Translations under genes and position numbers: made by a program
Notes under the pieces: model-generated
Database searches by the model: none
Told to the model about the DNA's origin: nothing
The model's input: only the letters and a program-made list of their open reading frames with translations
Source of the DNA: Leptospirillum ferrooxidans C2-3
Lineage (GTDB): Bacteria; Nitrospirota; Leptospirillia; Leptospirillales; Leptospirillaceae
Assembly (NCBI RefSeq): GCF_000284315.1
Contig: NC_017094.1
Location: 1,457,486 to 1,521,485 of the forward strand
Length of the DNA: 64,000 bases
Direction: 5' to 3'
Shown here: piece by piece, positions 1 to 64,000 of the stretch
Layout: every line of letters begins with the position of its first letter
Position numbering within the stretch: position 1 is the first letter of the stretch

Positions 1-922
1 CAAGTCTTGTCACCTGAAGAGCGACCTTCAGTGCCAAAAGGGCCTCCGCTCCCGTGACCTTCACCGGAAGATCGTCCCTGATGGCAGAGACAAAGCTTGA
101 GAGTTCCTTTTTCAGAGGTTCCACCTGCTCAAAGGTTTTCTTGTCCCTGTTGATCTTCGGAAGACTTCCGGGTTCGAGTTCGACCTTTGCGGTTTTGAGT
201 TCCCTTGTCTCATAGTTCAGGGAAAAATAACGTCCTCCACGATCAAAGATCCGGAACTTCCGAAGTCGGTCGAGAGAGACCCGGCTTCCCAGAACCTGGG
301 CGAGACATCCGTTTTCAAACTCGATCCAGGCATTGGCGATATCCACATGGCCGGTAATCACCGGTGTTCCCACCACCCGGATATCGGCGATAGGCGATCT
401 CACTAGAGACAGGATAATATCGATATCATGGATCATCAGGTCGACGACCACAGGCACATCCGTCCCCCGGATTCCAAACGGGGATAGTCTTTGCGCCTCA
501 ATATAGGCCGGTCGGGGATTCGCTTCAAAGATCGCTTCTATCCCCGGATTGAACCGTTCGATATGGCCGACCTGAAGCTTGACCCCGTGAAGCTCCGTCA
601 GATCCAGAATTTTCTGGGCGTTTTCCAGAGTGTCGGCGATGGGTTTTTCCAGAAAAATATGCGGTTTTCCTCCGGAGAAAACTTCCTTGACAATCTCAAA
701 ATGGGTCGTGGTCGGAGTCACGATGGAAACAGCGTCAACCGATGCGGCCATGGCGGCAATACTGTCGAAAACAGGCACCATGAGCCGGCCGGCAATTTCC
801 CGGGCGCGCCCGGGATCGGAATCGATGATCCCCGAAAGGGTCACCCCCGGAATTTCCGTCAGAACCCGGGCATGATGCTGGCCAAGATAACCCACCCCGA
901 TCACACCGAATCTCAATCCCAT
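1..922 (-). CDS. Gfo/Idh/MocA-family NAD(P)-dependent oxidoreductase (3' end outside window)
   Basis: The first 307 residues are visible and the gene runs off the left edge. The N-terminus is a Rossmann fold with the dinucleotide loop GVIGVGYLG at residues 6-14. It is followed by the family EKP motif (residues 92-94), GHIERFNP (119-126) and a DLMIHDID segment (161-168) where the catalytic His/Asp of this family usually lies. The ATG overlaps the lpxI stop by 10 bp, so the gene belongs to the lipid A operon. Known biology: in some bacteria a dehydrogenase of this family (GnnA) oxidises UDP-GlcNAc at C3 so that LpxA makes an amide-linked lipid A. Whether this gene is GnnA is inference; no GnnB aminotransferase is visible. 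Confidence 0.85.
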   Translation of the reverse strand, partial: MGLRFGVIGVGYLGQHHARVLTEIPGVTLSGIIDSDPGRAREIAGRLMVPVFDSIAAMAASVDAVSIVTPTTTHFEIVKEVFSGGKPHIFLEKPIADTLENAQKILDLTELHGVKLQVGHIERFNPGIEAIFEANPRPAYIEAQRLSPFGIRGTDVPVVVDLMIHDIDIILSLVRSPIADIRVVGTPVITGHVDIANAWIEFENGCLAQVLGSRVSLDRLRKFRIFDRGGRYFSLNYETRELKTAKVELEPGSLPKINRDKKTFEQVEPLKKELSSFVSAIRDDLPVKVTGAEALLALKVALQVTRL

Positions 923-1770
923 TTCACCCCCACAACCGAAATTCCCGCCTGATTGGCCTTCAAGATGAAAACATGGCCGTCCAGAATGATGGTTTTACCC
1001 GCCTCAATCGCAAGGGTTGAGGCTCCGACCTCTTCCATCACGGCAAGGGTTCCCATACCCACAGCGGGAAGATCGAAGCGGAGATCCTGGCCGGGCTTCA
1101 CCATCTTTGCGACAACCACACCCTTCGGACCGTAAAGCGCTCCCCGGCGGATCGTTTCATCGGTTCCCTCGATCGCCTCCACGGCCAAAACGACTTTTTC
1201 CCGGACAACGACACACTGGCCGACATCATGCTCCCCCAGAGCCTTTCCGACGGTAAAGGCAAGTCGAATGTCCACCATGTCTTCATCTGTCGGCTGGCAA
1301 GCACCAAGGACACCTTCGCCTGCGGCAATCTCGGGAAGGAGAATCGTCGAGGGAACAATAGTGATTCCTTCTTTCAAAAAAGCATCCGCCAAAGCCCGAA
1401 GGACCTGGTCATCGTGATGGATGGCGACTTTTGCCAGGATGGAAAGACCTTTCAGGTCCGGGCGAAATTCAAAGAGGCTGGGTTTTTTGATACCACCGAC
1501 AAAAGCGGCATGAACAACCGACTCCTTATGAAAAAGATCAAAGATCGGAGACACCTGTCCGACCCTTACCCATGTCACCGGGTAACCGAATGTTTCAATC
1601 TCGGGATCCGTTTCACCCTTGTGGGCCAGAACAACCACCGGAATCTTTTTTTTTCTTGCTGATTCCAGAAAAAGAAGTGGAAAGGTTCCGTTTCCGGCAA
1701 TCATTCCGATTTTTTCAGGGAGAGTGGTTGCCGGGGAAACAGAACCAGAAACACGATCGTTGGATGTCAT
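913..1770 (-). CDS. lpxI: UDP-2,3-diacylglucosamine pyrophosphatase LpxI
   Basis: This 285-residue protein matches the LpxI (DUF1009) family, which hydrolyses UDP-2,3-diacylglucosamine to lipid X in the cytoplasm and replaces LpxH. The N-terminal domain starts with the conserved GMIAGNGTFP loop (about residues 22-31). The C-terminal half carries the VVVAKMVKPGQDLRFDLP and GVGT-like (here VGMGT) segments followed by EAGKTIILD, typical of the family catalytic domain. It lies between lpxA and the Gfo/Idh gene with a 39-bp gap upstream. A GGGAGAG ribosome-binding site precedes the ATG. Length is normal for the family. Confidence 0.92.
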   Translation of the reverse strand: MTSNDRVSGSVSPATTLPEKIGMIAGNGTFPLLFLESARKKKIPVVVLAHKGETDPEIETFGYPVTWVRVGQVSPIFDLFHKESVVHAAFVGGIKKPSLFEFRPDLKGLSILAKVAIHHDDQVLRALADAFLKEGITIVPSTILLPEIAAGEGVLGACQPTDEDMVDIRLAFTVGKALGEHDVGQCVVVREKVVLAVEAIEGTDETIRRGALYGPKGVVVAKMVKPGQDLRFDLPAVGMGTLAVMEEVGASTLAIEAGKTIILDGHVFILKANQAGISVVGVKWD

Positions 1771-1809
1771 CCGATTGTCTCTCCCTCATCTGAAGACAGG
1801 AGCCTTCCG

Positions 1810-2649
1810 CTATTCCTGAGCAGTTTGGTCACCTGATGCGGATTTTTCATCGGAGCGTCTTGCCGTCAGGACACCTCTGCCGGACTGTTCGATAAAATTC
1901 AGTAAATGAGAAACCTCATGAGTCAAAGACACAGTGTCCCTGACTTCGCCAATGGCACTCTTCTGGTTTTTGCCACCCCGGAACAGGATCCCATAGGCCT
2001 TCTTCAATGCGGCGATCGAATCCGGAGAGACTCTGGCCCGGCGCAAACCTTCCATATTCAGACCGTAAAGGAACGCCCTGTTCCCGGAGGCCCATACATA
2101 AGGAGGGACGTCTTTTGAAATTCCGCTCATGCCGCCAACAAGCGACAAGGCTCCGATCTTCACAAACTGGTGGATTCCGGTGAGCCCTCCGATAATGGCT
2201 CCATCCTCAATGGTGATATGACCCGCAAGATTGGCCGCATTGGCCATGATGATCCGCGACCCCAGACGGCAATCATGAGCAACATGGACATAGGCCATGA
2301 GAAGATTTCCGTCTCCCAGCCTTGTCAACATCCCTCCGCCTTCCGTCCCCCTGTGAATCGTGACAGATTCGCGAATCGTGTTTTTATCACCAATTTCGAC
2401 CCAGCTCGGCTCTCCATGGTATTTCAGATCCTGTGGAACAAGTCCAGCCGACGAAAAGGGATAGAAGGTGTTCCCCTGCCCGATGATGACTTTCCCGTCA
2501 AGGACCACATGAGAAATCAGCCTGGTACCCGCTCCGATGACCACCTGTGGCCCGACTGTGCAAAACGGGCCGACAGAAACACCCGGGCCAAGTTCCGCTC
2601 CCTTGGAGACAGATGCCAGAGGGTGGATAAACACTTCACCCTGGTCCAA
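1810..2649 (-). CDS. lpxA: Acyl-ACP--UDP-N-acetylglucosamine O-acyltransferase LpxA
   Basis: LpxA catalyses the first step of lipid A synthesis, acylation of UDP-GlcNAc at position 3. The protein shows hexapeptide repeats of a left-handed beta helix and the catalytic-region signature HVAHDC, then ANAANLAGHITIEDGAIIGG, closely matching the Escherichia coli enzyme. I place the start at the TTG at 2649 (279 residues). It has a GAGGAG site six bases upstream and gives MDQGEVFIHPLASV, which aligns with the usual N-terminus. The open frame extends to 2694, but no ribosome-binding site is visible there. It lies 128 bp downstream of fabZ. Confidence 0.95.
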   Translation of the reverse strand: MDQGEVFIHPLASVSKGAELGPGVSVGPFCTVGPQVVIGAGTRLISHVVLDGKVIIGQGNTFYPFSSAGLVPQDLKYHGEPSWVEIGDKNTIRESVTIHRGTEGGGMLTRLGDGNLLMAYVHVAHDCRLGSRIIMANAANLAGHITIEDGAIIGGLTGIHQFVKIGALSLVGGMSGISKDVPPYVWASGNRAFLYGLNMEGLRRARVSPDSIAALKKAYGILFRGGKNQKSAIGEVRDTVSLTHEVSHLLNFIEQSGRGVLTARRSDEKSASGDQTAQE

Positions 2650-2777
2650 TGAAGACTCCTCGGGTTCCTGTGAAGACTTATGCTCTTTTTTCAAACGTTA
2701 GCCCTTCCCAAAGTCTTGGCCAGAGATAAGACCATTGCATTTTTATCCGGTCTGGCCGATTCCTGATTGGACAACCG

Positions 2778-3242
2778 CTATTTGCCAGCAGAAGGAGGAG
2801 AGGCGATCATGGCCATGATCACTGCTTCGCATACACGCTTTGATCCCACATGGATCTCACCGGCCATTTTCCAGGTCGAGCCTCTGACAGCCTTGCTGGT
2901 CATGGTGATGGTCAATGTGTCACCTGGACGCACCGGATGACGGAAACGAGCCTCGTCAATCCCCATGAAGTAGGGGATCTTTTCGGTCTTGTCCTGTCCC
3001 GAAAGTATCGCGAGAACCCCCCCGAGCTGGGCCATAGCCTCGATCAGCAAGACTCCCGGCATGATGGGATGGCCAGGAAAATGGCCGGCAAAATAGGGTT
3101 CATTGATCGTGACGTTTTTCAAACCCACAATCTTTTTCCCCGGTTCGACAGAAAGGACCCTGTCCACAAGAAGAAATGGATAGCGGTGAGGAAGGATCTC
3201 CATGATCTCCTGAATATCCAGACCATCAAGCAGTTCATCCAT
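2778..3242 (-). CDS. fabZ: 3-hydroxyacyl-[acyl-carrier-protein] dehydratase FabZ
   Basis: FabZ dehydrates 3-hydroxyacyl-ACP in fatty acid elongation. The 154-residue protein has the family signature [13 protein letters not shown] near the N-terminus and the active-site segment [20 protein letters not shown] with catalytic His and Glu. The start at 3242 is preceded by AAGGAGGAA at a proper distance and overlaps the lpxD stop by 8 bp (ATGGATGA), implying translational coupling. The open frame extends upstream to 3491, but that part overlaps lpxD and is not family-like. Placement between lpxD and lpxA is the common arrangement, coupling fatty acid and lipid A synthesis. Confidence 0.96.
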
Positions 3243-4308
3243 TTTTTTCCGTTCCTCCTTCTTGGATTTCATTTCCGGAAACAGCCGTTTCCGAACTTCG
3301 GAACAAGCGTTCAAGCTTCCGGATGCGCGCAAGGATCGATGGCAGATCCTTGACGATGGACTGCACCCTGAGCCATATATTGTGCGGAATCGCAGGAGAA
3401 CCCGAGACTCTCGAACCTTCGGAGAGACTCGAAGCCACACCACTCTGACCGCCAATGACAGAATCGGAGCCGACCTCAATATGACCGACAACCGCCGCCT
3501 GGCCGGCGAGAATCACCCGATCACCGAGACGCCCCGAACCGGCAACCGCCGACTGGGCAACAAGAACACAATCCTGACCGATTTTCACATTGTGAGCAAT
3601 CTGGACAAGATTGTCCATTTTGGTTCCCCTGCCGATATTGGTCTCACCAAAGGTTGCCCGGTCGACAGTCGAGTTTGCGCCAATCTCGACATCATCTCCG
3701 ATGACAACGATGCCGACCTGCGGAATGCGGAACCTTTTCCCGGAAGGATCCACCGCATACCCGAAACCATCGGATCCGATCACTGCGCCTGGCTGGATGA
3801 TGACCCGGTTCCCGATGCGGCAATCCTCCCGTATGACCACATTGGGATGAATATACACATCGTTTCCGAGGGTGGTGTTCTTGCCGACATGAATCCCCGA
3901 GGTCAGGACAGAGCCCTCACCGATGGTCACACCTTCGGAAACGACACACATGGGGCCGATATCCACACCGGAACCGATGCGGGCTGTCGGAGAAACAAAA
4001 GCCATCGGGGAGATTTGTCCGCTCCCTTTTGGCATCGGATAAAAATGCTGCATCAGGATGCTGAGGGCAAGATAAGGATCCCGGACCACAATCTGGGCAA
4101 TGGTCGCATCCGGCTCGTGTTGTGAAAGGAGGACAGCCGATGCTTTCAGCCGTTTAAGCTCGGGACGATAGCGGACGTTGGCCAGGAAGGTGATATCCCC
4201 TTCCCTGGCCTCCGACATGGAGCGTATTCCCCGTATGGATTGAGACTCGCTCCCCACTGGAGCAAAAAGCTCCCCGGACACCAGGGAGCAAATCTCTGAA
4301 AGCGTCAT
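3235..4308 (-). CDS. lpxD: UDP-3-O-(3-hydroxyacyl)glucosamine N-acyltransferase LpxD
   Basis: LpxD adds the second acyl chain (N-linked) in lipid A synthesis. The 357-residue protein has an N-terminal uridine-binding domain (about residues 1-100, including GDITFLANVRY), then a long run of hexapeptide repeats. The catalytic His segment is LVQIAHNVKIG, followed by AVAGSG. A C-terminal helical tail of about 40 residues (IWLRVQSIVKDLPSILARIRKL) is typical of the family. Its ATG overlaps the ompH stop as TAATG, so it is cotranslated with ompH and fabZ. Confidence 0.96.
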   Translation of the reverse strand: MTLSEICSLVSGELFAPVGSESQSIRGIRSMSEAREGDITFLANVRYRPELKRLKASAVLLSQHEPDATIAQIVVRDPYLALSILMQHFYPMPKGSGQISPMAFVSPTARIGSGVDIGPMCVVSEGVTIGEGSVLTSGIHVGKNTTLGNDVYIHPNVVIREDCRIGNRVIIQPGAVIGSDGFGYAVDPSGKRFRIPQVGIVVIGDDVEIGANSTVDRATFGETNIGRGTKMDNLVQIAHNVKIGQDCVLVAQSAVAGSGRLGDRVILAGQAAVVGHIEVGSDSVIGGQSGVASSLSEGSRVSGSPAIPHNIWLRVQSIVKDLPSILARIRKLERLFRSSETAVSGNEIQEGGTEKNG

Positions 4309-4919
4309 TAATTTCCGCCGCCGGCAGGGTGATCCTTGTTGATCTTGGCGATCACGGACTCTGTCAGGTCATTTTTCTTGTTGATGTACAAGAATCTGGG
4401 TCCCCGAAAAATGGGAGGTGTCGGACCGATCGGCATACGGATCGGATGTTCCCCTATCACGATGGAAAAACCATATTTCTTGGCAACGGATTTCGCTGCG
4501 GCGTTTTCGGCATCAATAAACTTCCGAAGTCCCACCACTGTCTCGGAGGCCATTTCGGTCTGGAGCTTTCGGGCTTCCTTCTTATAGGCATCAATATGCT
4601 GCTGGAACTCCATCTCCTTGGCCTTCAGTGCATCCTTGCTGATCACTCCGCTTTGCTGGCGAATCTCATTGTTCTCATCCTGAAGGGCTTTCTGTTCTCC
4701 TTTGAGCTTGTTCGCCCTGGACTGGGAGTATCGCTTCACATGGGTCTGGATGGACTTGCCGAGATCGGTTTCCTCGAAGGTTTTCATGACATCCACAACC
4801 GCGACATCGGAAGCCGCCTGGGCGGGAGTGGCCATCGAAAGAATCCCGGCGAGCGAAAATGCCGCAGCAATCGTAACAGTCATCTTCCCTGTCAGTTTTG
4901 ATCCTTGTTGAAGCTTCAT
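4308..4919 (-). CDS. OmpH/Skp-family periplasmic chaperone
   Basis: This 203-residue exported protein has a signal peptide (KMTVTIAAAFSLAGILSM, cleavage after AQA). The mature part begins with DVAVVDVMKTFEETDLGK, as in Skp/OmpH, followed by a charged alpha-helical coiled coil (about residues 60-140) rich in Lys, Glu and Gln. Skp binds unfolded outer-membrane proteins in the periplasm and hands them to BamA. It sits directly between bamA and lpxD, the classic location. The ATG at 4919 has AAGGAGA upstream. The C-terminus (IGEHPIRMPIGPTPPIFRG) is longer and more proline-rich than in E. coli Skp. Confidence 0.9.
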   Translation of the reverse strand: MKLQQGSKLTGKMTVTIAAAFSLAGILSMATPAQAASDVAVVDVMKTFEETDLGKSIQTHVKRYSQSRANKLKGEQKALQDENNEIRQQSGVISKDALKAKEMEFQQHIDAYKKEARKLQTEMASETVVGLRKFIDAENAAAKSVAKKYGFSIVIGEHPIRMPIGPTPPIFRGPRFLYINKKNDLTESVIAKINKDHPAGGGN

Positions 4920-4971
4920 AAGTCAAATCTCCTTATTGTTATTATTGGGCAAGATGCACCCGATTGGACAG

Positions 4972-7368
4972 TTACCCTCCATAGAGGGATCCCATCTGGA
5001 AGTTGACCACCGGCCCTGGATAGTTCCCCGGGAACGCCTGCATCTGCGCATTGCTGATCAGCGGCCATCCAAGATCAAGAGTCAGGGGACCCATTGGTGA
5101 ATTCCACATGATTCCGACACCGGCACCAGGCCAGTCGATACCGCCAAGCGTGACCGGTTGACCGGGCACAAACTCACCAGAGTCGTCAAAGAAGATATCC
5201 CCGTAGAACCCGAATTTCGGGAAAATCGGGAAGATATAGTCGGAGTTGAAGAGAATCTCCTTGTTTCCGCCAACCAGATAGCCATAGGGCATCGGGCCTG
5301 CATAACCGAAGTTGTATCCCCGGTTTGAGTAGATACCGCCGACATAGAAACGATCCCAGACAGGAATGAATCCGTCCGGACCGATCGGCTCCACAAGTCC
5401 TCCTCCGACATGGAACGACAGCGTTGAATGTTCCGTCACCGGCAAAAAGACCGTCATATGACCGGTTGTCGAGTAGAAGGCTGTATCTCCGCCAAAGGTA
5501 CCGCCGTAAACACCAACATTGCCCCAGATATGGTATCCGGAATGGGCATTCATATAGTTGTCCCGACGATCATAAGAAACACCGACAGATGGTCCGCTCT
5601 GGGTCCAGAACCCTTGCTGGGCAAGGAAAGGAGCGAGGATCGGGGCGGTCAGGGCCTGTTGGGGAGTCGGAGAGACAAGGAAAATATTTTCCGATTCCGC
5701 AAGCCAGGAAAGCGATGTGGAGAAATAATACCCGAAACGGCGGCTGAAGGTCAGCGATCCTCCGATGGCGCTATTCCAGTAAGTAAAGTAATCCATGAAC
5801 GTATCAAACAACGACAAAGACGCCGACGTCGGAGTATCGAGGAACCAGGGATCCGAGATCGTAAGAGAGTACATGGTGATAAATCCGCCAAGCTCACCGG
5901 ACAGGGAAACAGAATCTCCCGTGCCGAAAATGTTGTTCTGGGCAATCGTCGCCATACCCATGACACCGAACAGTGTGCTGTACCCGCCACCGATCGAGAA
6001 GGTGCCGGTTGGCTTTTCCTTGACCGATACATTCAGGTCCACAAGGTTGCTCCCGACCTGTTTGGGAACAATCTGGACATTCGAGAAGAAGTTCAGGTTC
6101 TGAAGGTTCCTGTAGGAGTTCTGAAGCTCCTGGGTGTCCATGATATCCGACTCCTGAACGCCCAGAACACGCCGGATCACCTTGTCCCGTGAAAGTTCGT
6201 TTCCGGTAATGTTGATCCGGCGGATATGGACGAGCCCCCCCTCCGTCACGGAATAGGTCAGGTCAACGGTCTTGTTCTGAAGGTTCGGAACGATCTGTGG
6301 CGTCACGATGGCAAAGGCATACCCCTTGTGTCCGTACATACGGGTCAGGGTGGTGATGTCCTTTTGAAGCATCTTCCTCGAAAAAACCATCGGCGGCTTG
6401 AGCTTGACCGCCTTCAGGAGACGTTTGTTCGAAAACAGCTTGTTGCCCGAAATGGCGATCGATCCCAAATGGAACTGCTCACCCTCCTGAATGGGAAAGA
6501 CAATCGTCATGGATTTCCGGTGGTGGGTAAAAACGACCTTCGGCTGTCCCACTCCGATATTGATATACCCATTGTTCAGATAAAAGTTCCTCAGCCGCTG
6601 GACATCCTGGTCCGTTTCCGATTTTTTGTAGATTCCCGCATCGGTCCACCAGGAGGTCAGTGCAAAATAAGGCTTTGTTTTCACCTGTTTTGCCAGAACG
6701 GAAGAAGAAAAGTGCTTGTTGCCAGAAAAGGTCACTTTCGTGATTCTGGTCTGACCGCCCTCGTCGATCATGAAAACAAGCTCTCTCTTGTGACGGCCCA
6801 TGCGTTTGAGAATGGGAACAACCTTCGAGTTGTAATATCCGGCCGACCGGTATGATGCCTTGATCCGCTCGACGTTATCGTGAACCTGGCGGCCATCATA
6901 GAAAGAGGCTGGAAGGATCGTGACTTTTTTCCTCAGATCCGACGAGCTCTTTGCACTATTTCCGATAAAATCGATCTTTTCTATCGTCGGCTCTTCTTTC
7001 AGCTTGAAAATGACCCTGACGCCACCTTCAAAGCCCTGGACATAAAGGTCGACTTTTTCAAAATATCCTGTGGCGTAAAGACTCTTGAGATCCGCATCCA
7101 GGGATGCGATCGACAGGACATCACCCACCTTTGTGTGAACCTTGTTCCGGATGGTTTCAAAATCGATGCGGTGATTTCCGGAAAAATCGATTTTTCTGAC
7201 CAGAATGGGCTTTTCTGTCGATGCCGCGCTTTTTGTCGGAGAGAGTGAAGGGGGCTCCGGCAGGAGACCTGGCGGCTCATCAGCAGCATAAAGCGGATAA
7301 AGAGGAGAAAAACCCATCAAAAGTCCGAGGACAATCCATTGTTTCTGTTTCAGGAAAAAATTACGCAA
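4972..7368 (-). CDS. bamA: Outer-membrane protein assembly factor BamA
   Basis: BamA is the essential Omp85 protein that folds and inserts beta-barrel proteins in the outer membrane. The 798-residue precursor starts with a signal peptide (KQKQWIVLGLLMGFSPL, cleavage near YAA). Five POTRA domains follow (about residues 50-430, beginning ILVRKIDFSGNHRI), then a 16-strand barrel of about 370 residues. The loop-6 motif appears as NRGYNFGY. The start is a TTG at 7368 with AAAGGG just upstream. It is the first gene of the bamA-ompH-lpxD-fabZ-lpxA-lpxI operon. Confidence 0.96.
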   Translation of the reverse strand: MRNFFLKQKQWIVLGLLMGFSPLYPLYAADEPPGLLPEPPSLSPTKSAASTEKPILVRKIDFSGNHRIDFETIRNKVHTKVGDVLSIASLDADLKSLYATGYFEKVDLYVQGFEGGVRVIFKLKEEPTIEKIDFIGNSAKSSSDLRKKVTILPASFYDGRQVHDNVERIKASYRSAGYYNSKVVPILKRMGRHKRELVFMIDEGGQTRITKVTFSGNKHFSSSVLAKQVKTKPYFALTSWWTDAGIYKKSETDQDVQRLRNFYLNNGYINIGVGQPKVVFTHHRKSMTIVFPIQEGEQFHLGSIAISGNKLFSNKRLLKAVKLKPPMVFSRKMLQKDITTLTRMYGHKGYAFAIVTPQIVPNLQNKTVDLTYSVTEGGLVHIRRINITGNELSRDKVIRRVLGVQESDIMDTQELQNSYRNLQNLNFFSNVQIVPKQVGSNLVDLNVSVKEKPTGTFSIGGGYSTLFGVMGMATIAQNNIFGTGDSVSLSGELGGFITMYSLTISDPWFLDTPTSASLSLFDTFMDYFTYWNSAIGGSLTFSRRFGYYFSTSLSWLAESENIFLVSPTPQQALTAPILAPFLAQQGFWTQSGPSVGVSYDRRDNYMNAHSGYHIWGNVGVYGGTFGGDTAFYSTTGHMTVFLPVTEHSTLSFHVGGGLVEPIGPDGFIPVWDRFYVGGIYSNRGYNFGYAGPMPYGYLVGGNKEILFNSDYIFPIFPKFGFYGDIFFDDSGEFVPGQPVTLGGIDWPGAGVGIMWNSPMGPLTLDLGWPLISNAQMQAFPGNYPGPVVNFQMGSLYGG

Positions 7369-7517
7369 TGGACCCTTTCAGTCGAGGCCTGCCAAAAAAA
7401 GACGAAACCCTGCATTAATGGAATCATGCCAGCTCTGACAAGAAATCGTTAATATCGAATGGACTTGCTGATGCAATCAAAAACAGATGGAACGGTCCTT
7501 GGAGACCTCTCCGATAA

Positions 7518-7547
7518 AGTATAGAAAAAACCATCGAAAACGTCCAA
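7518..7547 (-). promoter_or_regulatory. Candidate sigma-70 promoter for the bamA-lpx operon
   Basis: On the minus strand TTGGAC (7547-7542) is separated by 18 bp from TATACT (7523-7518). Transcription would start near 7511 and leave a leader of about 140 nt before bamA. Inference from consensus matching only. Confidence 0.45.
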
Positions 7548-7626
7548 TAAAAATGCACAATCACAAAATAAGACCCGAGAATGGTTCTTTAATCGGTCGG
7601 GAGACTATCAAAGCATAGTTTACCCC

Positions 7627-7655
7627 TTGACACAATCAATCAATCTCTTTATAGT
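7627..7655 (+). promoter_or_regulatory. Promoter of tRNA-Phe
   Basis: A perfect -35 TTGACA (7627-7632) lies 17 bp from TATAGT (7650-7655). The start point would be about 7662, four bases before the mature tRNA. Confidence 0.8.
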
Positions 7656-7665
7656 CACCCCCCGT

Positions 7666-7741
7666 GCCGAGGTAGCTCAGTCGGTAGAGCAGAGGCCTGA
7701 AAAGCCTCGTGTCGGCAGTTCGATTCTGCCCCTCGGCACCA
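7666..7741 (+). tRNA. tRNA-Phe (anticodon GAA)
   Basis: A complete 76-nt cloverleaf can be folded. The acceptor stem GCCGAGG/CCTCGGC is perfect. The D stem is GCTC/GAGC and the anticodon stem is GAGGC/GCCTC with loop CTGAAAA, giving anticodon GAA at 7699-7701. The T stem is GGCAG/CTGCC with loop TTCGATT. The discriminator is A and the CCA end is encoded. No other tRNA lies beside it. Confidence 0.98.
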
Positions 7742-7764
7742 TCCACTTTTCCCTTGAATATTCC

Positions 7765-8748
7765 TCACTTACCCAATCTCAGCAAAGCATTCGTGATCGC
7801 AACGGCTACGGTCGACCCCCCTTTTGGTCCCCTCGTCACAATCCATGGAACCTCCCTGACCCTCGAGAGCAGTTCCTTGGACTCGGATGCACCGACGAAT
7901 CCCACAGGGACGCCCACAACTCCTGCGGGACGGACACCCTCTTCCCGGATCAGCCGGACCACCTCAAACAAAGCGGTTGGTGCATTCCCCACGACGATCA
8001 CAGAGCCGTCCATCGCGTTCTTGGCTTTTCTCATGGCCATCGTTGATCTGGTCAGACCAAGGCGAATGGCTTCTTCCCTGACATCCTGATCCGAAACATG
8101 GCAAAAAACAGTGTTTCCATTGGCCGTAAGATGGGGTTTTGAGAGTCCTGACTCCACCATCTGGACATCGACAATGATCCGGCATCCTCCGGAAAGAGCG
8201 GAAACGGTACTCTCGAGGGCTTTTTCATGTGCATCCATGATATCGGCCATTTCATAGTCGGCAGCGGCGTGTATGGCCCTTCTGACCACCTGATGCCAGT
8301 GACTCTCAAGGCCATACCCTGAAAGCGTCTCGTCGATAATTCTGAAGCTCTCTTCTTCAATCTTTTCAGGAAGAAGAATGACCGGACGAAGATCCTCTTC
8401 GGAAGGGGCAAATGTCCGTCGAACCTTTTCCGACAGGGCACGTATGAACGGCTGTGTATCGATAAAACCAAATATGTGGCGGATATCAAGTCCTTCCGGC
8501 TTGAGATCGGCAATCATGCGGTCAAATGACTCGATCGCCTTTACCGCATCCTCATCCATCGTCAAGACAGCGAGCTGACGGACTCCCGACCGGGATAATG
8601 TTTCCAGAAAATCCCTGACCGGGGCGACACCTTCCGAAAGCGCGATCGATGCCGAAACAGGATGGCCCCCATGGCGGGAAAGCTGGTTTCGGATTCCTTC
8701 GAGATGATTTCTTCTGATTTGGCTCAGGACCACAACGGCTGGCTTCAA
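7765..8748 (-). CDS. cbiC: Precorrin-8X/cobalt-precorrin-8 methylmutase with a degenerate CbiX-like N-terminal domain
   Basis: The C-terminal two thirds (about residues 127-327) is a CbiC/CobH methylmutase, which moves the C11 methyl to C12 to form (hydrogeno)cobyrinate. It shows the catalytic-region VVRRAIHAAADYEMAD with His160, IVDVQMVESGLSK, and the C-terminal GNAPTALFEVVRLI, GVPVGFVGASESK and RGPKGGSTVAVAITNALL. The first about 115 residues look like a chelatase-type CbiX half-domain (ASIALSEGVAPVRDFL, GVRQLAVLTM, GFIDTQPFIRALSEKV) but lack the GHGS start and metal-binding histidines. The start is TTG with GAGGAG upstream. cbiA lies 48 bp upstream in the same direction. Confidence 0.88.
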   Translation of the reverse strand: MKPAVVVLSQIRRNHLEGIRNQLSRHGGHPVSASIALSEGVAPVRDFLETLSRSGVRQLAVLTMDEDAVKAIESFDRMIADLKPEGLDIRHIFGFIDTQPFIRALSEKVRRTFAPSEEDLRPVILLPEKIEEESFRIIDETLSGYGLESHWHQVVRRAIHAAADYEMADIMDAHEKALESTVSALSGGCRIIVDVQMVESGLSKPHLTANGNTVFCHVSDQDVREEAIRLGLTRSTMAMRKAKNAMDGSVIVVGNAPTALFEVVRLIREEGVRPAGVVGVPVGFVGASESKELLSRVREVPWIVTRGPKGGSTVAVAITNALLRLGK

Positions 8749-8796
8749 GTTTTCTCCTCACTCCTGATCGTTCAGGAACGTCCTGAACCTCTAGTA

Positions 8797-10236
8797 TTAT
8801 AGGAATCTCACCTTGTTCACTTGTGACCGAGCAAGGCTTGCCACAAGCGAACGTGCGTATTCCGGGTTGGATGGGAAATAAAGGTGGAGATAGGATCCCA
8901 TGACATTGCCCATTTTCATGCCCTCATTTTCCCCGCTTTTCAAAAATGCGGGAGAAGTCGAAGCCTCTTCCGATGGATCATTCAGGAGAAAACTATAGTG
9001 GAAAATATGGCCGCGGACAAATCCAGAAGCCATTGCAAAAGGGCCGCTTCCCGGGTGGGACACCTCTGCATAACCCAAGCGCCGGAGTTTTTCTCCCATC
9101 ACAAAACTGGTCGGAAAAAGACCTGTGAATTCATGAAGAAGCTCGCCATCCTGACGATTTCTGGGTCCCCTCGTCAGATACAGGAAGCCTCCACATTCAC
9201 CGACAATGGGCGCTCCGGTCCTTGAAAAGGAACGGACCGATTCTTTCATGGCCTGATTTCCTGACAATTCCTCCGCATAAAGCTCCGGATACCCCCCGCC
9301 AAACAATAATCCATCAAGATCTTCGGGAAGAGAGGAGTCTTCCATCGGAGAAAAAGGGACCAGGTCAACACCCAATTCGGAGAGCATTTCAAGGTTTTCG
9401 GGATAATAAAAAGAAAAGGCACGATCCCATGCGATTCCAAGACGCACCTTTGCCGTCTGGAGATTGTGTCCCCTATGAATCCCCCCCCAAAAAGGGACGG
9501 GGCCCGAATTCTGAGGAATCTCCGGTTTGGGATCTCTTTTTTGAAAATGTTGTTCGATCAGCTCCCAGGAAAATCCAGGAACAATCTCCGAATCGATCGT
9601 GTCCATAAAACGTTCCAAGAATCCGTTCAACGAAAGCTCTTTCACACCAACCAGCCCCAGATGACGCTCCGGAAGCTCAAGGGCCACATTCCGCTCAATC
9701 GTCCCCAGAAGTGGAGGCAAGCCGTCTTTCCCAAGAGCCTCCCTCAGGATATCTCCATGCCGTTTCGATCCGGTAAAGGTCGCAATCACACCCAGGATCC
9801 GAAGCCCGGGAGCATGGACCATGACCCCTTTCACCAAGGCTTTTATCGTCTCGGCCAAACCTTTTGAGTTGATCACCAAAATGACCGGAAGATCAAGCGT
9901 CCGAGCAATATCTGCGGTCGATGTCCCTTTTGTCTCTCCGTCAAAGATCCCCATCACGCCTTCGATCACCCCGCCGGATTTTTCGGAGATCGAAGTCTCG
10001 TAGCGTTTTATGAGCCCTTCCTCCGAAAGGAAGTACCTGTCCAGATTGAAAGACGGGCCGGACACACAAGCTTCATGAAAACGGGGATCGATAAAGTCCG
10101 GTCCGCACTTCATCGGAGCCACATCCAATCCCCGGGATGAAAGACCACGAAGAAGGGCCATGGTGGCAACCGTTTTTCCTGAACCTGATGAAAGACCCGC
10201 AACAACGAGTCCATTTCTTCGATCAGACATTGCCAC
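8797..10236 (-). CDS. cbiA: Cobyrinate a,c-diamide synthase CbiA/CobB
   Basis: This enzyme amidates the a and c carboxylates of (hydrogeno)cobyrinic acid using glutamine and ATP. The N-terminal ATPase domain has a P-loop GLSSGSGKT (about residues 14-22) and the substrate-binding MKCGPDFIDPRFHE. The C-terminal class I glutamine amidotransferase domain has FGGGYPELYAEEL and the nucleophile Cys348 in GECGGFLYL. A late His (HIFHYSF) completes the triad. Length (479) is normal. The start is GTG at 10236 or ATG at 10230; either overlaps the phosphatase gene upstream, so the pair is coupled. Confidence 0.94.
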   Translation of the reverse strand: MAMSDRRNGLVVAGLSSGSGKTVATMALLRGLSSRGLDVAPMKCGPDFIDPRFHEACVSGPSFNLDRYFLSEEGLIKRYETSISEKSGGVIEGVMGIFDGETKGTSTADIARTLDLPVILVINSKGLAETIKALVKGVMVHAPGLRILGVIATFTGSKRHGDILREALGKDGLPPLLGTIERNVALELPERHLGLVGVKELSLNGFLERFMDTIDSEIVPGFSWELIEQHFQKRDPKPEIPQNSGPVPFWGGIHRGHNLQTAKVRLGIAWDRAFSFYYPENLEMLSELGVDLVPFSPMEDSSLPEDLDGLLFGGGYPELYAEELSGNQAMKESVRSFSRTGAPIVGECGGFLYLTRGPRNRQDGELLHEFTGLFPTSFVMGEKLRRLGYAEVSHPGSGPFAMASGFVRGHIFHYSFLLNDPSEEASTSPAFLKSGENEGMKMGNVMGSYLHLYFPSNPEYARSLVASLARSQVNKVRFL

Positions 10237-10882
10237 TGCCCATAATGCTCTCCGGAGTCTGATTGAGCGTCATCAGACAGGGAGGATGGTCCCTGTAGAA
10301 GTCGATGATATTGTGGGCGGCGTGTTCCTGCGAAAACCGGAAATAGGATTGAATGGAAAGGCCAAGGGCATGAAGGATCAGTATCCTGTTTGTACCGCTA
10401 TGGCAGACCATCACAATTTCTATTCCGAATCCCGACTTGTGAAGAACTTCATCCCATCCTGAAAGGACCCTTTTGGAAAATCCGAACAAGCTCTCACCAC
10501 CTTCAGGCGCGAATGAGGGATCCACCTCAAGCCAACGTTTGTAACCCTCCGGATCACGTGAAGAAATCTCTTCCCGGGTCAACCCTTCCCATGATCCAAA
10601 GCGGCGTTCGCTGAGGGATTCGAGAGCCAGAGTCTCCCCTTTTCGATCCGACTGGACGAGAGAGAGGCTCTCCTTTGTTCTGGTAAGGGTGCTCGAAATA
10701 AAAAAACTTGCAGACATCCCATGGAGATGGCTTCCCCAAAAAGCCATTTGACGCCGTCCTTTATCCGAAAGGCGAATATCGGTCGAGCCATTGATCAGGC
10801 TCTTTTCGGAGTTTTCAAGATGGCCGTGACGAAACAGGTGAACTCTCAGTCGGTCAGGGATCTGGTCGGAAGACTTGGTCAA
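10223..10882 (-). CDS. Histidine phosphatase, probable alpha-ribazole phosphatase (CobC-like)
   Basis: The protein (219 residues) is a histidine-phosphatase-superfamily enzyme. It has the catalytic LFRHGHLE near residue 17, the second-motif region SSTLTRTKESL, and VCHSGTNRILI with the second catalytic His. In cobalamin synthesis CobC removes the 5'-phosphate of alpha-ribazole phosphate or of adenosylcobalamin phosphate. Its overlap with cbiA and the nearby cobS, cobT and cobU favour that role, but the family also includes phosphoglycerate mutase-like enzymes. The start is TTG at 10882 with GGAG seven bases upstream. Confidence 0.75.
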   Translation of the reverse strand: MTKSSDQIPDRLRVHLFRHGHLENSEKSLINGSTDIRLSDKGRRQMAFWGSHLHGMSASFFISSTLTRTKESLSLVQSDRKGETLALESLSERRFGSWEGLTREEISSRDPEGYKRWLEVDPSFAPEGGESLFGFSKRVLSGWDEVLHKSGFGIEIVMVCHSGTNRILILHALGLSIQSYFRFSQEHAAHNIIDFYRDHPPCLMTLNQTPESIMGSGNV

Positions 10883-11011
10883 TGGACAACTCCGGCGTAT
10901 AAGGGAAATCAGACAGGAGATCCTCTCCGTCCATCTGGAAAACGATGGAATTTTCGGGAAAAATTATAGCACAACATCCATCCGGGAAAATTCCCGGACA
11001 AACCAGCAAAA

Positions 11012-11944
11012 TCATTTTTCCTGAAGGCTCCACCAAAGACCTTGGGGAAGCAGTTGATCAAAACAAAAACCTTCTCCTGTCAAAAGTTCAAGGATCAAGA
11101 TTGCCTGGGCGGTCGAGAGAAGATCCGGAATGGCTCCCGGAATCCGTCCGAATCCTCCGGATACGCTCCGGGAATCCATTACCCACTCCAAAATTTCTTT
11201 TGAAAAGGAACAGCCCTTCCGCTCCTTCACATCCCTCATGACCCCGCTTGCAATAACCGCCATATCCGTTGCCGTCGATCCCTCCGACAGGACGTATCCA
11301 AAAACCGCATGGACAAATGGAGACAGATCGGAAGATCCGAAGATCCGGCCCGGATACCATCCTGAAATATCCATCTCCCATTCGTAAAATCTTTCGATCA
11401 GTGTGCTCCCGATAGGATCGTCTGAGACTGGCAGAAAAGGACGATCACCATTCCATCTGGCAAGATCCGCCAGCCGGTTCCATGCGATCAGGCTCGACTG
11501 TGATCCGGAAGTGCCCGTCTTCCCGAGCGGGCCATCCGGGAGAATCCCTTCCCTGAAAAAATGTTTTGCCGTTTTTTCAAGGAAGGCAATCACCCGGAGT
11601 CGCAGCTCCTCCGAAAGAAAATCTCCCATCAGTCGAAGAGACGAGCACAGATGCCAAACTCCCGTGATATCCTCGCCGGAAAGCTCCAGAAGAAGTCTCT
11701 CCATGAGCCATGAGTGGGTCCTGGAATCGGATCGAAGGTTTTGCCGTCCACCCGGATCCAGAAGTCTAAAGGCAAGAGCGGCAGCATGAGTGTCCAGAAC
11801 AGAAGGCGCCCCTGATCCCATGGATTTGAAATAACAGAAACCGCCTGTTTCCAAACGACGCCCCCTGATGTAGGAAAGGGCTTCTCTCCGAATCTCCAAG
11901 AGGGGGATCCTTGAAAGCGAATCCGGATCAAACATCCCATTCAT
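11012..11944 (-). CDS. Alpha-alpha-toroid protein resembling prenyltransferase/squalene-cyclase repeats, function unknown
   Basis: I do not recognise an exact family. The 310-residue cytoplasmic protein contains segments like the glycine-rich repeats of protein prenyltransferase beta subunits and squalene cyclases: ETGGFCYFKS with VLDTHAAALAFRLL, and SVSGGFGRIPGAIPDLLSTAQAILILELL split over residues about 270-300. Similar toroids act in terpenoid cyclisation or serve as binding scaffolds. No DxDD protonation motif is evident. The start at 11944 has AGGAGG upstream; a longer frame to 12139 would overlap the divergent reductase. It lies 129 bp upstream of the CobC-like gene in the same direction. 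Confidence 0.6.
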   Translation of the reverse strand: MNGMFDPDSLSRIPLLEIRREALSYIRGRRLETGGFCYFKSMGSGAPSVLDTHAAALAFRLLDPGGRQNLRSDSRTHSWLMERLLLELSGEDITGVWHLCSSLRLMGDFLSEELRLRVIAFLEKTAKHFFREGILPDGPLGKTGTSGSQSSLIAWNRLADLARWNGDRPFLPVSDDPIGSTLIERFYEWEMDISGWYPGRIFGSSDLSPFVHAVFGYVLSEGSTATDMAVIASGVMRDVKERKGCSFSKEILEWVMDSRSVSGGFGRIPGAIPDLLSTAQAILILELLTGEGFCFDQLLPQGLWWSLQEK

Positions 11945-12077
11945 CCTTTTCCTCCTGACACCATCCGATCCCGAACCCGAACATCTCCCCCGCAGCTTGC
12001 CCTCAAAATCAGGAATTGCTAGGATGGTCCGATGAAAAAACATTTTTCCCTTTGAATTTGAACAAGGAGTCCTTCTG

Positions 12078-13109
12078 ATGCAAAAAAGGCACCTGGGTCG
12101 CAGTGGCGTTAGCGTTTCTTCCATCGGCTTCGGCCTCATGGGATTATCCGATTTTTATGGTCCACCTTCCAAGGAAGAGGCCATGAAAAGCCTTCTCCAT
12201 GCCATCTCGAGGGGTATCACTTTTCTGGATACGGCAGATGTCTATGGAGATGGAGACAATGAGCGACTTCTGGGAGAGGCTGTGAAAAGCCATGGCCGCG
12301 AAGGGCTGACCATTGCGACCAAATGCGGGATCGTCCGGGACAAGGCGACCAATCGGCCGACAGGGGTCAATGGACGTCCGGAATATATCCTCGAAGCCTG
12401 TCAGAAAAGTCTGGACCGGCTAGGCATCCAGACGATCGACCTCTACTATCTTCATCGTGTCGACCCTTCGGTACCCATTGCGGAATCCATGGGTGCCATG
12501 GCGGAACTGGTCCAAAAGGGAATGGTCCGGCATGTGGGGCTTTCAGAGGCCAATCCTTCGGATATCAGGAAAGCCCACAAGGTCCAGCCGATCGCTGCCT
12601 TGCAGAATGAATACTCCCTTGTCACAAGAGAGATCGAGATCGATGTCCTTGGAACCTGCCGGGAACTGGGAATCGGACTGGTGGCTTACAGTCCGCTGGG
12701 AAGAGGGCTCATCACCGGATCTTTTGCTTCCGCATCGGAGATCAAGGACGGAGATGTCCGCAAATCCCATCCCCGTTTTCAGTCAGAAAATCTCCTGAAG
12801 AATAAGGAACTTGCTGAAAAAGTCCGGGAAATGGCAACCAGAAACCATATGACGCCCGCCCAGCTGGCTCTTTCATGGATTCTGGCACAGGGCCCGGATA
12901 TCGTCCCCATTCCGGGGTCTTCCCGTATTTCCCATATCGATGAGTTCGTCGACGGCTTGGCGATTCCCGTTCCCTTTCAGGAACTGGTCAGGCTGACCGA
13001 CCTTTTTCCGCTGGGAATCGCCAAGGGGCTCAGATATCCTGAGGAAGCCCTAAAGAGAGTCTACATGCCGCCTGCCCCGGAGCCTAAGTCCACAGGGGCG
13101 GCACACTAG
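12078..13109 (+). CDS. Aldo/keto reductase
   Basis: A 343-residue NADPH-dependent aldo/keto reductase with a complete catalytic tetrad by position: Asp51 and Tyr56 in DTADVYG, Lys82 in ATKCG, and His126 in YYLHRVD. The C-terminal cofactor-binding segment VPIPGSSRISHIDE is present. The overall pattern (HLGRSGVSVSSIGFGLMGLS) resembles the YakC/AKR13 group acting on aldehydes; the substrate is unknown. AAGGAG precedes the ATG. It is divergent from the toroid-protein gene, with 133 bp between starts, and appears monocistronic. Confidence 0.93.
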   Translation: MQKRHLGRSGVSVSSIGFGLMGLSDFYGPPSKEEAMKSLLHAISRGITFLDTADVYGDGDNERLLGEAVKSHGREGLTIATKCGIVRDKATNRPTGVNGRPEYILEACQKSLDRLGIQTIDLYYLHRVDPSVPIAESMGAMAELVQKGMVRHVGLSEANPSDIRKAHKVQPIAALQNEYSLVTREIEIDVLGTCRELGIGLVAYSPLGRGLITGSFASASEIKDGDVRKSHPRFQSENLLKNKELAEKVREMATRNHMTPAQLALSWILAQGPDIVPIPGSSRISHIDEFVDGLAIPVPFQELVRLTDLFPLGIAKGLRYPEEALKRVYMPPAPEPKSTGAAH

Positions 13110-13467
13110 GAAGAAATTCCCGGAACCGATGGTAACTCTTCAGAACGATAGGTAGCGAGCAGGTTGCTCTGGCAGGCTGCCTATCACAAGATATCCAACC
13201 GGTGAGTCCGCCAAGAAGCCGGAGCGGGAGGTATCATTTCGACCTTTATCTTCAAATCAGCTCCCTTCGGTACCTCCGTTCTTTCTTCTCTCCCCATAGC
13301 GAGCTTTGACCAAGAAAATGAACAGCCGTTTGCTTTATGGAGATTTTTCTGAACCATTGCGTGATGGATATCACTGGAGAATACCTTGAATCGCCTGAAA
13401 CAAGAGGAATAAAATGAGGGTATTGGCATAAGTCGTTCAACAGATCCACAGATATAAGGAGGTAGCC
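13110..13467. other. 358-bp intergenic region with a possible structured element
   Basis: No convincing gene is visible here. Near its left end, GATAGGTAGC (13147-13156) pairs with GCTGCCTATC (13176-13185) over ten positions with one G-U. The internal hairpin is GAGCA (13157-13161)/TGCTC (13165-13169). The right end carries the ribosome-binding site of the next gene. I match it to no known riboswitch. Confidence 0.4.
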
Positions 13468-13890
13468 ATGACTTGCCAACCCAAAATACGGCCGGCCGTC
13501 AATCTGGCGAACGGTTTTCTTTTTGTTCTTTCTCTTGCGAGCCCCGTTATGGCTCATCCGGGCGGAATCACACCACCCGTTCATCCTCCGGTGCACCCCG
13601 GAATTCATGTTCATCCGGCAGGTGGGGCCAACATGGGGATGGCCCACATGAGTCCGACTCCTGCAAACTTTGGTCAAACGGTCTCAGGAGTCGCTTCTTC
13701 CCAAGGGCAGACCATTTCCCAGGATGCCAAGTCAGGAATGACCGGACAGGCTCTTTCGGCTATCGCCAATCAGCATGGACAGGTTGTCTCCGGCGTAGCA
13801 ACAGGTTTGACACCTGTTCCTCCTCCGCCAGGCGGATCACCACCACCACCTCCTCCAAGCGGATCACCGCCTCCTCCTCCCTCTCCCTAG
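13468..13890 (+). CDS. Small exported His/Pro-rich protein
   Basis: I do not recognise this 140-residue protein. It has a signal peptide (hydrophobic FLFVLSLASPVMA, cleavage after VMA). The mature part begins with repeated His-Pro units (about residues 29-55, including PPVHPPVHPGIHVHP). A middle region follows with two similar GQTVSGVAS / GQVVSGVAT modules. The tail is proline-rich, (PPPPP)GSPPPPPP-like, near residues 115-140. The His-Pro stretch could bind metal; the polyproline tail may span the wall or be unstructured. A near-perfect AAGGAGGT site precedes the ATG. It is convergent with the next gene. Confidence 0.75.
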   Translation: MTCQPKIRPAVNLANGFLFVLSLASPVMAHPGGITPPVHPPVHPGIHVHPAGGANMGMAHMSPTPANFGQTVSGVASSQGQTISQDAKSGMTGQALSAIANQHGQVVSGVATGLTPVPPPPGGSPPPPPPSGSPPPPPSP

Positions 13891-13916
13891 ATCGGGAGTT
13901 TTGAAGGTCTATAATC

Positions 13917-13956
13917 TGGGCACTCTATCCATTGTCCTCTTGGGAATGAGTGCCCA
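13917..13956. terminator. Candidate bidirectional hairpin between convergent genes
   Basis: TGGGCACTC (13917-13925) and GAGTGCCCA (13948-13956) form a perfect 9-bp inverted repeat around a 22-nt loop, midway between two convergent genes. There is no long T tract, so intrinsic termination would be weak. Confidence 0.4.
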
Positions 13957-13980
13957 CTTCATTAATGGGTCATCGTCTTC

Positions 13981-14775
13981 TCAGTAGGAATAATAAAAAG
14001 ATACCCCCTCGTAGCCTCCCACACCCGGCCAGACAGAAGAGTTGAGCACTCCGGCCTCAAGAGAGAAAGTAGTATGCAGGGAAGGGAATTCTGCTGAGAA
14101 GACTCCTCCTCCCTGCACAACTTCGTAACTGCTATTCCCCTGGCCGATGATCTCGGGTCCGGCATAGAAAAGCGCCTTCCTGCGAAAAAGCTCTCCGGCA
14201 TCCATCATGTAGCGCCCTTCACCCAATAAATAGTTAATGCTTCCGATATAACTTCCAAAAAGATCAAGAGCGCCAGGACCCATCCGATCAAAAAGAAATT
14301 CGGTCTGGACATAGACTCCGGAGACTGTGCTCACCGGAGAAAATGTCTGGTCAACATTAAAATAGGCCCCGCCTATATCCCCCTCCCAGAACCCCCAAGA
14401 GGTCGGGATACGAAGCCCAACAGCTCCCACGCCTCCTGTATAGGACTCGCGAGTCAAACCATCCACCGATTGCTCAGGAGAGACTGCAGGCTGGTTGAAA
14501 TTGATGACATTGCCCGCAGCAAATACATGTAGAAAGGCTGGCTCAGGTCCATCGGCAAGACTCTTCAGTCCCTCCAGGGGAAAGAGTCCCCCGACCATGG
14601 CATCATAGAATGCCGCTTGCTGGGAAAAGATCATTTCTCCACCGGACAGCTCCAATATTGGAGAAGAATCGGCCCTACAGAAAGAGGGAAAAACAACAAA
14701 GGAAAATCCCAGAAATAAAAACAGAAAAGAGAGCTTTCGCTTTCCAGCGTTTGTATGGAAAAAAGAGGCTGTCAA
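13981..14775 (-). CDS. Exported outer-membrane-like protein, possibly BcsS-related
   Basis: The predicted product (about 265 residues) has a clear signal peptide (KRK then FLFLFLGFSFVVF, cleavage after CRA). The remainder is rich in Gly and aromatic residues with alternating patterns suggesting a beta-barrel (FWEGDIGGAYFNVD, GPGALDLFGSYIGSI). Segments such as YAGPEIIGQGNSSYE and the terminal GYEGVSFYYSY remind me of BcsS, a protein linked to cellulose secretion, but no cellulose genes are in view. I prefer the TTG at 14775, which has AGGAG eight bases upstream. The frame continues to 14826 into a 14-bp tandem repeat, where no start is well supported. Confidence 0.6.
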   Translation of the reverse strand: MTASFFHTNAGKRKLSFLFLFLGFSFVVFPSFCRADSSPILELSGGEMIFSQQAAFYDAMVGGLFPLEGLKSLADGPEPAFLHVFAAGNVINFNQPAVSPEQSVDGLTRESYTGGVGAVGLRIPTSWGFWEGDIGGAYFNVDQTFSPVSTVSGVYVQTEFLFDRMGPGALDLFGSYIGSINYLLGEGRYMMDAGELFRRKALFYAGPEIIGQGNSSYEVVQGGGVFSAEFPSLHTTFSLEAGVLNSSVWPGVGGYEGVSFYYSY

Positions 14776-15124
14776 CCTGACTTCTCCTAATTTCAATCCA
14801 CTCAAGATCCACTGTTCAAGATCCACTGTTCAAGATCCACTGTTCAAGATCCACTGTTCAAGATCCACTGTTCAAGATCCACTGTTCAAGATCCACTGTC
14901 CTGAAGATTGGCATTTTCAAAATCTTCTCTTCTCAAGAGGGCAGCAGCACCCTATAGAACATCATGACTGAGAGCAGAATCTCGAATGATCATGCATGGA
15001 AATCAAGGCCCTTTTCCCGGATGACCCGGCAATGCCCATATATTTTCCCGGGTATTTTCCAAAACGCATTCTTTTTCTTTTCGTTTTTTTGCATGCCCTA
15101 AGGGAAGTCCATACGGTCGAGCCA
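14776..15124. other. Intergenic region between cobS and the exported protein gene
   Basis: This 349-bp stretch contains the 14-bp tandem array and about 220 bp without a supported gene. Open frames in it have no family-like sequence. No strong terminator for cobS is visible. Confidence 0.55.
14803..14900. repeat. Seven tandem copies of a 14-bp unit
   Basis: The unit CAAGATCCACTGTT is repeated seven times head to tail. Six copies are identical and the seventh ends in C. On the minus strand the unit is AACAGTGGATCTTG, and the array lies 27 bp upstream of the likely start of the exported protein gene. Fourteen is not a multiple of three, so gain or loss of a unit would shift any frame through it or change promoter or leader spacing. 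Confidence 0.98.
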
Positions 15125-15871
15125 TCACCCTCTGATCGAAAAAAGCACCAGCGCAAAAAGGGCAACGCCCTCAAGACCCTCAATCGACCAACCCATAAAA
15201 TCTCCCGAAAGGCTATCACTTCGTTTCAGGACCCAAAGGGCGATCATCACCCATACCACCCATCCTGCTGCTACAGAAAGAGCCCCCCCGATACCCAAAA
15301 GAACTCCGCAGGAAAGAAACGTTATCACTAGTCCCGAATAAAAGGATATTCCGGAAAAGGATGTCATGGCTATCGTTCCCAATCCGGGCGAGTCAGGGAT
15401 TCCGGGATTTAAAAACCGAAGTGTCTTCATAGACAATGGAAGAATGCCCCTTGCAAAAATCGGAACGGCCATGATCCAGAGAGAACGATCGTTCAGTGCA
15501 TCAAGACAGGCTATTTTAAAAACAGGAAGAAAAACCAGGGCCAGAACACCGTACACACCAACATGAGGATCTTTCCGGATCCGGAGCTTGTCTTCGAGAG
15601 TGCCGGAGTACAGGGCGGATTCCCATGTATCGGCCCAGCCATCAAAATGAAGCCCTCCGGTCAGGATCGCCCAAAGAATGGCCAAGAGAACCGACCGGAT
15701 CAATGAAGGGAAGGAGGAGGTTACAACCCATAGGCCCCAGAGGGCACTTCCCAGAAAAAAACCGACAATCGGAAACTGCTCGGGACAGATCTTGATGGAA
15801 AGACTGGAAGTCCCCATCGGTATACGGGTTAAAAACAGAACCGTTGACCGGAACCGGTCAAAGAATTCCAT
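15125..15871 (-). CDS. cobS: Adenosylcobinamide-GDP ribazoletransferase CobS
   Basis: CobS is the membrane enzyme joining adenosylcobinamide-GDP to alpha-ribazole (or its phosphate), the last step of cobalamin assembly. The 248-residue protein is strongly hydrophobic with several membrane segments. It has the family motif GGLHFDGWADTWE (about residues 73-85), the acidic metal-binding site, followed by RKDPHVGVYG. The N-terminal FLTRIP also fits. Its ATG shares one base with the cobT stop (TGATG). Confidence 0.95.
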   Translation of the reverse strand: MEFFDRFRSTVLFLTRIPMGTSSLSIKICPEQFPIVGFFLGSALWGLWVVTSSFPSLIRSVLLAILWAILTGGLHFDGWADTWESALYSGTLEDKLRIRKDPHVGVYGVLALVFLPVFKIACLDALNDRSLWIMAVPIFARGILPLSMKTLRFLNPGIPDSPGLGTIAMTSFSGISFYSGLVITFLSCGVLLGIGGALSVAAGWVVWVMIALWVLKRSDSLSGDFMGWSIEGLEGVALFALVLFSIRG

Positions 15872-16953
15872 CAGATTTTTCCGGACACGCTGGCCTCTTC
15901 AAATGTGGCCATCTGATGGAAGAGGCAAATGGCGGACTTCAGAAGCTGAGACGCAAGAACCCCTCCGGTGCCCTCCCCCAAACGCAAATCCAGATCCAGA
16001 ACCGGAGTCAGTCCCATATGCTCCAGAACGGCCTTATGTCCAATTTCGTGACCGACATGTCCCGCCAGAAGAAAATGCTTGACCCGTGGGCAAATCCTCC
16101 AGGCCAGAAGTGCTGAGGCGGAAGTGATCACCCCATCAAGGATGACCGGCAACCCGACAGTCGACGCCCCGAGAATCGCTCCTGCCATCGCCGCAATTTC
16201 AAAACCACCGACAGCCATTCCCCATTCCAGAGGAAAACTGATGGTCGGTCCATGCAGGGACAGAGCCTGTTCGATCACCTCGAGCTTTTTACGGTAACCC
16301 CTGTCATCGAGACCCGTTCCACGCCCTGTCACCAGAACCGGGGGCAACTCCAGAAGAGCCGAGATCAGGGCGGAGGCAGAGGTGGTATTTCCGATTCCCA
16401 TCTCCCCCAAAACGAGAAATCCCTTTCCCTGGACTTTCAGTTTTACAGAAAGGTCAAAGCCTGTTTTCATCGCCTGTACCATTTCAGATGGTGAGATCGC
16501 CCTCTGGGTCAGAAAATTTTGTGTCCCGTAGGCCACCTTGGCATTCACGACCGAGGGAAGAAAAGAAAGATCGGCATTCACCCCCATATCGAGAACCATC
16601 AACTCCAGCCCGGCCTGGCGGGCAAGCACATTGACAGCGGCCCCTCCGTTTGCAAAGTTTTTGACCATTTCAACGGTTACAACCTGAGGAAAGGCTGAAA
16701 CACCGCTCATGGCAATTCCGTGGTCGGAGGCAAATACGCAAACGACTCCGCCGGGATCCGGGAACAATGACTGACCACAGGCCAGTCCATACCATAAAAC
16801 CAGATCCTCAAGCCTTCCAAGCGACCCCTGAGGTTTCGTCAAGGAGTTCAACCGGCACAGGATCTCGCGTGATATCTCTTTCCGTTCGTGTGCTCTTTCT
16901 TCATCAATGGGTACGCGTGATGCCCAAAGGTCCACCTGTTCAAAAATCGTCAT
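15871..16953 (-). CDS. cobT: Nicotinate-nucleotide--dimethylbenzimidazole phosphoribosyltransferase CobT
   Basis: CobT activates the lower-ligand base to alpha-ribazole phosphate. The 360-residue protein has the conserved LTKPQGSLGRLE (about residues 38-49), VVCVFASDHGIA, NFANGGAAVNVLARQ, MGIGNTTSASAL, VTGRGTGLDD and a C-terminal DLRLGEGTGGVLA. The last contains the acidic residue expected to act as base. Length is standard. It is cotranslated with cobS downstream. A weak ribosome-binding site precedes the ATG, and cobU lies 57 bp upstream. Confidence 0.96.
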   Translation of the reverse strand: MTIFEQVDLWASRVPIDEERAHERKEISREILCRLNSLTKPQGSLGRLEDLVLWYGLACGQSLFPDPGGVVCVFASDHGIAMSGVSAFPQVVTVEMVKNFANGGAAVNVLARQAGLELMVLDMGVNADLSFLPSVVNAKVAYGTQNFLTQRAISPSEMVQAMKTGFDLSVKLKVQGKGFLVLGEMGIGNTTSASALISALLELPPVLVTGRGTGLDDRGYRKKLEVIEQALSLHGPTISFPLEWGMAVGGFEIAAMAGAILGASTVGLPVILDGVITSASALLAWRICPRVKHFLLAGHVGHEIGHKAVLEHMGLTPVLDLDLRLGEGTGGVLASQLLKSAICLFHQMATFEEASVSGKI

Positions 16954-17010
16954 TTAAGCGTTCACCCAATTCGTTATAGGCCTAAGGCAAGATCCTGAAC
17001 CCATTCCCTT

Positions 17011-17574
17011 TCATCCGGGAATGGTTCGTGTTTTTAACATCAGGGGAAGACCGGAAAGAACAAAAATGACCTCTTCCGACAATCCGGCGATGATTTGACG
17101 AAATTCTCCAAGTCTGTCCGTGAACAATCTTCCTTCCCTGGTTCCCGGAACGAGCGTCATGCCAACCTCTTCAGCGACCACGACCGTCAGGTGTGTTCTT
17201 CGCTTGATAAGATCAAGGACACCGTTGACGGTCCCCTGCCATACGGCATCATTTTCAGCAAGACATGCCGCCACGAAAAGTCCGAGGCTGTCCAAGAGAA
17301 GACTCCCCTCAACGGTCAGGGAATGCAGGATATGCTCCTTTAAAACCTCTCCTGAATCCGCCTTCTTGAGAAGTGCGGCAGGCTCTATTTCAAGTGTCAG
17401 AAAACGGGCCTCACGTTTTTCCTGATGCAGGGAGATGCGGGCTTCCCACAAAGGATCACCGGGAAGTGCCGTCGGAAGGTAAAAATACGGGGAAACCCCA
17501 TGTTCCAGAACATATCGCTCTGAATAGTCCGTTTTTCCGGAACGGATTCCACCGGTCACCATCACAAGTTTCAT
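17011..17574 (-). CDS. cobU: Adenosylcobinamide kinase/adenosylcobinamide-phosphate guanylyltransferase CobU
   Basis: CobU phosphorylates adenosylcobinamide and transfers GMP to form adenosylcobinamide-GDP, the CobS substrate. The N-terminus MKLVMVTGGIRSGKTDYSE includes the family P-loop. The central LLLDSLGLFVAACL corresponds to the usual VDCLTLWL region, and VVVAEEVGMTLVPGTREGRLFTDRLGEF, spanning about residues 133-160, matches the conserved EVG.G..P segment. I chose the ATG at 17574 over GTG at 17577. cobU, cobT and cobS form one transcription unit. Confidence 0.93.
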   Translation of the reverse strand: MKLVMVTGGIRSGKTDYSERYVLEHGVSPYFYLPTALPGDPLWEARISLHQEKREARFLTLEIEPAALLKKADSGEVLKEHILHSLTVEGSLLLDSLGLFVAACLAENDAVWQGTVNGVLDLIKRRTHLTVVVAEEVGMTLVPGTREGRLFTDRLGEFRQIIAGLSEEVIFVLSGLPLMLKTRTIPG

Positions 17575-17604
17575 CACTTTCTTCCCGTCTTCAGAATAGA
17601 ACGC

Positions 17605-18195
17605 CTAACGTCTGATCAACCGCACCATCAACTCTTCCCCTTTTCGGCTATCGACCGAATGGGGGGTGATGGCGCACTCTGAAAAGTCGAATGATTCCCC
17701 AAAAAGGGCCCGGACCTCCTCCTCTGTCGTTGTCCATGGAGGTCCACCTTCCCGGCCATGCGCATAGAAAAGTCCAAGAAGCTCCCCTCCCTTCCGGATC
17801 ATTCTTTCCGCCATCTCCTTGTAGTGAACCCTTCGTTCAGGGTCGATCGCGCAAAAACAGGTCTGCTCGAACAAAATATCAAAGGTCCCGGTGACCTTGG
17901 GATCCATCAAGAAAAGATCCTGTTCAAGGACAGAGAGTGAGACACCGTTTTTTTCCGCATTTTCCCGTGCCTCCCGGGCCGCCTCCGGAGCAAAGTCCAC
18001 GGCTGTCACAGAGTACCCGAGCCCCGCCAGATAAATTCCCTCATAGCAACGTCCCGCACCCGGAATCAGTACGCGTGAACCCGGCGGAAGCCAGCCTGCC
18101 TCGACCATCCACACAAGTGGAGGGGAAACAAGGCCAAGATCCCATCCCGTATTCTTTTCAACATATCGTGAATTCCAGAAATCCTTGTCTGGCAT
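17605..18195 (-). CDS. TPMT-family SAM-dependent methyltransferase
   Basis: A 196-residue class I methyltransferase of the thiopurine-methyltransferase-like family. It has the N-terminal DFWNSRYVEKNTGWDLG, the SAM motif VLIPGAGRCYEGIYLA, acidic motif VTAVDFAP, and DILFEQTCFCAIDPERR, all typical of this group. Family members methylate thiols or chalcogens (thiopurines, selenium or tellurium compounds); the substrate here is unknown. The ATG at 18195 has AAAGGA upstream. It lies 27 bp upstream of cobU and could be cotranscribed. Confidence 0.85.
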   Translation of the reverse strand: MPDKDFWNSRYVEKNTGWDLGLVSPPLVWMVEAGWLPPGSRVLIPGAGRCYEGIYLAGLGYSVTAVDFAPEAAREARENAEKNGVSLSVLEQDLFLMDPKVTGTFDILFEQTCFCAIDPERRVHYKEMAERMIRKGGELLGLFYAHGREGGPPWTTTEEEVRALFGESFDFSECAITPHSVDSRKGEELMVRLIRR

Positions 18196-18235
18196 CAAAA
18201 CATCCTTTCTTTAAAATGAAGCGAAATGAGTCCCA

Positions 18236-18706
18236 TCAAATCCGTCCGACCTCATCTAAAACCGGAAGATCCTGGGCACTTGCCCTGACGACCATCGTAT
18301 CGGAAAGGCAATCATGGAGAGATCGGCCGGAAGAAGAAAACAAAACAGGAAGAAGGCCAAACCCCAGAGTCAGAAATTCCAGAACAAGTCCCAAGGTACG
18401 GACAAGCCCCGATCTCCACCCGATCCCCCCGGAAGATCTCGATATTCTCCGGATCTTCAGATCAAAGATGGACATCCCCGGGGTTTCTGAAAAAAAAGTC
18501 AGGAAAGCGGAAAAATACAAAAACCAGATCAGAATGGAAAAAACAGGGTGAAAATTGGACTGGGCCCATAAAAGAAAAGGGTTGTCGAACTCTTCAGGAG
18601 ACACTGATTTCAGGATAATCTCTCGAAAAACCGTGATCCATCCGGTCGAAAGGAAATGGATCAGGGAAAGATCTAGAACAAATGCCAAGATACGGTCAAG
18701 AACCAT
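18236..18706 (-). CDS. RDD-family membrane protein
   Basis: The 156-residue protein has about three or four hydrophobic membrane segments and the RDD pattern: N-terminal LDRILAFVLDLSLI with Arg and Asp in the first helix, then PGMSIFDLKIRRI, RTLGLVLEFLTLGFG, and GRSLHDCLSDTMVV, which closely matches the family C-terminus. RDD proteins are uncharacterised or act as ion (Na+/H+) transporters. It follows rsmE by 33 bp on the same strand and may be in the chaperone operon. Confidence 0.82.
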   Translation of the reverse strand: MVLDRILAFVLDLSLIHFLSTGWITVFREIILKSVSPEEFDNPFLLWAQSNFHPVFSILIWFLYFSAFLTFFSETPGMSIFDLKIRRISRSSGGIGWRSGLVRTLGLVLEFLTLGFGLLPVLFSSSGRSLHDCLSDTMVVRASAQDLPVLDEVGRI

Positions 18707-18739
18707 TGAATTCTCCCGGAGACGGTTTCAAAACGAAAA

Positions 18740-19564
18740 TCACTTTTCGCCAGAAAAATGATTTCTGTAATAACTGCCGGAAAGTCCCAAAAGGGAGATC
18801 ACCGACAAAATCGCGGCTTCTGCCGACAGTATTAGCGGACCGAGCGTTTCGGGATAGAACCGGTCTTTTGGCAGAGTTTCCAGGAAGCCACGCTCCCGAT
18901 CCGACCACCCGCCCTCCGGACCGACCAGAGCGACAAGCTCATGATTTCCCTCCATACCGGCCAGTCCGGAAACCACTCTCTCCCACCATGGCGCTTGAGG
19001 TGTCCAGGAGGAAATCGCTTCGTCAAAAAAGAGAAAGGAGACGGCCGGATCAGCCGCCAACTCCCGCAGAGTCATCGGCGCATCCATATTCATCTGGTCC
19101 GTTCTTCCTGACAGTTGGCTTTTTTCCCGGATGATCGCCTCCATCCGCCCTTTTTTTCTGGAAAACTCTTCTGCATCCCATCTGACGACTCCCCGATCGG
19201 TGGAAAGCCAGATCAGCCGATCGATGCCGCACATGGTCGACTGAGAAAGAGTCTGGGAGAGAAAATCTCCCTTGATCGGAGCAATTGCCAGTGAAAATCG
19301 GCAACGTCCATGCTGTCCCCTATAAGATCTCCGGGAGTCCTGCGGGGTGAGGGAAAGGGAAAGGGGAGACAGTCGGATGACCTCCCCCTGAAAAAGCTGA
19401 CCGGATTCCGGTTGGCAAAAAGAGAAACAGTCCCCCACCTTGCAACGAAGACTTTTCTTCAGATGAAGGGAGAGCTCTTCACCCGGAATGAGTGTACTCC
19501 CTTCCTCCAGAGAAGGGAGTATCCGCTCTTCGGAAGTGATCCAAAAGATTCTGGGACCGGCCAT
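18740..19564 (-). CDS. rsmE: 16S rRNA (uracil-1498-N3)-methyltransferase RsmE
   Basis: RsmE methylates U1498 of 16S rRNA. The 274-residue protein has an N-terminal PUA-like RNA-binding domain (about 1-80) and a SPOUT knot. Knot signatures are LVALVGPEGGWSDRE and, near the C-terminus, LGPLILSAEAAIL, which corresponds to the usual LGPRILRTETA with substitutions. It begins 8 bp after the dnaJ stop, a frequent linkage with dnaJ in bacteria. Confidence 0.92.
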   Translation of the reverse strand: MAGPRIFWITSEERILPSLEEGSTLIPGEELSLHLKKSLRCKVGDCFSFCQPESGQLFQGEVIRLSPLSLSLTPQDSRRSYRGQHGRCRFSLAIAPIKGDFLSQTLSQSTMCGIDRLIWLSTDRGVVRWDAEEFSRKKGRMEAIIREKSQLSGRTDQMNMDAPMTLRELAADPAVSFLFFDEAISSWTPQAPWWERVVSGLAGMEGNHELVALVGPEGGWSDRERGFLETLPKDRFYPETLGPLILSAEAAILSVISLLGLSGSYYRNHFSGEK

Positions 19565-19572
19565 GAAATGGC

Positions 19573-20691
19573 CTATTCGAACATCGATTTGACCTTGGAG
19601 AAAATCCCGCCGTCATGATGTCCGGAATCATGGACAACATTGCCGGATATTTCGGCATATTTTTCCAAAAGCTCACGTTGCTCTTTGGAAAGCTGCGTGG
19701 GAATCTCCACCTTCAGTCTGACAAGAAGGTCCCCCATCTGGCGGTTCTGGGGGTTGACCAGGCCTTTTCCCCGGAACCGCTTCAGCGTTCCGGGCTGGGT
19801 CCCGGGATCCACCTTCAGCTTGATACTGGCTCCAAGGGTCGGAACTTCAACCTCGTCGCCAAAGATTGCCTGGATAAAAGACAGGTTTTTCTCGACAACC
19901 AGATCATCCCCCTCACGGGAAAAGATATCGTGGGGACGGACAATGATGTCCAGAAACAGATCTCCGGGAGGGCCGTTATGGCTACCGGCATGCCCCTCTC
20001 CACCGATACGGACCCGCATTCCGGTCTGAACGCCCGGAGGAATCGAACGGGTAATGGTCCGCTCAACCGATTGTCGACCTCGCCCAGAACACACAGGACA
20101 AGGATCCGTGATCAGGCTCCCCTCGCCATTACAGGTTGTACAGGCCCTTTGTACGGCAAAAAATCCCTGCTGGATACGGACATAACCGGAGCCCCGGCAT
20201 GTCGAACAAACCTTGACAGCCTTTCCCGCCTTGGCACCTGTTCCCTGACAGGGAGCGCAAGACTCCCATCGGGGCACCTTGACGGAGATCTCCCGCCCAA
20301 GGGCAGCTTCCTCAAAGGTCAACTCGACCTGACGGAGAATATGCTCTCCCTGTTGGGCCTGGGAACCGCCAGACTGAGCCGTTCCGAAAAACTCCGAAAA
20401 GACATCCGCAAAAACATCCCCGAAATGTCCACCGCCGGCTCCCCTTCCGGAAAAACCTCCCATGTCGAAGCCTTCGGAAAAACCGCCGTTATCATATTGG
20501 GCCCTTTTCTTGGGGTCTCCCAGAATCTCATAGGCTTCGTTAATGGATTTGAACTGGGCTTCTGCGGCCTTGTCTCCGGGATTTCGGTCCGGATGGTACT
20601 GCATCGCAAGCTTCCGGTAAGCCTTTTTCAGATCTTCCTGACTCGCCGAACGGCTTACGCCCAATATATTGTAATAATCCTTGGATGCCAC
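19573..20691 (-). CDS. dnaJ: Chaperone DnaJ
   Basis: DnaJ stimulates DnaK ATPase and delivers substrates. The 372-residue protein has a J domain (residues about 4-70) with HPD in [11 protein letters not shown], a Gly/Phe-rich stretch ([17 protein letters not shown]), four zinc-binding CxxCxGxG repeats ([32 protein letters not shown]), and the C-terminal substrate domain. The start is GTG at 20691, with GGGAG upstream. It follows dnaK, but an intrinsic terminator lies between them. Confidence 0.97.
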
Positions 20692-20827
20692 GATCTACAA
20701 TCTCCCTTTTTCAGAAACAGATGACCGGGAAAAACGACAGAATGCCCGGGAACCCCTACTGGCCCATTGGGGCCATTCATTACCACAATGAGTCAGGACA
20801 AAATGACCCTGACCTGTCATGAGAAAC

Positions 20828-20865
20828 AAAAAGACGGAGGAACGCCACCCTGGCGTCCCTCCGTC
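20828..20865 (-). terminator. Intrinsic terminator after dnaK
   Basis: On the minus strand GACGGAGG (20865-20858) pairs with CCTCCGTC (20840-20833). An inner stem ACGCCA/TGGCGT extends the hairpin, and TTTTTG follows directly. It would reduce transcription of dnaJ and rsmE relative to dnaK. Confidence 0.88.
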
Positions 20866-20892
20866 CACCCACCAAAGATGGGGTTTATCATA

Positions 20893-22800
20893 TCAGTGAT
20901 TGTCCTTTTTGACATCCTCATATTCTGCATCAACCACTTCCGGTCCGCCTGGAGGAGGAGGTGCCTGACCATCGGAAGGAGGTGCCGCTGCCTCCTGGGA
21001 CTTTTTGTAAACCATCTCGGCAATCTTGTGGGAATGTGTTTCAAGCTCCTTGTGAGCCGCTGTCAGAACCTGCGGATCATTCGACTCAAGAGCTTTCTTG
21101 GCCGTCTCGATGGCTTCCCTATACGTTCCGCGCTCGACATCCCCGATTGTGTCTCCGAGCTCATTCAGGGACTTTTCCGTTGAATAGACAAGCGATTCAA
21201 GGTTGTTCTTGGCCTCGATGGCTTCTCTCTTGGCCTTGTCTTCGGCGGCATGCATCTCCGCTTCCTTGATCAGACGCTCGATATCTTCCTTCGAAAGACC
21301 ACCCTGGGCTGTGATACGGATCGACTGCTCCTTGCCGGTTCCCTTGTCTCTGGCAGAAACATGGACAATTCCGTTCGAATCGATGTCGAAGGTCACCTCG
21401 ATCTGGGGAACTCCGCGGGGTGCGGGCGGAATGCCTTCAAGGTCGAACTCTCCCAACAGCTTGTTGTCGGCAGCCATCTCCCGCTCGCCCTGATAGACCT
21501 TGATGGAAACAGATCCCTGGCTGTCGGAGGCTGTGGTGAAAACCTGACTTTTCTTTGTCGGAATCGTCGTGTTCCGCTCGATGAGCTTTGTAAACACCCC
21601 TCCGAGCGTCTCAAGACCGAGAGACAGCGGACTGACGTCAAGAAGAAGAACATCCTTGACCTCTCCCTTCAGGACAGCGCCCTGAATGGCTGCTCCAATG
21701 GCCACGACCTCATCGGGGTTGACACCCTTGTGTGGCTCTTTTCCAAAAAATTTCTTGACAGTCTCCTGAACTTTGGGCATACGGGTCTGCCCGCCCACCA
21801 ACACAACCTCGTCAATCTGGGAGGTTGTCAGGCCAGCATCGCTCATGGCCTTTTTCACCGGTTCAATGGAGCCGGTGACCAGATCGTCCACAAGCTGTTC
21901 GAGCTTTGAGCGGGAGATTTTCAGGACCAGATGCTTTGGACCGGTCTGATCTGCGGTGATATAAGGAAGATTGACCTCAGTCTCCATCGCGGTCGAAAGC
22001 TCGATCTTGGCTTTTTCGGCCGATTCCTTCAATCGCTGGAGTGCCATCTTGTCTTTTGAAAGGTCGATTCCGTTTTCCTTTTTGAACTCTGAGATCAGGA
22101 AATCGATGATCTTCATATCGAAGTCATCACCACCAAGAAAGGTGTTTCCGTTGGTAGATTTCACCTCAAAGATTCCATCGCCGATCTCGAGAACAGAGAT
22201 ATCAAACGTACCGCCACCGAGGTCATAAACAGCAATTTTCTCTTCTTTCTTGCTGTCGAGACCATAGGCCAGGGAGGCCGCAGTCGGTTCATTGATGATC
22301 CTGAGAACGTTCAGTCCGGCGATCTGTCCGGCGTTTTTGGTATCCTGACGCTGGGCATCGTTAAAATAGGCCGGAACCGTAATCACAGCTTCCGTTACCT
22401 TCTCGCCAAGGTAGTCCTCAGCCGCCTGCTTGAGCTTTCCAAGGATTTTTGCCGAGATTTCAGCCGGGCTGTAAACCCTTCCCCGAATCTCGACATGGGC
22501 ATCACCATTTGGAGAAGCAACGATCTTGTAGGGAAGCTTTTTACGGGCATCGGCAACCTCGTCGGAGTTGAATTTCCGGCCGATCAGTCTTTTTACCGAA
22601 AAAATCGTGTTTTCCGGGTTGGTGATCGCCTGGCGCTTTGCGACCTGACCGACGAGAATATCCCCCTTGTCGGTGAATGCCACAACCGATGGAGTGATCC
22701 GGGAACCTTCCTGATTGGGAATGACAACCGGTTCTCCCCCCTCCATGATGCTGACCACTGAATTTGTCGTTCCAAGATCAATTCCGATGACTTTTGCCAT
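20893..22800 (-). CDS. dnaK: Chaperone DnaK (Hsp70)
   Basis: Canonical DnaK of 635 residues. It starts [14 protein letters not shown]; the nucleotide-binding domain has [13 protein letters not shown] and [13 protein letters not shown]; the linker [11 protein letters not shown] leads to the substrate domain; and the C-terminal lid ends in [13 protein letters not shown], close to the standard GrpE/DnaJ-related tail. The start at 22800 gives the classical N-terminus; the frame stays open to 22866 without family similarity. It is downstream of hrcA and grpE and controlled by CIRCE. Confidence 0.99.
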
Positions 22801-22915
22801 TTTGAACACCGTCCCTTCTTTTAGACTATCCGTTATGAACTGCGACTGCACATCCGATCTGATCACTCACTGAACCCGTCCTTGATTGTGGAGACAATCG
22901 AAAGACCGGGCAAAT

Positions 22916-23461
22916 CTAAGGCTTCCTTGCCAGAGTCACAAGGCTTGGCCTCAACAAACGATTGTGCAGACGATACCCCTGCTGGTAAACATCAACGACC
23001 GTCCCCTCCGGGACAGACGAAGTCTCCGAATACCCCATAGCCTCATGGACATTCGGATCAAAAACTTCCCCATGGGTCGGCACTTTTGTCACATGGTACT
23101 TCTCCAGAAGCTCCTCAAACTGTTTTTGAGTCAGTCTGACCCCATCGATCAGGGACTTGATATCCGCTCCGCTTGACTGCTGCTTTTCAAAATGGTGCAG
23201 TGCCCGGTCAAGGTTATCCAGAACAGGCAGAAAGGCGGACAAAAGGGATTCATTCGCAAATTTTCTGGACTCTTCCGTATCCCTTCCGACCCTTTTTCGG
23301 TAATTGTCAAAGTCGGCAAAAAGGCGAATATACTGCTCTTTCCAGTTTTCCTGTTCGGAAGGAGCGTTCTGATCCTCGCCTCCGACGGGATTTTCAGATT
23401 GCTCTTCCCCTTCCGGAGACGCTGCTCCGGATGGTTTCTCCTCACGAAATTCCTCTTCCAT
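22916..23461 (-). CDS. grpE: Nucleotide exchange factor GrpE
   Basis: GrpE releases ADP from DnaK. The 181-residue protein has an acidic, disordered N-terminus, a long helix beginning QENWKEQYIRLFADFDNYRKR (read as adjacent heptads), and the C-terminal beta domain with the signature HGEVFDPNVHEAMGY and VVDVYQQGYRLHNRLLRPSLV. The ATG at 23461 has AGAGGA upstream. It sits between hrcA and dnaK, the standard order. Confidence 0.97.
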   Translation of the reverse strand: MEEEFREEKPSGAASPEGEEQSENPVGGEDQNAPSEQENWKEQYIRLFADFDNYRKRVGRDTEESRKFANESLLSAFLPVLDNLDRALHHFEKQQSSGADIKSLIDGVRLTQKQFEELLEKYHVTKVPTHGEVFDPNVHEAMGYSETSSVPEGTVVDVYQQGYRLHNRLLRPSLVTLARKP

Positions 23462-23591
23462 CGTTCCTCTTTTCTTCTTTATGTCTTTTTTGAGTCCCCG
23501 TTCTCTTTTCCTGACTGACACACCGATACGCAACACACAAACAACCAATCGGAAAGACGATCAACACCCCGAATCCATAACCGGAGCTTCG

Positions 23592-24635
23592 CTACGAATT
23601 GATGTGCGAAGTCGGAGGCATCACCTCTTCAATCCATAAGTTCAGACGATCGGACAAATACATCATGATGGGAATAACCTGGTCATACTGCATCCGGATT
23701 GGCCCGACCAGGCCGATCGAGCCAAGCCAGACATTCCCGTTACGAAGAGGAATGGAGATCAGGGTACACGGCTCCAGAGCCCTCACCGGTATTTCGTTTC
23801 CAATCCTCAGAGCCATCTGGTCTTCCGTGAGCAGCTCTTCAAAAATCCTGTAGAGAGCGGACTGTTCCTCGAAGACCTCCATGATCTCCCGTAAGGTATT
23901 TGCATTCTTGAACTCGGGAACTTCTGCAAAATAAGAGGTGCAAAACACCCTGACATCGGGCTCGGGGGAAAGCGATGTCAACTGGGTAAAAACATCCAGC
24001 AACGACCTTCCCAGCGCCTCAAGCTCCGACACGATCTCGCTCCGAACCTGAAGCAGCGTCTTGTGACGGGCTCTCCGGCTGAGCTCCTGCCCCATGGAGA
24101 TGACTTCCTGGATATCCACATTTTCCGGGATCAAAAGCGTCTTTTTCAACAACGAACCTGATTCGGTTATCACAACCATCAGGACATGCCGTGGAGAAAT
24201 CTGGACAAGATCGAGAGAGAGAAGGCACTCCTCAAGATTTGTCCCGGTTCCCAGGAGAATCCCCGTGGATCGAGTCATCCTACTGACCAGATTGATGACT
24301 GTTGACAGGACGGAGAGCAAATCCGGCGATGCCGTATCCGCAAGAACCGCATCAAGAAGATGCGCCAGTTGATCCACCGACTCGGACTCGAGCCCCGGGA
24401 ATCGGGTGTTGTCCACAAAATACCGAAAACCCTTTGGGGTCGGAACCCTTCCTGCAGAGGTATGCGGGTGCATCAGATAACCCGTTTCCTCAAGATCCGC
24501 CATGACATTTCTGATCGTGGCCGGGGAATAGTTCAGCCCGAACTGCCGGTTGACCGCCCGGGAACCAATCGGACTGGCATTCCTAATATACCCCACCACC
24601 GTCGCATTTAAAACTTCCCAACTTCTTTCATCCAT
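23592..24635 (-). CDS. hrcA: Heat-inducible transcription repressor HrcA
   Basis: HrcA binds CIRCE and represses the chaperone operon; it is kept active by GroEL in known systems. The 347-residue protein has an N-terminal winged helix with the conserved IGSRAVNRQFGLNYSPATIRN region, then LEETGYLMHPHTSAGRVPT. A GAF-like and dimerisation part follows, ending with IGPTRPI-like VGPIRMQYDQVIPIM. The ATG at 24635 has GAGGTGG upstream; earlier starts would abut CIRCE. Confidence 0.96.
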   Translation of the reverse strand: MDERSWEVLNATVVGYIRNASPIGSRAVNRQFGLNYSPATIRNVMADLEETGYLMHPHTSAGRVPTPKGFRYFVDNTRFPGLESESVDQLAHLLDAVLADTASPDLLSVLSTVINLVSRMTRSTGILLGTGTNLEECLLSLDLVQISPRHVLMVVITESGSLLKKTLLIPENVDIQEVISMGQELSRRARHKTLLQVRSEIVSELEALGRSLLDVFTQLTSLSPEPDVRVFCTSYFAEVPEFKNANTLREIMEVFEEQSALYRIFEELLTEDQMALRIGNEIPVRALEPCTLISIPLRNGNVWLGSIGLVGPIRMQYDQVIPIMMYLSDRLNLWIEEVMPPTSHINS

Positions 24636-24677
24636 GTCTGCCACCTCTACTGCATCTGCACAGGTGCCCATCAAAAA

Positions 24678-24704
24678 TTAGCACTCGCATCAAGTGAGTG
24701 CTAA
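24678..24704 (-). promoter_or_regulatory. CIRCE operator (perfect)
   Basis: TTAGCACTC and GAGTGCTAA form the exact 9-bp inverted repeat of CIRCE separated by nine bases. It lies between the hrcA promoter and start codon, so HrcA represses its own operon. Confidence 0.98.
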
Positions 24705-24705
24705 A

Positions 24706-24735
24706 ACGATATCAGGGCACATATCCCGATGTCAA
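24706..24735 (-). promoter_or_regulatory. Promoter of hrcA-grpE-dnaK operon
   Basis: TTGACA (24735-24730) is separated by 18 bp from TATCGT (24711-24706). The predicted start falls at or just inside CIRCE, as expected for an HrcA-controlled sigma-70 promoter. Confidence 0.75.
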
Positions 24736-24797
24736 GCAAACAGGGCTCCATTCTGCATCAGGGAGCACAAGGTAAAGGACAGACAAACCAGAAAAAC

Positions 24798-26390
24798 CTA
24801 ATCGGCCACCGTCGCTTTTTGCGGATGGGAAATCGCGGAGCGCTCAAAGCCGAAGATTGCGAACAGAAGCAGCAGACAGGAGATGGAGGTCAAAAGGTAG
24901 AGATTCCCAAAAGAGAGCATCATCGCCTGGGCATCAAGAGTCTGGTTCATAAGGGCAAAGGACAATGGACCCGCCGCCTGGGGCGAGACACCATGGGCGA
25001 TAAAGAGTGAGTTCAGCATCTGGGAGTGTTGCTCAAAAAAGGGAGCGGAATTCGAGAGGTGTGCCGAAAGGTCACTCCGATGTTGCTGTTCGAACCGCTC
25101 AAGCATCGTCGTCATGAAGGCAATGCCGACCGTTCCCCCGATCTGGCCCATCATACTGACCAACGCTGCACCTGAAGAGACCTTCTCCCTGGAGAGAGTC
25201 GACATGGCCAAGGTCATGATCGGCGGGAAGAGGCAGGCAAGTCCGATCCCTCTTTCGATCAGGGGCCAGAAAACCGCATCGGGGCCGATCTGGATCGAAA
25301 GGGAAGAGAGTCCATGAAGGGAAAGAAGAAGAATGCCCATCCCGGCAAACATGATGGGTAAAAGAGGAGCCTTTCCCATCGCTCCACCGACAAACATGGC
25401 GGTAAAGGTAAAGGAAAGGATACCCGGAAGAAGGACAACCCCCATTTTATAGGGGTTCCAGCCGAGAAGGATCTGTCCCATCAGAGGAACGGTAAACAGC
25501 GTTCCGAAATACACAATCCCCAGAAAAAACAGACCGAAACAGCCTGCCGCAAGAGATCTGTTTTTCAGAACCCTGAGATCGATGAGGGGATGCTTCGCCA
25601 TAAACTGCCGAACGATAAAAAGCGGGAGACTGATCACAGCGATCCAGAAGCTGGCCCGTATCAGCGGAGAATCGAACCAGGCAAACTCCTGGCCATTTTC
25701 CAGAAAGATCTGGAGGGCAGGAATGCCGAGGGCGAGAAGAAGGATCCCCCAGACATCAGCGGTCTCTTCGTGATTGGTAAACGGAGAGTTCCTGATCACC
25801 TTGTAGGACAATGCGGTCAGGACGATCCCGATCGGCACATTGATGTAAAACATCCACGGCCAGCTGAGATGATAGGCGATATATCCGCCGATCACAGGAC
25901 CTACCGCAGGGCCAAGGCTGATGCCGATCGCAAAAAGCGCATTGGCCAGACCAACAAGTCTTGAAGGATACGCTTCAATCAAAAGAGCCTGGCTTGTCGC
26001 AAAAAAAGCCGCTCCGCTCACCCCCTGCAACATCCTGAAGATCACGAGTTCCGGCATGGATGTCGACTGTGCGCAGAAAAAGGAAAAAATGGTGAAAAAA
26101 AACACCGACCCCGTAAAATAGACTTTTCTGCCAATTTTATCGGCAAAAAAACGGGTCATGGGGATCATCAGGATATTGCCGATCGAATAAGCGGTAATGA
26201 TCCAGGCAACCTCATCGACAGTGGCATCAAGCCCGCCCATCATCTTCGGAAGACCGACGTTGACAACCGTCGAGTCGACCGTTTCGATCAGTGTGGCTCC
26301 GATGGCACAGACAGTGACAAGGATCCTTTCCCGCATCGGATAGCCCAGATCACCCTCATGGGCAGCCGTGGCGACAGGAGTCTCCGTCAT
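24798..26390 (-). CDS. emrB: DHA2-family MFS drug/H+ antiporter (EmrB/QacA type)
   Basis: The 530-residue polytopic protein (about 14 membrane segments) has the DHA2 family signature DSTVVNVGLPKM in helix 1 and WIITAYSIGN in helix 2, plus motif A-like TRFFADKIGRK. In EmrAB-TolC pumps EmrB exports hydrophobic toxic compounds from the inner membrane using the proton gradient. It is the last gene of the seven-gene operon starting at tetR and follows its emrA partner by 9 bp. This is the second emrB of the operon. Confidence 0.92.
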   Translation of the reverse strand: MTETPVATAAHEGDLGYPMRERILVTVCAIGATLIETVDSTVVNVGLPKMMGGLDATVDEVAWIITAYSIGNILMIPMTRFFADKIGRKVYFTGSVFFFTIFSFFCAQSTSMPELVIFRMLQGVSGAAFFATSQALLIEAYPSRLVGLANALFAIGISLGPAVGPVIGGYIAYHLSWPWMFYINVPIGIVLTALSYKVIRNSPFTNHEETADVWGILLLALGIPALQIFLENGQEFAWFDSPLIRASFWIAVISLPLFIVRQFMAKHPLIDLRVLKNRSLAAGCFGLFFLGIVYFGTLFTVPLMGQILLGWNPYKMGVVLLPGILSFTFTAMFVGGAMGKAPLLPIMFAGMGILLLSLHGLSSLSIQIGPDAVFWPLIERGIGLACLFPPIMTLAMSTLSREKVSSGAALVSMMGQIGGTVGIAFMTTMLERFEQQHRSDLSAHLSNSAPFFEQHSQMLNSLFIAHGVSPQAAGPLSFALMNQTLDAQAMMLSFGNLYLLTSISCLLLLFAIFGFERSAISHPQKATVAD

Positions 26391-26399
26391 CCCGATCTC

Positions 26400-27362
26400 C
26401 TAATGGCCAAAAGCCGGATGGTAGGAAGGGTCAACATGGACTGTGGGAACAACCGAAAGACCAGGAATGAGAAGGTGGTCCGGATCCGAGTCCGGCAAAA
26501 GGGCAATGCGCACAGGAACCCTCTGAACAACCTTTGTAAAGTTTCCGGTGGCATTTTCGGGGGGCAAAAGGGCCATGATCGCACCTGTCGCCTGCTGGAT
26601 ACTCTCGACTTTCCCCTTGAAGACCCGGTCAGGATAGGCATCCACATGAATCGTGACAGGATCACCGACCTTCATGTGCGTGATTCTGGTCTCCTTCATG
26701 TTCGCAATCACCCAGGTGTGAAACGGAATGATCGTTGCAAGGGACAGTCCGGGAGAGACATACATACCAAGACTTGCCGTCCGGTTGGTGAATCGCCCGG
26801 AAACATCAGAGACAATCTTGAGATAGTGCTTGTTCAGCAAGTCGGCTGCCAGGGCAGCCTGCATTTTCTTCACCATCGCCCGGTCAAGGGAAATTTGTTT
26901 TTTGGCCTTTGATAGCTCGTGATGGGCAATCCTCAGGGCAACGTCCAGATGCTCCAGATCCTCCTCCGTCGCATATCCTCCCCTGGAAAGGACCACTCCC
27001 CTGTCCCTGTCCGATTGTGCCTTTAAAAGATTCTGTTCGGCAATCCGCATCTGGCTGACATCAAGGGGGATCTTTCTGGTCACAGAAACAAGGTCCGCCC
27101 GTTCAACATCAAGGCGGGCAAGAACATCTTTGGGATCAAGCTCCAGGAGAAGGTCTCCCGGATGGACGATCTGATTGTCATGAACATAGATTTTGGTGAC
27201 AACACCAGGGATACGTGTTGTCACCATATGGGGACGGGCAGTCATAAAGGCATCCGTCGTGGAAACATTTCGTTCACGGTCCCTGACCCACCATAGTCCC
27301 ATCAGGACAAGTGCCAAAATGAAAGTACCGCCTGCCAGAAACTTCAAGTAATGCTTGTTCAA
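26400..27362 (-). CDS. emrA: HlyD/EmrA-family membrane fusion protein
   Basis: The 320-residue periplasmic adaptor has one N-terminal membrane anchor (FLAGGTFILALVLMGLWWV). The beta-barrel/lipoyl region STTDAFMTARPHMVTTRIPGVV is typical of EmrA. An alpha-helical hairpin covers about residues 85-175, and the second lipoyl/barrel region includes TRITHMKVGDPVTIHVDAYPD and LLPPENATGNFTKVVQRVPVRI. It would link EmrB to the outer-membrane channel encoded immediately upstream. The start is TTG with GGGAGGA upstream. Confidence 0.92.
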   Translation of the reverse strand: MNKHYLKFLAGGTFILALVLMGLWWVRDRERNVSTTDAFMTARPHMVTTRIPGVVTKIYVHDNQIVHPGDLLLELDPKDVLARLDVERADLVSVTRKIPLDVSQMRIAEQNLLKAQSDRDRGVVLSRGGYATEEDLEHLDVALRIAHHELSKAKKQISLDRAMVKKMQAALAADLLNKHYLKIVSDVSGRFTNRTASLGMYVSPGLSLATIIPFHTWVIANMKETRITHMKVGDPVTIHVDAYPDRVFKGKVESIQQATGAIMALLPPENATGNFTKVVQRVPVRIALLPDSDPDHLLIPGLSVVPTVHVDPSYHPAFGH

Positions 27363-27407
27363 TGAATCCTCCCGATCAATCCAAGGTCTTCTTCAGAAAT
27401 CCATCCG

Positions 27408-28811
27408 TCAAGGAATCGCTTCATGTCCGTCGGGGCTTAAAAGCCCCTCCGCATACTTATAGTCCACCCATCGCATGATCACGTCATAATGAGCCTGGAC
27501 ATAAATGGAAAGAGACCTTCTCAATTGCGTTTCGGCATCCACAACATCCACCGATCTGGCCGTGCCGACCCTGAATGCCCGTTCCATCAACTCATCATTT
27601 TCTTCGGCATACTGTTTGGCAAGCTTAGCTTCGGAGAGCCGTGACTTTGCCTCGCGAAGAAGAATAGCCGCAGAACGAAGCTGTGAGCGGACCTCCTGAC
27701 GGGTCTCTTCATACTGGTTTTTCGCAGCACTTTCACGGGCCCTGGCTCCGTGCACCTGGTCCATGACAAGTCCTCCCTGATAGATGGGGATGTTGAGCAT
27801 GCCCCCGATGGAAAAACTCGAGAATGCGTTGTTGGGAATAGCGGGACTCCCCAATGCCTGTGTCGGTATCTGCGCCAGGAAATAGGATCCGTTTCCCGTC
27901 AGCGTAGGATAGTTCTGGCTTTTCGCTCCAAGAAGGGTTTCATGACTTGAAAGGACCGCGTCATGGGAAGCCAGCAGATCGGGGCGGTTTTGGTAGGCCA
28001 GTTCCAGATCACCCTCTTTTGTATGGCCAAAGCTACTGTCACCGGGAAAATACGGCTGGACCTGAATATGGGCTCCTTTTGGAAGTCCTATGGCCTTTCG
28101 AAGCGTCACGAGCGCGACATCCCGATCCCCTTCCGCCTGAATTTTCGACATGATAGCATTTTCAAGGTTGACCCTGGCTTGTGTCACATCGATCTTGAGC
28201 CCCACACCGGCCGACAGTCGTGACTCCGCTTCTTCTAGATGTTTTTTGGCATCATCCTCACCAGCGATCGCAACCCTGAGTCCCTGCTCCTTGTCCAGGA
28301 CATTCAGGTAGGCAATATCCACTTCATGGATCAAATCCAGAGACAGCTTGCGAAGTTTTTCTTTCTCCTCATCCCTTGCCCGTCTCTCAAAGGAGACTTG
28401 ATGGCCTGTCCGCCCAAAATCATAAATCAGCTGATTGACCCCAACGGTAAAAAGCTGATAGTCCAGAAACTGGTAGCCCGGAAAAAGGAAATACCCCAGA
28501 AAGCTGTTTCCGTAGTTGTTCTGGTAACTTGCCTGCACTTGGGGAAGATAAGAAGATTTCGCACCGCGGACATCATAGGTTCTGGACTTGAGGAGATCCT
28601 TTTCGGACTTCAGGTTGGGTCGGAGCTTGAATGCCTCGTCGAGCGCCTCTTTTAAGGTCATGTTACCGGAATCCGCCAGGGCTCTTCCCACTGACAGCGG
28701 AGAAAATACAAGAATGGAAAAAGCAAAAATCCAAAAAAGCTTTTTCCCTGATTTCCCCAAAAGACCGGATTGTTGATCGACTTGCCTTTTTACTGAAACA
28801 ACAGGCCTCAT
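27408..28811 (-). CDS. TolC-like outer-membrane efflux protein
   Basis: This 467-residue member of the outer-membrane efflux protein family has a signal peptide (KKLFWIFAFSILVFSPLSV, cleavage after ALA). Two internally repeated helical/beta modules follow: MTLKEALDEAFKLRPNLKSEKDLL near residue 51, and DLELAYQNRPDLLASHDAVLSS near 270. It forms the trimeric exit duct for the Emr pumps. Its ATG overlaps the stop of the emrB upstream (ATGA), so one channel gene sits between two emrAB pairs. Confidence 0.9.
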   Translation of the reverse strand: MRPVVSVKRQVDQQSGLLGKSGKKLFWIFAFSILVFSPLSVGRALADSGNMTLKEALDEAFKLRPNLKSEKDLLKSRTYDVRGAKSSYLPQVQASYQNNYGNSFLGYFLFPGYQFLDYQLFTVGVNQLIYDFGRTGHQVSFERRARDEEKEKLRKLSLDLIHEVDIAYLNVLDKEQGLRVAIAGEDDAKKHLEEAESRLSAGVGLKIDVTQARVNLENAIMSKIQAEGDRDVALVTLRKAIGLPKGAHIQVQPYFPGDSSFGHTKEGDLELAYQNRPDLLASHDAVLSSHETLLGAKSQNYPTLTGNGSYFLAQIPTQALGSPAIPNNAFSSFSIGGMLNIPIYQGGLVMDQVHGARARESAAKNQYEETRQEVRSQLRSAAILLREAKSRLSEAKLAKQYAEENDELMERAFRVGTARSVDVVDAETQLRRSLSIYVQAHYDVIMRWVDYKYAEGLLSPDGHEAIP

Positions 28812-30409
28812 TCAGCAAAACCCCCCATTGTTGACTTGTCTGTTGGTTTTCCCGCCAGTGACTCGTGGGTAAACCTCTTCATCAGAAAAATGATCGGAAT
28901 CCCCAAAAGACCAAACAGACCGGCGTAAAGAAACGTATTGTTATAGGCAGAGATACTGGCCTGCATATGGATCATCTGGGAAAGAAGCCCGTTGGCAACT
29001 CCCGATCCGCTCTCATTGATCAAAAGCCCATGATGGGCTTCAAGGTGAATCTGGGCGAGCGTTTTCTGCATCGGGTAAGCGCTCAGGATATCATGGGAAC
29101 GATATTGGTCCACAAAAGAAGCTGTTCTATGATCAAGAATATTTCCCAATATGGCAACTCCAACCGCTCCACCCAGCTGGAGAGTGTTGCTTTGAAGCAT
29201 CGATGCCAGACCGATATGACGAGGCTCCACCAGATTCTGGGGAAGACTTGAGAGCAAGGCATTGATCAGACCCATCGAAAGACCAAAAAGCAGCTGTGGA
29301 AACAGCAGCTGATAAAACGAAGGGACATTCGTTAAAAACGTGAAAAACATCTGGGAGAGACCCAAAAGCGCAAATCCTGCAAAAAGAATTATGCGCTTAC
29401 CCCTGTCGGTACTCCGTGAGGAGAGAATACCCATGATTGGCATAAAGATTCCCGCCATCAACGAAGTCGGCAACAGGACCAGTCCGGCATCGATCGACGG
29501 GAAGCGATTGTAGCTCTGCACAAACAGGGGAAGAAGGAACATCCGCCCAAAAAGACTGATCGCCCTTGTCAGCGACAGCAGGATCACCAGAGAAAAGTCC
29601 CAGTTTCTGAAAATCGACAGGTCAAGGATCGGATGTTTGACCGAAAAGGCTGTATAAACATACACCCAGAATGAAATGCTCATGACTGTCCAGCATTCGT
29701 AGACAAATCTTGAATCCCACCCCCACCGTTCCCCCTCGGTAATCCCCATCTGCAGAAAGGCAAGAGTCATTCCAAGAGAGATAAAGCCCGCATAATCAAA
29801 AGGAAGGACCTTGGCGGGAGGATCATTTCTCAGAATCAGAAAGGTGACAAAAAACGACAGGATTCCCACCGGGATATTTACGAAAAAAATATCTCTCCAA
29901 TTAAAATTGTCGATCAGGTAGCCGCCCAGAATGGGGCCGATCGTCGGTGCCAGAACGATCACGATACCAAAGAAACCGAAGGCCTTCGACCTGTCCGCCG
30001 GGGTGAACGCCTCTGTAATGATCGTAAATCCAAGGGGCATCATGAGACCACCGCCGATCGCCTGAATGACCCGAAAAAAAATCATCGCGTTCAAATTGGG
30101 GGAAAGACCGCAGAAAAAGGAAGAGAGGGTAAAAAGAAAGGTCGAAAACAGATACAGCTTTTTTGCGCCGACCAGGGACCTTCCCCACGCCGAAGCAAGA
30201 GTGATTACGGCAAAACTCATGGCATAGGCCGAAATGACCCAGCGAACCTCGTCAATATCGGTATCAAGACTTCCCACCATATTCGGAAGGGCAACATTGA
30301 CAATGGTCGTATCCAGAACCGGAAGAAAAAGCCCCAGCATGACCGCTCCAAGAGCCCACCAGCGGTAATTGGGAGATTCGTCAAACAGTCCTTCCGCGAC
30401 ATTCACCAA
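28808..30409 (-). CDS. emrB: DHA2-family MFS drug/H+ antiporter (EmrB/QacA type)
   Basis: This is the first EmrB of the operon: 533 residues, about 14 membrane segments, with the motifs LDTTIVNVALPNM in helix 1 and WVISAYAMSF in helix 2. It is clearly a paralogue of the gene at 24798 rather than a copy. The start is probably the TTG at 30409, which overlaps the upstream emrA stop by 7 bp and has GGAAGGGA before it. Two EmrB paralogues sharing one TolC could form distinct pumps or have different substrates (inference). Confidence 0.92.
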   Translation of the reverse strand: MVNVAEGLFDESPNYRWWALGAVMLGLFLPVLDTTIVNVALPNMVGSLDTDIDEVRWVISAYAMSFAVITLASAWGRSLVGAKKLYLFSTFLFTLSSFFCGLSPNLNAMIFFRVIQAIGGGLMMPLGFTIITEAFTPADRSKAFGFFGIVIVLAPTIGPILGGYLIDNFNWRDIFFVNIPVGILSFFVTFLILRNDPPAKVLPFDYAGFISLGMTLAFLQMGITEGERWGWDSRFVYECWTVMSISFWVYVYTAFSVKHPILDLSIFRNWDFSLVILLSLTRAISLFGRMFLLPLFVQSYNRFPSIDAGLVLLPTSLMAGIFMPIMGILSSRSTDRGKRIILFAGFALLGLSQMFFTFLTNVPSFYQLLFPQLLFGLSMGLINALLSSLPQNLVEPRHIGLASMLQSNTLQLGGAVGVAILGNILDHRTASFVDQYRSHDILSAYPMQKTLAQIHLEAHHGLLINESGSGVANGLLSQMIHMQASISAYNNTFLYAGLFGLLGIPIIFLMKRFTHESLAGKPTDKSTMGGFAE

Positions 30410-31374
30410 GGGCTTCCCTTCCTGATATGGATCTTGATCTCGGCCGACATTCCCGGCAACAGCTTTAAAGATTTCGCATCATCCACCTGGATGCGGACAG
30501 GAATTCTCTGAACAACCTTCACAAAGGTTCCTGACGCATTTTCCGCGGGCAACAGGGAGATTGCGGCGGCGGAGGTGGGAAGGATCCTCTCCACATGGCC
30601 GTGGAAATGACGTGAGGGATAGGTATCAATGTCGATGTCGACCGGTTGTCCGACCCTGACATGTCCCATCCTGGTCTCCTTGACCTTTGCAAGAATCCAG
30701 AAAACATTGGGGTCCGACACCGATAAGATCGGCTGACCCGGAGAGACAACCTGCCCGATCTGTCCGATCCGTTCCACAATTTGCCCGTTGATCGGAGAAT
30801 GAACCGTATAGTTCAGCGGGTGGGATTCCGAGATAGACAATGCCATCCGATCGGTCATAACCAGTCTTTTCGTACGGTAAAGCTGAACATCAAGATCCTT
30901 CAGCCGGGTTTTCAGAGCCTCCAGGTCCTGTGCGGTAATGAATCCGTTCTTGTGGAGCTTCACACCCCTGGCATAATCATCTTTTGCCTGCTTCTCCCGA
31001 AGGGTGAGGGATTCTTCATCCTTGAGGCTCGATTCCAGATTCCGGTAATCCGATGCATTCATCCGGTTGATCCCCGAAAGGGCATGAAATCCGGTGATAT
31101 CGATTCTCGCAAGCTCCATCCCCTTTGAAACAGGATCTCCGATATTGTAGGGCAAGGACATGATCCGCCCCTGGGTGTTTGCCGAAATCAGGATAATGTT
31201 TCCATCCACCATGGCATCTTCCGCGGTGACATAGTAATCAAGGTATCTTGAATAGAGAAAAACGACTACAAGAGTCCCAATGATACCCAGGATGGGGATC
31301 AGTTTTTTGGGTGACAGAAGCGATCGCATGGGGGAAAGGGTCACATCGCTCCTTTTATCACTCCCTTCGCTCAT
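30403..31374 (-). CDS. emrA: HlyD/EmrA-family membrane fusion protein
   Basis: The 323-residue adaptor has a single anchor helix (LIPILGIIGTLVVVFLY). The first barrel segment reads YYVTAEDAMVDGNIILISANTQGRI, as in EmrA. A coiled-coil hairpin lies at about residues 90-175, and VKETRMGHVRVGQPVDIDIDTYP and LLPAENASGTFVKVVQRIPVRI are in the C-terminal half. It pairs with the emrB just downstream. Its ATG overlaps the stop of the cytochrome gene upstream (ATGA), so cytochrome and pump are translated as one unit. Confidence 0.92.
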   Translation of the reverse strand: MSEGSDKRSDVTLSPMRSLLSPKKLIPILGIIGTLVVVFLYSRYLDYYVTAEDAMVDGNIILISANTQGRIMSLPYNIGDPVSKGMELARIDITGFHALSGINRMNASDYRNLESSLKDEESLTLREKQAKDDYARGVKLHKNGFITAQDLEALKTRLKDLDVQLYRTKRLVMTDRMALSISESHPLNYTVHSPINGQIVERIGQIGQVVSPGQPILSVSDPNVFWILAKVKETRMGHVRVGQPVDIDIDTYPSRHFHGHVERILPTSAAAISLLPAENASGTFVKVVQRIPVRIQVDDAKSLKLLPGMSAEIKIHIRKGSPW

Positions 31375-31997
31375 GGGGCACCTCCCGTTAAGGAGGAACC
31401 GAACTTCTCACTCATGGCCGGCGGGAGAGGATGAGCGATCTGGCTCATGGCCGTCTTTTCATCAAATCCCTTGTAAGTGGGGGATGAAGGATTATGGCAG
31501 GTCAGGCAGGTTTTCTTATCAGGATGGATCACCAGACCCGCTTCCCTGGCTTTTTTGGGATCAATCATAACGCTGTAGTGGGTATAGTCTTCCCCCGGAC
31601 CATGGCAGGATTCACACTGAACGCCATCCTTCATCCGGAATGTCGAAACCGCTTCCGGCAAGGCAGCGTTTGGCGCCGTAACATGGCAGGACAGACATCT
31701 CTGGCTGGTTTTCGGATCTGAAACACCGAGACGCTTTCCTATATCCAGTGCCTCCCTTGAGGAAAGATCGAGAAAGGCGCGGGAATGGGGACTGGATTTC
31801 CAAGCCTGGAATTGCCGCCCTAAAAGGCCTGATGAATGGCAGGCCTCACAGGACTGGACTCCGACATATCGATGCAGGAACATGCTTTCCGTTGCACCCG
31901 CATGGCCTTCATGGATAATACCAAGAGCGCCGGAAACGACAATCAGAAAAATCAGGAACGAAAATCCCCACCTGAACCACTTTTTATTCCATTCCAT
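31371..31997 (-). CDS. Periplasmic tetraheme cytochrome c (cytochrome c554-like) inside an efflux operon
   Basis: The 208-residue protein has an N-terminal signal or anchor segment (FSFLIFLIVVSGALGII). Four CxxCH heme-binding motifs start at Cys50 (CEACH), Cys101 (CLSCH), Cys128 (CESCH) and Cys164 (CLTCH). Extra His residues such as HSRAF (71) could be distal ligands. The spacing (RYVGxxSCxxCHSS, CESCHGPGEDY, CHNPSSPTYK) resembles cytochrome c554-type multiheme domains. It overlaps tetR upstream by 14 bp and emrA downstream by 4 bp. No role in efflux is established; electron transfer to or redox sensing for the pump is inference. Confidence 0.9.
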   Translation of the reverse strand: MEWNKKWFRWGFSFLIFLIVVSGALGIIHEGHAGATESMFLHRYVGVQSCEACHSSGLLGRQFQAWKSSPHSRAFLDLSSREALDIGKRLGVSDPKTSQRCLSCHVTAPNAALPEAVSTFRMKDGVQCESCHGPGEDYTHYSVMIDPKKAREAGLVIHPDKKTCLTCHNPSSPTYKGFDEKTAMSQIAHPLPPAMSEKFGSSLTGGAP

Positions 31998-32661
31998 TCT
32001 GGCCCTCTAAAAGATTGGATCCTGCAATCGGTCCCAATCCCTTCATAAAATGATCAATCAATCTTGAGAGAAAAATCTTGTCGTCCACTGGCCAGATTTT
32101 TTTTCCTGAAAGGATTTCCTGGAAAAAGAAATTGGAAAAGAGTGCCCCCAGAAAGTACTGGGCAACATCCCTGATCTCTGACCATCCCGCAAGCACCGAA
32201 ACAATCCGGTTGAATCGGTTCAGACTGAGCTCATAGACCATCCTCGGATACAGGGGCTCACGATCTTTTTCAAGGAGACGATATTCCGAGACAACGATCC
32301 TGAAGACATCACGATGCAAGATGAGGGACGAAATGGTCGCCTCCCCCACCTGTTGGAGAAAAACCTCCAGATCTTTTCCGGAGATCTCATTGTTTTGAAG
32401 CTTCTCTTCCCACTCGGCATAGACCTTCTGGATCGGAGAAGACTCCTGAGAGAACTTCTCTTCGATGATGGCAAACAAAAGAGCTTCCTTATCAGGGAAG
32501 TAATGATACAAAAGCCCTTCTGCCACTCCTGCACGAGCCGCAATCTTCTTATTTGTCGTCCGGTGGAATCCTTCCTCCGCAAAGCAGGACAGTGCTGACT
32601 GAAGAATATTCCGGCATCTTGGGGATCGGCCTGTATCGGTAGAAAAAGAATTCTTTTCCAT
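31984..32661 (-). CDS. TetR-family transcriptional regulator of the efflux operon
   Basis: The 225-residue protein has a TetR helix-turn-helix at residues about 17-62 (ILQSALSCFAEEGFHRTTNKKIAARAGVAEG and LLYHYFPDKEALLFA, together the family consensus). A divergent C-terminal ligand-binding domain follows. It is the first gene of the operon and overlaps the cytochrome gene. Two palindromic sites lie just upstream, so it probably represses its own operon until an effector binds. The effector is likely a pump substrate (inference). Confidence 0.93.
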   Translation of the reverse strand: MEKNSFSTDTGRSPRCRNILQSALSCFAEEGFHRTTNKKIAARAGVAEGLLYHYFPDKEALLFAIIEEKFSQESSPIQKVYAEWEEKLQNNEISGKDLEVFLQQVGEATISSLILHRDVFRIVVSEYRLLEKDREPLYPRMVYELSLNRFNRIVSVLAGWSEIRDVAQYFLGALFSNFFFQEILSGKKIWPVDDKIFLSRLIDHFMKGLGPIAGSNLLEGQNGME

Positions 32662-32707
32662 ATTGTCGACCTATTGGTTGGCGTGGATCACACAATGGTT
32701 CCCAAAA

Positions 32708-32725
32708 ATTGATTGATCAATCAAT
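32708..32725. promoter_or_regulatory. Perfect 18-bp palindrome, candidate TetR operator 1
   Basis: ATTGATTGATCAATCAAT is a perfect palindrome 46 bp upstream of the tetR start codon, a typical size and position for autoregulation by a TetR repressor. Confidence 0.7.
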
Positions 32726-32756
32726 CAACATTTTTTGTATTGGATCACAGAGCGGA

Positions 32757-32773
32757 CTGATTGGTCAATCAAT
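32757..32773. promoter_or_regulatory. Imperfect palindrome, candidate TetR operator 2
   Basis: CTGATTGGTCAATCAAT matches operator 1 at all but two positions of a 17-base alignment and lies about 49 bp upstream of it. It overlaps a possible -35 TTGACC on the minus strand. Confidence 0.5.
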
Positions 32774-32808
32774 CTGTACAAACCTGAAACATCCGGATAA
32801 AAAATTCC

Positions 32809-32836
32809 AAAAAAAAAGGCCCCTGTAAAAGGGGCC
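32809..32836 (-). terminator. Intrinsic terminator after the LPP20-like lipoprotein
   Basis: On the minus strand GGCCCC (32836-32831) and GGGGCC (32823-32818) form a stem around a 7-nt loop followed by a run of nine T. Confidence 0.9.
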
Positions 32837-32862
32837 CCTTATTGACCGGATATTTTTAGCGA

Positions 32863-33519
32863 TTACCCGGCGTTCTGCTTGAGCCAGAGATTTTTCATGG
32901 TCTTGATGACCCGATGGGCCTTCGGAGCCTGTACCACTTTTTTGACACCGTTCAGGGTCTGGTAGACGGTCTGCTGATAGTCCGCCTTCGACATCGATTC
33001 CAGAACGTAGACATCGTTGAAATATTCGACCGGAGCACCCGGGCTGGTCTGGATCCAGTATCTTCTCCACCAGAAGCGGTCTGGTTGAGCTCCGGTGATG
33101 ATACCGGTTGCAACCTGCAGAGTGCCGTCTTCTATGGCCTGTTGGGTATCTGCATTGTAGGAACCGGCACTCTGTGTCGCATCAACGGTTCGGGCCTTGA
33201 TATAAAGGTTATGGACCGTATTTTTGATGGTCGTGGCAATTCCTTTCTGGGCATTGGCAACAGCGTCCGTCCGTCCGCCTTCCATGTCAAACTCGTGATC
33301 CGCCTCTCCGGTAAAGTACTTTCGGTCCGGATGGGATTTCTGGTAAGCCCTCATGTTGTCGATCCACTCAGGACGGGATCCTTTGGAATGAGCGACCTCA
33401 TGTTCAATCCCGTACGGATTTGGAGGTTGCTGTACAGAACTGCAAGCCGCCAAGGCAATAAAAGTTCCCACACTCAGAAACGAAGCACCCAATGACAGCA
33501 CTTTTTTGCAATTCAGCAT
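32863..33519 (-). CDS. LPP20-like lipoprotein
   Basis: A 218-residue lipoprotein with a type II signal ending in IALAAC (lipidated Cys26). The mature part has the pattern of LPP20/DUF-type bacterial lipoproteins: RPEWIDNMRAYQ, YFTGEADHE, then ANAQKGIATTIKN, and a C-terminal half with WWRRYWIQTS and YFNDVYVLESMSKADYQQTVY. Function is unknown; relatives are surface or outer-membrane lipoproteins. The ATG at 33519 has AAGGAGGG upstream. It is divergent from queF and ended by a strong terminator, so monocistronic. Confidence 0.82.
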   Translation of the reverse strand: MLNCKKVLSLGASFLSVGTFIALAACSSVQQPPNPYGIEHEVAHSKGSRPEWIDNMRAYQKSHPDRKYFTGEADHEFDMEGGRTDAVANAQKGIATTIKNTVHNLYIKARTVDATQSAGSYNADTQQAIEDGTLQVATGIITGAQPDRFWWRRYWIQTSPGAPVEYFNDVYVLESMSKADYQQTVYQTLNGVKKVVQAPKAHRVIKTMKNLWLKQNAG

Positions 33520-33665
33520 CAAAACCCTCCTTAAGAGACAAAAGAACCATTCCCAATGAAAATTGACCGTCCAGGATTGCAGACGCCAGATTTTTCCCCT
33601 ATCCTTGAGATTGGGAAACAAACACCAAATACCTGCATTCTATCACATTTCAGGAGTTTCACCAC

Positions 33666-34106
33666 ATGTCAAAAAAACACGTGCCTTCCCATATCCCCAT
33701 TCCAGCTTCCCCCTACGGAACACAAGCCATTCAGGAAGCGATCCTTGAGCCCTGGCCCAATCCGGCACCGGAGGAAATCTACGAAACGAACATTTCCTAC
33801 CCGGAGTTCACATGCCTGTGCCCAAGATCCGGATATCCGGACTTCGCGACAATCCTCATCCGCTATCGGCCTGCCCAAAAGATTGTCGAACTCAAAAGTC
33901 TCAAACTGTATCTGAACAGCTTCAGGGACAGGGCCATCTCTCATGAAGCGGTAACAGCCCTGATTTATCGCGATTTAATGAATCTGCTGGAGCCCAGCTT
34001 TCTGGAGGTCAAGGGAGACTTCAATGTCAGGGGGAACGTGAAGACCGTCATCAGCATCGACTCCGAGATGCGAAAAGCCACCGGAAAATCTTCCAAAAAG
34101 CGTTAG
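33666..34106 (+). CDS. queF: NADPH-dependent 7-cyano-7-deazaguanine reductase QueF
   Basis: QueF reduces preQ0 to preQ1 in queuosine biosynthesis. The 146-residue protein is the short (type I, unimodular) form. It has [15 protein letters not shown], in which Cys52 and Asp59 correspond to the catalytic Cys and Asp of the Bacillus enzyme. The QueF motif [13 protein letters not shown] starts at Glu75, and HEA contributes the substrate-binding pair. AGGAG lies before the ATG. It stands alone, divergent from the lipoprotein gene. I see no preQ1 riboswitch upstream. Confidence 0.96.
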
Positions 34107-34136
34107 GGAGAAAAGAAACAGAACGATTGCTAGGAA

Positions 34137-34925
34137 TTATTCCCTGAAAAACTTCTTGGAAAACGAGGGATTCCACTGACAGTGGGCATAGGTGATTCTC
34201 TCCATGAACCTCCCCCGGGAATTCATTGTCGAAATGGAAACAGGAAGTCCTGTCTTCCTGTCGAAACTGACCCACATCCTTCCGAAAATCGGGCGGGCGA
34301 TGCCAAAAACCGGGGCCACGTTGATGATGCGAACTTCATGGTCCATGGAAGTCCCCCTGTCGAGATAGACACAGCCACCCAGAAGACAGGCTGGAGCCAG
34401 CACCCTGGAGTAAAAACTTTCGTAATCCGCATGGTTGATCGTATGGCCAAAGCGGGATGTGATCAGGGAGGAGTCCGGATCCAGAGCCAATATCATCGGA
34501 AGAAAAGAAAAAGGCTTGACCCGAACCTGGTTCGTATCCTTTCGATAGATCAGCCAGGCACCCTTTCTCGGACGAAGCAGGTCGACCCTGATATCACCTG
34601 GTGCACGGACCGAAAGAATCATTTTTTCGTCCGCTTTCAGACGTCTCCCCACTTTTTCTTCATGATAGAAGGTTCGGACAAGACAACGGTATGAGGTAAG
34701 GGAAAGGGTAGTCTTGTGTTCGCCTTGGACGATGGCCCGACCGGCGGCTTCATCATATCGCCAGGGCCCAGGAGAGAGAACTGATCCCGGAGGAAGAAGT
34801 GGCCGGAGCGGATCAGGAAGCCCATCAGGGAACCCACTGGCCAGAGAGGATCCAGAGAGGAAGAAGACAACCCAAAAAACTCTTGCAGCAGTGTTTGAAA
34901 ACCGTTTTTTCAGAAACCCTTTCAT
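34137..34925 (-). CDS. DUF1571-like exported protein
   Basis: The 262-residue product has a signal peptide (AARVFWVVFFLSGSSLASG) and a mature domain resembling DUF1571. Segments include LTSYRCLVRTFYHEE, PGDIRVDLLRPRKGAWLIY, MILALDPDSSLITSRFGHTI, and VSFDRKTGLPVSI. Such proteins are periplasmic and may adopt a LolA/LolB-like fold that binds lipid; that is inference. Its ATG at 34925 overlaps the stop of the upstream membrane gene (TGATG). The open frame up to 35111 overlaps that gene and is not used. Confidence 0.7.
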   Translation of the reverse strand: MKGFLKKRFSNTAARVFWVVFFLSGSSLASGFPDGLPDPLRPLLPPGSVLSPGPWRYDEAAGRAIVQGEHKTTLSLTSYRCLVRTFYHEEKVGRRLKADEKMILSVRAPGDIRVDLLRPRKGAWLIYRKDTNQVRVKPFSFLPMILALDPDSSLITSRFGHTINHADYESFYSRVLAPACLLGGCVYLDRGTSMDHEVRIINVAPVFGIARPIFGRMWVSFDRKTGLPVSISTMNSRGRFMERITYAHCQWNPSFSKKFFRE

Positions 34926-35308
34926 CAAGATCCGATCGAAAACAGGGGACCAGGACGCAAAGAGACCTGGTAAAGGACCAGACCCAGACCCAGAAGCCCC
35001 AGCATTCCGTGACAAAAAGTAAACAGGCGGAGCATTGCCAGACCACGAAATCCCCGGACGAGAAGTGCCAGGCCGAAAAAAACAGAACCGACAAGACTCA
35101 GGATTCCCCAATCCATATACTTAAGGGGACCAAGAATAAAATGACGGGCAACAATCATCAGGAAGCCGATCATCGCAAGCGTTGGATGAATAAAACCCAA
35201 AGGCTTCGGAAACGATTTCTTCATAACTTCCGCAGTGACGAGGACAACACCAAAAAGAGAGCCGATCGTTAAAAAAATGGCTCCAACCAAAAGAAGTCCG
35301 TGATCCAT
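34925..35308 (-). CDS. Four-helix membrane protein, function unknown
   Basis: I do not recognise this 127-residue protein. It has about four hydrophobic segments (LLLVGAIFLTIGSLFGVVLV, PTLAMIGFLMIVARHFIL, WGILSLVGSVFFGLALLV, LFTFCHGMLGLLGLGLVLY) joined by short loops. A His in HPTLAMIGF and another in ARHFILGP could bind a cofactor or metal, but nothing proves it. GGGGGAA precedes the ATG. It follows the ANTAR regulator by 29 bp and is coupled to the DUF1571-like gene. Confidence 0.7.
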   Translation of the reverse strand: MDHGLLLVGAIFLTIGSLFGVVLVTAEVMKKSFPKPLGFIHPTLAMIGFLMIVARHFILGPLKYMDWGILSLVGSVFFGLALLVRGFRGLAMLRLFTFCHGMLGLLGLGLVLYQVSLRPGPLFSIGS

Positions 35309-35337
35309 CGTTTTCCCCCAAAGACCAGCTAGCCGGT

Positions 35338-36633
35338 CTACCCTTCCTTCAGATCATTCGCCAACAAGATGGCCTCTGCGATTTCCTTCATGGATTTGCG
35401 GATGTTCATGCTTTTCTTCTGAAGCAGTCTGTAGGCTTCATCTTCGGTGATATGGTTGGTCTTCATCAGAATACTCTTGGCCCTGTCAATTTTTTTTCTG
35501 GACTCGAGGGCTTCTTCCATCTCGATGTTTTTCTGGAGAAGGCTTGTGTTTTCCCAGGCGATGGCCGCCTGATTGGCCACCGTCTGCAAGACGGTCACCT
35601 CATCCTCGGAAAAACGATGAACCTTGCTGGTATAGACATTGATGACACCAATCGGACGATTCTTGATCATCATGGGAACAGAAAGGAGAGAAACCAGATT
35701 TTCCTTCTTCGCGAGATCCTTGAAGGAATAGCGGGGATCTGCCTGGACATTTTCCACCCAGATCGGACGCCCATCCCGAAACACCAGTCCGGAGATGCTT
35801 TCACCGATCTTGATCGGAGGTTTGTTCCGGTACTCCTGGGACAGCGTCTGGGTCGCCCGGATCACAAGACCTTCCTCCTGGTCGTAAATCATGAGAGAGC
35901 AGAGTGTAGAGCTTGTCATTTCGGCTGTAACCGTCACGATCAGATGGAGGATTTCCTCAAGATACCGGCTGGAGGTGATCGATTCGCTGACCTGGGACAG
36001 CGCTTCAATCTGTCTAGCCTTTTTCCTGGCTTCTTCAAACAGGAGAACATGGTCGATCACAAGGGAAAGTTCAAGAGCCAAAACCACCAGAAGCTCAACT
36101 TCCCGGTCGGAAGGCTCATACACATCCCTGAACTGGAAATTCATGACCCCAAGGAGACGATCCTTTGCCACCAGAGGAATCGAGATAAAGGCTTCACAAG
36201 ATTCGTCACTCAGGGAGGGAAAGGTTTTGAACCTGGGATCGAGCCACGCTTTTTTGGAGATGATCACCGGAGATCGCTCACGGGCCACCCAACCGGTGAG
36301 ACCTTCCCCGAGACGAAGGGAAAAATGGCTTAAAAAGCCCGGAAGTGTGAGGGAAGAAGCCTTCAGAACAAGATGGGTCTTTTCTTCATCAAGAAGATAA
36401 ATCAGCGCCACATCAAAATTGAGGATCTCCCGGGAGAGCCGGATGGCAAGGTCCAGGCGCTCCTCCAGGGGAGACTCGCTGTGAGTGATCCGCAGGAGAC
36501 CCCGCAGAAGGCGTAGCTCCTTTTTCAGCTCTTCCTGATTACGATCATCCCTCAGACTTTCAAGATGTCCCAACGGCGGACGGCTGATGCCGTCCTCATC
36601 CTGAGCTGGACCGTCTGCTCCACTTTTCTTCAC
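35338..36633 (-). CDS. GAF-GAF-ANTAR sensor and RNA-binding antiterminator
   Basis: The 431-residue soluble protein has a short linker helix, a first GAF domain (about residues 55-205, LRLGEGTGWV-like LRLGEGLTGWVARE), a coiled linker, and a second GAF domain (about 220-365, IKIGESISGLVFRDGRPIWV). It ends in an ANTAR domain (about 370-428) with the helical signature KKIDRAKSILMKTNHITEDEA and the final helix KEIAEAILLAN. ANTAR proteins bind paired-hexaloop RNA to prevent termination. GAF domains often sense small molecules or redox state. The start is GTG with AAAGGA upstream. It is followed by the membrane protein gene and lies 29 bp after aroB. Confidence 0.88.
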   Translation of the reverse strand: MKKSGADGPAQDEDGISRPPLGHLESLRDDRNQEELKKELRLLRGLLRITHSESPLEERLDLAIRLSREILNFDVALIYLLDEEKTHLVLKASSLTLPGFLSHFSLRLGEGLTGWVARERSPVIISKKAWLDPRFKTFPSLSDESCEAFISIPLVAKDRLLGVMNFQFRDVYEPSDREVELLVVLALELSLVIDHVLLFEEARKKARQIEALSQVSESITSSRYLEEILHLIVTVTAEMTSSTLCSLMIYDQEEGLVIRATQTLSQEYRNKPPIKIGESISGLVFRDGRPIWVENVQADPRYSFKDLAKKENLVSLLSVPMMIKNRPIGVINVYTSKVHRFSEDEVTVLQTVANQAAIAWENTSLLQKNIEMEEALESRKKIDRAKSILMKTNHITEDEAYRLLQKKSMNIRKSMKEIAEAILLANDLKEG

Positions 36634-36662
36634 CTTGTTTCCTTTATCAAAAAGTCTTCCGG

Positions 36663-37754
36663 TTAGAGATCGGAAAGAGACTGACGAACGGTCTCCAGAT
36701 CATAGTCACGAGTCATCAGAACCTTTCCCCAGGACACAGGAAGAATGATTGTCGCCCTGCCACCTTGTGTTTTCTTGTCGGACCCCCAGAATTTTTTCAG
36801 ATCTTCGATGGAAACATCCTTGGGCCATTGATACGGGAGGCCAGCTCCCTTCAGGAGGGCAAGAAGCCTCTCCGAAATTCCCCGGGACAATCCCATCCGC
36901 TCAGAGACACGGGAGGCCAGAAGCATCCCGAGACCAACCGCCTCTCCGTGCAGCATCCCTCCAAATCCCAGTGCCCCTTCCAGAGCATGACCAAATGTAT
37001 GGCCAAAATTCAGGGTCATCCGAAGTCCGCCTTCATGTTCGTCTTCCGATACAATCCGGGATTTTTCAAAGACCGACTCTGAAATGGCAGCAGACCAGAG
37101 ATCCCTCTCGAATTTTTCCCCACCAAGTCTTTGGATGTTCTTCTCCAGAAGATCGGAAAGCCGGGCATTCCCGATCATCGCATATTTGATGACCTCTCCA
37201 AGTCCGGCGCGTCTTTCTTTCAATGGTAAGGTCAACAAAAGATCAGGATCAATCCAGACAGCCTTTGGGGGATAAAAAGATCCAATGAGGTTTTTGCCCA
37301 TGCTGTGGTCCACACCTGTTTTTCCACCGACGGAAGAGTCGACCTGAGCGACAACGGTCGATGGGATATGGACAACCGGAACTCCACGCAAAAGGATCGA
37401 TGCCGCAAATCCTCCCATATCCCCCGTTACGCCACCGCCCAAAACCAGAAGAGGTTCGCGCCTTTCCCACCGGAGCGCCAGGAGTTGGTCCAGAAGTGAA
37501 GAAACAGATCCCAGAGTCTTGTGGGACTCCCCGTCCGGAAGAAGCATTGTCTCCGGACGAAAATCGCCTGAAAGGAGGCTCTTGACGATTCTCTCTCCAT
37601 GAAGGGGGTAGACAACAGGATTGGTAATGAGTCCAACCCGGCCTTCCGAACGCCATCCCATCCCTGACAACAGGGAAGGGAGCCCTTTCAAAAGACCGGA
37701 TTCGATCAGGACCGGATAATCCCCCAGACGGGAGCGGACATCATGTCTGATCAA
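36663..37754 (-). CDS. aroB: 3-dehydroquinate synthase AroB
   Basis: AroB converts DAHP to 3-dehydroquinate, step two of the shikimate pathway. The 363-residue protein shows the NAD-binding GGGVTGDMGGFAAS, the substrate region VPSTVVAQVDSSVGGKTGVDH, and metal-ligand residues in GLGEVIKYA and LNFGHTFGHALE. The start is a TTG at 37754 overlapping the aroK stop. aroC, aroK and aroB are consecutive and coupled. Confidence 0.97.
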   Translation of the reverse strand: MIRHDVRSRLGDYPVLIESGLLKGLPSLLSGMGWRSEGRVGLITNPVVYPLHGERIVKSLLSGDFRPETMLLPDGESHKTLGSVSSLLDQLLALRWERREPLLVLGGGVTGDMGGFAASILLRGVPVVHIPSTVVAQVDSSVGGKTGVDHSMGKNLIGSFYPPKAVWIDPDLLLTLPLKERRAGLGEVIKYAMIGNARLSDLLEKNIQRLGGEKFERDLWSAAISESVFEKSRIVSEDEHEGGLRMTLNFGHTFGHALEGALGFGGMLHGEAVGLGMLLASRVSERMGLSRGISERLLALLKGAGLPYQWPKDVSIEDLKKFWGSDKKTQGGRATIILPVSWGKVLMTRDYDLETVRQSLSDL

Positions 37755-38320
37755 ACTCCACCCACCTTTGAAGCCCAGTCCTCCCCCAAAAGTCGGGAGA
37801 TCTGGAAAACGACCTGGGGAACGCTCATTCCGCCGGTTTCAACAACATAATCGGCGATTTCCCGATACAGCGGATCGCGTTCCCTGACCGTCAAAGCAAT
37901 CTCTTCGGACAAAGGGATTTGGGGGTTCAGCCGTGGACGGGAGTTCCCCCAATGGGAGAGACGCCCTTCAAGCACATCCACCGAGACGGAAAGATAGAGA
38001 ACCAACCCCATTTTGGAAATCAGCTCCCTGTTTGCAGGAGAAAGAACGATTCCGCCTCCCGTTGAAACCACCCCCGCTTTCACCCCCGGAAGCTTTTGAA
38101 GAACGCCCGATTCCAGATTTCGGAAAGAAGGTTCCCCTTCCCGAGCCCAAAAAGTCGAAATCGGTTCACGAATGACCTCTTCGACCATCCTGTCCGTATC
38201 ATAAAATGCGAGATCCCGGACGCGGGCCAAGGAATGGCCAATCGTCGTCTTTCCGCTCCCTCTCGGCCCAACGAGCAAGATATGCCCCGAAGATTTGCCA
38301 GGATGGATCTCATGGTCCAT
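37751..38320 (-). CDS. aroK: Shikimate kinase AroK
   Basis: Shikimate kinase phosphorylates shikimate at O3. The 189-residue protein has Walker A GPRGSGKTTIG (about residues 17-27), the shikimate-binding DTDRMVEE, FRNLESGVLQKL, and GGGIVLSPANRELI with the GGG substrate motif. A lid with arginine (WGNSRPRL) follows. I use the ATG at 38320, which shares a base with the aroC stop (TGATG). Length is slightly longer than usual because of the N-terminal 15 residues. Confidence 0.95.
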   Translation of the reverse strand: MDHEIHPGKSSGHILLVGPRGSGKTTIGHSLARVRDLAFYDTDRMVEEVIREPISTFWAREGEPSFRNLESGVLQKLPGVKAGVVSTGGGIVLSPANRELISKMGLVLYLSVSVDVLEGRLSHWGNSRPRLNPQIPLSEEIALTVRERDPLYREIADYVVETGGMSVPQVVFQISRLLGEDWASKVGGV

Positions 38321-39510
38321 CAAACAATATTTCCGGGATAATACATCTGTTCGACACGTTCGCTGGACTCCATGTGAGCTTTAAGCTCTCCGATCGAATC
38401 CCCCGAAAACTTCTCCGAAATTGCCTGGGCCAGAATCAGGCAGACCATGGCCTCTCCGACAACTGAAGCAGCAGGAACCGCACAGGTATCCGAGCGCTCA
38501 ATGGTTGCCGGAGCGGATTCCCCAGTACGAATGTTGACAGAAGGAAGCGGGTTATAAAGGGTTGAGATCGGTTTCATTCCGGCCCGAATCAAGAGTGGCT
38601 GGCCGTTCGTCATCCCTCCCTCAAGTCCTCCGGCACCATTGGTGGGTCTCACTGGAGGCTGGCCTGGTCCAGCTGGAAGAAAAGCGTCATGAACCTTTGA
38701 TCCATGCTTTCGGGCCCCTTCCATACCCAACCCGATCTCAACGGCCTTGATGGCCTGAATGCTCATCATCGCCTGGGCAAGGAGCCCGTCAAGACGACGG
38801 TCCCATTGGGTATACGTTCCGAGACCGACAGGAAGAGGTGTTGTCCTGACCTCAAAAACACCACCAAGAGTATCCCCTTCTCTCTTGGCGGTCCGGATCG
38901 CCTCAATCATGGCCAGAGATGCCTCCACCTCAGGACAAAACACCTCTGATGCCATGACAAGCGATCTGAGCTCCGAAAAATCCTTCACCTCCATGTGTGG
39001 AGATTTCATGGAAACAGATCCAATCTCAAGGACAAAGGAGGTCACATCGATATCGAGCTGGCGAAGATATTGACGGGCAACGCCGCCGAGTGCCACACGC
39101 ATCGCCGTTTCCCTGGCGCTGGCCCTCTCAAGAATATTCCGCAGGTCACGCATGCCGTACTTGATGCCCCCCGCATAATCCGCATGTCCTGGACGGGGAA
39201 TCAAAACCTGGCGCTCCGGCTCCCCACTTCTGGGACCGACGGCCATATCCTCTTCCCAATGGGAAAAGTCTTTGTTCTCAAGGATGACCGTGATGGGGCT
39301 TCCGATGGTCACCCCCCGGCGGACGCCGGTCAAGAAACGAACCTCATCAGTTTCTATCCGCATTCGGCCACCCCGGCCGTACCCCATTTTTCGCCTTGAA
39401 AGATCTTCCCGAAGCATATCCGAATCCAGCGGCATTCCCGAGGGGATTCCCTCGATCATCCCGACCAGAGCCGGACCGTGAGATTCTCCTGCCGTGAGAA
39501 AGCGAATCAA
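38320..39510 (-). CDS. aroC: Chorismate synthase AroC
   Basis: Chorismate synthase makes chorismate from EPSP using reduced FMN. The 396-residue protein starts MIRFLTAGESHGPALVGMIEG (as adjacent conserved blocks), has GRGGRM, the GHADYAGGIKYG signature, RNILERASARETA, and NGAGGLEGGMTNGQ. The start is TTG at 39510 and overlaps the lipoprotein stop by 4 bp. It heads the aroC-aroK-aroB block. Confidence 0.97.
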   Translation of the reverse strand: MIRFLTAGESHGPALVGMIEGIPSGMPLDSDMLREDLSRRKMGYGRGGRMRIETDEVRFLTGVRRGVTIGSPITVILENKDFSHWEEDMAVGPRSGEPERQVLIPRPGHADYAGGIKYGMRDLRNILERASARETAMRVALGGVARQYLRQLDIDVTSFVLEIGSVSMKSPHMEVKDFSELRSLVMASEVFCPEVEASLAMIEAIRTAKREGDTLGGVFEVRTTPLPVGLGTYTQWDRRLDGLLAQAMMSIQAIKAVEIGLGMEGARKHGSKVHDAFLPAGPGQPPVRPTNGAGGLEGGMTNGQPLLIRAGMKPISTLYNPLPSVNIRTGESAPATIERSDTCAVPAASVVGEAMVCLILAQAISEKFSGDSIGELKAHMESSERVEQMYYPGNIV

Positions 39511-40106
39511 GGCATCATCGGCATCATTGGCATACCGCCTCCACCACCGGCCCCACCGCCCGGCTTTGTGTTGTCTGGTCCCATCTTCTTTTTCTTCTTA
39601 TGGGGAACAAGATGTAATGTCACACCCAGAAGAGACTGAAAATCCGCTCCAAGATAGACGCTCTGGGCAACCAGAATTCCTTTTCCGGGAACATTCTGGA
39701 TCGAAGTGACTTTCGCCTGGTTTAAAAACAGGTTGATCCTTCTCAGGAGCGCCGGCTGGGTAGCCATCGCCTGGCCCACGGTCTGGTTGCCTGAGAGGGA
39801 CAGTGTCCTGATCGTCTCAATCATCTTCTGTTTATTCTCATCAAGATCCTTCAAATAAGCGGATAGTCTGGCATTTCCATCCATGACCTTCCCGGAAGGA
39901 GTGGGTGTCACGCTCTGAACATGGATGGAACTTCCGGACCATGGAAGCTCATAGGAATAGATCTGTTTTTTGGGGGGAGCAGAGGAACACCCGGACAAAA
40001 AAAGGAGAGAACAGGCCAACAGGCTCGATAAAAGCGCCATGCCCCCCTTTCCGGGATTTTCCGCACAATCCATCTGATTCATCTTTTCTTGGCAACAGTC
40101 CATCAT
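39507..40106 (-). CDS. Lipoprotein of unknown function
   Basis: I do not recognise this 199-residue protein. A lipobox LFLSGC (Cys40) follows a hydrophobic stretch; a start at 40040 (AAAGGGGGG upstream) would shorten the leader. The mature region has a coiled part (SAYLKDLDENKQKMIETIRTL) and a beta-like part (GKGILVAQSVYLGADFQSLLGVTLHLV). A Lys-rich patch follows, and the tail is GGGAGGGGGMPMMPMMP. It overlaps rapZ upstream and aroC downstream by 4 bp each, so it is embedded in translationally coupled housekeeping genes. Confidence 0.7.
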   Translation of the reverse strand: MMDCCQEKMNQMDCAENPGKGGMALLSSLLACSLLFLSGCSSAPPKKQIYSYELPWSGSSIHVQSVTPTPSGKVMDGNARLSAYLKDLDENKQKMIETIRTLSLSGNQTVGQAMATQPALLRRINLFLNQAKVTSIQNVPGKGILVAQSVYLGADFQSLLGVTLHLVPHKKKKKMGPDNTKPGGGAGGGGGMPMMPMMP

Positions 40107-40969
40107 TTCCCCAAATCCCGGTGAATAACCCGCATGTCATATCCTTTGTCCAGCAACTCGGCACCCAATGCCTGTGCCAAGGCTACAGAACGATGTTTTC
40201 CGCCTGTGCATCCCAGTCCGAGAGTGAAAACAGACCGTCCTTCCGAAATATAGTTGGGAAGCAGATAGGAAAGAAAAGAATGGAGTTCCCGGAGAAAGGA
40301 CTCTCCACCTTCCGCAAAAACCATTTTGCAAACCGGTTCATCAAGTCCGGTCTTCTCCCTGAGTTCAGGAACATAATACGGGTTTGGCAAAAATCGGACA
40401 TCAAGAACCATGTCACATTCAATGGGAACCCCGTATTTGAAACCAAAAGACATGATGAAAAGCTTCAGCCCCTTGTGCTCCTGTCCATGACCATAGAGTT
40501 TGAACAGGATTGTTTTGAGCTCGGAAGTTTTGACCCCTGTCGTATTGATCAGCCGGTCTGCCCTGGACTTGAGGGATGCCAGTTTTTCCCGTTCATCCTG
40601 TATGGCCTCAACAAGGGAGATCCCGCTGGATCCGGAGAGCGGATGAGGTCTCCTTGTTTCAGAAAAACGGCGAATCAATTCCGAATCATCGGCCTCAAGA
40701 AAAAGGATTTCAGAGTTTCGCCCCTGACTTTTAAGGTCTTCATAAAAGCGGAGAAAAACATCCAGAAAGCCTCTTTCCCGAATATCGATACCGATGGCAA
40801 CATTCGTAATGGCCGGCACACTATGGGACAAAAGCTCGGCAAAAGTTGAAAGCAATGGAGACGGGAGATTTTCGACACAAAAGTAACCCAGATCCTCAAG
40901 AACCTGAATCGCATGGCTCTTTCCGGCACCGGACAGGCCACTTACAAATAAAAAATGCATCCGGTCCAT
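40103..40969 (-). CDS. rapZ: RNase adapter protein RapZ (nucleotide-binding)
   Basis: RapZ/YvcJ is a GTPase/kinase-fold protein; in E. coli it binds a small RNA and directs RNase E to regulate amino-sugar synthesis. The protein has Walker A SGLSGAGKSHAI near the N-terminus, the family DLGYFCVENLP, LFLEADDSELIRRF, SFGFKYGVP, and the C-terminal GLGCTGGKHRSVALAQAL. I prefer the ATG at 40969; the frame extends to a TTG at 40981. It lies in the conserved rpoN-hpf-rapZ neighbourhood, but the usual PTS EIIA gene (ptsN) is absent here. Confidence 0.93.
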   Translation of the reverse strand: MDRMHFLFVSGLSGAGKSHAIQVLEDLGYFCVENLPSPLLSTFAELLSHSVPAITNVAIGIDIRERGFLDVFLRFYEDLKSQGRNSEILFLEADDSELIRRFSETRRPHPLSGSSGISLVEAIQDEREKLASLKSRADRLINTTGVKTSELKTILFKLYGHGQEHKGLKLFIMSFGFKYGVPIECDMVLDVRFLPNPYYVPELREKTGLDEPVCKMVFAEGGESFLRELHSFLSYLLPNYISEGRSVFTLGLGCTGGKHRSVALAQALGAELLDKGYDMRVIHRDLGK

Positions 40970-40987
40970 CTCCCTCTCCAAAAACCT

Positions 40988-41506
40988 CTAGTATTCCGGA
41001 CGAATCTGACCGAGACTACCGTCCCGTCGCCGATAGAGAAGCATCATGACCTGATCGGAAGAATCCAGATAGAGAAAAAAGTCCTTGTCGAGAAGCTCCA
41101 TCTGAAAGATCGCATCATCCTGATTCATCGGCTTCACGGGAAAACGTTTGCTCTTCACCAGTGGAGGAAGAGTCTTTGGAGACGAAGACTCTGTCGGAAC
41201 GGGCATCACACCTGTTGTCCGATTGTGGCCAAGTCGCTCCTTGAATTTGACCAGTTGGCGCTGGAGTTTTTCAATCACAAGATCCATTGAGCCATACAGG
41301 TCGTTCGTAACAGCCTCGGCATGGATAATGCGGCCATTGGCATGGAGAGTCACTTCCACTTTTTGACGGATCTTTTCCACCGACATCACTATTTCCGCAT
41401 GGCTGTTCTCTGGAGCTACCCGATCAAGGACAGCCATTTTTTCATTCATTCTTTCCTTGATACCCTCAGTCAGCTCCATGTGTCGTGCAGTCATCAGTGT
41501 TTGCAT
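40988..41506 (-). CDS. hpf: Long-form ribosome hibernation promoting factor HPF
   Basis: The 172-residue protein has an N-terminal HPF/YfiA domain (about 1-100, TARHMELTEGIKERMNEKM, VEVTLHANGRIIHAEAV) and a C-terminal dimerisation domain with AIFQMELLDKDFFLYLDSSD. This makes it the long form that joins 70S ribosomes into 100S dimers during dormancy. GGGAGAG precedes the ATG. It is in the rpoN-hpf-rapZ order and appears to have its own promoter far upstream. Confidence 0.95.
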   Translation of the reverse strand: MQTLMTARHMELTEGIKERMNEKMAVLDRVAPENSHAEIVMSVEKIRQKVEVTLHANGRIIHAEAVTNDLYGSMDLVIEKLQRQLVKFKERLGHNRTTGVMPVPTESSSPKTLPPLVKSKRFPVKPMNQDDAIFQMELLDKDFFLYLDSSDQVMMLLYRRRDGSLGQIRPEY

Positions 41507-41826
41507 TCGGTCTCTCCCTTTTCCTTTCAGTTTTTGTTAGAACCAATCTGATGGATTACCCATCAACGACCAAGCATCTTGGCATTTGGCATTCGACCCC
41601 AGGAACAGGTCAGGAACAGCATGGACATCAGATCCTCACGAAATACGGTCCTCTCTTTCGGGAAAGCCACAATATCCCGACAGGGCAAGAGATCTCCAGA
41701 AAACCCCCGATAAAATTCCTCCCAAAAACAGATGAGCATAACTTAGATCCAGCAAGAGAATATGTCAACGAAAAGACGGAAACATTTCCTTAAGGGACAA
41801 ACATTCTCCCGAAGGTGGGGCCACCC
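41507..41826. other. Intergenic region between rpoN and hpf
   Basis: This 320-bp stretch holds the hpf promoter candidate and a long hpf leader. I see no supported gene in it. Confidence 0.55.
41740..41768 (-). promoter_or_regulatory. Promoter candidate for hpf
   Basis: TTGACA (41768-41763) is 17 bp from TAAGTT (41745-41740). It would give hpf a leader of roughly 225 nt. Confidence 0.55.
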
Positions 41827-41839
41827 CTAATGGGTGGCC
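41819..41839 (-). terminator. Hairpin spanning the rpoN stop codon
   Basis: GGCCACCC (41819-41826) and GGGTGGCC (41832-41839) form a perfect 8-bp stem with the rpoN TAG in the loop. No T tract follows on the minus strand, so it may stabilise the mRNA end or slow readthrough rather than terminate alone. Confidence 0.4.
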
Positions 41840-43323
41840 TTCCTTCTTTTATTCACTGGAGGTATATCAAGCTCCATTCGATACTTTGCCACCGTTCTTC
41901 GGGCAATGACGATACCCTCTTTAGAAAGCTGTTCCATGATTTCCTGATCAGAAAAAGGATGTTCAGGACTTTCCTTTCGAACAATCTCCCTCAATTTTTC
42001 ACGAACGCTCACAGAAGAATGATCGTCCCCGTTTGAGGATGCAATTGAACCGGAAAAGAAAAACTTCAGCTCGGTCAGACCAAATGGGGTATCCGCATAT
42101 TTTTTGTTTGTCACCCTGGATATGGTCGACTCGTGAAGGCCAAGATCCTGGGCTATCGTTTTCAAGACTAGCGGTTTGAGGGCAGATGGACCCTGAAAGA
42201 AAAAATCCCTCTGATAGCGCAAAATTGCCTCTGCGACACGGAGGATCGTTTTTTTTCGTTGCTCGATACTTTTTAAAAACCACTGGGCATTTTTCAGCTT
42301 GTCCTCAAAATAGGATCGGGAAACATCGTCCTTCCTCATATTTTTGAGAAGATCCCGGTACGTCGGGTGAATCCTGACCCTTGGAATCCCTGCCTCAATC
42401 AGGCTGACTTCAATCTCCCCGCCACCAGCGTCGCGAAAGAGAACATCAGGGGCAATCGCTGTCGGCGCATCCTGATCAAACGGTCGGCCCGGCTTGGTCT
42501 CAAAACGACGGATAATGGCCATAGCCGATTCCAGTTCGGACTCTGTCGCATGAAGCGTTTTCATGATCGACTTGAATTGGGAAGCCAGGAACTCGTCCAT
42601 GCAATCGGACAGGATGCGCCAAACCAGGGAATCGACAAGATCAAGCTGTCTCGCCTGGATCAATAGGCACTCTCGAAGATTTCTGGCCCCGACACCGGGC
42701 GGGTCACACTCCTGAAGGACTCCCAAAACATGCTCGAAGGAAACCCCCTCCAGCAACTCCGCGGGAATTTCCTCTTTGGAGATCTGCAGGTAGCCGTCTT
42801 CATTCAGATTTCCTGAAAGAAAGCAGGCAAGATCCCTCTCCCTGGGATTCAGGTCCGAAAAAGAAAGCTGCCAGTTGACATGCTCTTCAAGGGAGGTCCC
42901 CCCCGCCAGAAATTTCTCGTAGGAATAATCGGAAGATGGCTCTTCCCGGTTCAGCTGTTCATCGCGAAAGCTGTCCGCCGCATCAAGCCCCTCAAGCATG
43001 GGATGCTCCCATGTTGAGAGAGGATCCGATGGCTGATCCTCCGGATCTCCTCGCGTGGATGCGGCATCCACATCCCATGAATCCATCTCTTCCTGAGCAA
43101 ACGATTCACTGTCAGAGCCCGGATCACTTGAAAACTCTTCTCCGTCAGGAGTCGCCGTTTCCCCGGGTTCCAGCATTTCAAGAAGAGGGTTGACCTGAAC
43201 CTCTTCGATCATTTCATCGACAAGGTCGAGTCGGGAAAGCATCAAAAGATGAATCGACTGCTGGAGCTGGGGTGTCAAAACCATCTTTTGACCCAGCTTG
43301 ATTTCCAGCGACTGCCGAATCAT
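41827..43323 (-). CDS. rpoN: RNA polymerase sigma-54 factor RpoN
   Basis: Sigma-54 directs transcription at -24/-12 promoters and needs enhancer-binding ATPases. The 498-residue protein has the glutamine-rich region I ([24 protein letters not shown] in two blocks), an acidic region II (about 50-130), the core-binding domain, a helix-turn-helix, and the C-terminal RpoN box ARRTVAKYR. It overlaps lptB upstream by 4 bp, the conserved lptB-rpoN arrangement. Confidence 0.97.
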
Positions 43324-44063
43324 GAATGGTCCCCCGCAGGCGTGTTCAATGTGAATTTCTCTCCCAGATAAAACGCCTTGGCCTTGGGACTGTTGGCAAC
43401 TTCAAACGGTGTACCTTCCTCAAGAATCATTCCCTGGTTGATGACATAAGCCCGATCGGTGATCTCAAGTGTTTCCCGGACGTTATGGTCGGTGATCAGC
43501 ACTCCGATATCACGCCTTTTGAGATCGGCAATGATTTTCTGGATATCGATCACTGCAATGGGATCCACACCTGCAAAAGGCTCATCAAGAAGGATATATC
43601 TCGGCTTTGTCGCAAGAGCCCTGGCCACCTCAACACGTCTTCGCTCCCCCCCGGACAGGGTGTAAGCCTTGTTCTTTGTCAGGTGGGAGATGTTCAGCTC
43701 TCCAAGAAGGGTTTCCAGCCGGCTTTGCCTCTCAGATCGTGAAAGGTCCATATACTCAAGGACAGCCATGATATTTTCAGAAACCGTCAGCTTTCGGAAG
43801 ATGGAACTTTCCTGAGGGAGATAACTGATCCCCTTTCTGGCTCTCATATGGACCGGCAGATGGGAAATCTCGTCATCGTCCATCAGGATTTTACCCCCAT
43901 CAGGTCTGACCAGACCGACAATCATGTAAAAAGTTGTCGTTTTGCCGGCTCCATTTGGCCCCAGAAGACCGACAACCTCTCCCTGGGAAACATTCAGGTT
44001 CACTCCTCCGACAACCCACCTTTTTCGGTAATTTTTTTTCAGGTCAGAAACAGTGATTGCCAT
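43320..44063 (-). CDS. lptB: LPS export ABC transporter ATPase LptB
   Basis: LptB powers LPS extraction from the inner membrane. The 247-residue ATPase has Walker [10 protein letters not shown], the family Q-loop [18 protein letters not shown] signature [15 protein letters not shown], Walker [17 protein letters not shown], and the switch His in [11 protein letters not shown]. It shares bases with the lptA stop (TAATG) and with rpoN downstream. Confidence 0.97.
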
Positions 44064-44725
44064 TAAGGCTCCCTCTTCCCGGGAGAGGAAACATCGGATT
44101 TCTTCTTGGTTCCCTTTCCATTTAAAAGCATAAGCCCATGTCCCTGGACAAGACTTTTATTGATTCTGGTAAAAAAGGTGATCCGTTCTCCGGAAATTCT
44201 ATCACCATTTTCAATCACAACCGGCAACTCCGTCAGGACGAACAGGTGGCTTGATTCGATATAGACAGCTTTTCCAGCAAAAGCCTGGCGAAGATCTTTC
44301 AGGATCACAACATGCCCTCTCGCCACCATCGTCTGAACCTTTTGTGTTCCGGATTTTCCCTGCATGTTTTCCATCAGGGTTCCCCCCTTTCCGGGGGGAA
44401 CAAAAAAAACATCCAGCGTATCGGCTGTCAGTTTCAGATGACCTTTCACAAGATGCACATGACCTGAAAAATGAATTTTATTTTCAATGTTTTCCGCAAG
44501 CATGTGATCAGACTTGATGATGGTCACAACAGGAGGTTCTTCCCCATGGGTATCCGGAGAAGCACCCGATGCCGCATTACTGATTTGGGGAAAAAACGAA
44601 CACCAAATGAAAAATCCCAACAATATCCGGGAATAAAACCGGCCGAAAGAACAGGTTGGAATACGAGTGATCAAGGATCTTCTCTGGAATTCAGCCCGCA
44701 AATACAGCCCGTACTCCTTCATCAA
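44063..44725 (-). CDS. lptA: LPS transport periplasmic protein LptA
   Basis: LptA forms the periplasmic bridge carrying LPS to the outer membrane. The product has a signal peptide ([22 protein letters not shown]) and an OstA-like beta-jellyroll: VTIKSDHM-like [25 protein letters not shown] split by turns, [12 protein letters not shown], and [18 protein letters not shown]. The start is uncertain: the frame from 44725 overlaps lptC by 35 bp, and a TTG at 44674 gives a more compact signal peptide. Confidence 0.88.
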
Positions 44726-45287
44726 GCTGGAAAAACTGCTTTTTTGGCGTGGAGTGAAGCCCCCTGCCGTGAATGATCATTGAACGGCCCAGAATCAAAA
44801 CCTGCCCATTCGTATGGATAGAATCGGCCTTATCATCATAGTCAAGCCGACTTGAAACAATCTCCAGACCATTCGAAAATCGCGCTGCAACCGGAACCTG
44901 CTTTTCCTTGACATAAAACTGATGGGAGATCTGGTCGATCACACCCTTGTCTCCCGATATGTCCAGAACCAGATCCGGCTTAACAAGAATATGAGCCGAA
45001 AGATTCCAGAGACGGGTCGTTGTCTCCCCTTTTCCGATGGAGGCCTTCATCGCCTTGATGAACCACTTTGTCTGGCCATCCACAGAACGGGTGTACAGAA
45101 ACCCCGAAATAACCACCTGTGCCCGAGGAACCGGATGGGTATCAACCGGGACCGTCCCTCTTGAAACAACGTGACGGTGGGCGATATATCCAAGCCCCCC
45201 AAGGGTCAGAACGATCGGTATCGCCGCAAGGAAAAGGACGAATGGTTTGTTTTGGAACAAAGTCCGCCATTTGGAAACTCTTGCCAT
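44691..45287 (-). CDS. lptC: LPS export protein LptC
   Basis: LptC is the bitopic inner-membrane protein linking LptBFG to LptA. The 198-residue protein has one N-terminal membrane helix (FVLFLAAIPIVLTLGGLGYIA) and a periplasmic jellyroll domain (VVISGFLYTRSVDGQTKWFIKA, LSAHILVKPDLVLDISGDKG, SIHTNGQVLILGRSMII as consecutive strands). Its ATG at 45287 has GGAGAG upstream. It opens the lptC-lptA-lptB-rpoN block. Confidence 0.88.
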   Translation of the reverse strand: MARVSKWRTLFQNKPFVLFLAAIPIVLTLGGLGYIAHRHVVSRGTVPVDTHPVPRAQVVISGFLYTRSVDGQTKWFIKAMKASIGKGETTTRLWNLSAHILVKPDLVLDISGDKGVIDQISHQFYVKEKQVPVAARFSNGLEIVSSRLDYDDKADSIHTNGQVLILGRSMIIHGRGLHSTPKKQFFQLDEGVRAVFAG

Positions 45288-45369
45288 CAGGAGCTCTCCA
45301 AGGGGTCCTTCATCCCCACCGATTCAGGAGAGCAACATTCCAAGGAACCACCGCACCCAAAAAGAATGA

Positions 45370-46326
45370 TCAAAGTTTATCGGGGAAATGCCGATGAAGG
45401 GAGGCTACCCCTTCGCGAATGGCCTTAACGGAAGCCTCAAAGGCAGACTTCTCTGAAGAAGAAAGGGGAAGCTCGACAACCGCTTCAAGGCCGGCACTTC
45501 CGATACGGATCGGGACACCAGAAAAAGCGCCCTGGACACCATACTCCCCTTCAAGATAGACCGAACAGGGAACAACCCGGTGACGATCATGAAGGATAGA
45601 CTCAATCATCAGGTAAACCGCTGCCGCTGGAGCAAAATAGGCTGAGGAATCCTTCATCAGACGGACAATTTCACCGCCCCCGTCCCGGGTTCTGGCGACA
45701 AGGGATTCCAAGGTCTTGGGGTCGAGAACCTTCGGAAGAGGAACACCGGAAATCGTCGAAAAGTTCAAAAGCGGCACCATCAGGTCACCATGCCCTCCCA
45801 TGACAAGCGTCTGGATATTCGACACCGATGTCTTGCTGACCTCGCTGACAAAATAGGCAAACCGGGAAGAATCAAGAGCCCCACCCATGCCGATGACCCG
45901 TTCCCTCTTGAAGCCAGTGACCTTCCAGAGGGTATAAGCCATCAAATCCATGGGATTGGTCACCATGATGACAATGGCTTCGGGAGCATGTTTTTTGATC
46001 TTTTCCGAAATCTCGATCATGATCTCCCCGTTCTTGTGGAGAAGATCATCTCTCGTCATTCCGGGTTTTCTGGAAAATCCTGCGGTGACAACTACGACCG
46101 ATGATCCTTCGATATCAGCGTAATTACCGGATCCCGTCACACGGGTATCAAAACCCAATAATGGCCCGGACTCGAGCATGTCCAGGGCCTTGCCCTGGGC
46201 AATACCTTCCCGGACGTCAAGAATGACAACATCAGCCAATCCATTCTCAACGATCTTCTGGGCTGTTGTGGCACCTACATTTCCAGCCCCGATAATCGAG
46301 ACTGTCCTTCTTTTCCTCTGGCCCAA
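45370..46326 (-). CDS. mdh: Malate dehydrogenase
   Basis: This lactate/malate dehydrogenase-family enzyme of 318 residues oxidises malate to oxaloacetate with NAD. It has the dinucleotide loop IGAGNVGATTAQ (about 11-22) and GFSRKPGMTRDDLL, whose arginines favour malate over lactate. The catalytic Asp region is VTNPMD and the catalytic His is in MGGHGDLMVPL. The start is a TTG at 46326 with GGGAGG upstream. It lies 82 bp before lptC. Confidence 0.95.
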   Translation of the reverse strand: MGQRKRRTVSIIGAGNVGATTAQKIVENGLADVVILDVREGIAQGKALDMLESGPLLGFDTRVTGSGNYADIEGSSVVVVTAGFSRKPGMTRDDLLHKNGEIMIEISEKIKKHAPEAIVIMVTNPMDLMAYTLWKVTGFKRERVIGMGGALDSSRFAYFVSEVSKTSVSNIQTLVMGGHGDLMVPLLNFSTISGVPLPKVLDPKTLESLVARTRDGGGEIVRLMKDSSAYFAPAAAVYLMIESILHDRHRVVPCSVYLEGEYGVQGAFSGVPIRIGSAGLEAVVELPLSSSEKSAFEASVKAIREGVASLHRHFPDKL

Positions 46327-46837
46327 AAGCCCCTCCCTTCAATTATCTGATGAAAGTATTCGGTCTGATCCAAGCAAAACACGACACGCCCCTGTGCAAA
46401 AAACAGACAGGTCGGCTGACTGCGGCATAAAACCGGCCAAAGCATCACTGATTCCAGAAATACTAGCCGAATAGTGCCAAGAAGACAAGGACAAAAACAG
46501 ATCTCCCCATCCCCACCATAGGAAAAAAGACAAGTGAGACCTTGTTTTTTCCTGAAAAAGATCAAAGAGGCTCATGGACCTGAAAATCGTGCGATGGACA
46601 GGAGATGAAACGGTCATTCCGGACTGCCATTATGACAAGAATCATAATGGCAGTCCGCTCCGCATGGGAGAATGGAAACAAGATTCAGCAACCTGTTTGA
46701 ACATGGACCCGGAACCCCGAAAACAATGCTTGTTTTCCATCGTCTTTTCATCCATAATAAACCGGTCATGGGATGGTGGATTGAATCATTCCGAATCATG
46801 GGCGATGGGGTTCGCCTGAACGGCAGCGGTGTTTGAT
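46327..46837. other. 511-bp intergenic region between divergent mdh and the second efflux operon
   Basis: The region holds upstream sequences of mdh (minus) and of the plus-strand efflux operon. A perfect palindrome with 16-bp arms lies at 46620-46657. A short plus-strand frame at 46574-46819 crosses the palindrome but has no family features. Confidence 0.5.
46620..46657. repeat. Perfect inverted repeat, 16-bp arms, 6-nt loop
   Basis: CGGACTGCCATTATGA (46620-46635) and its exact complement TCATAATGGCAGTCCG (46642-46657) flank CAAGAA. No T run follows on either side, which argues against an intrinsic terminator. It may be an operator for the efflux operon downstream or an mRNA structure. Confidence 0.9.
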
Positions 46838-47140
46838 ATGACACCGGATGATGATGACCCCTACTTTAAAAAAGTAGGGGGAGCTGTGCTATTCGATGAT
46901 GGTTTTTTCAAGATTCTTCTTCTGTCTTCCTTCTTTCTGGTCTGGTTCCTCGAATCATTGATCAGGGCACCCGAAAAGTCTTCCCATAAACAGAAAATGG
47001 CCTTTCTCGCATTCATCAGGACACAGCCACTTCGTTGTCTGGCCGCATTCTTTTTACTTGTCTTTCTCGCCTTTGAATCCTCCTTTGACTGGCCAGAGTT
47101 CTCTTTTACCAATCTCCCTTATCCATTGGTTTCCAGATGA
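46838..47140 (+). CDS. Small two-helix membrane protein leading the second efflux operon
   Basis: I do not recognise this product of about 100 residues. It has an acidic start (TPDDDDP) and two hydrophobic segments (FFKILLLSSFFLVWFLESLI and PLRCLAAFFLLVFLAFESSF) separated by a basic stretch. Its stop overlaps the emrB ATG as ATGA, which supports real translation. The ribosome-binding site is weak; GTG at 46829 is an alternative start. A perfect 10-bp inverted repeat lies inside its first codons. Confidence 0.5.
   Translation: MTPDDDDPYFKKVGGAVLFDDGFFKILLLSSFFLVWFLESLIRAPEKSSHKQKMAFLAFIRTQPLRCLAAFFLLVFLAFESSFDWPEFSFTNLPYPLVSR
46858..46880. repeat. Perfect 10-bp inverted repeat near the start of the second efflux operon
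   Basis: CCCCTACTTT (46858-46867) and AAAGTAGGGG (46871-46880) are separated by AAA. It could be an operator or an mRNA hairpin that controls entry to the operon. Confidence 0.75.
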
Positions 47141-48663
47141 GACTCTCCCCATTTTTTTCCAGTCGGGAAATCTCCCCATGGCTTGTCCTGGCCACAGTTA
47201 TCCTTGGCGTGGGAATGCCTCTTGCCGACACAACGATCACCAATGTCGGACGTGTCTTCATCGTGAGCACACTGGGTGTCACCAGCTATGAGGCAGGATG
47301 GCTCACTGCAAGCTATAGCCTGGCTCTTGCTGTCGGCGTTCCGCTCTCTCATCGTCTCAGGGGATTTCTTGAAGAAAAGGATCTTTACTCCGGAGCGATT
47401 CTGACCTTTATGTTGGGATCCCTGTGCATGGCCGGTTCCGTCAATTTTACGGAAGCGATGCTGAGCCGGGGCATTGAGGGTCTATCCGCAGGGATACTCC
47501 TTCCTCTTGCACCCATATTGATTCAGGAATCTTTTCCGGAAAATCTGAGGTCCCTTGCCATGTCCTACTTTGCGCTTTTTGGGGCCGTATGGGTCACTCT
47601 GGGGCCCACAATCGGGGGATTCATCATCGACAATCCCGGATGGCAGTGGGCCTTCGCAATCAATATCCCCATCGGATTCCTGGCCATATTTTTTGCACAG
47701 GCGTTTCTTTCGAACCACCCGAGACAAGACCCCCGAAGATTTGACGGGACAGGATTTGTCTTGATGGCAACATCCCTTGGATGCCTTTTTACCGGGTTCA
47801 TGCGGGCAGAATGGGTCGGATGGCACTCTTCTGGAACGGGGTTTCTCCTTTTTTCCGGACTTTTATTGTTTTTTCTCTTCTGGATCTGGTCCGCGCTCTC
47901 AAGAGATCCCATCCTTCCGACAGAAGTTTTGAGAAAACCTCTATTCATCGGGATTCTTGCGATCGTATTCATGCAGTCCACACAAAGCTTTGGAAGACTC
48001 TATCTTCTGGCACCGTTTCTCGAAAAAAACTACCATTTCATGGCTCATGATGCCGGAGCCCTGGTGGCTGTCGGAGCCCTTACCGAAATCCTTCTCTCCC
48101 TTTCCTTTCTCTTCTCCCGATTTTTAGCGGGCAAGTGGGCAATTCTCCTCACAACAGGCTGCATTCTCGTCTCCATTTCCAATATCGATTTTCTATTTCT
48201 TCCGGCAACAGGATTCAGCCTCTCCTTTATTGTCAAATCCCAATTGATCTTTGGAGCGGGGCTGGCATTGACACAAATCTCGCTTCCACCTCTTGCATCA
48301 AAGCTCTTTCCTCAAAGCAAGGTCCGGGCCGCAACAACCTATCTTCTTTTTGCCCAATTCATTGGAGGTGCATGGGGGACAATGCTTGGAAGACATCTGG
48401 TCCTCCATGTAAAACCTGTCTTTTCACAGATGTTACCCCAGCTCTCCACACACAGGATGGGCCATTCCGACATATTTCTTGCGGATAGGCTCGCACAGTC
48501 CTATACATCCAACATCATCTTTTATGACCTTGGAATTATTGGCCTTATCGGAGCTTTTCTGGCATTTGTCCTCATTTTTTTCCTATCTGAGAAAAGGGTG
48601 GGAGAAAGCGATCGCAAGGAAAAAGAAACACTGGCAGGTTTGCCGGCCAACGGCAAAAGATAA
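47137..48663 (+). CDS. emrB: DHA2-family MFS drug/H+ antiporter (EmrB type), second operon
   Basis: A 508-residue transporter with about 14 membrane segments. It carries the DHA2 helix-1 motif ADTTITNVGRVF, the helix-2 WLTASYSLAL, and motif C-like GPTIGGFIID. It is a third EmrB paralogue in this window and lies upstream of its adaptor, the reverse of the first operon (there emrA precedes emrB). Translation is coupled to the small membrane protein ahead of it. Confidence 0.9.
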   Translation: MRLSPFFSSREISPWLVLATVILGVGMPLADTTITNVGRVFIVSTLGVTSYEAGWLTASYSLALAVGVPLSHRLRGFLEEKDLYSGAILTFMLGSLCMAGSVNFTEAMLSRGIEGLSAGILLPLAPILIQESFPENLRSLAMSYFALFGAVWVTLGPTIGGFIIDNPGWQWAFAINIPIGFLAIFFAQAFLSNHPRQDPRRFDGTGFVLMATSLGCLFTGFMRAEWVGWHSSGTGFLLFSGLLLFFLFWIWSALSRDPILPTEVLRKPLFIGILAIVFMQSTQSFGRLYLLAPFLEKNYHFMAHDAGALVAVGALTEILLSLSFLFSRFLAGKWAILLTTGCILVSISNIDFLFLPATGFSLSFIVKSQLIFGAGLALTQISLPPLASKLFPQSKVRAATTYLLFAQFIGGAWGTMLGRHLVLHVKPVFSQMLPQLSTHRMGHSDIFLADRLAQSYTSNIIFYDLGIIGLIGAFLAFVLIFFLSEKRVGESDRKEKETLAGLPANGKR

Positions 48664-48710
48664 GAAACAGAAATCACTTAAAATCGAATCATGACCAGGG
48701 AGAGATCAGA

Positions 48711-49703
48711 ATGGCCGAAGAAAGTCAGAATCACAGTCCGGAAAAACGAAGCAGTCTTTTCTCTTTTGCCGTGGTCACCCCCCTTTTGGGTTTTCTTCTG
48801 ACAGTTCTGTGGGGAATCAGCCACTGGTACGGAGAGACCCGCTACGTATCCTCTGATGACGCCTATGTACAGGGAAAGATCACTTACGTCTCCTCAAGGC
48901 AACCCGGACGGCTGATCGGACTCGCAGTCAACGAGGGTGATCCAGTCCAGTTTGGAGAGATTCTTGCCACGATCGACCGGACCGGGGACGCCTACCTGAG
49001 ACCCCAAGACACGACTAAAAATCTTCAGGCCTTTACCAGGATCAAACGAGACATGGCAAAGCTCCGGAGCCTCGAAAAAAGAGAAAAAGATGAACGCGAT
49101 CACTATCAAAGAGCAAAAGCACTTCTTTCCGAAGGATATATGTCTCCACAAAAACTGGAAGATCTCAAAACCAACTGGCAACAGACCCATGTTGAAATCG
49201 TCGAGAGCCGAAAACTGATTTCAGCGGAACAGCAGTCTCTGGACATTTCAGAGGTTCATCCCAGAAACCGGATTGTGTACGCGCCCATTGAAGGACAAGT
49301 CGCTCAACGGCTTGTCAATCTCGGAGAGTCGGTCAAGGCTGACCAACCCATTGTCAGCATCATCAATCTGAAGGACCTCAATAACATATGGCTTGATGCA
49401 TTTGTCCGGGAAACACAGGTCTGGAAAATCCGGGCTGGACAAAAAGTGCAGATTCATATCGATGGCTGGCCCAAAGACACCTTTACGGGACATGTCCTGG
49501 AGTTTATCCCGGCTGCTTCCCAGGCCTTTTCCCTGTTACCGACACAAAATGCGTCAGGAACGTTTGTCAAGGTCGTCCAGAGAGTTCCAGTCCGGATCGT
49601 CTTCGACTCCCTCAAAAACCGGATTCTCCTGCCCGGGATGTCGGCAGAGGTCAGGATCGACAGAACGTCTCCATTATCCCGATCTGGAAAGGATCATCGA
49701 TGA
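48711..49703 (+). CDS. emrA: HlyD/EmrA-family membrane fusion protein, second operon
   Basis: The 330-residue adaptor has one anchor helix (FAVVTPLLGFLLTVLWGIS), the first barrel segment YVSSDDAYVQGKITYVSSRQPG, a helical hairpin (about residues 100-180), and the conserved FVRETQVWKIRAGQKVQI and LLPTQNASGTFVKVVQRVPVRI. It is closely related to the two EmrA proteins in the first operon. GGGAGAG precedes the ATG. Its stop overlaps the TolC-like gene. Confidence 0.92.
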   Translation: MAEESQNHSPEKRSSLFSFAVVTPLLGFLLTVLWGISHWYGETRYVSSDDAYVQGKITYVSSRQPGRLIGLAVNEGDPVQFGEILATIDRTGDAYLRPQDTTKNLQAFTRIKRDMAKLRSLEKREKDERDHYQRAKALLSEGYMSPQKLEDLKTNWQQTHVEIVESRKLISAEQQSLDISEVHPRNRIVYAPIEGQVAQRLVNLGESVKADQPIVSIINLKDLNNIWLDAFVRETQVWKIRAGQKVQIHIDGWPKDTFTGHVLEFIPAASQAFSLLPTQNASGTFVKVVQRVPVRIVFDSLKNRILLPGMSAEVRIDRTSPLSRSGKDHR

Positions 49704-51070
49704 GGGAGCTGTCCCGAATGCCGATACGGGCCATTTCCATTCTTTTTCTGATTTTCCTCCCATTTTTTCTCTGTCTTGATGATGCGCTGGGAGAAAACGG
49801 ACAGGACGGGCTTGAATCTCCCGAGGTGCCGGTCACAAGAGCCGAGATCACACAAAAAGCGCTCGAAAATAACCCGTCAATTGTTATTTATGCGAGTGAA
49901 TTCAGCTCCAAAAATGAGGAAATCGGGATCAAGAAAGCGACCTATTATCCCCAGATTGCCATGAACCTTGATGAACTCTTTCTGAACTCTCCGGTTGTCG
50001 GAATTTCATTGCCCAATGAAACCGGGATTCCCCTGACTCTTTTCAATCCGACACTGAATCAGGAAATCAGTGGTTTTGGAAAAAGAAAAAATGACGTTCT
50101 GGCGGCTCGTCTGGCAAAACGTTCGGCCCGATGGAGTCTCGAGGAAGCACGATTGAATGTTGTGTGGAATGCCGAGATCGCCTTTGACCATTTGGCCATG
50201 GTCCAACATCTCCTCAATGCTGCCAAAAAAAATGAAAAAGCCGCCAAGATTCACTTGGACTCCGAAGAAAAACGACTTTCGAAAGGGCTGGCGATCCTTC
50301 CTGACGTCACCCAGGCCAAAGTCTATTGGGAAACAGCCAGTTATGCCGTCATGACGCTTTCAAACGAACTTCGAAAAGCTCAGACGGATTTGGGGTACTC
50401 GATGGGGGCAAGTCGTTTTTCGGCCTTCCATGCCGTTGAAAAAGGAGAACGGGAAAATATTCCGGAAGATCCAAACACCCTGATCGCCTACGCTCTTGAT
50501 CACAGACCGCTGATCAAGTCTCTCGAAAGTCTCGACGACAGGAGAAATGCGCTGATCAAAAGAGCCTACGACGAAAATCTTCCAACCCTTTCCGCTTTTG
50601 CCAACGGGCTTTTTCTCTATGGGGTTCCTCCGGGCATATCCGGAGCGCCCCCGGGCAGTGGACTTTTCCTTCCCACCTACCAGACAGGAATCACCCTGTC
50701 TGTCCCCATCTTTACAGGAATGAAGATCCTTCATGAAACACAGTCCGAACGGGACAAGCTCCGGGGAGAGCGGGCCAAAACCCGTCTGGCCCGGATCCGG
50801 GTGATCCGGAATGTTCGAAAAGCCTGGTTTGATCTGAAGACTCAGGAAAAAAAGATAGCCCTCGATGAAGCCAAACGTGAAAATGCCAGGATCAACAGAA
50901 ATATGGTTGAGAAAAGCTTTCAAAAAGGTTTGGTCGACTCCGTCACAAGAATCCAGTCCCAGGCGCAGTACCTTTCTGCTCAGGAGGAACTGATCGCGGA
51001 CAGATACCGCTACAAGATGATCCAGGACGAGGAAGAACGGCAGATCGGATTATTGCCGATCAACAAATAA
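49700..51070 (+). CDS. TolC-like outer-membrane efflux protein, second operon
   Basis: A 456-residue outer-membrane efflux protein with signal peptide (ISILFLIFLPFFLCL). Two repeated modules start at VTRAEITQKALENNPSIVIYASEF (about 46) and TLIAYALDHRPLIKSLESL (about 258). Helical hairpins are rich in Lys and Glu, ending in RYRYKMIQDEEERQIGLL. Its ATG overlaps the emrA stop (ATGA). It completes a tripartite pump with the two genes upstream. Confidence 0.88.
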   Translation: MRELSRMPIRAISILFLIFLPFFLCLDDALGENGQDGLESPEVPVTRAEITQKALENNPSIVIYASEFSSKNEEIGIKKATYYPQIAMNLDELFLNSPVVGISLPNETGIPLTLFNPTLNQEISGFGKRKNDVLAARLAKRSARWSLEEARLNVVWNAEIAFDHLAMVQHLLNAAKKNEKAAKIHLDSEEKRLSKGLAILPDVTQAKVYWETASYAVMTLSNELRKAQTDLGYSMGASRFSAFHAVEKGERENIPEDPNTLIAYALDHRPLIKSLESLDDRRNALIKRAYDENLPTLSAFANGLFLYGVPPGISGAPPGSGLFLPTYQTGITLSVPIFTGMKILHETQSERDKLRGERAKTRLARIRVIRNVRKAWFDLKTQEKKIALDEAKRENARINRNMVEKSFQKGLVDSVTRIQSQAQYLSAQEELIADRYRYKMIQDEEERQIGLLPINK

Positions 51071-51095
51071 TCTGTCACATCAAGGGGAAAGACTG

Positions 51096-51719
51096 ATGGA
51101 AAATCGTATTTCGGGAAAAAAAAACCGGGTGAGGATCGGGCGAATCGCCTATTTCTCCATACTCTTCTCTCTCGTATTTTTTGGGACCATCGGAGTCATT
51201 CACGCAGGAGTGAACGATACAGCCCAAATCCATCGATATGTTGGAGACGAGAGCTGTGAGGTTTGCCATTCATCGGAGAGAATCGGAAATCAGTTCCAAA
51301 AATGGAAGAACTCTCCCCATAGCCGGGCCTACAGCGATCTTTCCTCTCCGGAAGCCCACTCAATCGCAGAAAAGATGGGCATTGGAGATCCTCAAAAGAG
51401 TTCCCGCTGTCTTTCATGTCATACAACAGCCTCCAAAGCCAGTCTTCCGGAAATCACTTCCTCATTTCGAAAATCCGATGGGGTCCAATGCGAATCCTGT
51501 CATGGTCCCGGAGAAGACTATTCCCGCTACAGCACCATGATCGATCCCCACAAAGCCAAAGAATCAGGTCTTGTCGCCGCTCCTGGCCAGGAAACCTGCA
51601 TCACTTGCCACAACCCTTCCTCCCCGACCTATAAGAAGTTCGATTATAAAAGGGATGTCCAAAAGATTCTCCATAGGGTCCCGGCGAGTTTTCGGAAAAC
51701 AAACAAGGGAGAGGAATGA
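51096..51719 (+). CDS. Periplasmic tetraheme cytochrome c at the end of the second efflux operon
   Basis: This 207-residue protein has an N-terminal signal/anchor (IAYFSILFSLVFFGTIGVI) and four heme motifs starting at Cys54 (CEVCH), Cys105 (CLSCH), Cys132 (CESCH) and Cys168 (CITCH). It is strikingly similar along its length to the cytochrome at 31371, sharing NSPHSRA-like, DGVQCESCHGPGEDY and TCHNPSSPTYK segments. AGGGGAAAG precedes the ATG, 25 bp after the TolC-like gene. Its repeated linkage with Emr pumps suggests a shared role; function is unknown. Confidence 0.9.
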   Translation: MENRISGKKNRVRIGRIAYFSILFSLVFFGTIGVIHAGVNDTAQIHRYVGDESCEVCHSSERIGNQFQKWKNSPHSRAYSDLSSPEAHSIAEKMGIGDPQKSSRCLSCHTTASKASLPEITSSFRKSDGVQCESCHGPGEDYSRYSTMIDPHKAKESGLVAAPGQETCITCHNPSSPTYKKFDYKRDVQKILHRVPASFRKTNKGEE

Positions 51720-51897
51720 CTCCAGATGGACTGCTCGGCCGGATCTTCTCTGTCAGGGAGAGTTGAGTGAAACAAGGCTGAATCCGGGATGGCCTGTGGA
51801 TAAGTCTGTGGATCTTGACCTTTTTGTATCATTGAAAAAGATCTTGACATACACTGTACATCATCTGGTCAAAACAAAAAAAATCGACGATTTGCTG

Positions 51898-52722
51898 TCA
51901 AACGCTTTTCTGAGCATCTGATCGCGTCATCTGACCTTCCGATTCCCCCCGAAGAAGCCGGATGGCTCCCCGGTGAAGAAGGTGGCGATCCATAAAACAA
52001 GGCCGATGGAACATTGGTTTCACGATAGGTGCAAGACCACCTGTCAGAAAAAGTTCAAGAGAGCAACCAAGAGAATCCTCCGCATCAAAGAGGAGACCCT
52101 CAACCGAACGAACGGCCCCAAGGACTGTTCCGGCCTGTATGGACTCTTCGGTCGAACCTCCGGGAAAAGAAATTCTTGAAGGGCGAAGAGTTCTTCCCGG
52201 GTCACCAAGAACAACACGGCCGCCACCAATCACACCGAGAGAGAGGGGTATCCCGGAAGCAATCGAACCACCAATCACCTGGCCGTTATGGAAAACCGTC
52301 ATTGTCGTATGGCTACCAAAGTCGGCGACAGCAAAGGATTTCTCCACAAAATGCGGAAAACGCTCCACAACTCCCAAAACGGACAACAACCGGTCTGACC
52401 CCATGGAGTCGGGGGGGGCATAGTTGATGGGAAAGGGATAGGTGGATAGAGAAAAGAGAACAGGGGCTATGCTTAAACGTTTTCTGAAATACTCAGAAAA
52501 AGACGCACTCCAGAAAGAGCTGACCGATGACAGGAAAACCCTTTCGATGGGGTGTTCTTTTTCCAGATAGCCATCCAGAATGGACTCCGGAACAAGAGAG
52601 CCGTCCGAAGGTGTTTTGAGTGTGCGGATGGAGTGGATGGTCCTTCCATTTTCCCAAAATACCGCGACACAGCGGGAAATCCCTACCTTAAAGGTCAGGG
52701 TTACCGGGAGAAAGGATTTCAT
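51898..52722 (-). CDS. coaX: Divergent type III pantothenate kinase-like protein (CoaX family)
   Basis: CoaX phosphorylates pantothenate in CoA synthesis. The 274-residue protein keeps the family middle part: PPDSMGSDRLLSVLG (usual PxxxGADR), VADFGSHTTMTVF with Asp134, and GGSIASGIPLSL (usual GGxIxPG). However the N-terminal phosphate-binding motif, normally DxGNT, is replaced by LTFKVGISRC, so the first conserved Asp and Asn are missing. It may be inactive or changed in function. Its ATG shares a base with the birA stop (TGATG); birA-coaX linkage is common. Confidence 0.75.
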   Translation of the reverse strand: MKSFLPVTLTFKVGISRCVAVFWENGRTIHSIRTLKTPSDGSLVPESILDGYLEKEHPIERVFLSSVSSFWSASFSEYFRKRLSIAPVLFSLSTYPFPINYAPPDSMGSDRLLSVLGVVERFPHFVEKSFAVADFGSHTTMTVFHNGQVIGGSIASGIPLSLGVIGGGRVVLGDPGRTLRPSRISFPGGSTEESIQAGTVLGAVRSVEGLLFDAEDSLGCSLELFLTGGLAPIVKPMFHRPCFMDRHLLHRGAIRLLRGESEGQMTRSDAQKSV

Positions 52723-53474
52723 CAGGGGGTAACCCGTCGCACATCCCGGACCGTGACAGGAAGGAGAAACTCTATCCCTTGCGGATCCAGGACACGAAGA
52801 TGTCCACGTTCTCCCAACCCCAGGATCTTTCCGATTCTGGCACCTCTCCCTCCCTCGCTGAAGGAGATCCATTGCCCCTTCCACAGTAGCCGGTCATCGA
52901 GAAAACTCAGGAGATCCTGAGCCGAAAATCCACCCCCAAAATGCTCAAGAATGACATTCTGGATCCAAAATGGCAGCTCCAATGGACCGGGTGGCAATGG
53001 TTTTCCGGAAACAACCATTCCGCCAGCACCGGATATCGGAGGGGTATTGCGGTTGAGACCGATTCCGATCAAATCCCCCTTCTCACCCATGGATTCCACG
53101 AGGATACCTCCCACTTTCAATCCGGACTCCAGAATGATGATGTCATTGGGATATTTGATCCCAAAAACTTTTCCCATTGCCCTTTCCAGGACCAATAAAA
53201 CAGAATGTGCCGTCAGGATTGTCCAGGGAAGTGCCATTCTTGTCTTGTCCTGAGGGATCCATAAGGACATCGCCAGATTACCCGGGAGATGGTGCCAAGT
53301 GTTTCCCGGTCTCCCTCGTCCGGCGGTCTGCCTCTCCGCAACGACCGCTGTTGCGGGGGGAAAAGCATTGCTCTCAAGACGTTCCTTCAGCCAGTTTTGT
53401 GTGGAGGGAACTTCAGAAAAGTGGAAAAGCGGCGGATCCTCGCGAAGAAGGTCCTCCGGGAGGGACTGGCGCAT
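52722..53474 (-). CDS. birA: Biotin--[acetyl-CoA-carboxylase] ligase BirA (no DNA-binding domain)
   Basis: BirA activates biotin as biotinyl-AMP and attaches it to carboxylase carrier protein. The 250-residue protein lacks the N-terminal helix-turn-helix, so it is a monofunctional class I ligase. Motifs are VPSTQNWLKE, the biotin-binding AERQTAGRGRPGNTW, KYPNDIII (usual KWPND), and GGILVESMG. A C-terminal SH3-like domain ends with IEFLLPVTVRDVRRV. It is coupled to nadC upstream. Confidence 0.94.
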   Translation of the reverse strand: MRQSLPEDLLREDPPLFHFSEVPSTQNWLKERLESNAFPPATAVVAERQTAGRGRPGNTWHHLPGNLAMSLWIPQDKTRMALPWTILTAHSVLLVLERAMGKVFGIKYPNDIIILESGLKVGGILVESMGEKGDLIGIGLNRNTPPISGAGGMVVSGKPLPPGPLELPFWIQNVILEHFGGGFSAQDLLSFLDDRLLWKGQWISFSEGGRGARIGKILGLGERGHLRVLDPQGIEFLLPVTVRDVRRVTP

Positions 53475-54349
53475 CAGGATAAAAGATCAAGTCTCATGGA
53501 TGCATCCGGAGCGGAGTGCGTCAATGCCCCCACAGACAGGATATCCACATCCAGAGTGGAAAGAGCGGGAATGTGATCAAGGGTAATTCCTCCGGAGACC
53601 TCCAGAAGAACACCCGGATGGATGGAACGAAGCTCCGGAATCAATTGTTTCATAAGATCCGGAGACATATTGTCCAGAAGGAGAATATCCACCTTGAGGC
53701 GACACGCCTCTCTCGCCTGCTCGGGGGTGTCGGCTTCCATCTCGATTCTCAATGGATGCGGAGCCTGCCTCCTGACCCGAGCGATCAGCTCCGGAAGACT
53801 GGCTGAAGCCGCAATGTGGTTATCCTTGATCAGAATGCCGTCATCAAGCCTCATTCGGTGATCATCTCCTCCACCGGCCCGTATGGCATACCGCTGGAAG
53901 TCCCGAAGTCCCGGCAAGGTTTTCCTTGTTCCGGTGATTCTCAGCGGGCGGTCAGAGTTTCTCCCAAGACGCGCTTTCTCCACAAAGAGGAAAGTCAGGG
54001 AGCTGATCCCTGATAGATGTTTCAGGAGGTTCAAAATGACACGCTCGCAAAGAAGAATCGACTCGAGAGCCCCCTCCATCACAACAAGACGCTCCCCCGC
54101 ACGATAAGACTGGCCATCGGGGATTGCGTCAAACGTTGCTGCCGGATCGGAAAACGAGAGGATCCTTGCACCAAAGGGGCCGCCACAAAAAACACCATCG
54201 GATTCAGCGAAAATCGTTGCAGTGACCTTCCGTCGGCGGCTCTCTCCAGAAAAAACAGAGCGTGTTGTAACATCTCCGCTGCCAACATCTTCCAGCAAAA
54301 ATCGCTTGAGCTGTTCGTCATAGGAAATCATTGGCGCAAGATCAACCAT
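53474..54349 (-). CDS. nadC: Nicotinate-nucleotide pyrophosphorylase NadC
   Basis: NadC converts quinolinate and PRPP to nicotinate mononucleotide in de novo NAD synthesis. The 291-residue enzyme shows LLEDVGSGDVTT at the N-terminus, NLLKHLSGI, the substrate-binding ITGTRKTLPGLRDFQRYA, GGGDDHRMRLDDGILIKDNH, and IEMEADTPEQA with VDILLLDNM in the C-terminal barrel. It overlaps valS by 8 bp and birA by one base. Confidence 0.97.
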   Translation of the reverse strand: MVDLAPMISYDEQLKRFLLEDVGSGDVTTRSVFSGESRRRKVTATIFAESDGVFCGGPFGARILSFSDPAATFDAIPDGQSYRAGERLVVMEGALESILLCERVILNLLKHLSGISSLTFLFVEKARLGRNSDRPLRITGTRKTLPGLRDFQRYAIRAGGGDDHRMRLDDGILIKDNHIAASASLPELIARVRRQAPHPLRIEMEADTPEQAREACRLKVDILLLDNMSPDLMKQLIPELRSIHPGVLLEVSGGITLDHIPALSTLDVDILSVGALTHSAPDASMRLDLLS

Positions 54350-57071
54350 TGCCGGATCCTCCCAAATCTCGGGTTACAAGAATCCTGACCTGCTCGAGGG
54401 CCGAGATGATTGCAAGCTCCTCATCCTCAGCCTCCTGCTTCGCCCGCTCGTCTTTCTCAATCACCTCCGGCGGGGCTTTATCGAGATATTCCCGGCTAGC
54501 CAGCCTCTGGGCGATCGATGTTTTTTTCTGGCGGACTTTTTCCACCTCTTTTTTGAGACGGACCTCTTCCATTTTCACATCAACAAGGCCAGCAATATCA
54601 AGGGAAACAAATCCTTCGGAAACCGATGCCCTGATTCCTGGAGGAACATCCTCGGGAGAAACCGAAACCAGGGGACGGACTTTTGCCAGTCGGGAAACAA
54701 GTCCCATATTCTCACCAAGGATTGCCCCGTTTTTGTCATTGATCACAAAAACACCGGGAATTTCCTGGGCAGGGGAAATCTTGAGATGGCTTCTGATTTG
54801 ACGAATTTCACCCACCAGAGTCATGACTCTGGAAAATCCGGCTGAATTGGTTTCAGCTGGGGATTTCTCACTCTTGAATTCAGGGAAGCGCTGGGCGCCA
54901 ATGGGAAGCTCATCCGGAAAGAAGAGGCTCCAGATTTCAGATGTGACAAACGGCATGATCGGGTGAGCCATCTTGAGCAGGACAGAGGCCGTGTAAAGAA
55001 GTGTCCTGCGGGTTTCGATCCGGAGGGGGTCATTGTCAGGCAGATCGAGTGATGGCTTGGATGCTTCGATATACCAGTCACAGAACTGATGCCAGGTAAA
55101 GTGGTAAAGCGTATTCGCCACCTCATCAAAACGGTAGGAGGAAATGGCTTCACGCATCTCCCGGACAGATCTTGAAAGCTCGATGAGAATCCACTGGTTT
55201 GCGATCCCGGAGACCTCTTCAGGGTAAAGTTCCTTTGGAAGAAGCTCTCCCTGAGCAGAACGATCGACAAATCGGAACGCATTCCACAACTTTGAAACAA
55301 AATTTCTGAACCCTTCGACACGATCCGTTGAGAGGCGAATGTCCCTTCCCGGAGAAGCCATCTGGACGAGAGTCATCCGGAAAGCGTCCGTACCATATTT
55401 TTCCATGATCTCAAGAGGATCCACCACATTTCCGCGACTTTTGGTCATTTTTTGACCAAACTGATCCCGGACCAGAGCGTGGATATAGACGTCCTTAAAT
55501 GGAATCTTCCCGGTAAGGTGCAGTCCCATCATCACCATTCTGGCGACCCAGAAAAAGAGGATGTCAAAACCTGTCACCAGAAGGCTTGTGGGATAGAAAC
55601 GTTCAAGATCGGCCGTTTTTTCCGGCCACCCCATTGTCACAAACGGCCACAAGGCAGAGGAAAACCAGGTATCAAGAACGTCCGGATCCTTCAGGATATC
55701 CGGACTTTGGCATTTTTCACATTTTGAGGGAACATCTTCCCTGACCGTGACATGATGGCATGCGGAACAATGCCATGCCGGAATGGGATGTCCCCAAAAA
55801 ATCTGTCTAGAGATACACCAGTCCCGGATATTCACAAGCCAGTCAAAATAGGTATTCTTCCACCCATCGGGATAAAAACGGATTTTCCGGTCCTTCACGA
55901 CTTCTATCGCACTTTCCGCCAGACGATCCATCTTCACAAACCATTGCAACGACAGCCTGGGCTCGACAACGGTCTGGCAGCGATAACAAACGCCTATTGT
56001 CCCGGGATATGGGTTTTTGGAAACCAGGAGATCCCGACCCTCAAGATCGCTCACAACCCTCTCCCTGGCCTCTTCCCTGGTCAGCCCTGAAAGCTTTCCA
56101 GAAGACGGATTCATGCGACCATGAGCATCAATGACCTCGAAGTTCCCCAAGCCATGACGCTGGGCGATCTCCCAGTCCACCATGGCGTGGGAGGGGGTAA
56201 TCTTGAGAACTCCCGTTCCAAAGTCCCGGTCGACCGAAGGATCTGAAATGACAGGAATAATTCTTCCACCAAAAGGAGTGACAACTGTCCGGCCAATCCA
56301 GGAGAGATAGCGGGGATCTTCTGGGGAAACCGCAATCGCCATATCTCCCGGAATGGTCTCCGGACGGGTTGTTGCCACCACCAGAAACTGGCTTTTGTCC
56401 GATGAATCCACATAACGGAACTCGTACATGGTCCCTGTCTGCTCAACATGTGTCACTTCGACATCGGAAAGGGCGGTCAGGCATCTTGGACACCAATGGA
56501 TCATCCGTTCCCCACGGTACAGGAACCCCTCATCGTGAAGCTTGACAAAAACCTTTGTGACAGCCTTGGAAAAACCGGGATCCATCGTAAACCGTTCATG
56601 ATCCCAGGACAGGGAGGCTCCAAGTCTCCTGATCTGGTCTAAAATGCCACCCTGGATGCTGGACTTCCACTCCCAGACTTTTTTGATAAAGTCTTCCCTG
56701 CCAATTTTCTCGAGAGAAATTCCCTCTTTGCTGAGCTGTCGCTCGACAACATTCTGGGTGGCAATACCCGCATGATCCGTTCCGGGAATCCAGAGGACAT
56801 CATCCCCTTCCATTCTTCTGAATCGGGCAACAACGTCCTGAAGAGTCAAATTCAACGCATGACCCATATGAAGTCTTCCCGTAATATTCGGAGGAGGGAT
56901 AACCATCGAAAAGGAAGGCGCAGAAGGCGATCCGGGATGAGACTGGCTGAACGTCTCAAGTGCAACAAGCTGGCGTGGTTCAACGGTTCCGGGTTCATAG
57001 CGGCTTGAGAGACGGCCAAAAGAGTTGGAATCCGGATCTTCCTGAAATGGTGGATTTTCTGAAGTAGACAA
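54342..57071 (-). CDS. valS: Valyl-tRNA synthetase
   Basis: ValRS charges tRNA-Val. The 909-residue protein has the class I HIGH-like PPPNITGRLHMGHALN, a large editing (CP1) insertion with TTRPETIPGD, the KMSKS-like KMTKSRGNV, an anticodon-binding helical domain with WCDWYIE-like FCDWYIEASKP, and a C-terminal coiled coil (VEKVRQKKTSIAQRLASREYL). I place the start at TTG 57071 with GGAAAGGA upstream; a TTG at 57098 is less supported. It begins the valS-nadC-birA-coaX block. Confidence 0.97.
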   Translation of the reverse strand: MSTSENPPFQEDPDSNSFGRLSSRYEPGTVEPRQLVALETFSQSHPGSPSAPSFSMVIPPPNITGRLHMGHALNLTLQDVVARFRRMEGDDVLWIPGTDHAGIATQNVVERQLSKEGISLEKIGREDFIKKVWEWKSSIQGGILDQIRRLGASLSWDHERFTMDPGFSKAVTKVFVKLHDEGFLYRGERMIHWCPRCLTALSDVEVTHVEQTGTMYEFRYVDSSDKSQFLVVATTRPETIPGDMAIAVSPEDPRYLSWIGRTVVTPFGGRIIPVISDPSVDRDFGTGVLKITPSHAMVDWEIAQRHGLGNFEVIDAHGRMNPSSGKLSGLTREEARERVVSDLEGRDLLVSKNPYPGTIGVCYRCQTVVEPRLSLQWFVKMDRLAESAIEVVKDRKIRFYPDGWKNTYFDWLVNIRDWCISRQIFWGHPIPAWHCSACHHVTVREDVPSKCEKCQSPDILKDPDVLDTWFSSALWPFVTMGWPEKTADLERFYPTSLLVTGFDILFFWVARMVMMGLHLTGKIPFKDVYIHALVRDQFGQKMTKSRGNVVDPLEIMEKYGTDAFRMTLVQMASPGRDIRLSTDRVEGFRNFVSKLWNAFRFVDRSAQGELLPKELYPEEVSGIANQWILIELSRSVREMREAISSYRFDEVANTLYHFTWHQFCDWYIEASKPSLDLPDNDPLRIETRRTLLYTASVLLKMAHPIMPFVTSEIWSLFFPDELPIGAQRFPEFKSEKSPAETNSAGFSRVMTLVGEIRQIRSHLKISPAQEIPGVFVINDKNGAILGENMGLVSRLAKVRPLVSVSPEDVPPGIRASVSEGFVSLDIAGLVDVKMEEVRLKKEVEKVRQKKTSIAQRLASREYLDKAPPEVIEKDERAKQEAEDEELAIISALEQVRILVTRDLGGSGNG

Positions 57072-57172
57072 AAAACATTCCTTTCCAATAAAAATCAAAA
57101 AAATGAACTGCGGTGGGCGATCATGCGACCTTTTCGGTCACTCCGTATCCTGACCGCACCAGAACTGCCCGT

Positions 57173-58243
57173 CTATGGCTCCTTTTTGGACCGGATCAGC
57201 TTCCTGATATGGGCATCCTGATCCTTGAGTGTCTCTGCGTAGAGGTGTCCACCATGCCCATCCGAAACAAAATAGAGAAAAGGCGTTTCTCTGGGGGAGA
57301 GGACCGCCTCTATGGCCTGCTCTCCGGGACTTGCGATCGGTGTCGGAGGTAGCCCTGGATATTTATAGGTATTATAGGGAGAATCCACCTGAAGATCTCT
57401 TGAGTGCAAGTGCCTTCTGCCATTAAGAGCATAAATGACTGTTGGGTCGCTCTGGAGGCGCATATGCCTTGTCAGGCGATTCATAAAAACACTCGCGACA
57501 TAGGGCATATCCTTGGGGTTTCCGGTTTCTTCCTGCACAATGGATGCAAGAGTAACCATCTCTTCCACTGAAAGGTGCTCCCGCTCCATTTTCTGTTTTT
57601 TATCCTTGTTCATGTCATGCCAAAAACGTGAAACCATCATCCGGAATGCATCACTTGGAGTTGCCATTCTTGGGAAAAAATACGTATCGGGAAATAAATA
57701 TCCTTCAAGGGATGTAGAATCAATTCCGAGGCTTTTGACAAAAGCCGGATCCTGTGCGATTTTCAAAATGGCCGCGCGGGACCCCATTCCGATCGAGGAA
57801 AGACGCTTGGCCACCTGATTCAGGGTAAAGCCTTCCGGAATCGTAACCTTATAAAAGTATTTCTGTCCCTCATGCAAATCCATCAGCACCCGAATCGGGG
57901 ACATATCTCCAGAAATCCCATATTCTCCCGAACGGATATTGGTATCAATTCCCAGGATCTCACCCCAGAAAACAAGCGTTTCCGGATAATGGGTGATTCC
58001 CTCCTCATACATTTTGGTGATGACCTTCCGAAAGGAATCCCCGGGGAGCACATCAAGGAGAATAGAGCGCGAGCGGGTATTTCCTTCATAAAAGAGCGCG
58101 TTGATATTCCATGCGGAGAAAAGGGCGAACACAATCAAAAAGATCCAGGAAACGGATCGGACGGGGTTTTTTCCCAAAATACGATGAAGTGATTCAGAGG
58201 GGTGGTTGTTCACACTCTCCCCTTCCTCCCGTTCAGGGCTCAT
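57173..58243 (-). CDS. mltG: Endolytic murein transglycosylase MltG (YceG-like)
   Basis: MltG cleaves nascent peptidoglycan strands at the inner membrane and limits glycan chain length. The 356-residue protein has one N-terminal membrane helix (SVSWIFLIVFALFSAWNI), a LysM-like region, and the catalytic domain with SLEGYLFPDTYFF, TLASIVQEETG (catalytic Glu), MRLQSDPTVIYAL, SPYNTYKYPGLPPTPIASPG and TPFLYFVSDGHGGHLYAET, all standard. It overlaps ruvX upstream by 4 bp. Confidence 0.96.
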   Translation of the reverse strand: MSPEREEGESVNNHPSESLHRILGKNPVRSVSWIFLIVFALFSAWNINALFYEGNTRSRSILLDVLPGDSFRKVITKMYEEGITHYPETLVFWGEILGIDTNIRSGEYGISGDMSPIRVLMDLHEGQKYFYKVTIPEGFTLNQVAKRLSSIGMGSRAAILKIAQDPAFVKSLGIDSTSLEGYLFPDTYFFPRMATPSDAFRMMVSRFWHDMNKDKKQKMEREHLSVEEMVTLASIVQEETGNPKDMPYVASVFMNRLTRHMRLQSDPTVIYALNGRRHLHSRDLQVDSPYNTYKYPGLPPTPIASPGEQAIEAVLSPRETPFLYFVSDGHGGHLYAETLKDQDAHIRKLIRSKKEP

Positions 58244-58830
58244 TCGGGGTCAACCCCGAACTTGTTGGAAAAGACTTGGTTCATTCTGTTTTTTGACCAG
58301 AGTGCACACGATGTCAGAAAGCTTTCAAGAACCAGAGAAGCGCTTCGGGAGTCAATCCATGGATCTTTAGAAAAAGATCGGCCCTTTTTCTTTCCCTGAT
58401 GGGTAAAGGGGTTGGATCTGACAGTATCGGAAGATAGACCCTCATCCCAAAAGAGGATCGGTAGAGAAATCGCCGAGGACAGTTTTCGGCCCGACTCAAG
58501 AAAATCCTGCGCCTTAGGGTTACTGTCCCCGGACAGATGGTAGTATGGAACACCAAAGACCATGCCCACGATTTCTTCCTCAGCAATCAGTTTACGAATA
58601 GACTCCACAAGAGAGAGATCCTTCACATGGGAAAACTTTCCCGGCACTTTCCGTATAAAAGGATCGATTGGCCAGGCAAAACGCCGCGAGCGATCGGAAA
58701 GGGCAAATCCGACCCTTCGATCACCCCAATCGACTCCCAGAAGAACCCCTTCCCCAACGGATAATGAAACACCCTGCAAAGAATCCTGACCGGCGGGAAA
58801 TTCCCATTGAGTCATCGGATCAGGAACCAT
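58240..58830 (-). CDS. ruvX: Putative pre-16S rRNA nuclease / Holliday junction resolvase-like RuvX (YqgF)
   Basis: YqgF-family RNase H-fold nuclease of 196 residues, involved in 16S rRNA maturation and possibly recombination. It has GVDWGDRRVGFALSD with the first catalytic Asp, the GMVFGVPYYHLSGD region, and LFWDEGLSS with the later acidic residue. The C-terminus carries SRSASLVLESFL. It has about 30 extra N-terminal residues before the domain. It is between alaS and mltG. Confidence 0.88.
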   Translation of the reverse strand: MVPDPMTQWEFPAGQDSLQGVSLSVGEGVLLGVDWGDRRVGFALSDRSRRFAWPIDPFIRKVPGKFSHVKDLSLVESIRKLIAEEEIVGMVFGVPYYHLSGDSNPKAQDFLESGRKLSSAISLPILFWDEGLSSDTVRSNPFTHQGKKKGRSFSKDPWIDSRSASLVLESFLTSCALWSKNRMNQVFSNKFGVDPE

Positions 58831-58868
58831 TCAAACAATCTCCGTTCATTCCCGTCGGCTCGAAAGGG

Positions 58869-61523
58869 TTATGAGACCTTAAAAGCGCCTTCAAACGCCA
58901 GGATGGCTGCTTCGCGCATCTCAGACAAGAGGGCCGTCATATTGTCCGGCAATGGGCCACCACCCTCCGCCCAGATTGGTTTTCCACCACCTCTTCCACC
59001 CAAGCGAATCGAAAAGTTTTTTACGAGATCGGAAATAGGGAATTTTTTTGCAACATCCTCTGAAGCCCAACCCAAAAGGACCACCCTGTCCGGCAAAATA
59101 CCCAGGAGAAGAACGGCACCGGAGGTGACGTTCGACTTCAATGCATCAATACGAAGTCTCAAATCCTTGGCTTCATCGATCTCCACATCTGTAAAGAGGA
59201 ATGATCGGCCATCCAGCTTGATCCAATCCTTCTCTCTCTGACGATCTTCCGAAACAAAAAGTTTTGTCTTGAGAGCGGCCACTTCTCTCGAAAGCTTGTC
59301 TCTCTCAGACTTCAAGGCAAGAAGACGAGACAAAGCCTCATCGGATTTTACACCGCCCATCTCCTGCTCGAAAGATTCAAGGGAAGATTTCCAGGAAAGA
59401 ATACGGTCATAGGCTGCAGATCCACAAACAGCTTCCACTCTTCTGATCCCGGCAGCAACACCGCTTTCCTGAAGAATCAGAAAGGTTCCAATCTGACCGG
59501 TGCGCTTGGCATGGGTCCCTCCGCAAAACTCGGTCGAAGTTCCTTCCACAGAAACGACACGGACAATATCCCCATATTTTTCATCAAAAAAAGCCAGTGC
59601 CCCAACTTCCTGCGCCTTCGCCTTCTCCATTTCCAATGCATTAACAGGCCGGTCGAGTCGGACCCATTCATTGACAAGAGTCCCTATCTCCAGAAGATCA
59701 TCTTTTGAAACCGGATGGGGTGACGAAAAATCAAACCTCAGTCGATCAGGTGTCACCAAAGAACCAGCCTGACGAACATGCTCACCAAGAACCTGCCTTA
59801 AAGCGGCATGAAGAAGGTGGGTTGCCGTATGATGGATTTCTGTTTGCCGTCGGGCAATGAGATCCACCTGCTGGTCAACGAGTTCCCCTTTCCGAATGGT
59901 TCCACTTGACACTTTGCCCACAAGGAGGATCCATCCTGGCCAAGGTTTTTTCGTACCTGAAACGGTAATTTGACCAAAAGGACCCCGCAAAAGGCCACGG
60001 TCCCCAACCTGTCCTCCTCCTTCTCCGTAGAAAACCGTTGGAGTGAGAACGATCGAAACATCCTCCTCCTCATGAACCTCAGGGACCTCTTTTCCATCCC
60101 TTACGAGGAGCAACACCTCCCCCATTACCTGATCCCGTTCATACCCCAAGAAGGAAACAGGAGTCGCAATGCGAGACGACGGAACAGGAAAGTCCTCTTT
60201 TTTCCCAACCCAGGACTGACGCCCCCTTTCCCGCTGTTCTTCCATCTTTTCTTCAAAGCCCTTGAAGTCAAGATGAATCCCCTGATGTCTTGCGACATCC
60301 TCACAGACGTCGATGGGAAAACCATGCGTGTCATGGAGCTTGAATAGCATCTCCCCGGGAAGAACCTTTTCATTTCGGGAAATCACTTCGTCAATAAATC
60401 CGCGGAGTACAGGAAGTCCTTCGGAGAGGGTCCTTGTAAAACGGTCTTCTTCGTGGGAAAGAACCGCCTCTATCCTCGATAGGGATTGCTCTAGCTCAGG
60501 ATAGGGTTGATGCATCATAATCACTGTCTGTCTTGCAAGGTTCGATAGAACAGGAGAAGGCAATTCCAGTTCCAGGGAGAACTGGATGGCCCTGCGCAGG
60601 ATCCTTCTGAGGACATAACCCCGTCCTTCATTCGATGGAATGACTCCTTCATGAAGAAGGAAAACGCCGGAACGAAGATGGTCGGCGATCACCCGAAACG
60701 CATAGTCCAATGGGCCATTTCCATTTTCATAGGGAACCTTGGCTTTCTCGGAAATGGAGTTGATCAGCGGCAGAAAAAGATCTGTCTCGTAATTACTTGT
60801 TGCTCCCGCCATAATTGCGGAAATTCGCTCAAGTCCCATTCCTGTGTCAATCGATGGTCTGGGAAGTGGCGTCAGGACTCCATCTTTTGAGCGATTGAAC
60901 TGCATAAAAACAAGGTTCCAGATTTCCAGATACCGGTCACAGTCACACCCAACCATACAGTCAGGAGATCCACAGGAAAACGCTGGCCCCTGATCCACCA
61001 GAATCTCTGAGCATGGGCCGCAAGGACCCGTGTCCCCCATTTGCCAGAAGTTGTCCTTTTCCCCCAGACGAACAATCCGGGAGGGATCGACTCCCGGAAG
61101 GGCCGACCATAAGGCCATGGCTTCATCATCATCCCGAAAGATCGTTATCCAAAGTCGATCCGGATGGATGGCAAGCTCTTGTGTCAGAAATTCCCAGGCA
61201 TAGGCAATGGCCTCTGATTTGAAGTAGTCTCCAAAAGAAAAATTTCCCATCATCTCGAAAAAGGTATGATGTCTCCTGGTAAAACCAACCCTGTCCAGGT
61301 CATTGTGCTTTCCGCCGGCCCGAATGCATTTCTGGATAGAAACAGCACGGGAAGTCCTGGGCGATTCAAGTCCCAAAAAGATATCCTTGAAAGGAACCAT
61401 CCCGGCGTTCGTAAACAACAGGGTCGGATCCCCCGCTGGAATCAGTGAGGATGAAGGTGTGACAGCATGGCCCCGTGATTCAAAAAAATGCAGATACTTC
61501 TGCCTGATTTCCCAGGATGTCAT
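58869..61523 (-). CDS. alaS: Alanyl-tRNA synthetase
   Basis: AlaRS of 884 residues charges tRNA-Ala and edits mischarged Ser or Gly. The class II core starts with EIRQKYLHFFESRGHAVTPSSSLIP and includes DPTLLFTNAGMVPFKDIFLG. The editing domain has zinc-binding HTATHLLHAAL and CGGTHAKRTGQIG. The C-terminal C-Ala domain contains GGRGGGKP. It starts 5 bp after the recA stop, a frequent recA-alaS linkage. Confidence 0.98.
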   Translation of the reverse strand: MTSWEIRQKYLHFFESRGHAVTPSSSLIPAGDPTLLFTNAGMVPFKDIFLGLESPRTSRAVSIQKCIRAGGKHNDLDRVGFTRRHHTFFEMMGNFSFGDYFKSEAIAYAWEFLTQELAIHPDRLWITIFRDDDEAMALWSALPGVDPSRIVRLGEKDNFWQMGDTGPCGPCSEILVDQGPAFSCGSPDCMVGCDCDRYLEIWNLVFMQFNRSKDGVLTPLPRPSIDTGMGLERISAIMAGATSNYETDLFLPLINSISEKAKVPYENGNGPLDYAFRVIADHLRSGVFLLHEGVIPSNEGRGYVLRRILRRAIQFSLELELPSPVLSNLARQTVIMMHQPYPELEQSLSRIEAVLSHEEDRFTRTLSEGLPVLRGFIDEVISRNEKVLPGEMLFKLHDTHGFPIDVCEDVARHQGIHLDFKGFEEKMEEQRERGRQSWVGKKEDFPVPSSRIATPVSFLGYERDQVMGEVLLLVRDGKEVPEVHEEEDVSIVLTPTVFYGEGGGQVGDRGLLRGPFGQITVSGTKKPWPGWILLVGKVSSGTIRKGELVDQQVDLIARRQTEIHHTATHLLHAALRQVLGEHVRQAGSLVTPDRLRFDFSSPHPVSKDDLLEIGTLVNEWVRLDRPVNALEMEKAKAQEVGALAFFDEKYGDIVRVVSVEGTSTEFCGGTHAKRTGQIGTFLILQESGVAAGIRRVEAVCGSAAYDRILSWKSSLESFEQEMGGVKSDEALSRLLALKSERDKLSREVAALKTKLFVSEDRQREKDWIKLDGRSFLFTDVEIDEAKDLRLRIDALKSNVTSGAVLLLGILPDRVVLLGWASEDVAKKFPISDLVKNFSIRLGGRGGGKPIWAEGGGPLPDNMTALLSEMREAAILAFEGAFKVS

Positions 61524-61528
61524 GGGTT

Positions 61529-62605
61529 TTACTCACGCCCCTTTCTCGCACCTGTCGACGGATTGGCCGGAGGTGCACCAGTCTGATCGAATGGCAAAGA
61601 AGGCATTGACAGTTTTTCCCGCAAAGCCACCTCAACCTTGAGCGCTACATCAGGATGTGATTTGAAATAACTTTTGACAGCCTCTTTACCCTGGCCTATT
61701 TTTTCCGTTCCGAGAGAATACCATGAGCCTGCTTTTTCAAGGACCCCATTCTCAACACCAAGGTCGATGAGTTCGCCAATTCGGGAAATCCCCTCATTGA
61801 AGCTGATGTCAAACTCCGCCTGTCTGAAGGGAGGAGCCATCTTATTTTTGACAACCTTAACCCTTACCCTGTTTCCAAGGACCTGATCCCCATCCTTGAT
61901 CGCTTCGATTCTCCGTATGTCCAAACGAACGGAAGCGTAGAACTTCAGAGCATTTCCACCAGTGGTTGTTTCGGGATTGCCGAACATCACACCGATTTTC
62001 ATCCGGATCTGATTGATGAAAATAACGGTCGTATTCGATTTTGAAATCGAGGAGGTCAGCTTTCGAAGGGCCTGGCTCATAAGTCTCGCCTGAAGCCCCA
62101 TGTGGGAATCCCCCATTTCTCCTTCAAGTTCTGCCTTTGGAACAAGTGCAGCTACCGAATCAACCACAACAAGATCAATGGATCCGGAACGAACGAGTGT
62201 CTCTGCAATTTCAAGAGCCTGTTCCCCTGTATCCGGCTGGGAAATCAGCAGATCTTCCGTCTTGACCCCAAGCTTTCTCGCATAACTGATGTCAAGAGCA
62301 TGCTCAGCATCAATGAAGGCTGCTATCCCACCCCGTTTATGAACTTCCGCGATTGCCTGGAGGGTCAATGTCGTCTTTCCGGATGACTCCGGGCCAAAGA
62401 TCTCGACAACCCTTCCCCGAGGATATCCGCCAATACCCAGTGCCAGATCAAGCGAAAGCGATCCTGTCGGAATCGCCGGAACAACCACAACAGGCTGATC
62501 TTTTCCCAGCCGCATGATCGAACCTTTACCAAATTGCTTTTCAATCTGGGACAAGGCAAGTTCCAATGATCTTTGACGATTTACTTCTTTTTCTTCGGCC
62601 AACAT
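61529..62605 (-). CDS. recA: Recombinase RecA
   Basis: RecA of 358 residues drives homologous recombination and the SOS response. It has the N-terminal helix [21 protein letters not shown], Walker [30 protein letters not shown] with Walker B, the DNA-binding [10 protein letters not shown] / [23 protein letters not shown] loops, and a short C-terminal tail. The start at 62605 has a strong GGAAGGGGGG; the frame extends to 62674 without family similarity. Two inverted repeats precede it and may mediate SOS control. Confidence 0.98.
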
Positions 62606-62614
62606 TCCCCCTTC

Positions 62615-62636
62615 CGAAATACCAGCAGGTATTTCG
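62615..62636. promoter_or_regulatory. Inverted repeat upstream of the recA start
   Basis: CGAAATACC and GGTATTTCG are perfect 9-bp arms around AGCA, ending at the recA ribosome-binding site. It could be an operator or an mRNA hairpin limiting translation. Confidence 0.55.
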
Positions 62637-62657
62637 CAATCATCAGTACGATATCGC

Positions 62658-62672
62658 GTGGCAGAATGCCAC
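62658..62672. promoter_or_regulatory. Inverted repeat at the recA transcription start, candidate LexA-type operator
   Basis: GTGGCAGAATGCCAC is a perfect 6-bp inverted repeat with a three-base centre. It lies just downstream of the predicted -10 of recA. It matches no LexA box that I recognise. Confidence 0.45.
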
Positions 62673-62683
62673 ATTCAAAACAG

Positions 62684-62714
62684 ACTATAATTCCACCCAC
62701 AAAAATTCATTCAA
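62684..62714 (-). promoter_or_regulatory. Candidate recA promoter
   Basis: TTGAAT (62714-62709) and TATAGT (62689-62684) are separated by 19 bp, slightly long. The start would be close to 62677. Confidence 0.4.
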
Positions 62715-62778
62715 TCCAGACGGTTCTCCATTTTACACCAAAAGCCCCCCCATGTTGAAATAGAAAAACTCTTTTCCA

Positions 62779-63243
62779 CTAAAAATGGGGCTGAAAGGAG
62801 GCTCCGGCATTGAGACCGATAAAAATAAGCTGTCCAAGAAGACCTGCGACCAAACCTGCAAGAACATCGTCCGCCATAATGCCCAACCCTCCTGGCAATC
62901 GCTCCAGATCAGCGATGATCCAGGGTTTTTTGATATCAAAAACACGAAATAGAAAAAATGCCAGCATCATTCCTGAAGGAGTGTGGGGTAAGATTGAAAG
63001 TGCGACAAGTTGGCCCGCAACTTCATCGATGACGACACAGGAAGGGTCCGGATCAGAAAGCTCGGCAACAGCCTTATGGCTTGCAAAAAGACCAAGGAGA
63101 ACAATGACAAGGATCAAAAGGATCTTGGTTGTGAACGCCGGACTTGGAAAGAGTGCCCAAACGACAACTGTTGCCAGACTGGTTATGGTTCCTGGACCAT
63201 AAGGGAAATAGCCAAGGCCGAAGACGGTATAGACCCATTTCAT
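62779..63243 (-). CDS. pgpA: Phosphatidylglycerophosphatase A PgpA
   Basis: PgpA dephosphorylates phosphatidylglycerol phosphate in membrane lipid synthesis. The 154-residue membrane protein has the family GLGYFPYGPGTITSLATV, the active-site region DPSCVVIDEVAGQLVAL, then FFLFRVFDIKKPWIIADLERLPGGLGIMADDVLAG as contiguous conserved blocks. About four membrane helices are present. The ribosome-binding site is weak. It lies 173 bp upstream of recA. Confidence 0.93.
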   Translation of the reverse strand: MKWVYTVFGLGYFPYGPGTITSLATVVVWALFPSPAFTTKILLILVIVLLGLFASHKAVAELSDPDPSCVVIDEVAGQLVALSILPHTPSGMMLAFFLFRVFDIKKPWIIADLERLPGGLGIMADDVLAGLVAGLLGQLIFIGLNAGASFQPHF

Positions 63244-63279
63244 TCGGCCAGCCTGATAAACAGCATTCCTTTCCGGATC

Positions 63280-63996
63280 TTACAAACCAAGACTTCGGAC
63301 ATGATGGTCCAGAGCCACGAAAAAATCATCCCCCATCAAAAATCGGATAGTGCCTTCCATCGAGCGGTACATAAGCGGACCGATTCCGCTATCGTGACAA
63401 GGAAGGTGGGAGAGGTAGGGAGTTGACTGGGATCGGAGGATCGTTTCCCCATCCTTGTTATAGACACCCAGAGGATACTGGACACAATCAAGTGGTTTGA
63501 GCGCCATCCAGTTCATTCCCTGATCGATGGCATAGGCATGAATCGAGCAAACATTTTCCATCCGGTCATTTTTTGTCAAAAAAATACAGGAGTCCATTTC
63601 TTCACCGCCTTCCCCTCCCTGCCGCACAATCTCGTTACAGCGGTAGTCCGACTCAAGATCGATCGCCCTGGCCATCGCAAGGACTTCATCTCCGTCAAGC
63701 TCACATCCATCAGGGCACTGGGTTCGACAGTCTGCGACGAATGTCCCCCTCTTTTCAAAGATCTTTTGTTTTTGGGGGGTCATATAGGGCAGAATCCCTT
63801 CCATATGGGGGAAAATCCGGTCCGCCTCCCCTGGGGCCAAAATATTGGATCGATAACAGCACATAGAATGACAGTTTTGAGTTGTCACATTACAGTCATA
63901 AACAGTCATCCAAAGCTGTGGATCGACCAGGACTCCATTGATTCTGACATAAGGTATCTCACGTGACGGAAAGGGAATAAAAGCCGCATTGGACAT
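63280..63996 (-). CDS. Cysteine-rich DUF3109-like (YkgJ-related) putative metal/Fe-S protein
   Basis: A 238-residue soluble protein with about a dozen cysteines. They include C35, C42, C46 and C47 in YDCNVTTQNCHSMCC, CRTQCPDGC, and single Cys in YRCNE, DSCIF, NVCSIH, LDCVQYPLG and LPCHD. The layout (an early Cys cluster, then C-x-I-H and CxxYPL) resembles DUF3109/YkgJ proteins, thought to bind zinc or an Fe-S cluster; function is unknown. It starts four bases from the window edge, so its ribosome-binding site is not visible. Confidence 0.7.
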   Translation of the reverse strand: MSNAAFIPFPSREIPYVRINGVLVDPQLWMTVYDCNVTTQNCHSMCCYRSNILAPGEADRIFPHMEGILPYMTPQKQKIFEKRGTFVADCRTQCPDGCELDGDEVLAMARAIDLESDYRCNEIVRQGGEGGEEMDSCIFLTKNDRMENVCSIHAYAIDQGMNWMALKPLDCVQYPLGVYNKDGETILRSQSTPYLSHLPCHDSGIGPLMYRSMEGTIRFLMGDDFFVALDHHVRSLGL

Positions 63997-64000
63997 TGTT

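Follow-up and report, generated by a model that had tools for sequence, protein, structure and literature searches.

An intergenic stretch of the Leptospirillum ferrooxidans C2-3 genome, between cobS and the gene for a barrel-like exported protein, carries a perfect tandem array of seven copies of a 14-bp unit; on the gene strand the array is followed by a degenerate, shortened copy-like stretch, a likely ribosome-binding site and a TTG start codon (Table 1). We analysed this locus within a window of 64,000 nt, the whole stretch of DNA under study, with a G+C content of 51%. The host genome is a single contig of 2,559,538 bp, 99.97% complete, and a published table lists the strain at 2.5 Mb with 50.0% G+C (PMC7231039).

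Table 1. Features at the array locus (positions in the window).
Feature	Position	Strand	Remarks
Aldo/keto reductase gene	12078..13109	+	left border of insert
Gene for Pro-rich, probably exported protein	13468..13890	+	convergent with barrel gene; without Pfam match
Gene for barrel-like exported protein	13981..14775	-	TTG start, likely; 264 aa (P0001)
Likely ribosome-binding site	14784..14788	-	AGGAG
Degenerate, shortened copy-like stretch	14791..14801	-	GTGGATTGAAA; between array and ribosome site; by eye
Tandem array, 7 perfect copies	14802..14899	-	gene-strand unit ACAGTGGATCTTGA
Remaining intergenic region upstream of array, up to cobS stop	14900..15124	-	
cobS	15125..15871	-	right border of insert

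Tandem Repeats Finder describes the array as period 14, 7.0 copies and 100% match with a score of 196, while the top-scoring array per shuffle, over 200 dinucleotide-preserving shuffles of the window, reached a median of 43 and a maximum of 73, confirming that the seven-copy array is real and far above chance. The seven 14-bp copies proposed in an earlier note on this DNA are thus borne out, with coordinates one base off. With head-to-tail copies of a unit longer than 10 bp (14 bp x 7.0), the array is an intergenic minisatellite. Its other flank, ATCTTCAGGACAGTGG, is by eye likewise unit-like, with two extra bases. Across the genome the exact unit occurs at seven sites, all within the array, and the three one-mismatch sites are scattered, two of them inside open frames longer than 150 codons, the third outside; in this genome the unit occurs in tandem only at this locus. 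Furthermore, among the 25 entries of score at least 50 that Tandem Repeats Finder listed over 864,000 bases (34%) of the genome, the array is the only perfect one with at least four copies and a unit that is longer than 4 bp and not a multiple of three. Another, large array in the genome repeats a 126-bp unit 8.7 times (L101:5603-6695, G000:C1:709603). A plasmid or virus origin of the 14-bp array was considered and rejected, as the unit found no match in plasmids or viral contigs.

Translation of the barrel gene likely starts at TTG 14775, with AGGAG at 14788-14784 lying 8 bases ahead of it, and the resulting 264-residue protein has an N-terminus that is signal-like by eye. Four of six closer homologues (L042, L045, L046 and L018) have a start codon, accompanied by a ribosome-site-like stretch, at most about five codons from the TTG position, again judged by eye, and the other two (L043 and L019) are ambiguous. 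Because the gene likely starts at TTG 14775 after AGGAG, the array is untranslated, and its position upstream of the ribosome site is well supported; array and start codon are 26 bp apart, and the ribosome site falls within those 26 bp. The earlier note had correctly placed the array directly ahead of an exported protein gene, but position 14826, a GTG from which it considered read-through, gives way as a start to the likelier TTG 14775. That GTG lies inside the array, within the last two copies, and translation from it, with the last copies encoding the N-terminus of the protein, would find support in a frame open from 14826. We nonetheless hold such a start to be very improbable: no AGGAG-like ribosome site was seen in the sequence ahead of the GTG, whereas the TTG has one, the four homologues named above begin near the TTG, and the frame from the GTG would still be unaltered by copy number.

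The unit ends in TGA, and with a length of 14 bp this ending recurs as a stop in any one frame once per three copies (42 nt); indeed, two or more TGA codons interrupt each of the three gene-strand frames within the array. The frame of GTG 14826 is itself fixed, because identical copies that are gained or lost count as lying upstream of it. Since every gene-strand frame contains stops and both starts are unaffected by copy number, frame switching by copy number at the array is excluded, as judged from the sequence. The change of frame on read-through from 14826 that had been suggested founders on these TGA codons, present in all gene-strand frames, and on the location of the GTG itself inside the last copies. 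An on/off frame-shift switch acting by read-through of the array could appeal to a unit length that is no multiple of three, but it is refuted unless the stops are suppressed, and we consider it barely conceivable. In translational phase variation the repeat lies inside a reading frame; here the array precedes the likely ribosome site. On the opposite strand the unit is open in all three frames, and among the opposite-strand frames of at least 80 aa listed, none runs across the array.

The array most likely belongs to the leader or the promoter, because only 26 bp, including the ribosome site, separate it from the start codon; transcription starting downstream of it would be unlikely, unless the message is nearly leaderless. 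A consensus scan found no sigma-70-like site around the array, and a weight-matrix promoter scan peaked at 7.13, below the median of 8.35 for 300 base shuffles. On neither side of the array does a promoter-like site exceed shuffled sequence. In promoter-type phase variation, as at hmw, nadA and hif, repeats sit between or beside promoter elements and copy number alters expression; the array may yet act through its length on the spacing to an upstream element. A rheostat based on leader folding was set aside on the strength of modelled structures. Across 0 to 12 copies, the ribosome site had a predicted exposure of 0.20-0.28 when 61 nt of leader were folded and of 0.28-0.32 when the upstream stretch was left out, and the start one of 0.45-0.48; exposure of both thus appears independent of copy number, and the predicted fold is unremarkable, the 201-nt stretch folding no more stably than shuffles (z +1.07). 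No known RNA element lies over the array at Rfam gathering scores; the Rfam matches in the window are one tRNA and one fluoride riboswitch only, the latter above the Rfam cut-off at window 46792-46870.

Two unit copies at no more than 3 mismatches in 28 bases were found in none of the 20 relatives searched. We additionally scanned for arrays at 34 homologue loci, six of which are places fetched twice, with flanks of 1.5 kb in most. No upstream array of score at least 50 was detected at these loci except at L030, which belongs to a marginal match in G014; the other arrays at homologue loci lie on the 3’ side of the homologue. Eight closer homologues (at least 55% identity) come from G004, G005, G010-G013, G016 and G020, that of G013 ending at a contig edge, with its upstream DNA absent.

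The barrel gene and the convergent gene for the Pro-rich protein form a cassette flanked on one side by the aldo/keto reductase gene and on the other by cobS. The Pro-rich protein was found in 5 of the 20 relatives searched for it, a set that leaves G013-G020, with their barrel homologues, outside; in all five it faces the barrel homologue, with 73-192 bp between the matches, and the G005 copy contains a single internal TGA. Imperfect repeats occur in the Pro-rich end of this protein and in the same region of several relatives. The aligned flanks of the cassette are 133 bp apart in G001, a genome of the same genus, compared with 2,029 bp here, and the flank spacing in G003 and G006 is also about 2 kb shorter than here. 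In G002, the other same-genus genome, a 1,931-bp gap is occupied by a HipA-like gene together with a frame whose helix-turn-helix match is weak and below the cut-off, and in G008 the two flank matches are on different contigs. Because the gaps between the flanks differ across relatives, the insert looks lineage-specific, and the site (window 13125-15124) has taken different inserts.

Homologues of the barrel gene are present in 18 of 60 relatives’ genomes (19 of 61 when its own is included), all of one family, with the homologue in G014 counted among the 18 at a marginal E of 4.4e-4. The barrel protein does not reach the cut-off of Pfam PF17036 (BcsS), at 17.9 bits against 24, and BcsS matches at E 0.01 or better were obtained for 12 of 26 homologues (best 1.7e-4). 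In G006 the homologous domain makes up the C-terminal end of a TPR protein of 984 aa encoded immediately after bcsB, in the neighbourhood of a cellulose-synthase/PilZ frame and a family-8 glycosidase; in G012 it forms the end of a 973-aa frame neighbouring bcsB. The barrel protein therefore shares homology with the C-terminal domain of a BcsC-like TPR protein encoded beside bcsB, BcsC itself being laid out as a TPR protein with such a C-terminal domain. The window’s own genome gave no BcsB match, and a second copy of the barrel domain in it adjoins a sugar-transferase gene. We read the protein, from its homologies, as a putative stand-alone, polysaccharide-related outer-membrane barrel, the barrel assignment itself being likely in view of homology and strand pattern. 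A structure model built on an alignment of six sequences was of poor quality (mean pLDDT 50), with repeated strands visible; no solved structure matched the protein by single sequence or by 26-sequence profile, and no NCBIfam match was found.

We favour, with reasonable though far from complete confidence, a reading of the array as a young, slippage-prone minisatellite in an untranslated region that is neutral or weakly dose-tuning. The copies would have arisen from a short unit by replication slippage or recombination, and copy number may still be changing; judged by its purity the array is probably unstable in copy number, and longer, purer tandem arrays are generally less stable according to one review (PMC3899988). 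Because the copies are identical and only 26 bp remain to the start codon, a change in copy number would alter nothing beyond leader length or the spacing to upstream elements, and no on/off switch would be expected, at most a graded change in expression. Counter to a neutral reading, the array is the only one of its kind in the 864,000 bases listed, and its place right before a surface-protein gene could reflect selection; perfect purity, too, may be the mark of a functional contingency locus. An alternative is a phase-variable element that tunes dose, in which copy number would set the distance from an upstream promoter or activator site to the gene, or the length of the leader, and so grade the transcript as in hmw1A; as a corollary, three copies make 42 bp, or about four helical turns, and the same helix face would recur every three copies. 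Position ahead of a surface-protein gene and a non-triplet unit that spans no whole number of helical turns both speak for such tuning, as do precedents in hmw1A (PMC8262952) and in promoter repeats of M. tuberculosis (PMC12817950). We judge it unlikely all the same, although a serious candidate, since neither array flank has a promoter-like site above shuffles, predicted leader folding at the ribosome site is insensitive to copy number, and the homologues examined have no array ahead of them. Perhaps the array instead provides direct binding sites for a regulator, as identical, evenly spaced 14-mers ahead of one gene might suggest; this we find distinctly improbable, for the 14-bp spacing would put neighbouring sites on different helix faces, the unit is nowhere else in tandem in the genome, and its single near-matches fall mostly (two of three) within open frames.

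The minisatellite reading can be set beside known systems. In hmw1A/hmw2A of Haemophilus influenzae, heptanucleotide repeats lie between promoters P2 and P1; as there, the array here is untranslated, tandem, non-triplet and directly ahead of a surface-protein gene, but the unit measures 7 bp there and 14 bp here, and the hmw constructs carried 13 to 24 copies as opposed to 7 (PMC8262952). Copy number varies in hmw1A/hmw2A, with more copies giving less transcript and protein (PMC8262952), whereas here we have the sequence of one genome. The promoter repeats of M. tuberculosis (dop, lpdA, cysG) are of the minisatellite class and upstream of a gene, as here, although with units of 57 bp (dop) and 54-56 bp (cysG) rather than 14 bp, and with copy-number variants known within populations (PMC12817950), compared with one genome here. 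Like intergenic VNTR or minisatellite loci, the array has a unit longer than 10 bp in pure tandem copies and is noncoding (PMC3899988); VNTR or contingency loci are those whose copy number differs among isolates or within one culture.

Elsewhere in the genome, a (GCAA)8 tract at G000:C1:576852 (L100:836-906, G000:C1:576836-576906) makes a much stronger candidate for translational phase variation than does the 14-bp array, its copy number being that of one genome. It is the other pure non-triplet array with at least four copies in the 864,000 bases listed, and the only place in the genome with four tandem GCAA. An AGGAGG ribosome site and a TTG start directly precede the tract, and this TTG is not in frame with the protoglobin-PAS-GGDEF-EAL gene downstream. 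In G012, a homologue of the GGDEF-EAL protein, sharing 52% identity over residues 24-858, opens with the same TTG and peptide (LKRFLRKQA vs LERFLRKQA), has two GCAA only, and is in frame from the TTG and open for 869 codons; the matches in G010 and G011 begin at about residue 190-210 and are uninformative on the start. From these comparisons, (GCAA)8 likely makes the protoglobin-GGDEF-EAL c-di-GMP enzyme phase-variable.

Repeat-based switching has mostly been studied in host-associated bacteria, and titles and abstract openings of the literature on L. ferrooxidans tandem repeats and Leptospirillum phase variation yielded no such loci. It is doubtful that repeat-length switching varies the attachment machinery of this acidophilic iron oxidiser, the array grading a cellulose-type outer-membrane barrel and (GCAA)8 switching the protoglobin c-di-GMP enzyme on and off; were it so, a free-living mineral-leaching bacterium would possess contingency loci. 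Should the array vary and grade expression, it would offer a simple strain marker and a possible generator of diversity in a bioleaching bacterium. As known here, it is a well-defined, easily typed repeat for which the frame-switch reading can be dropped. A start sequence similar to that of the GGDEF-EAL gene, with ATG, RDLRKRA and a short GCAA-like stretch, was seen at L137:1130-1330 (G001:C41), where the ATG frame ends after 26 codons.
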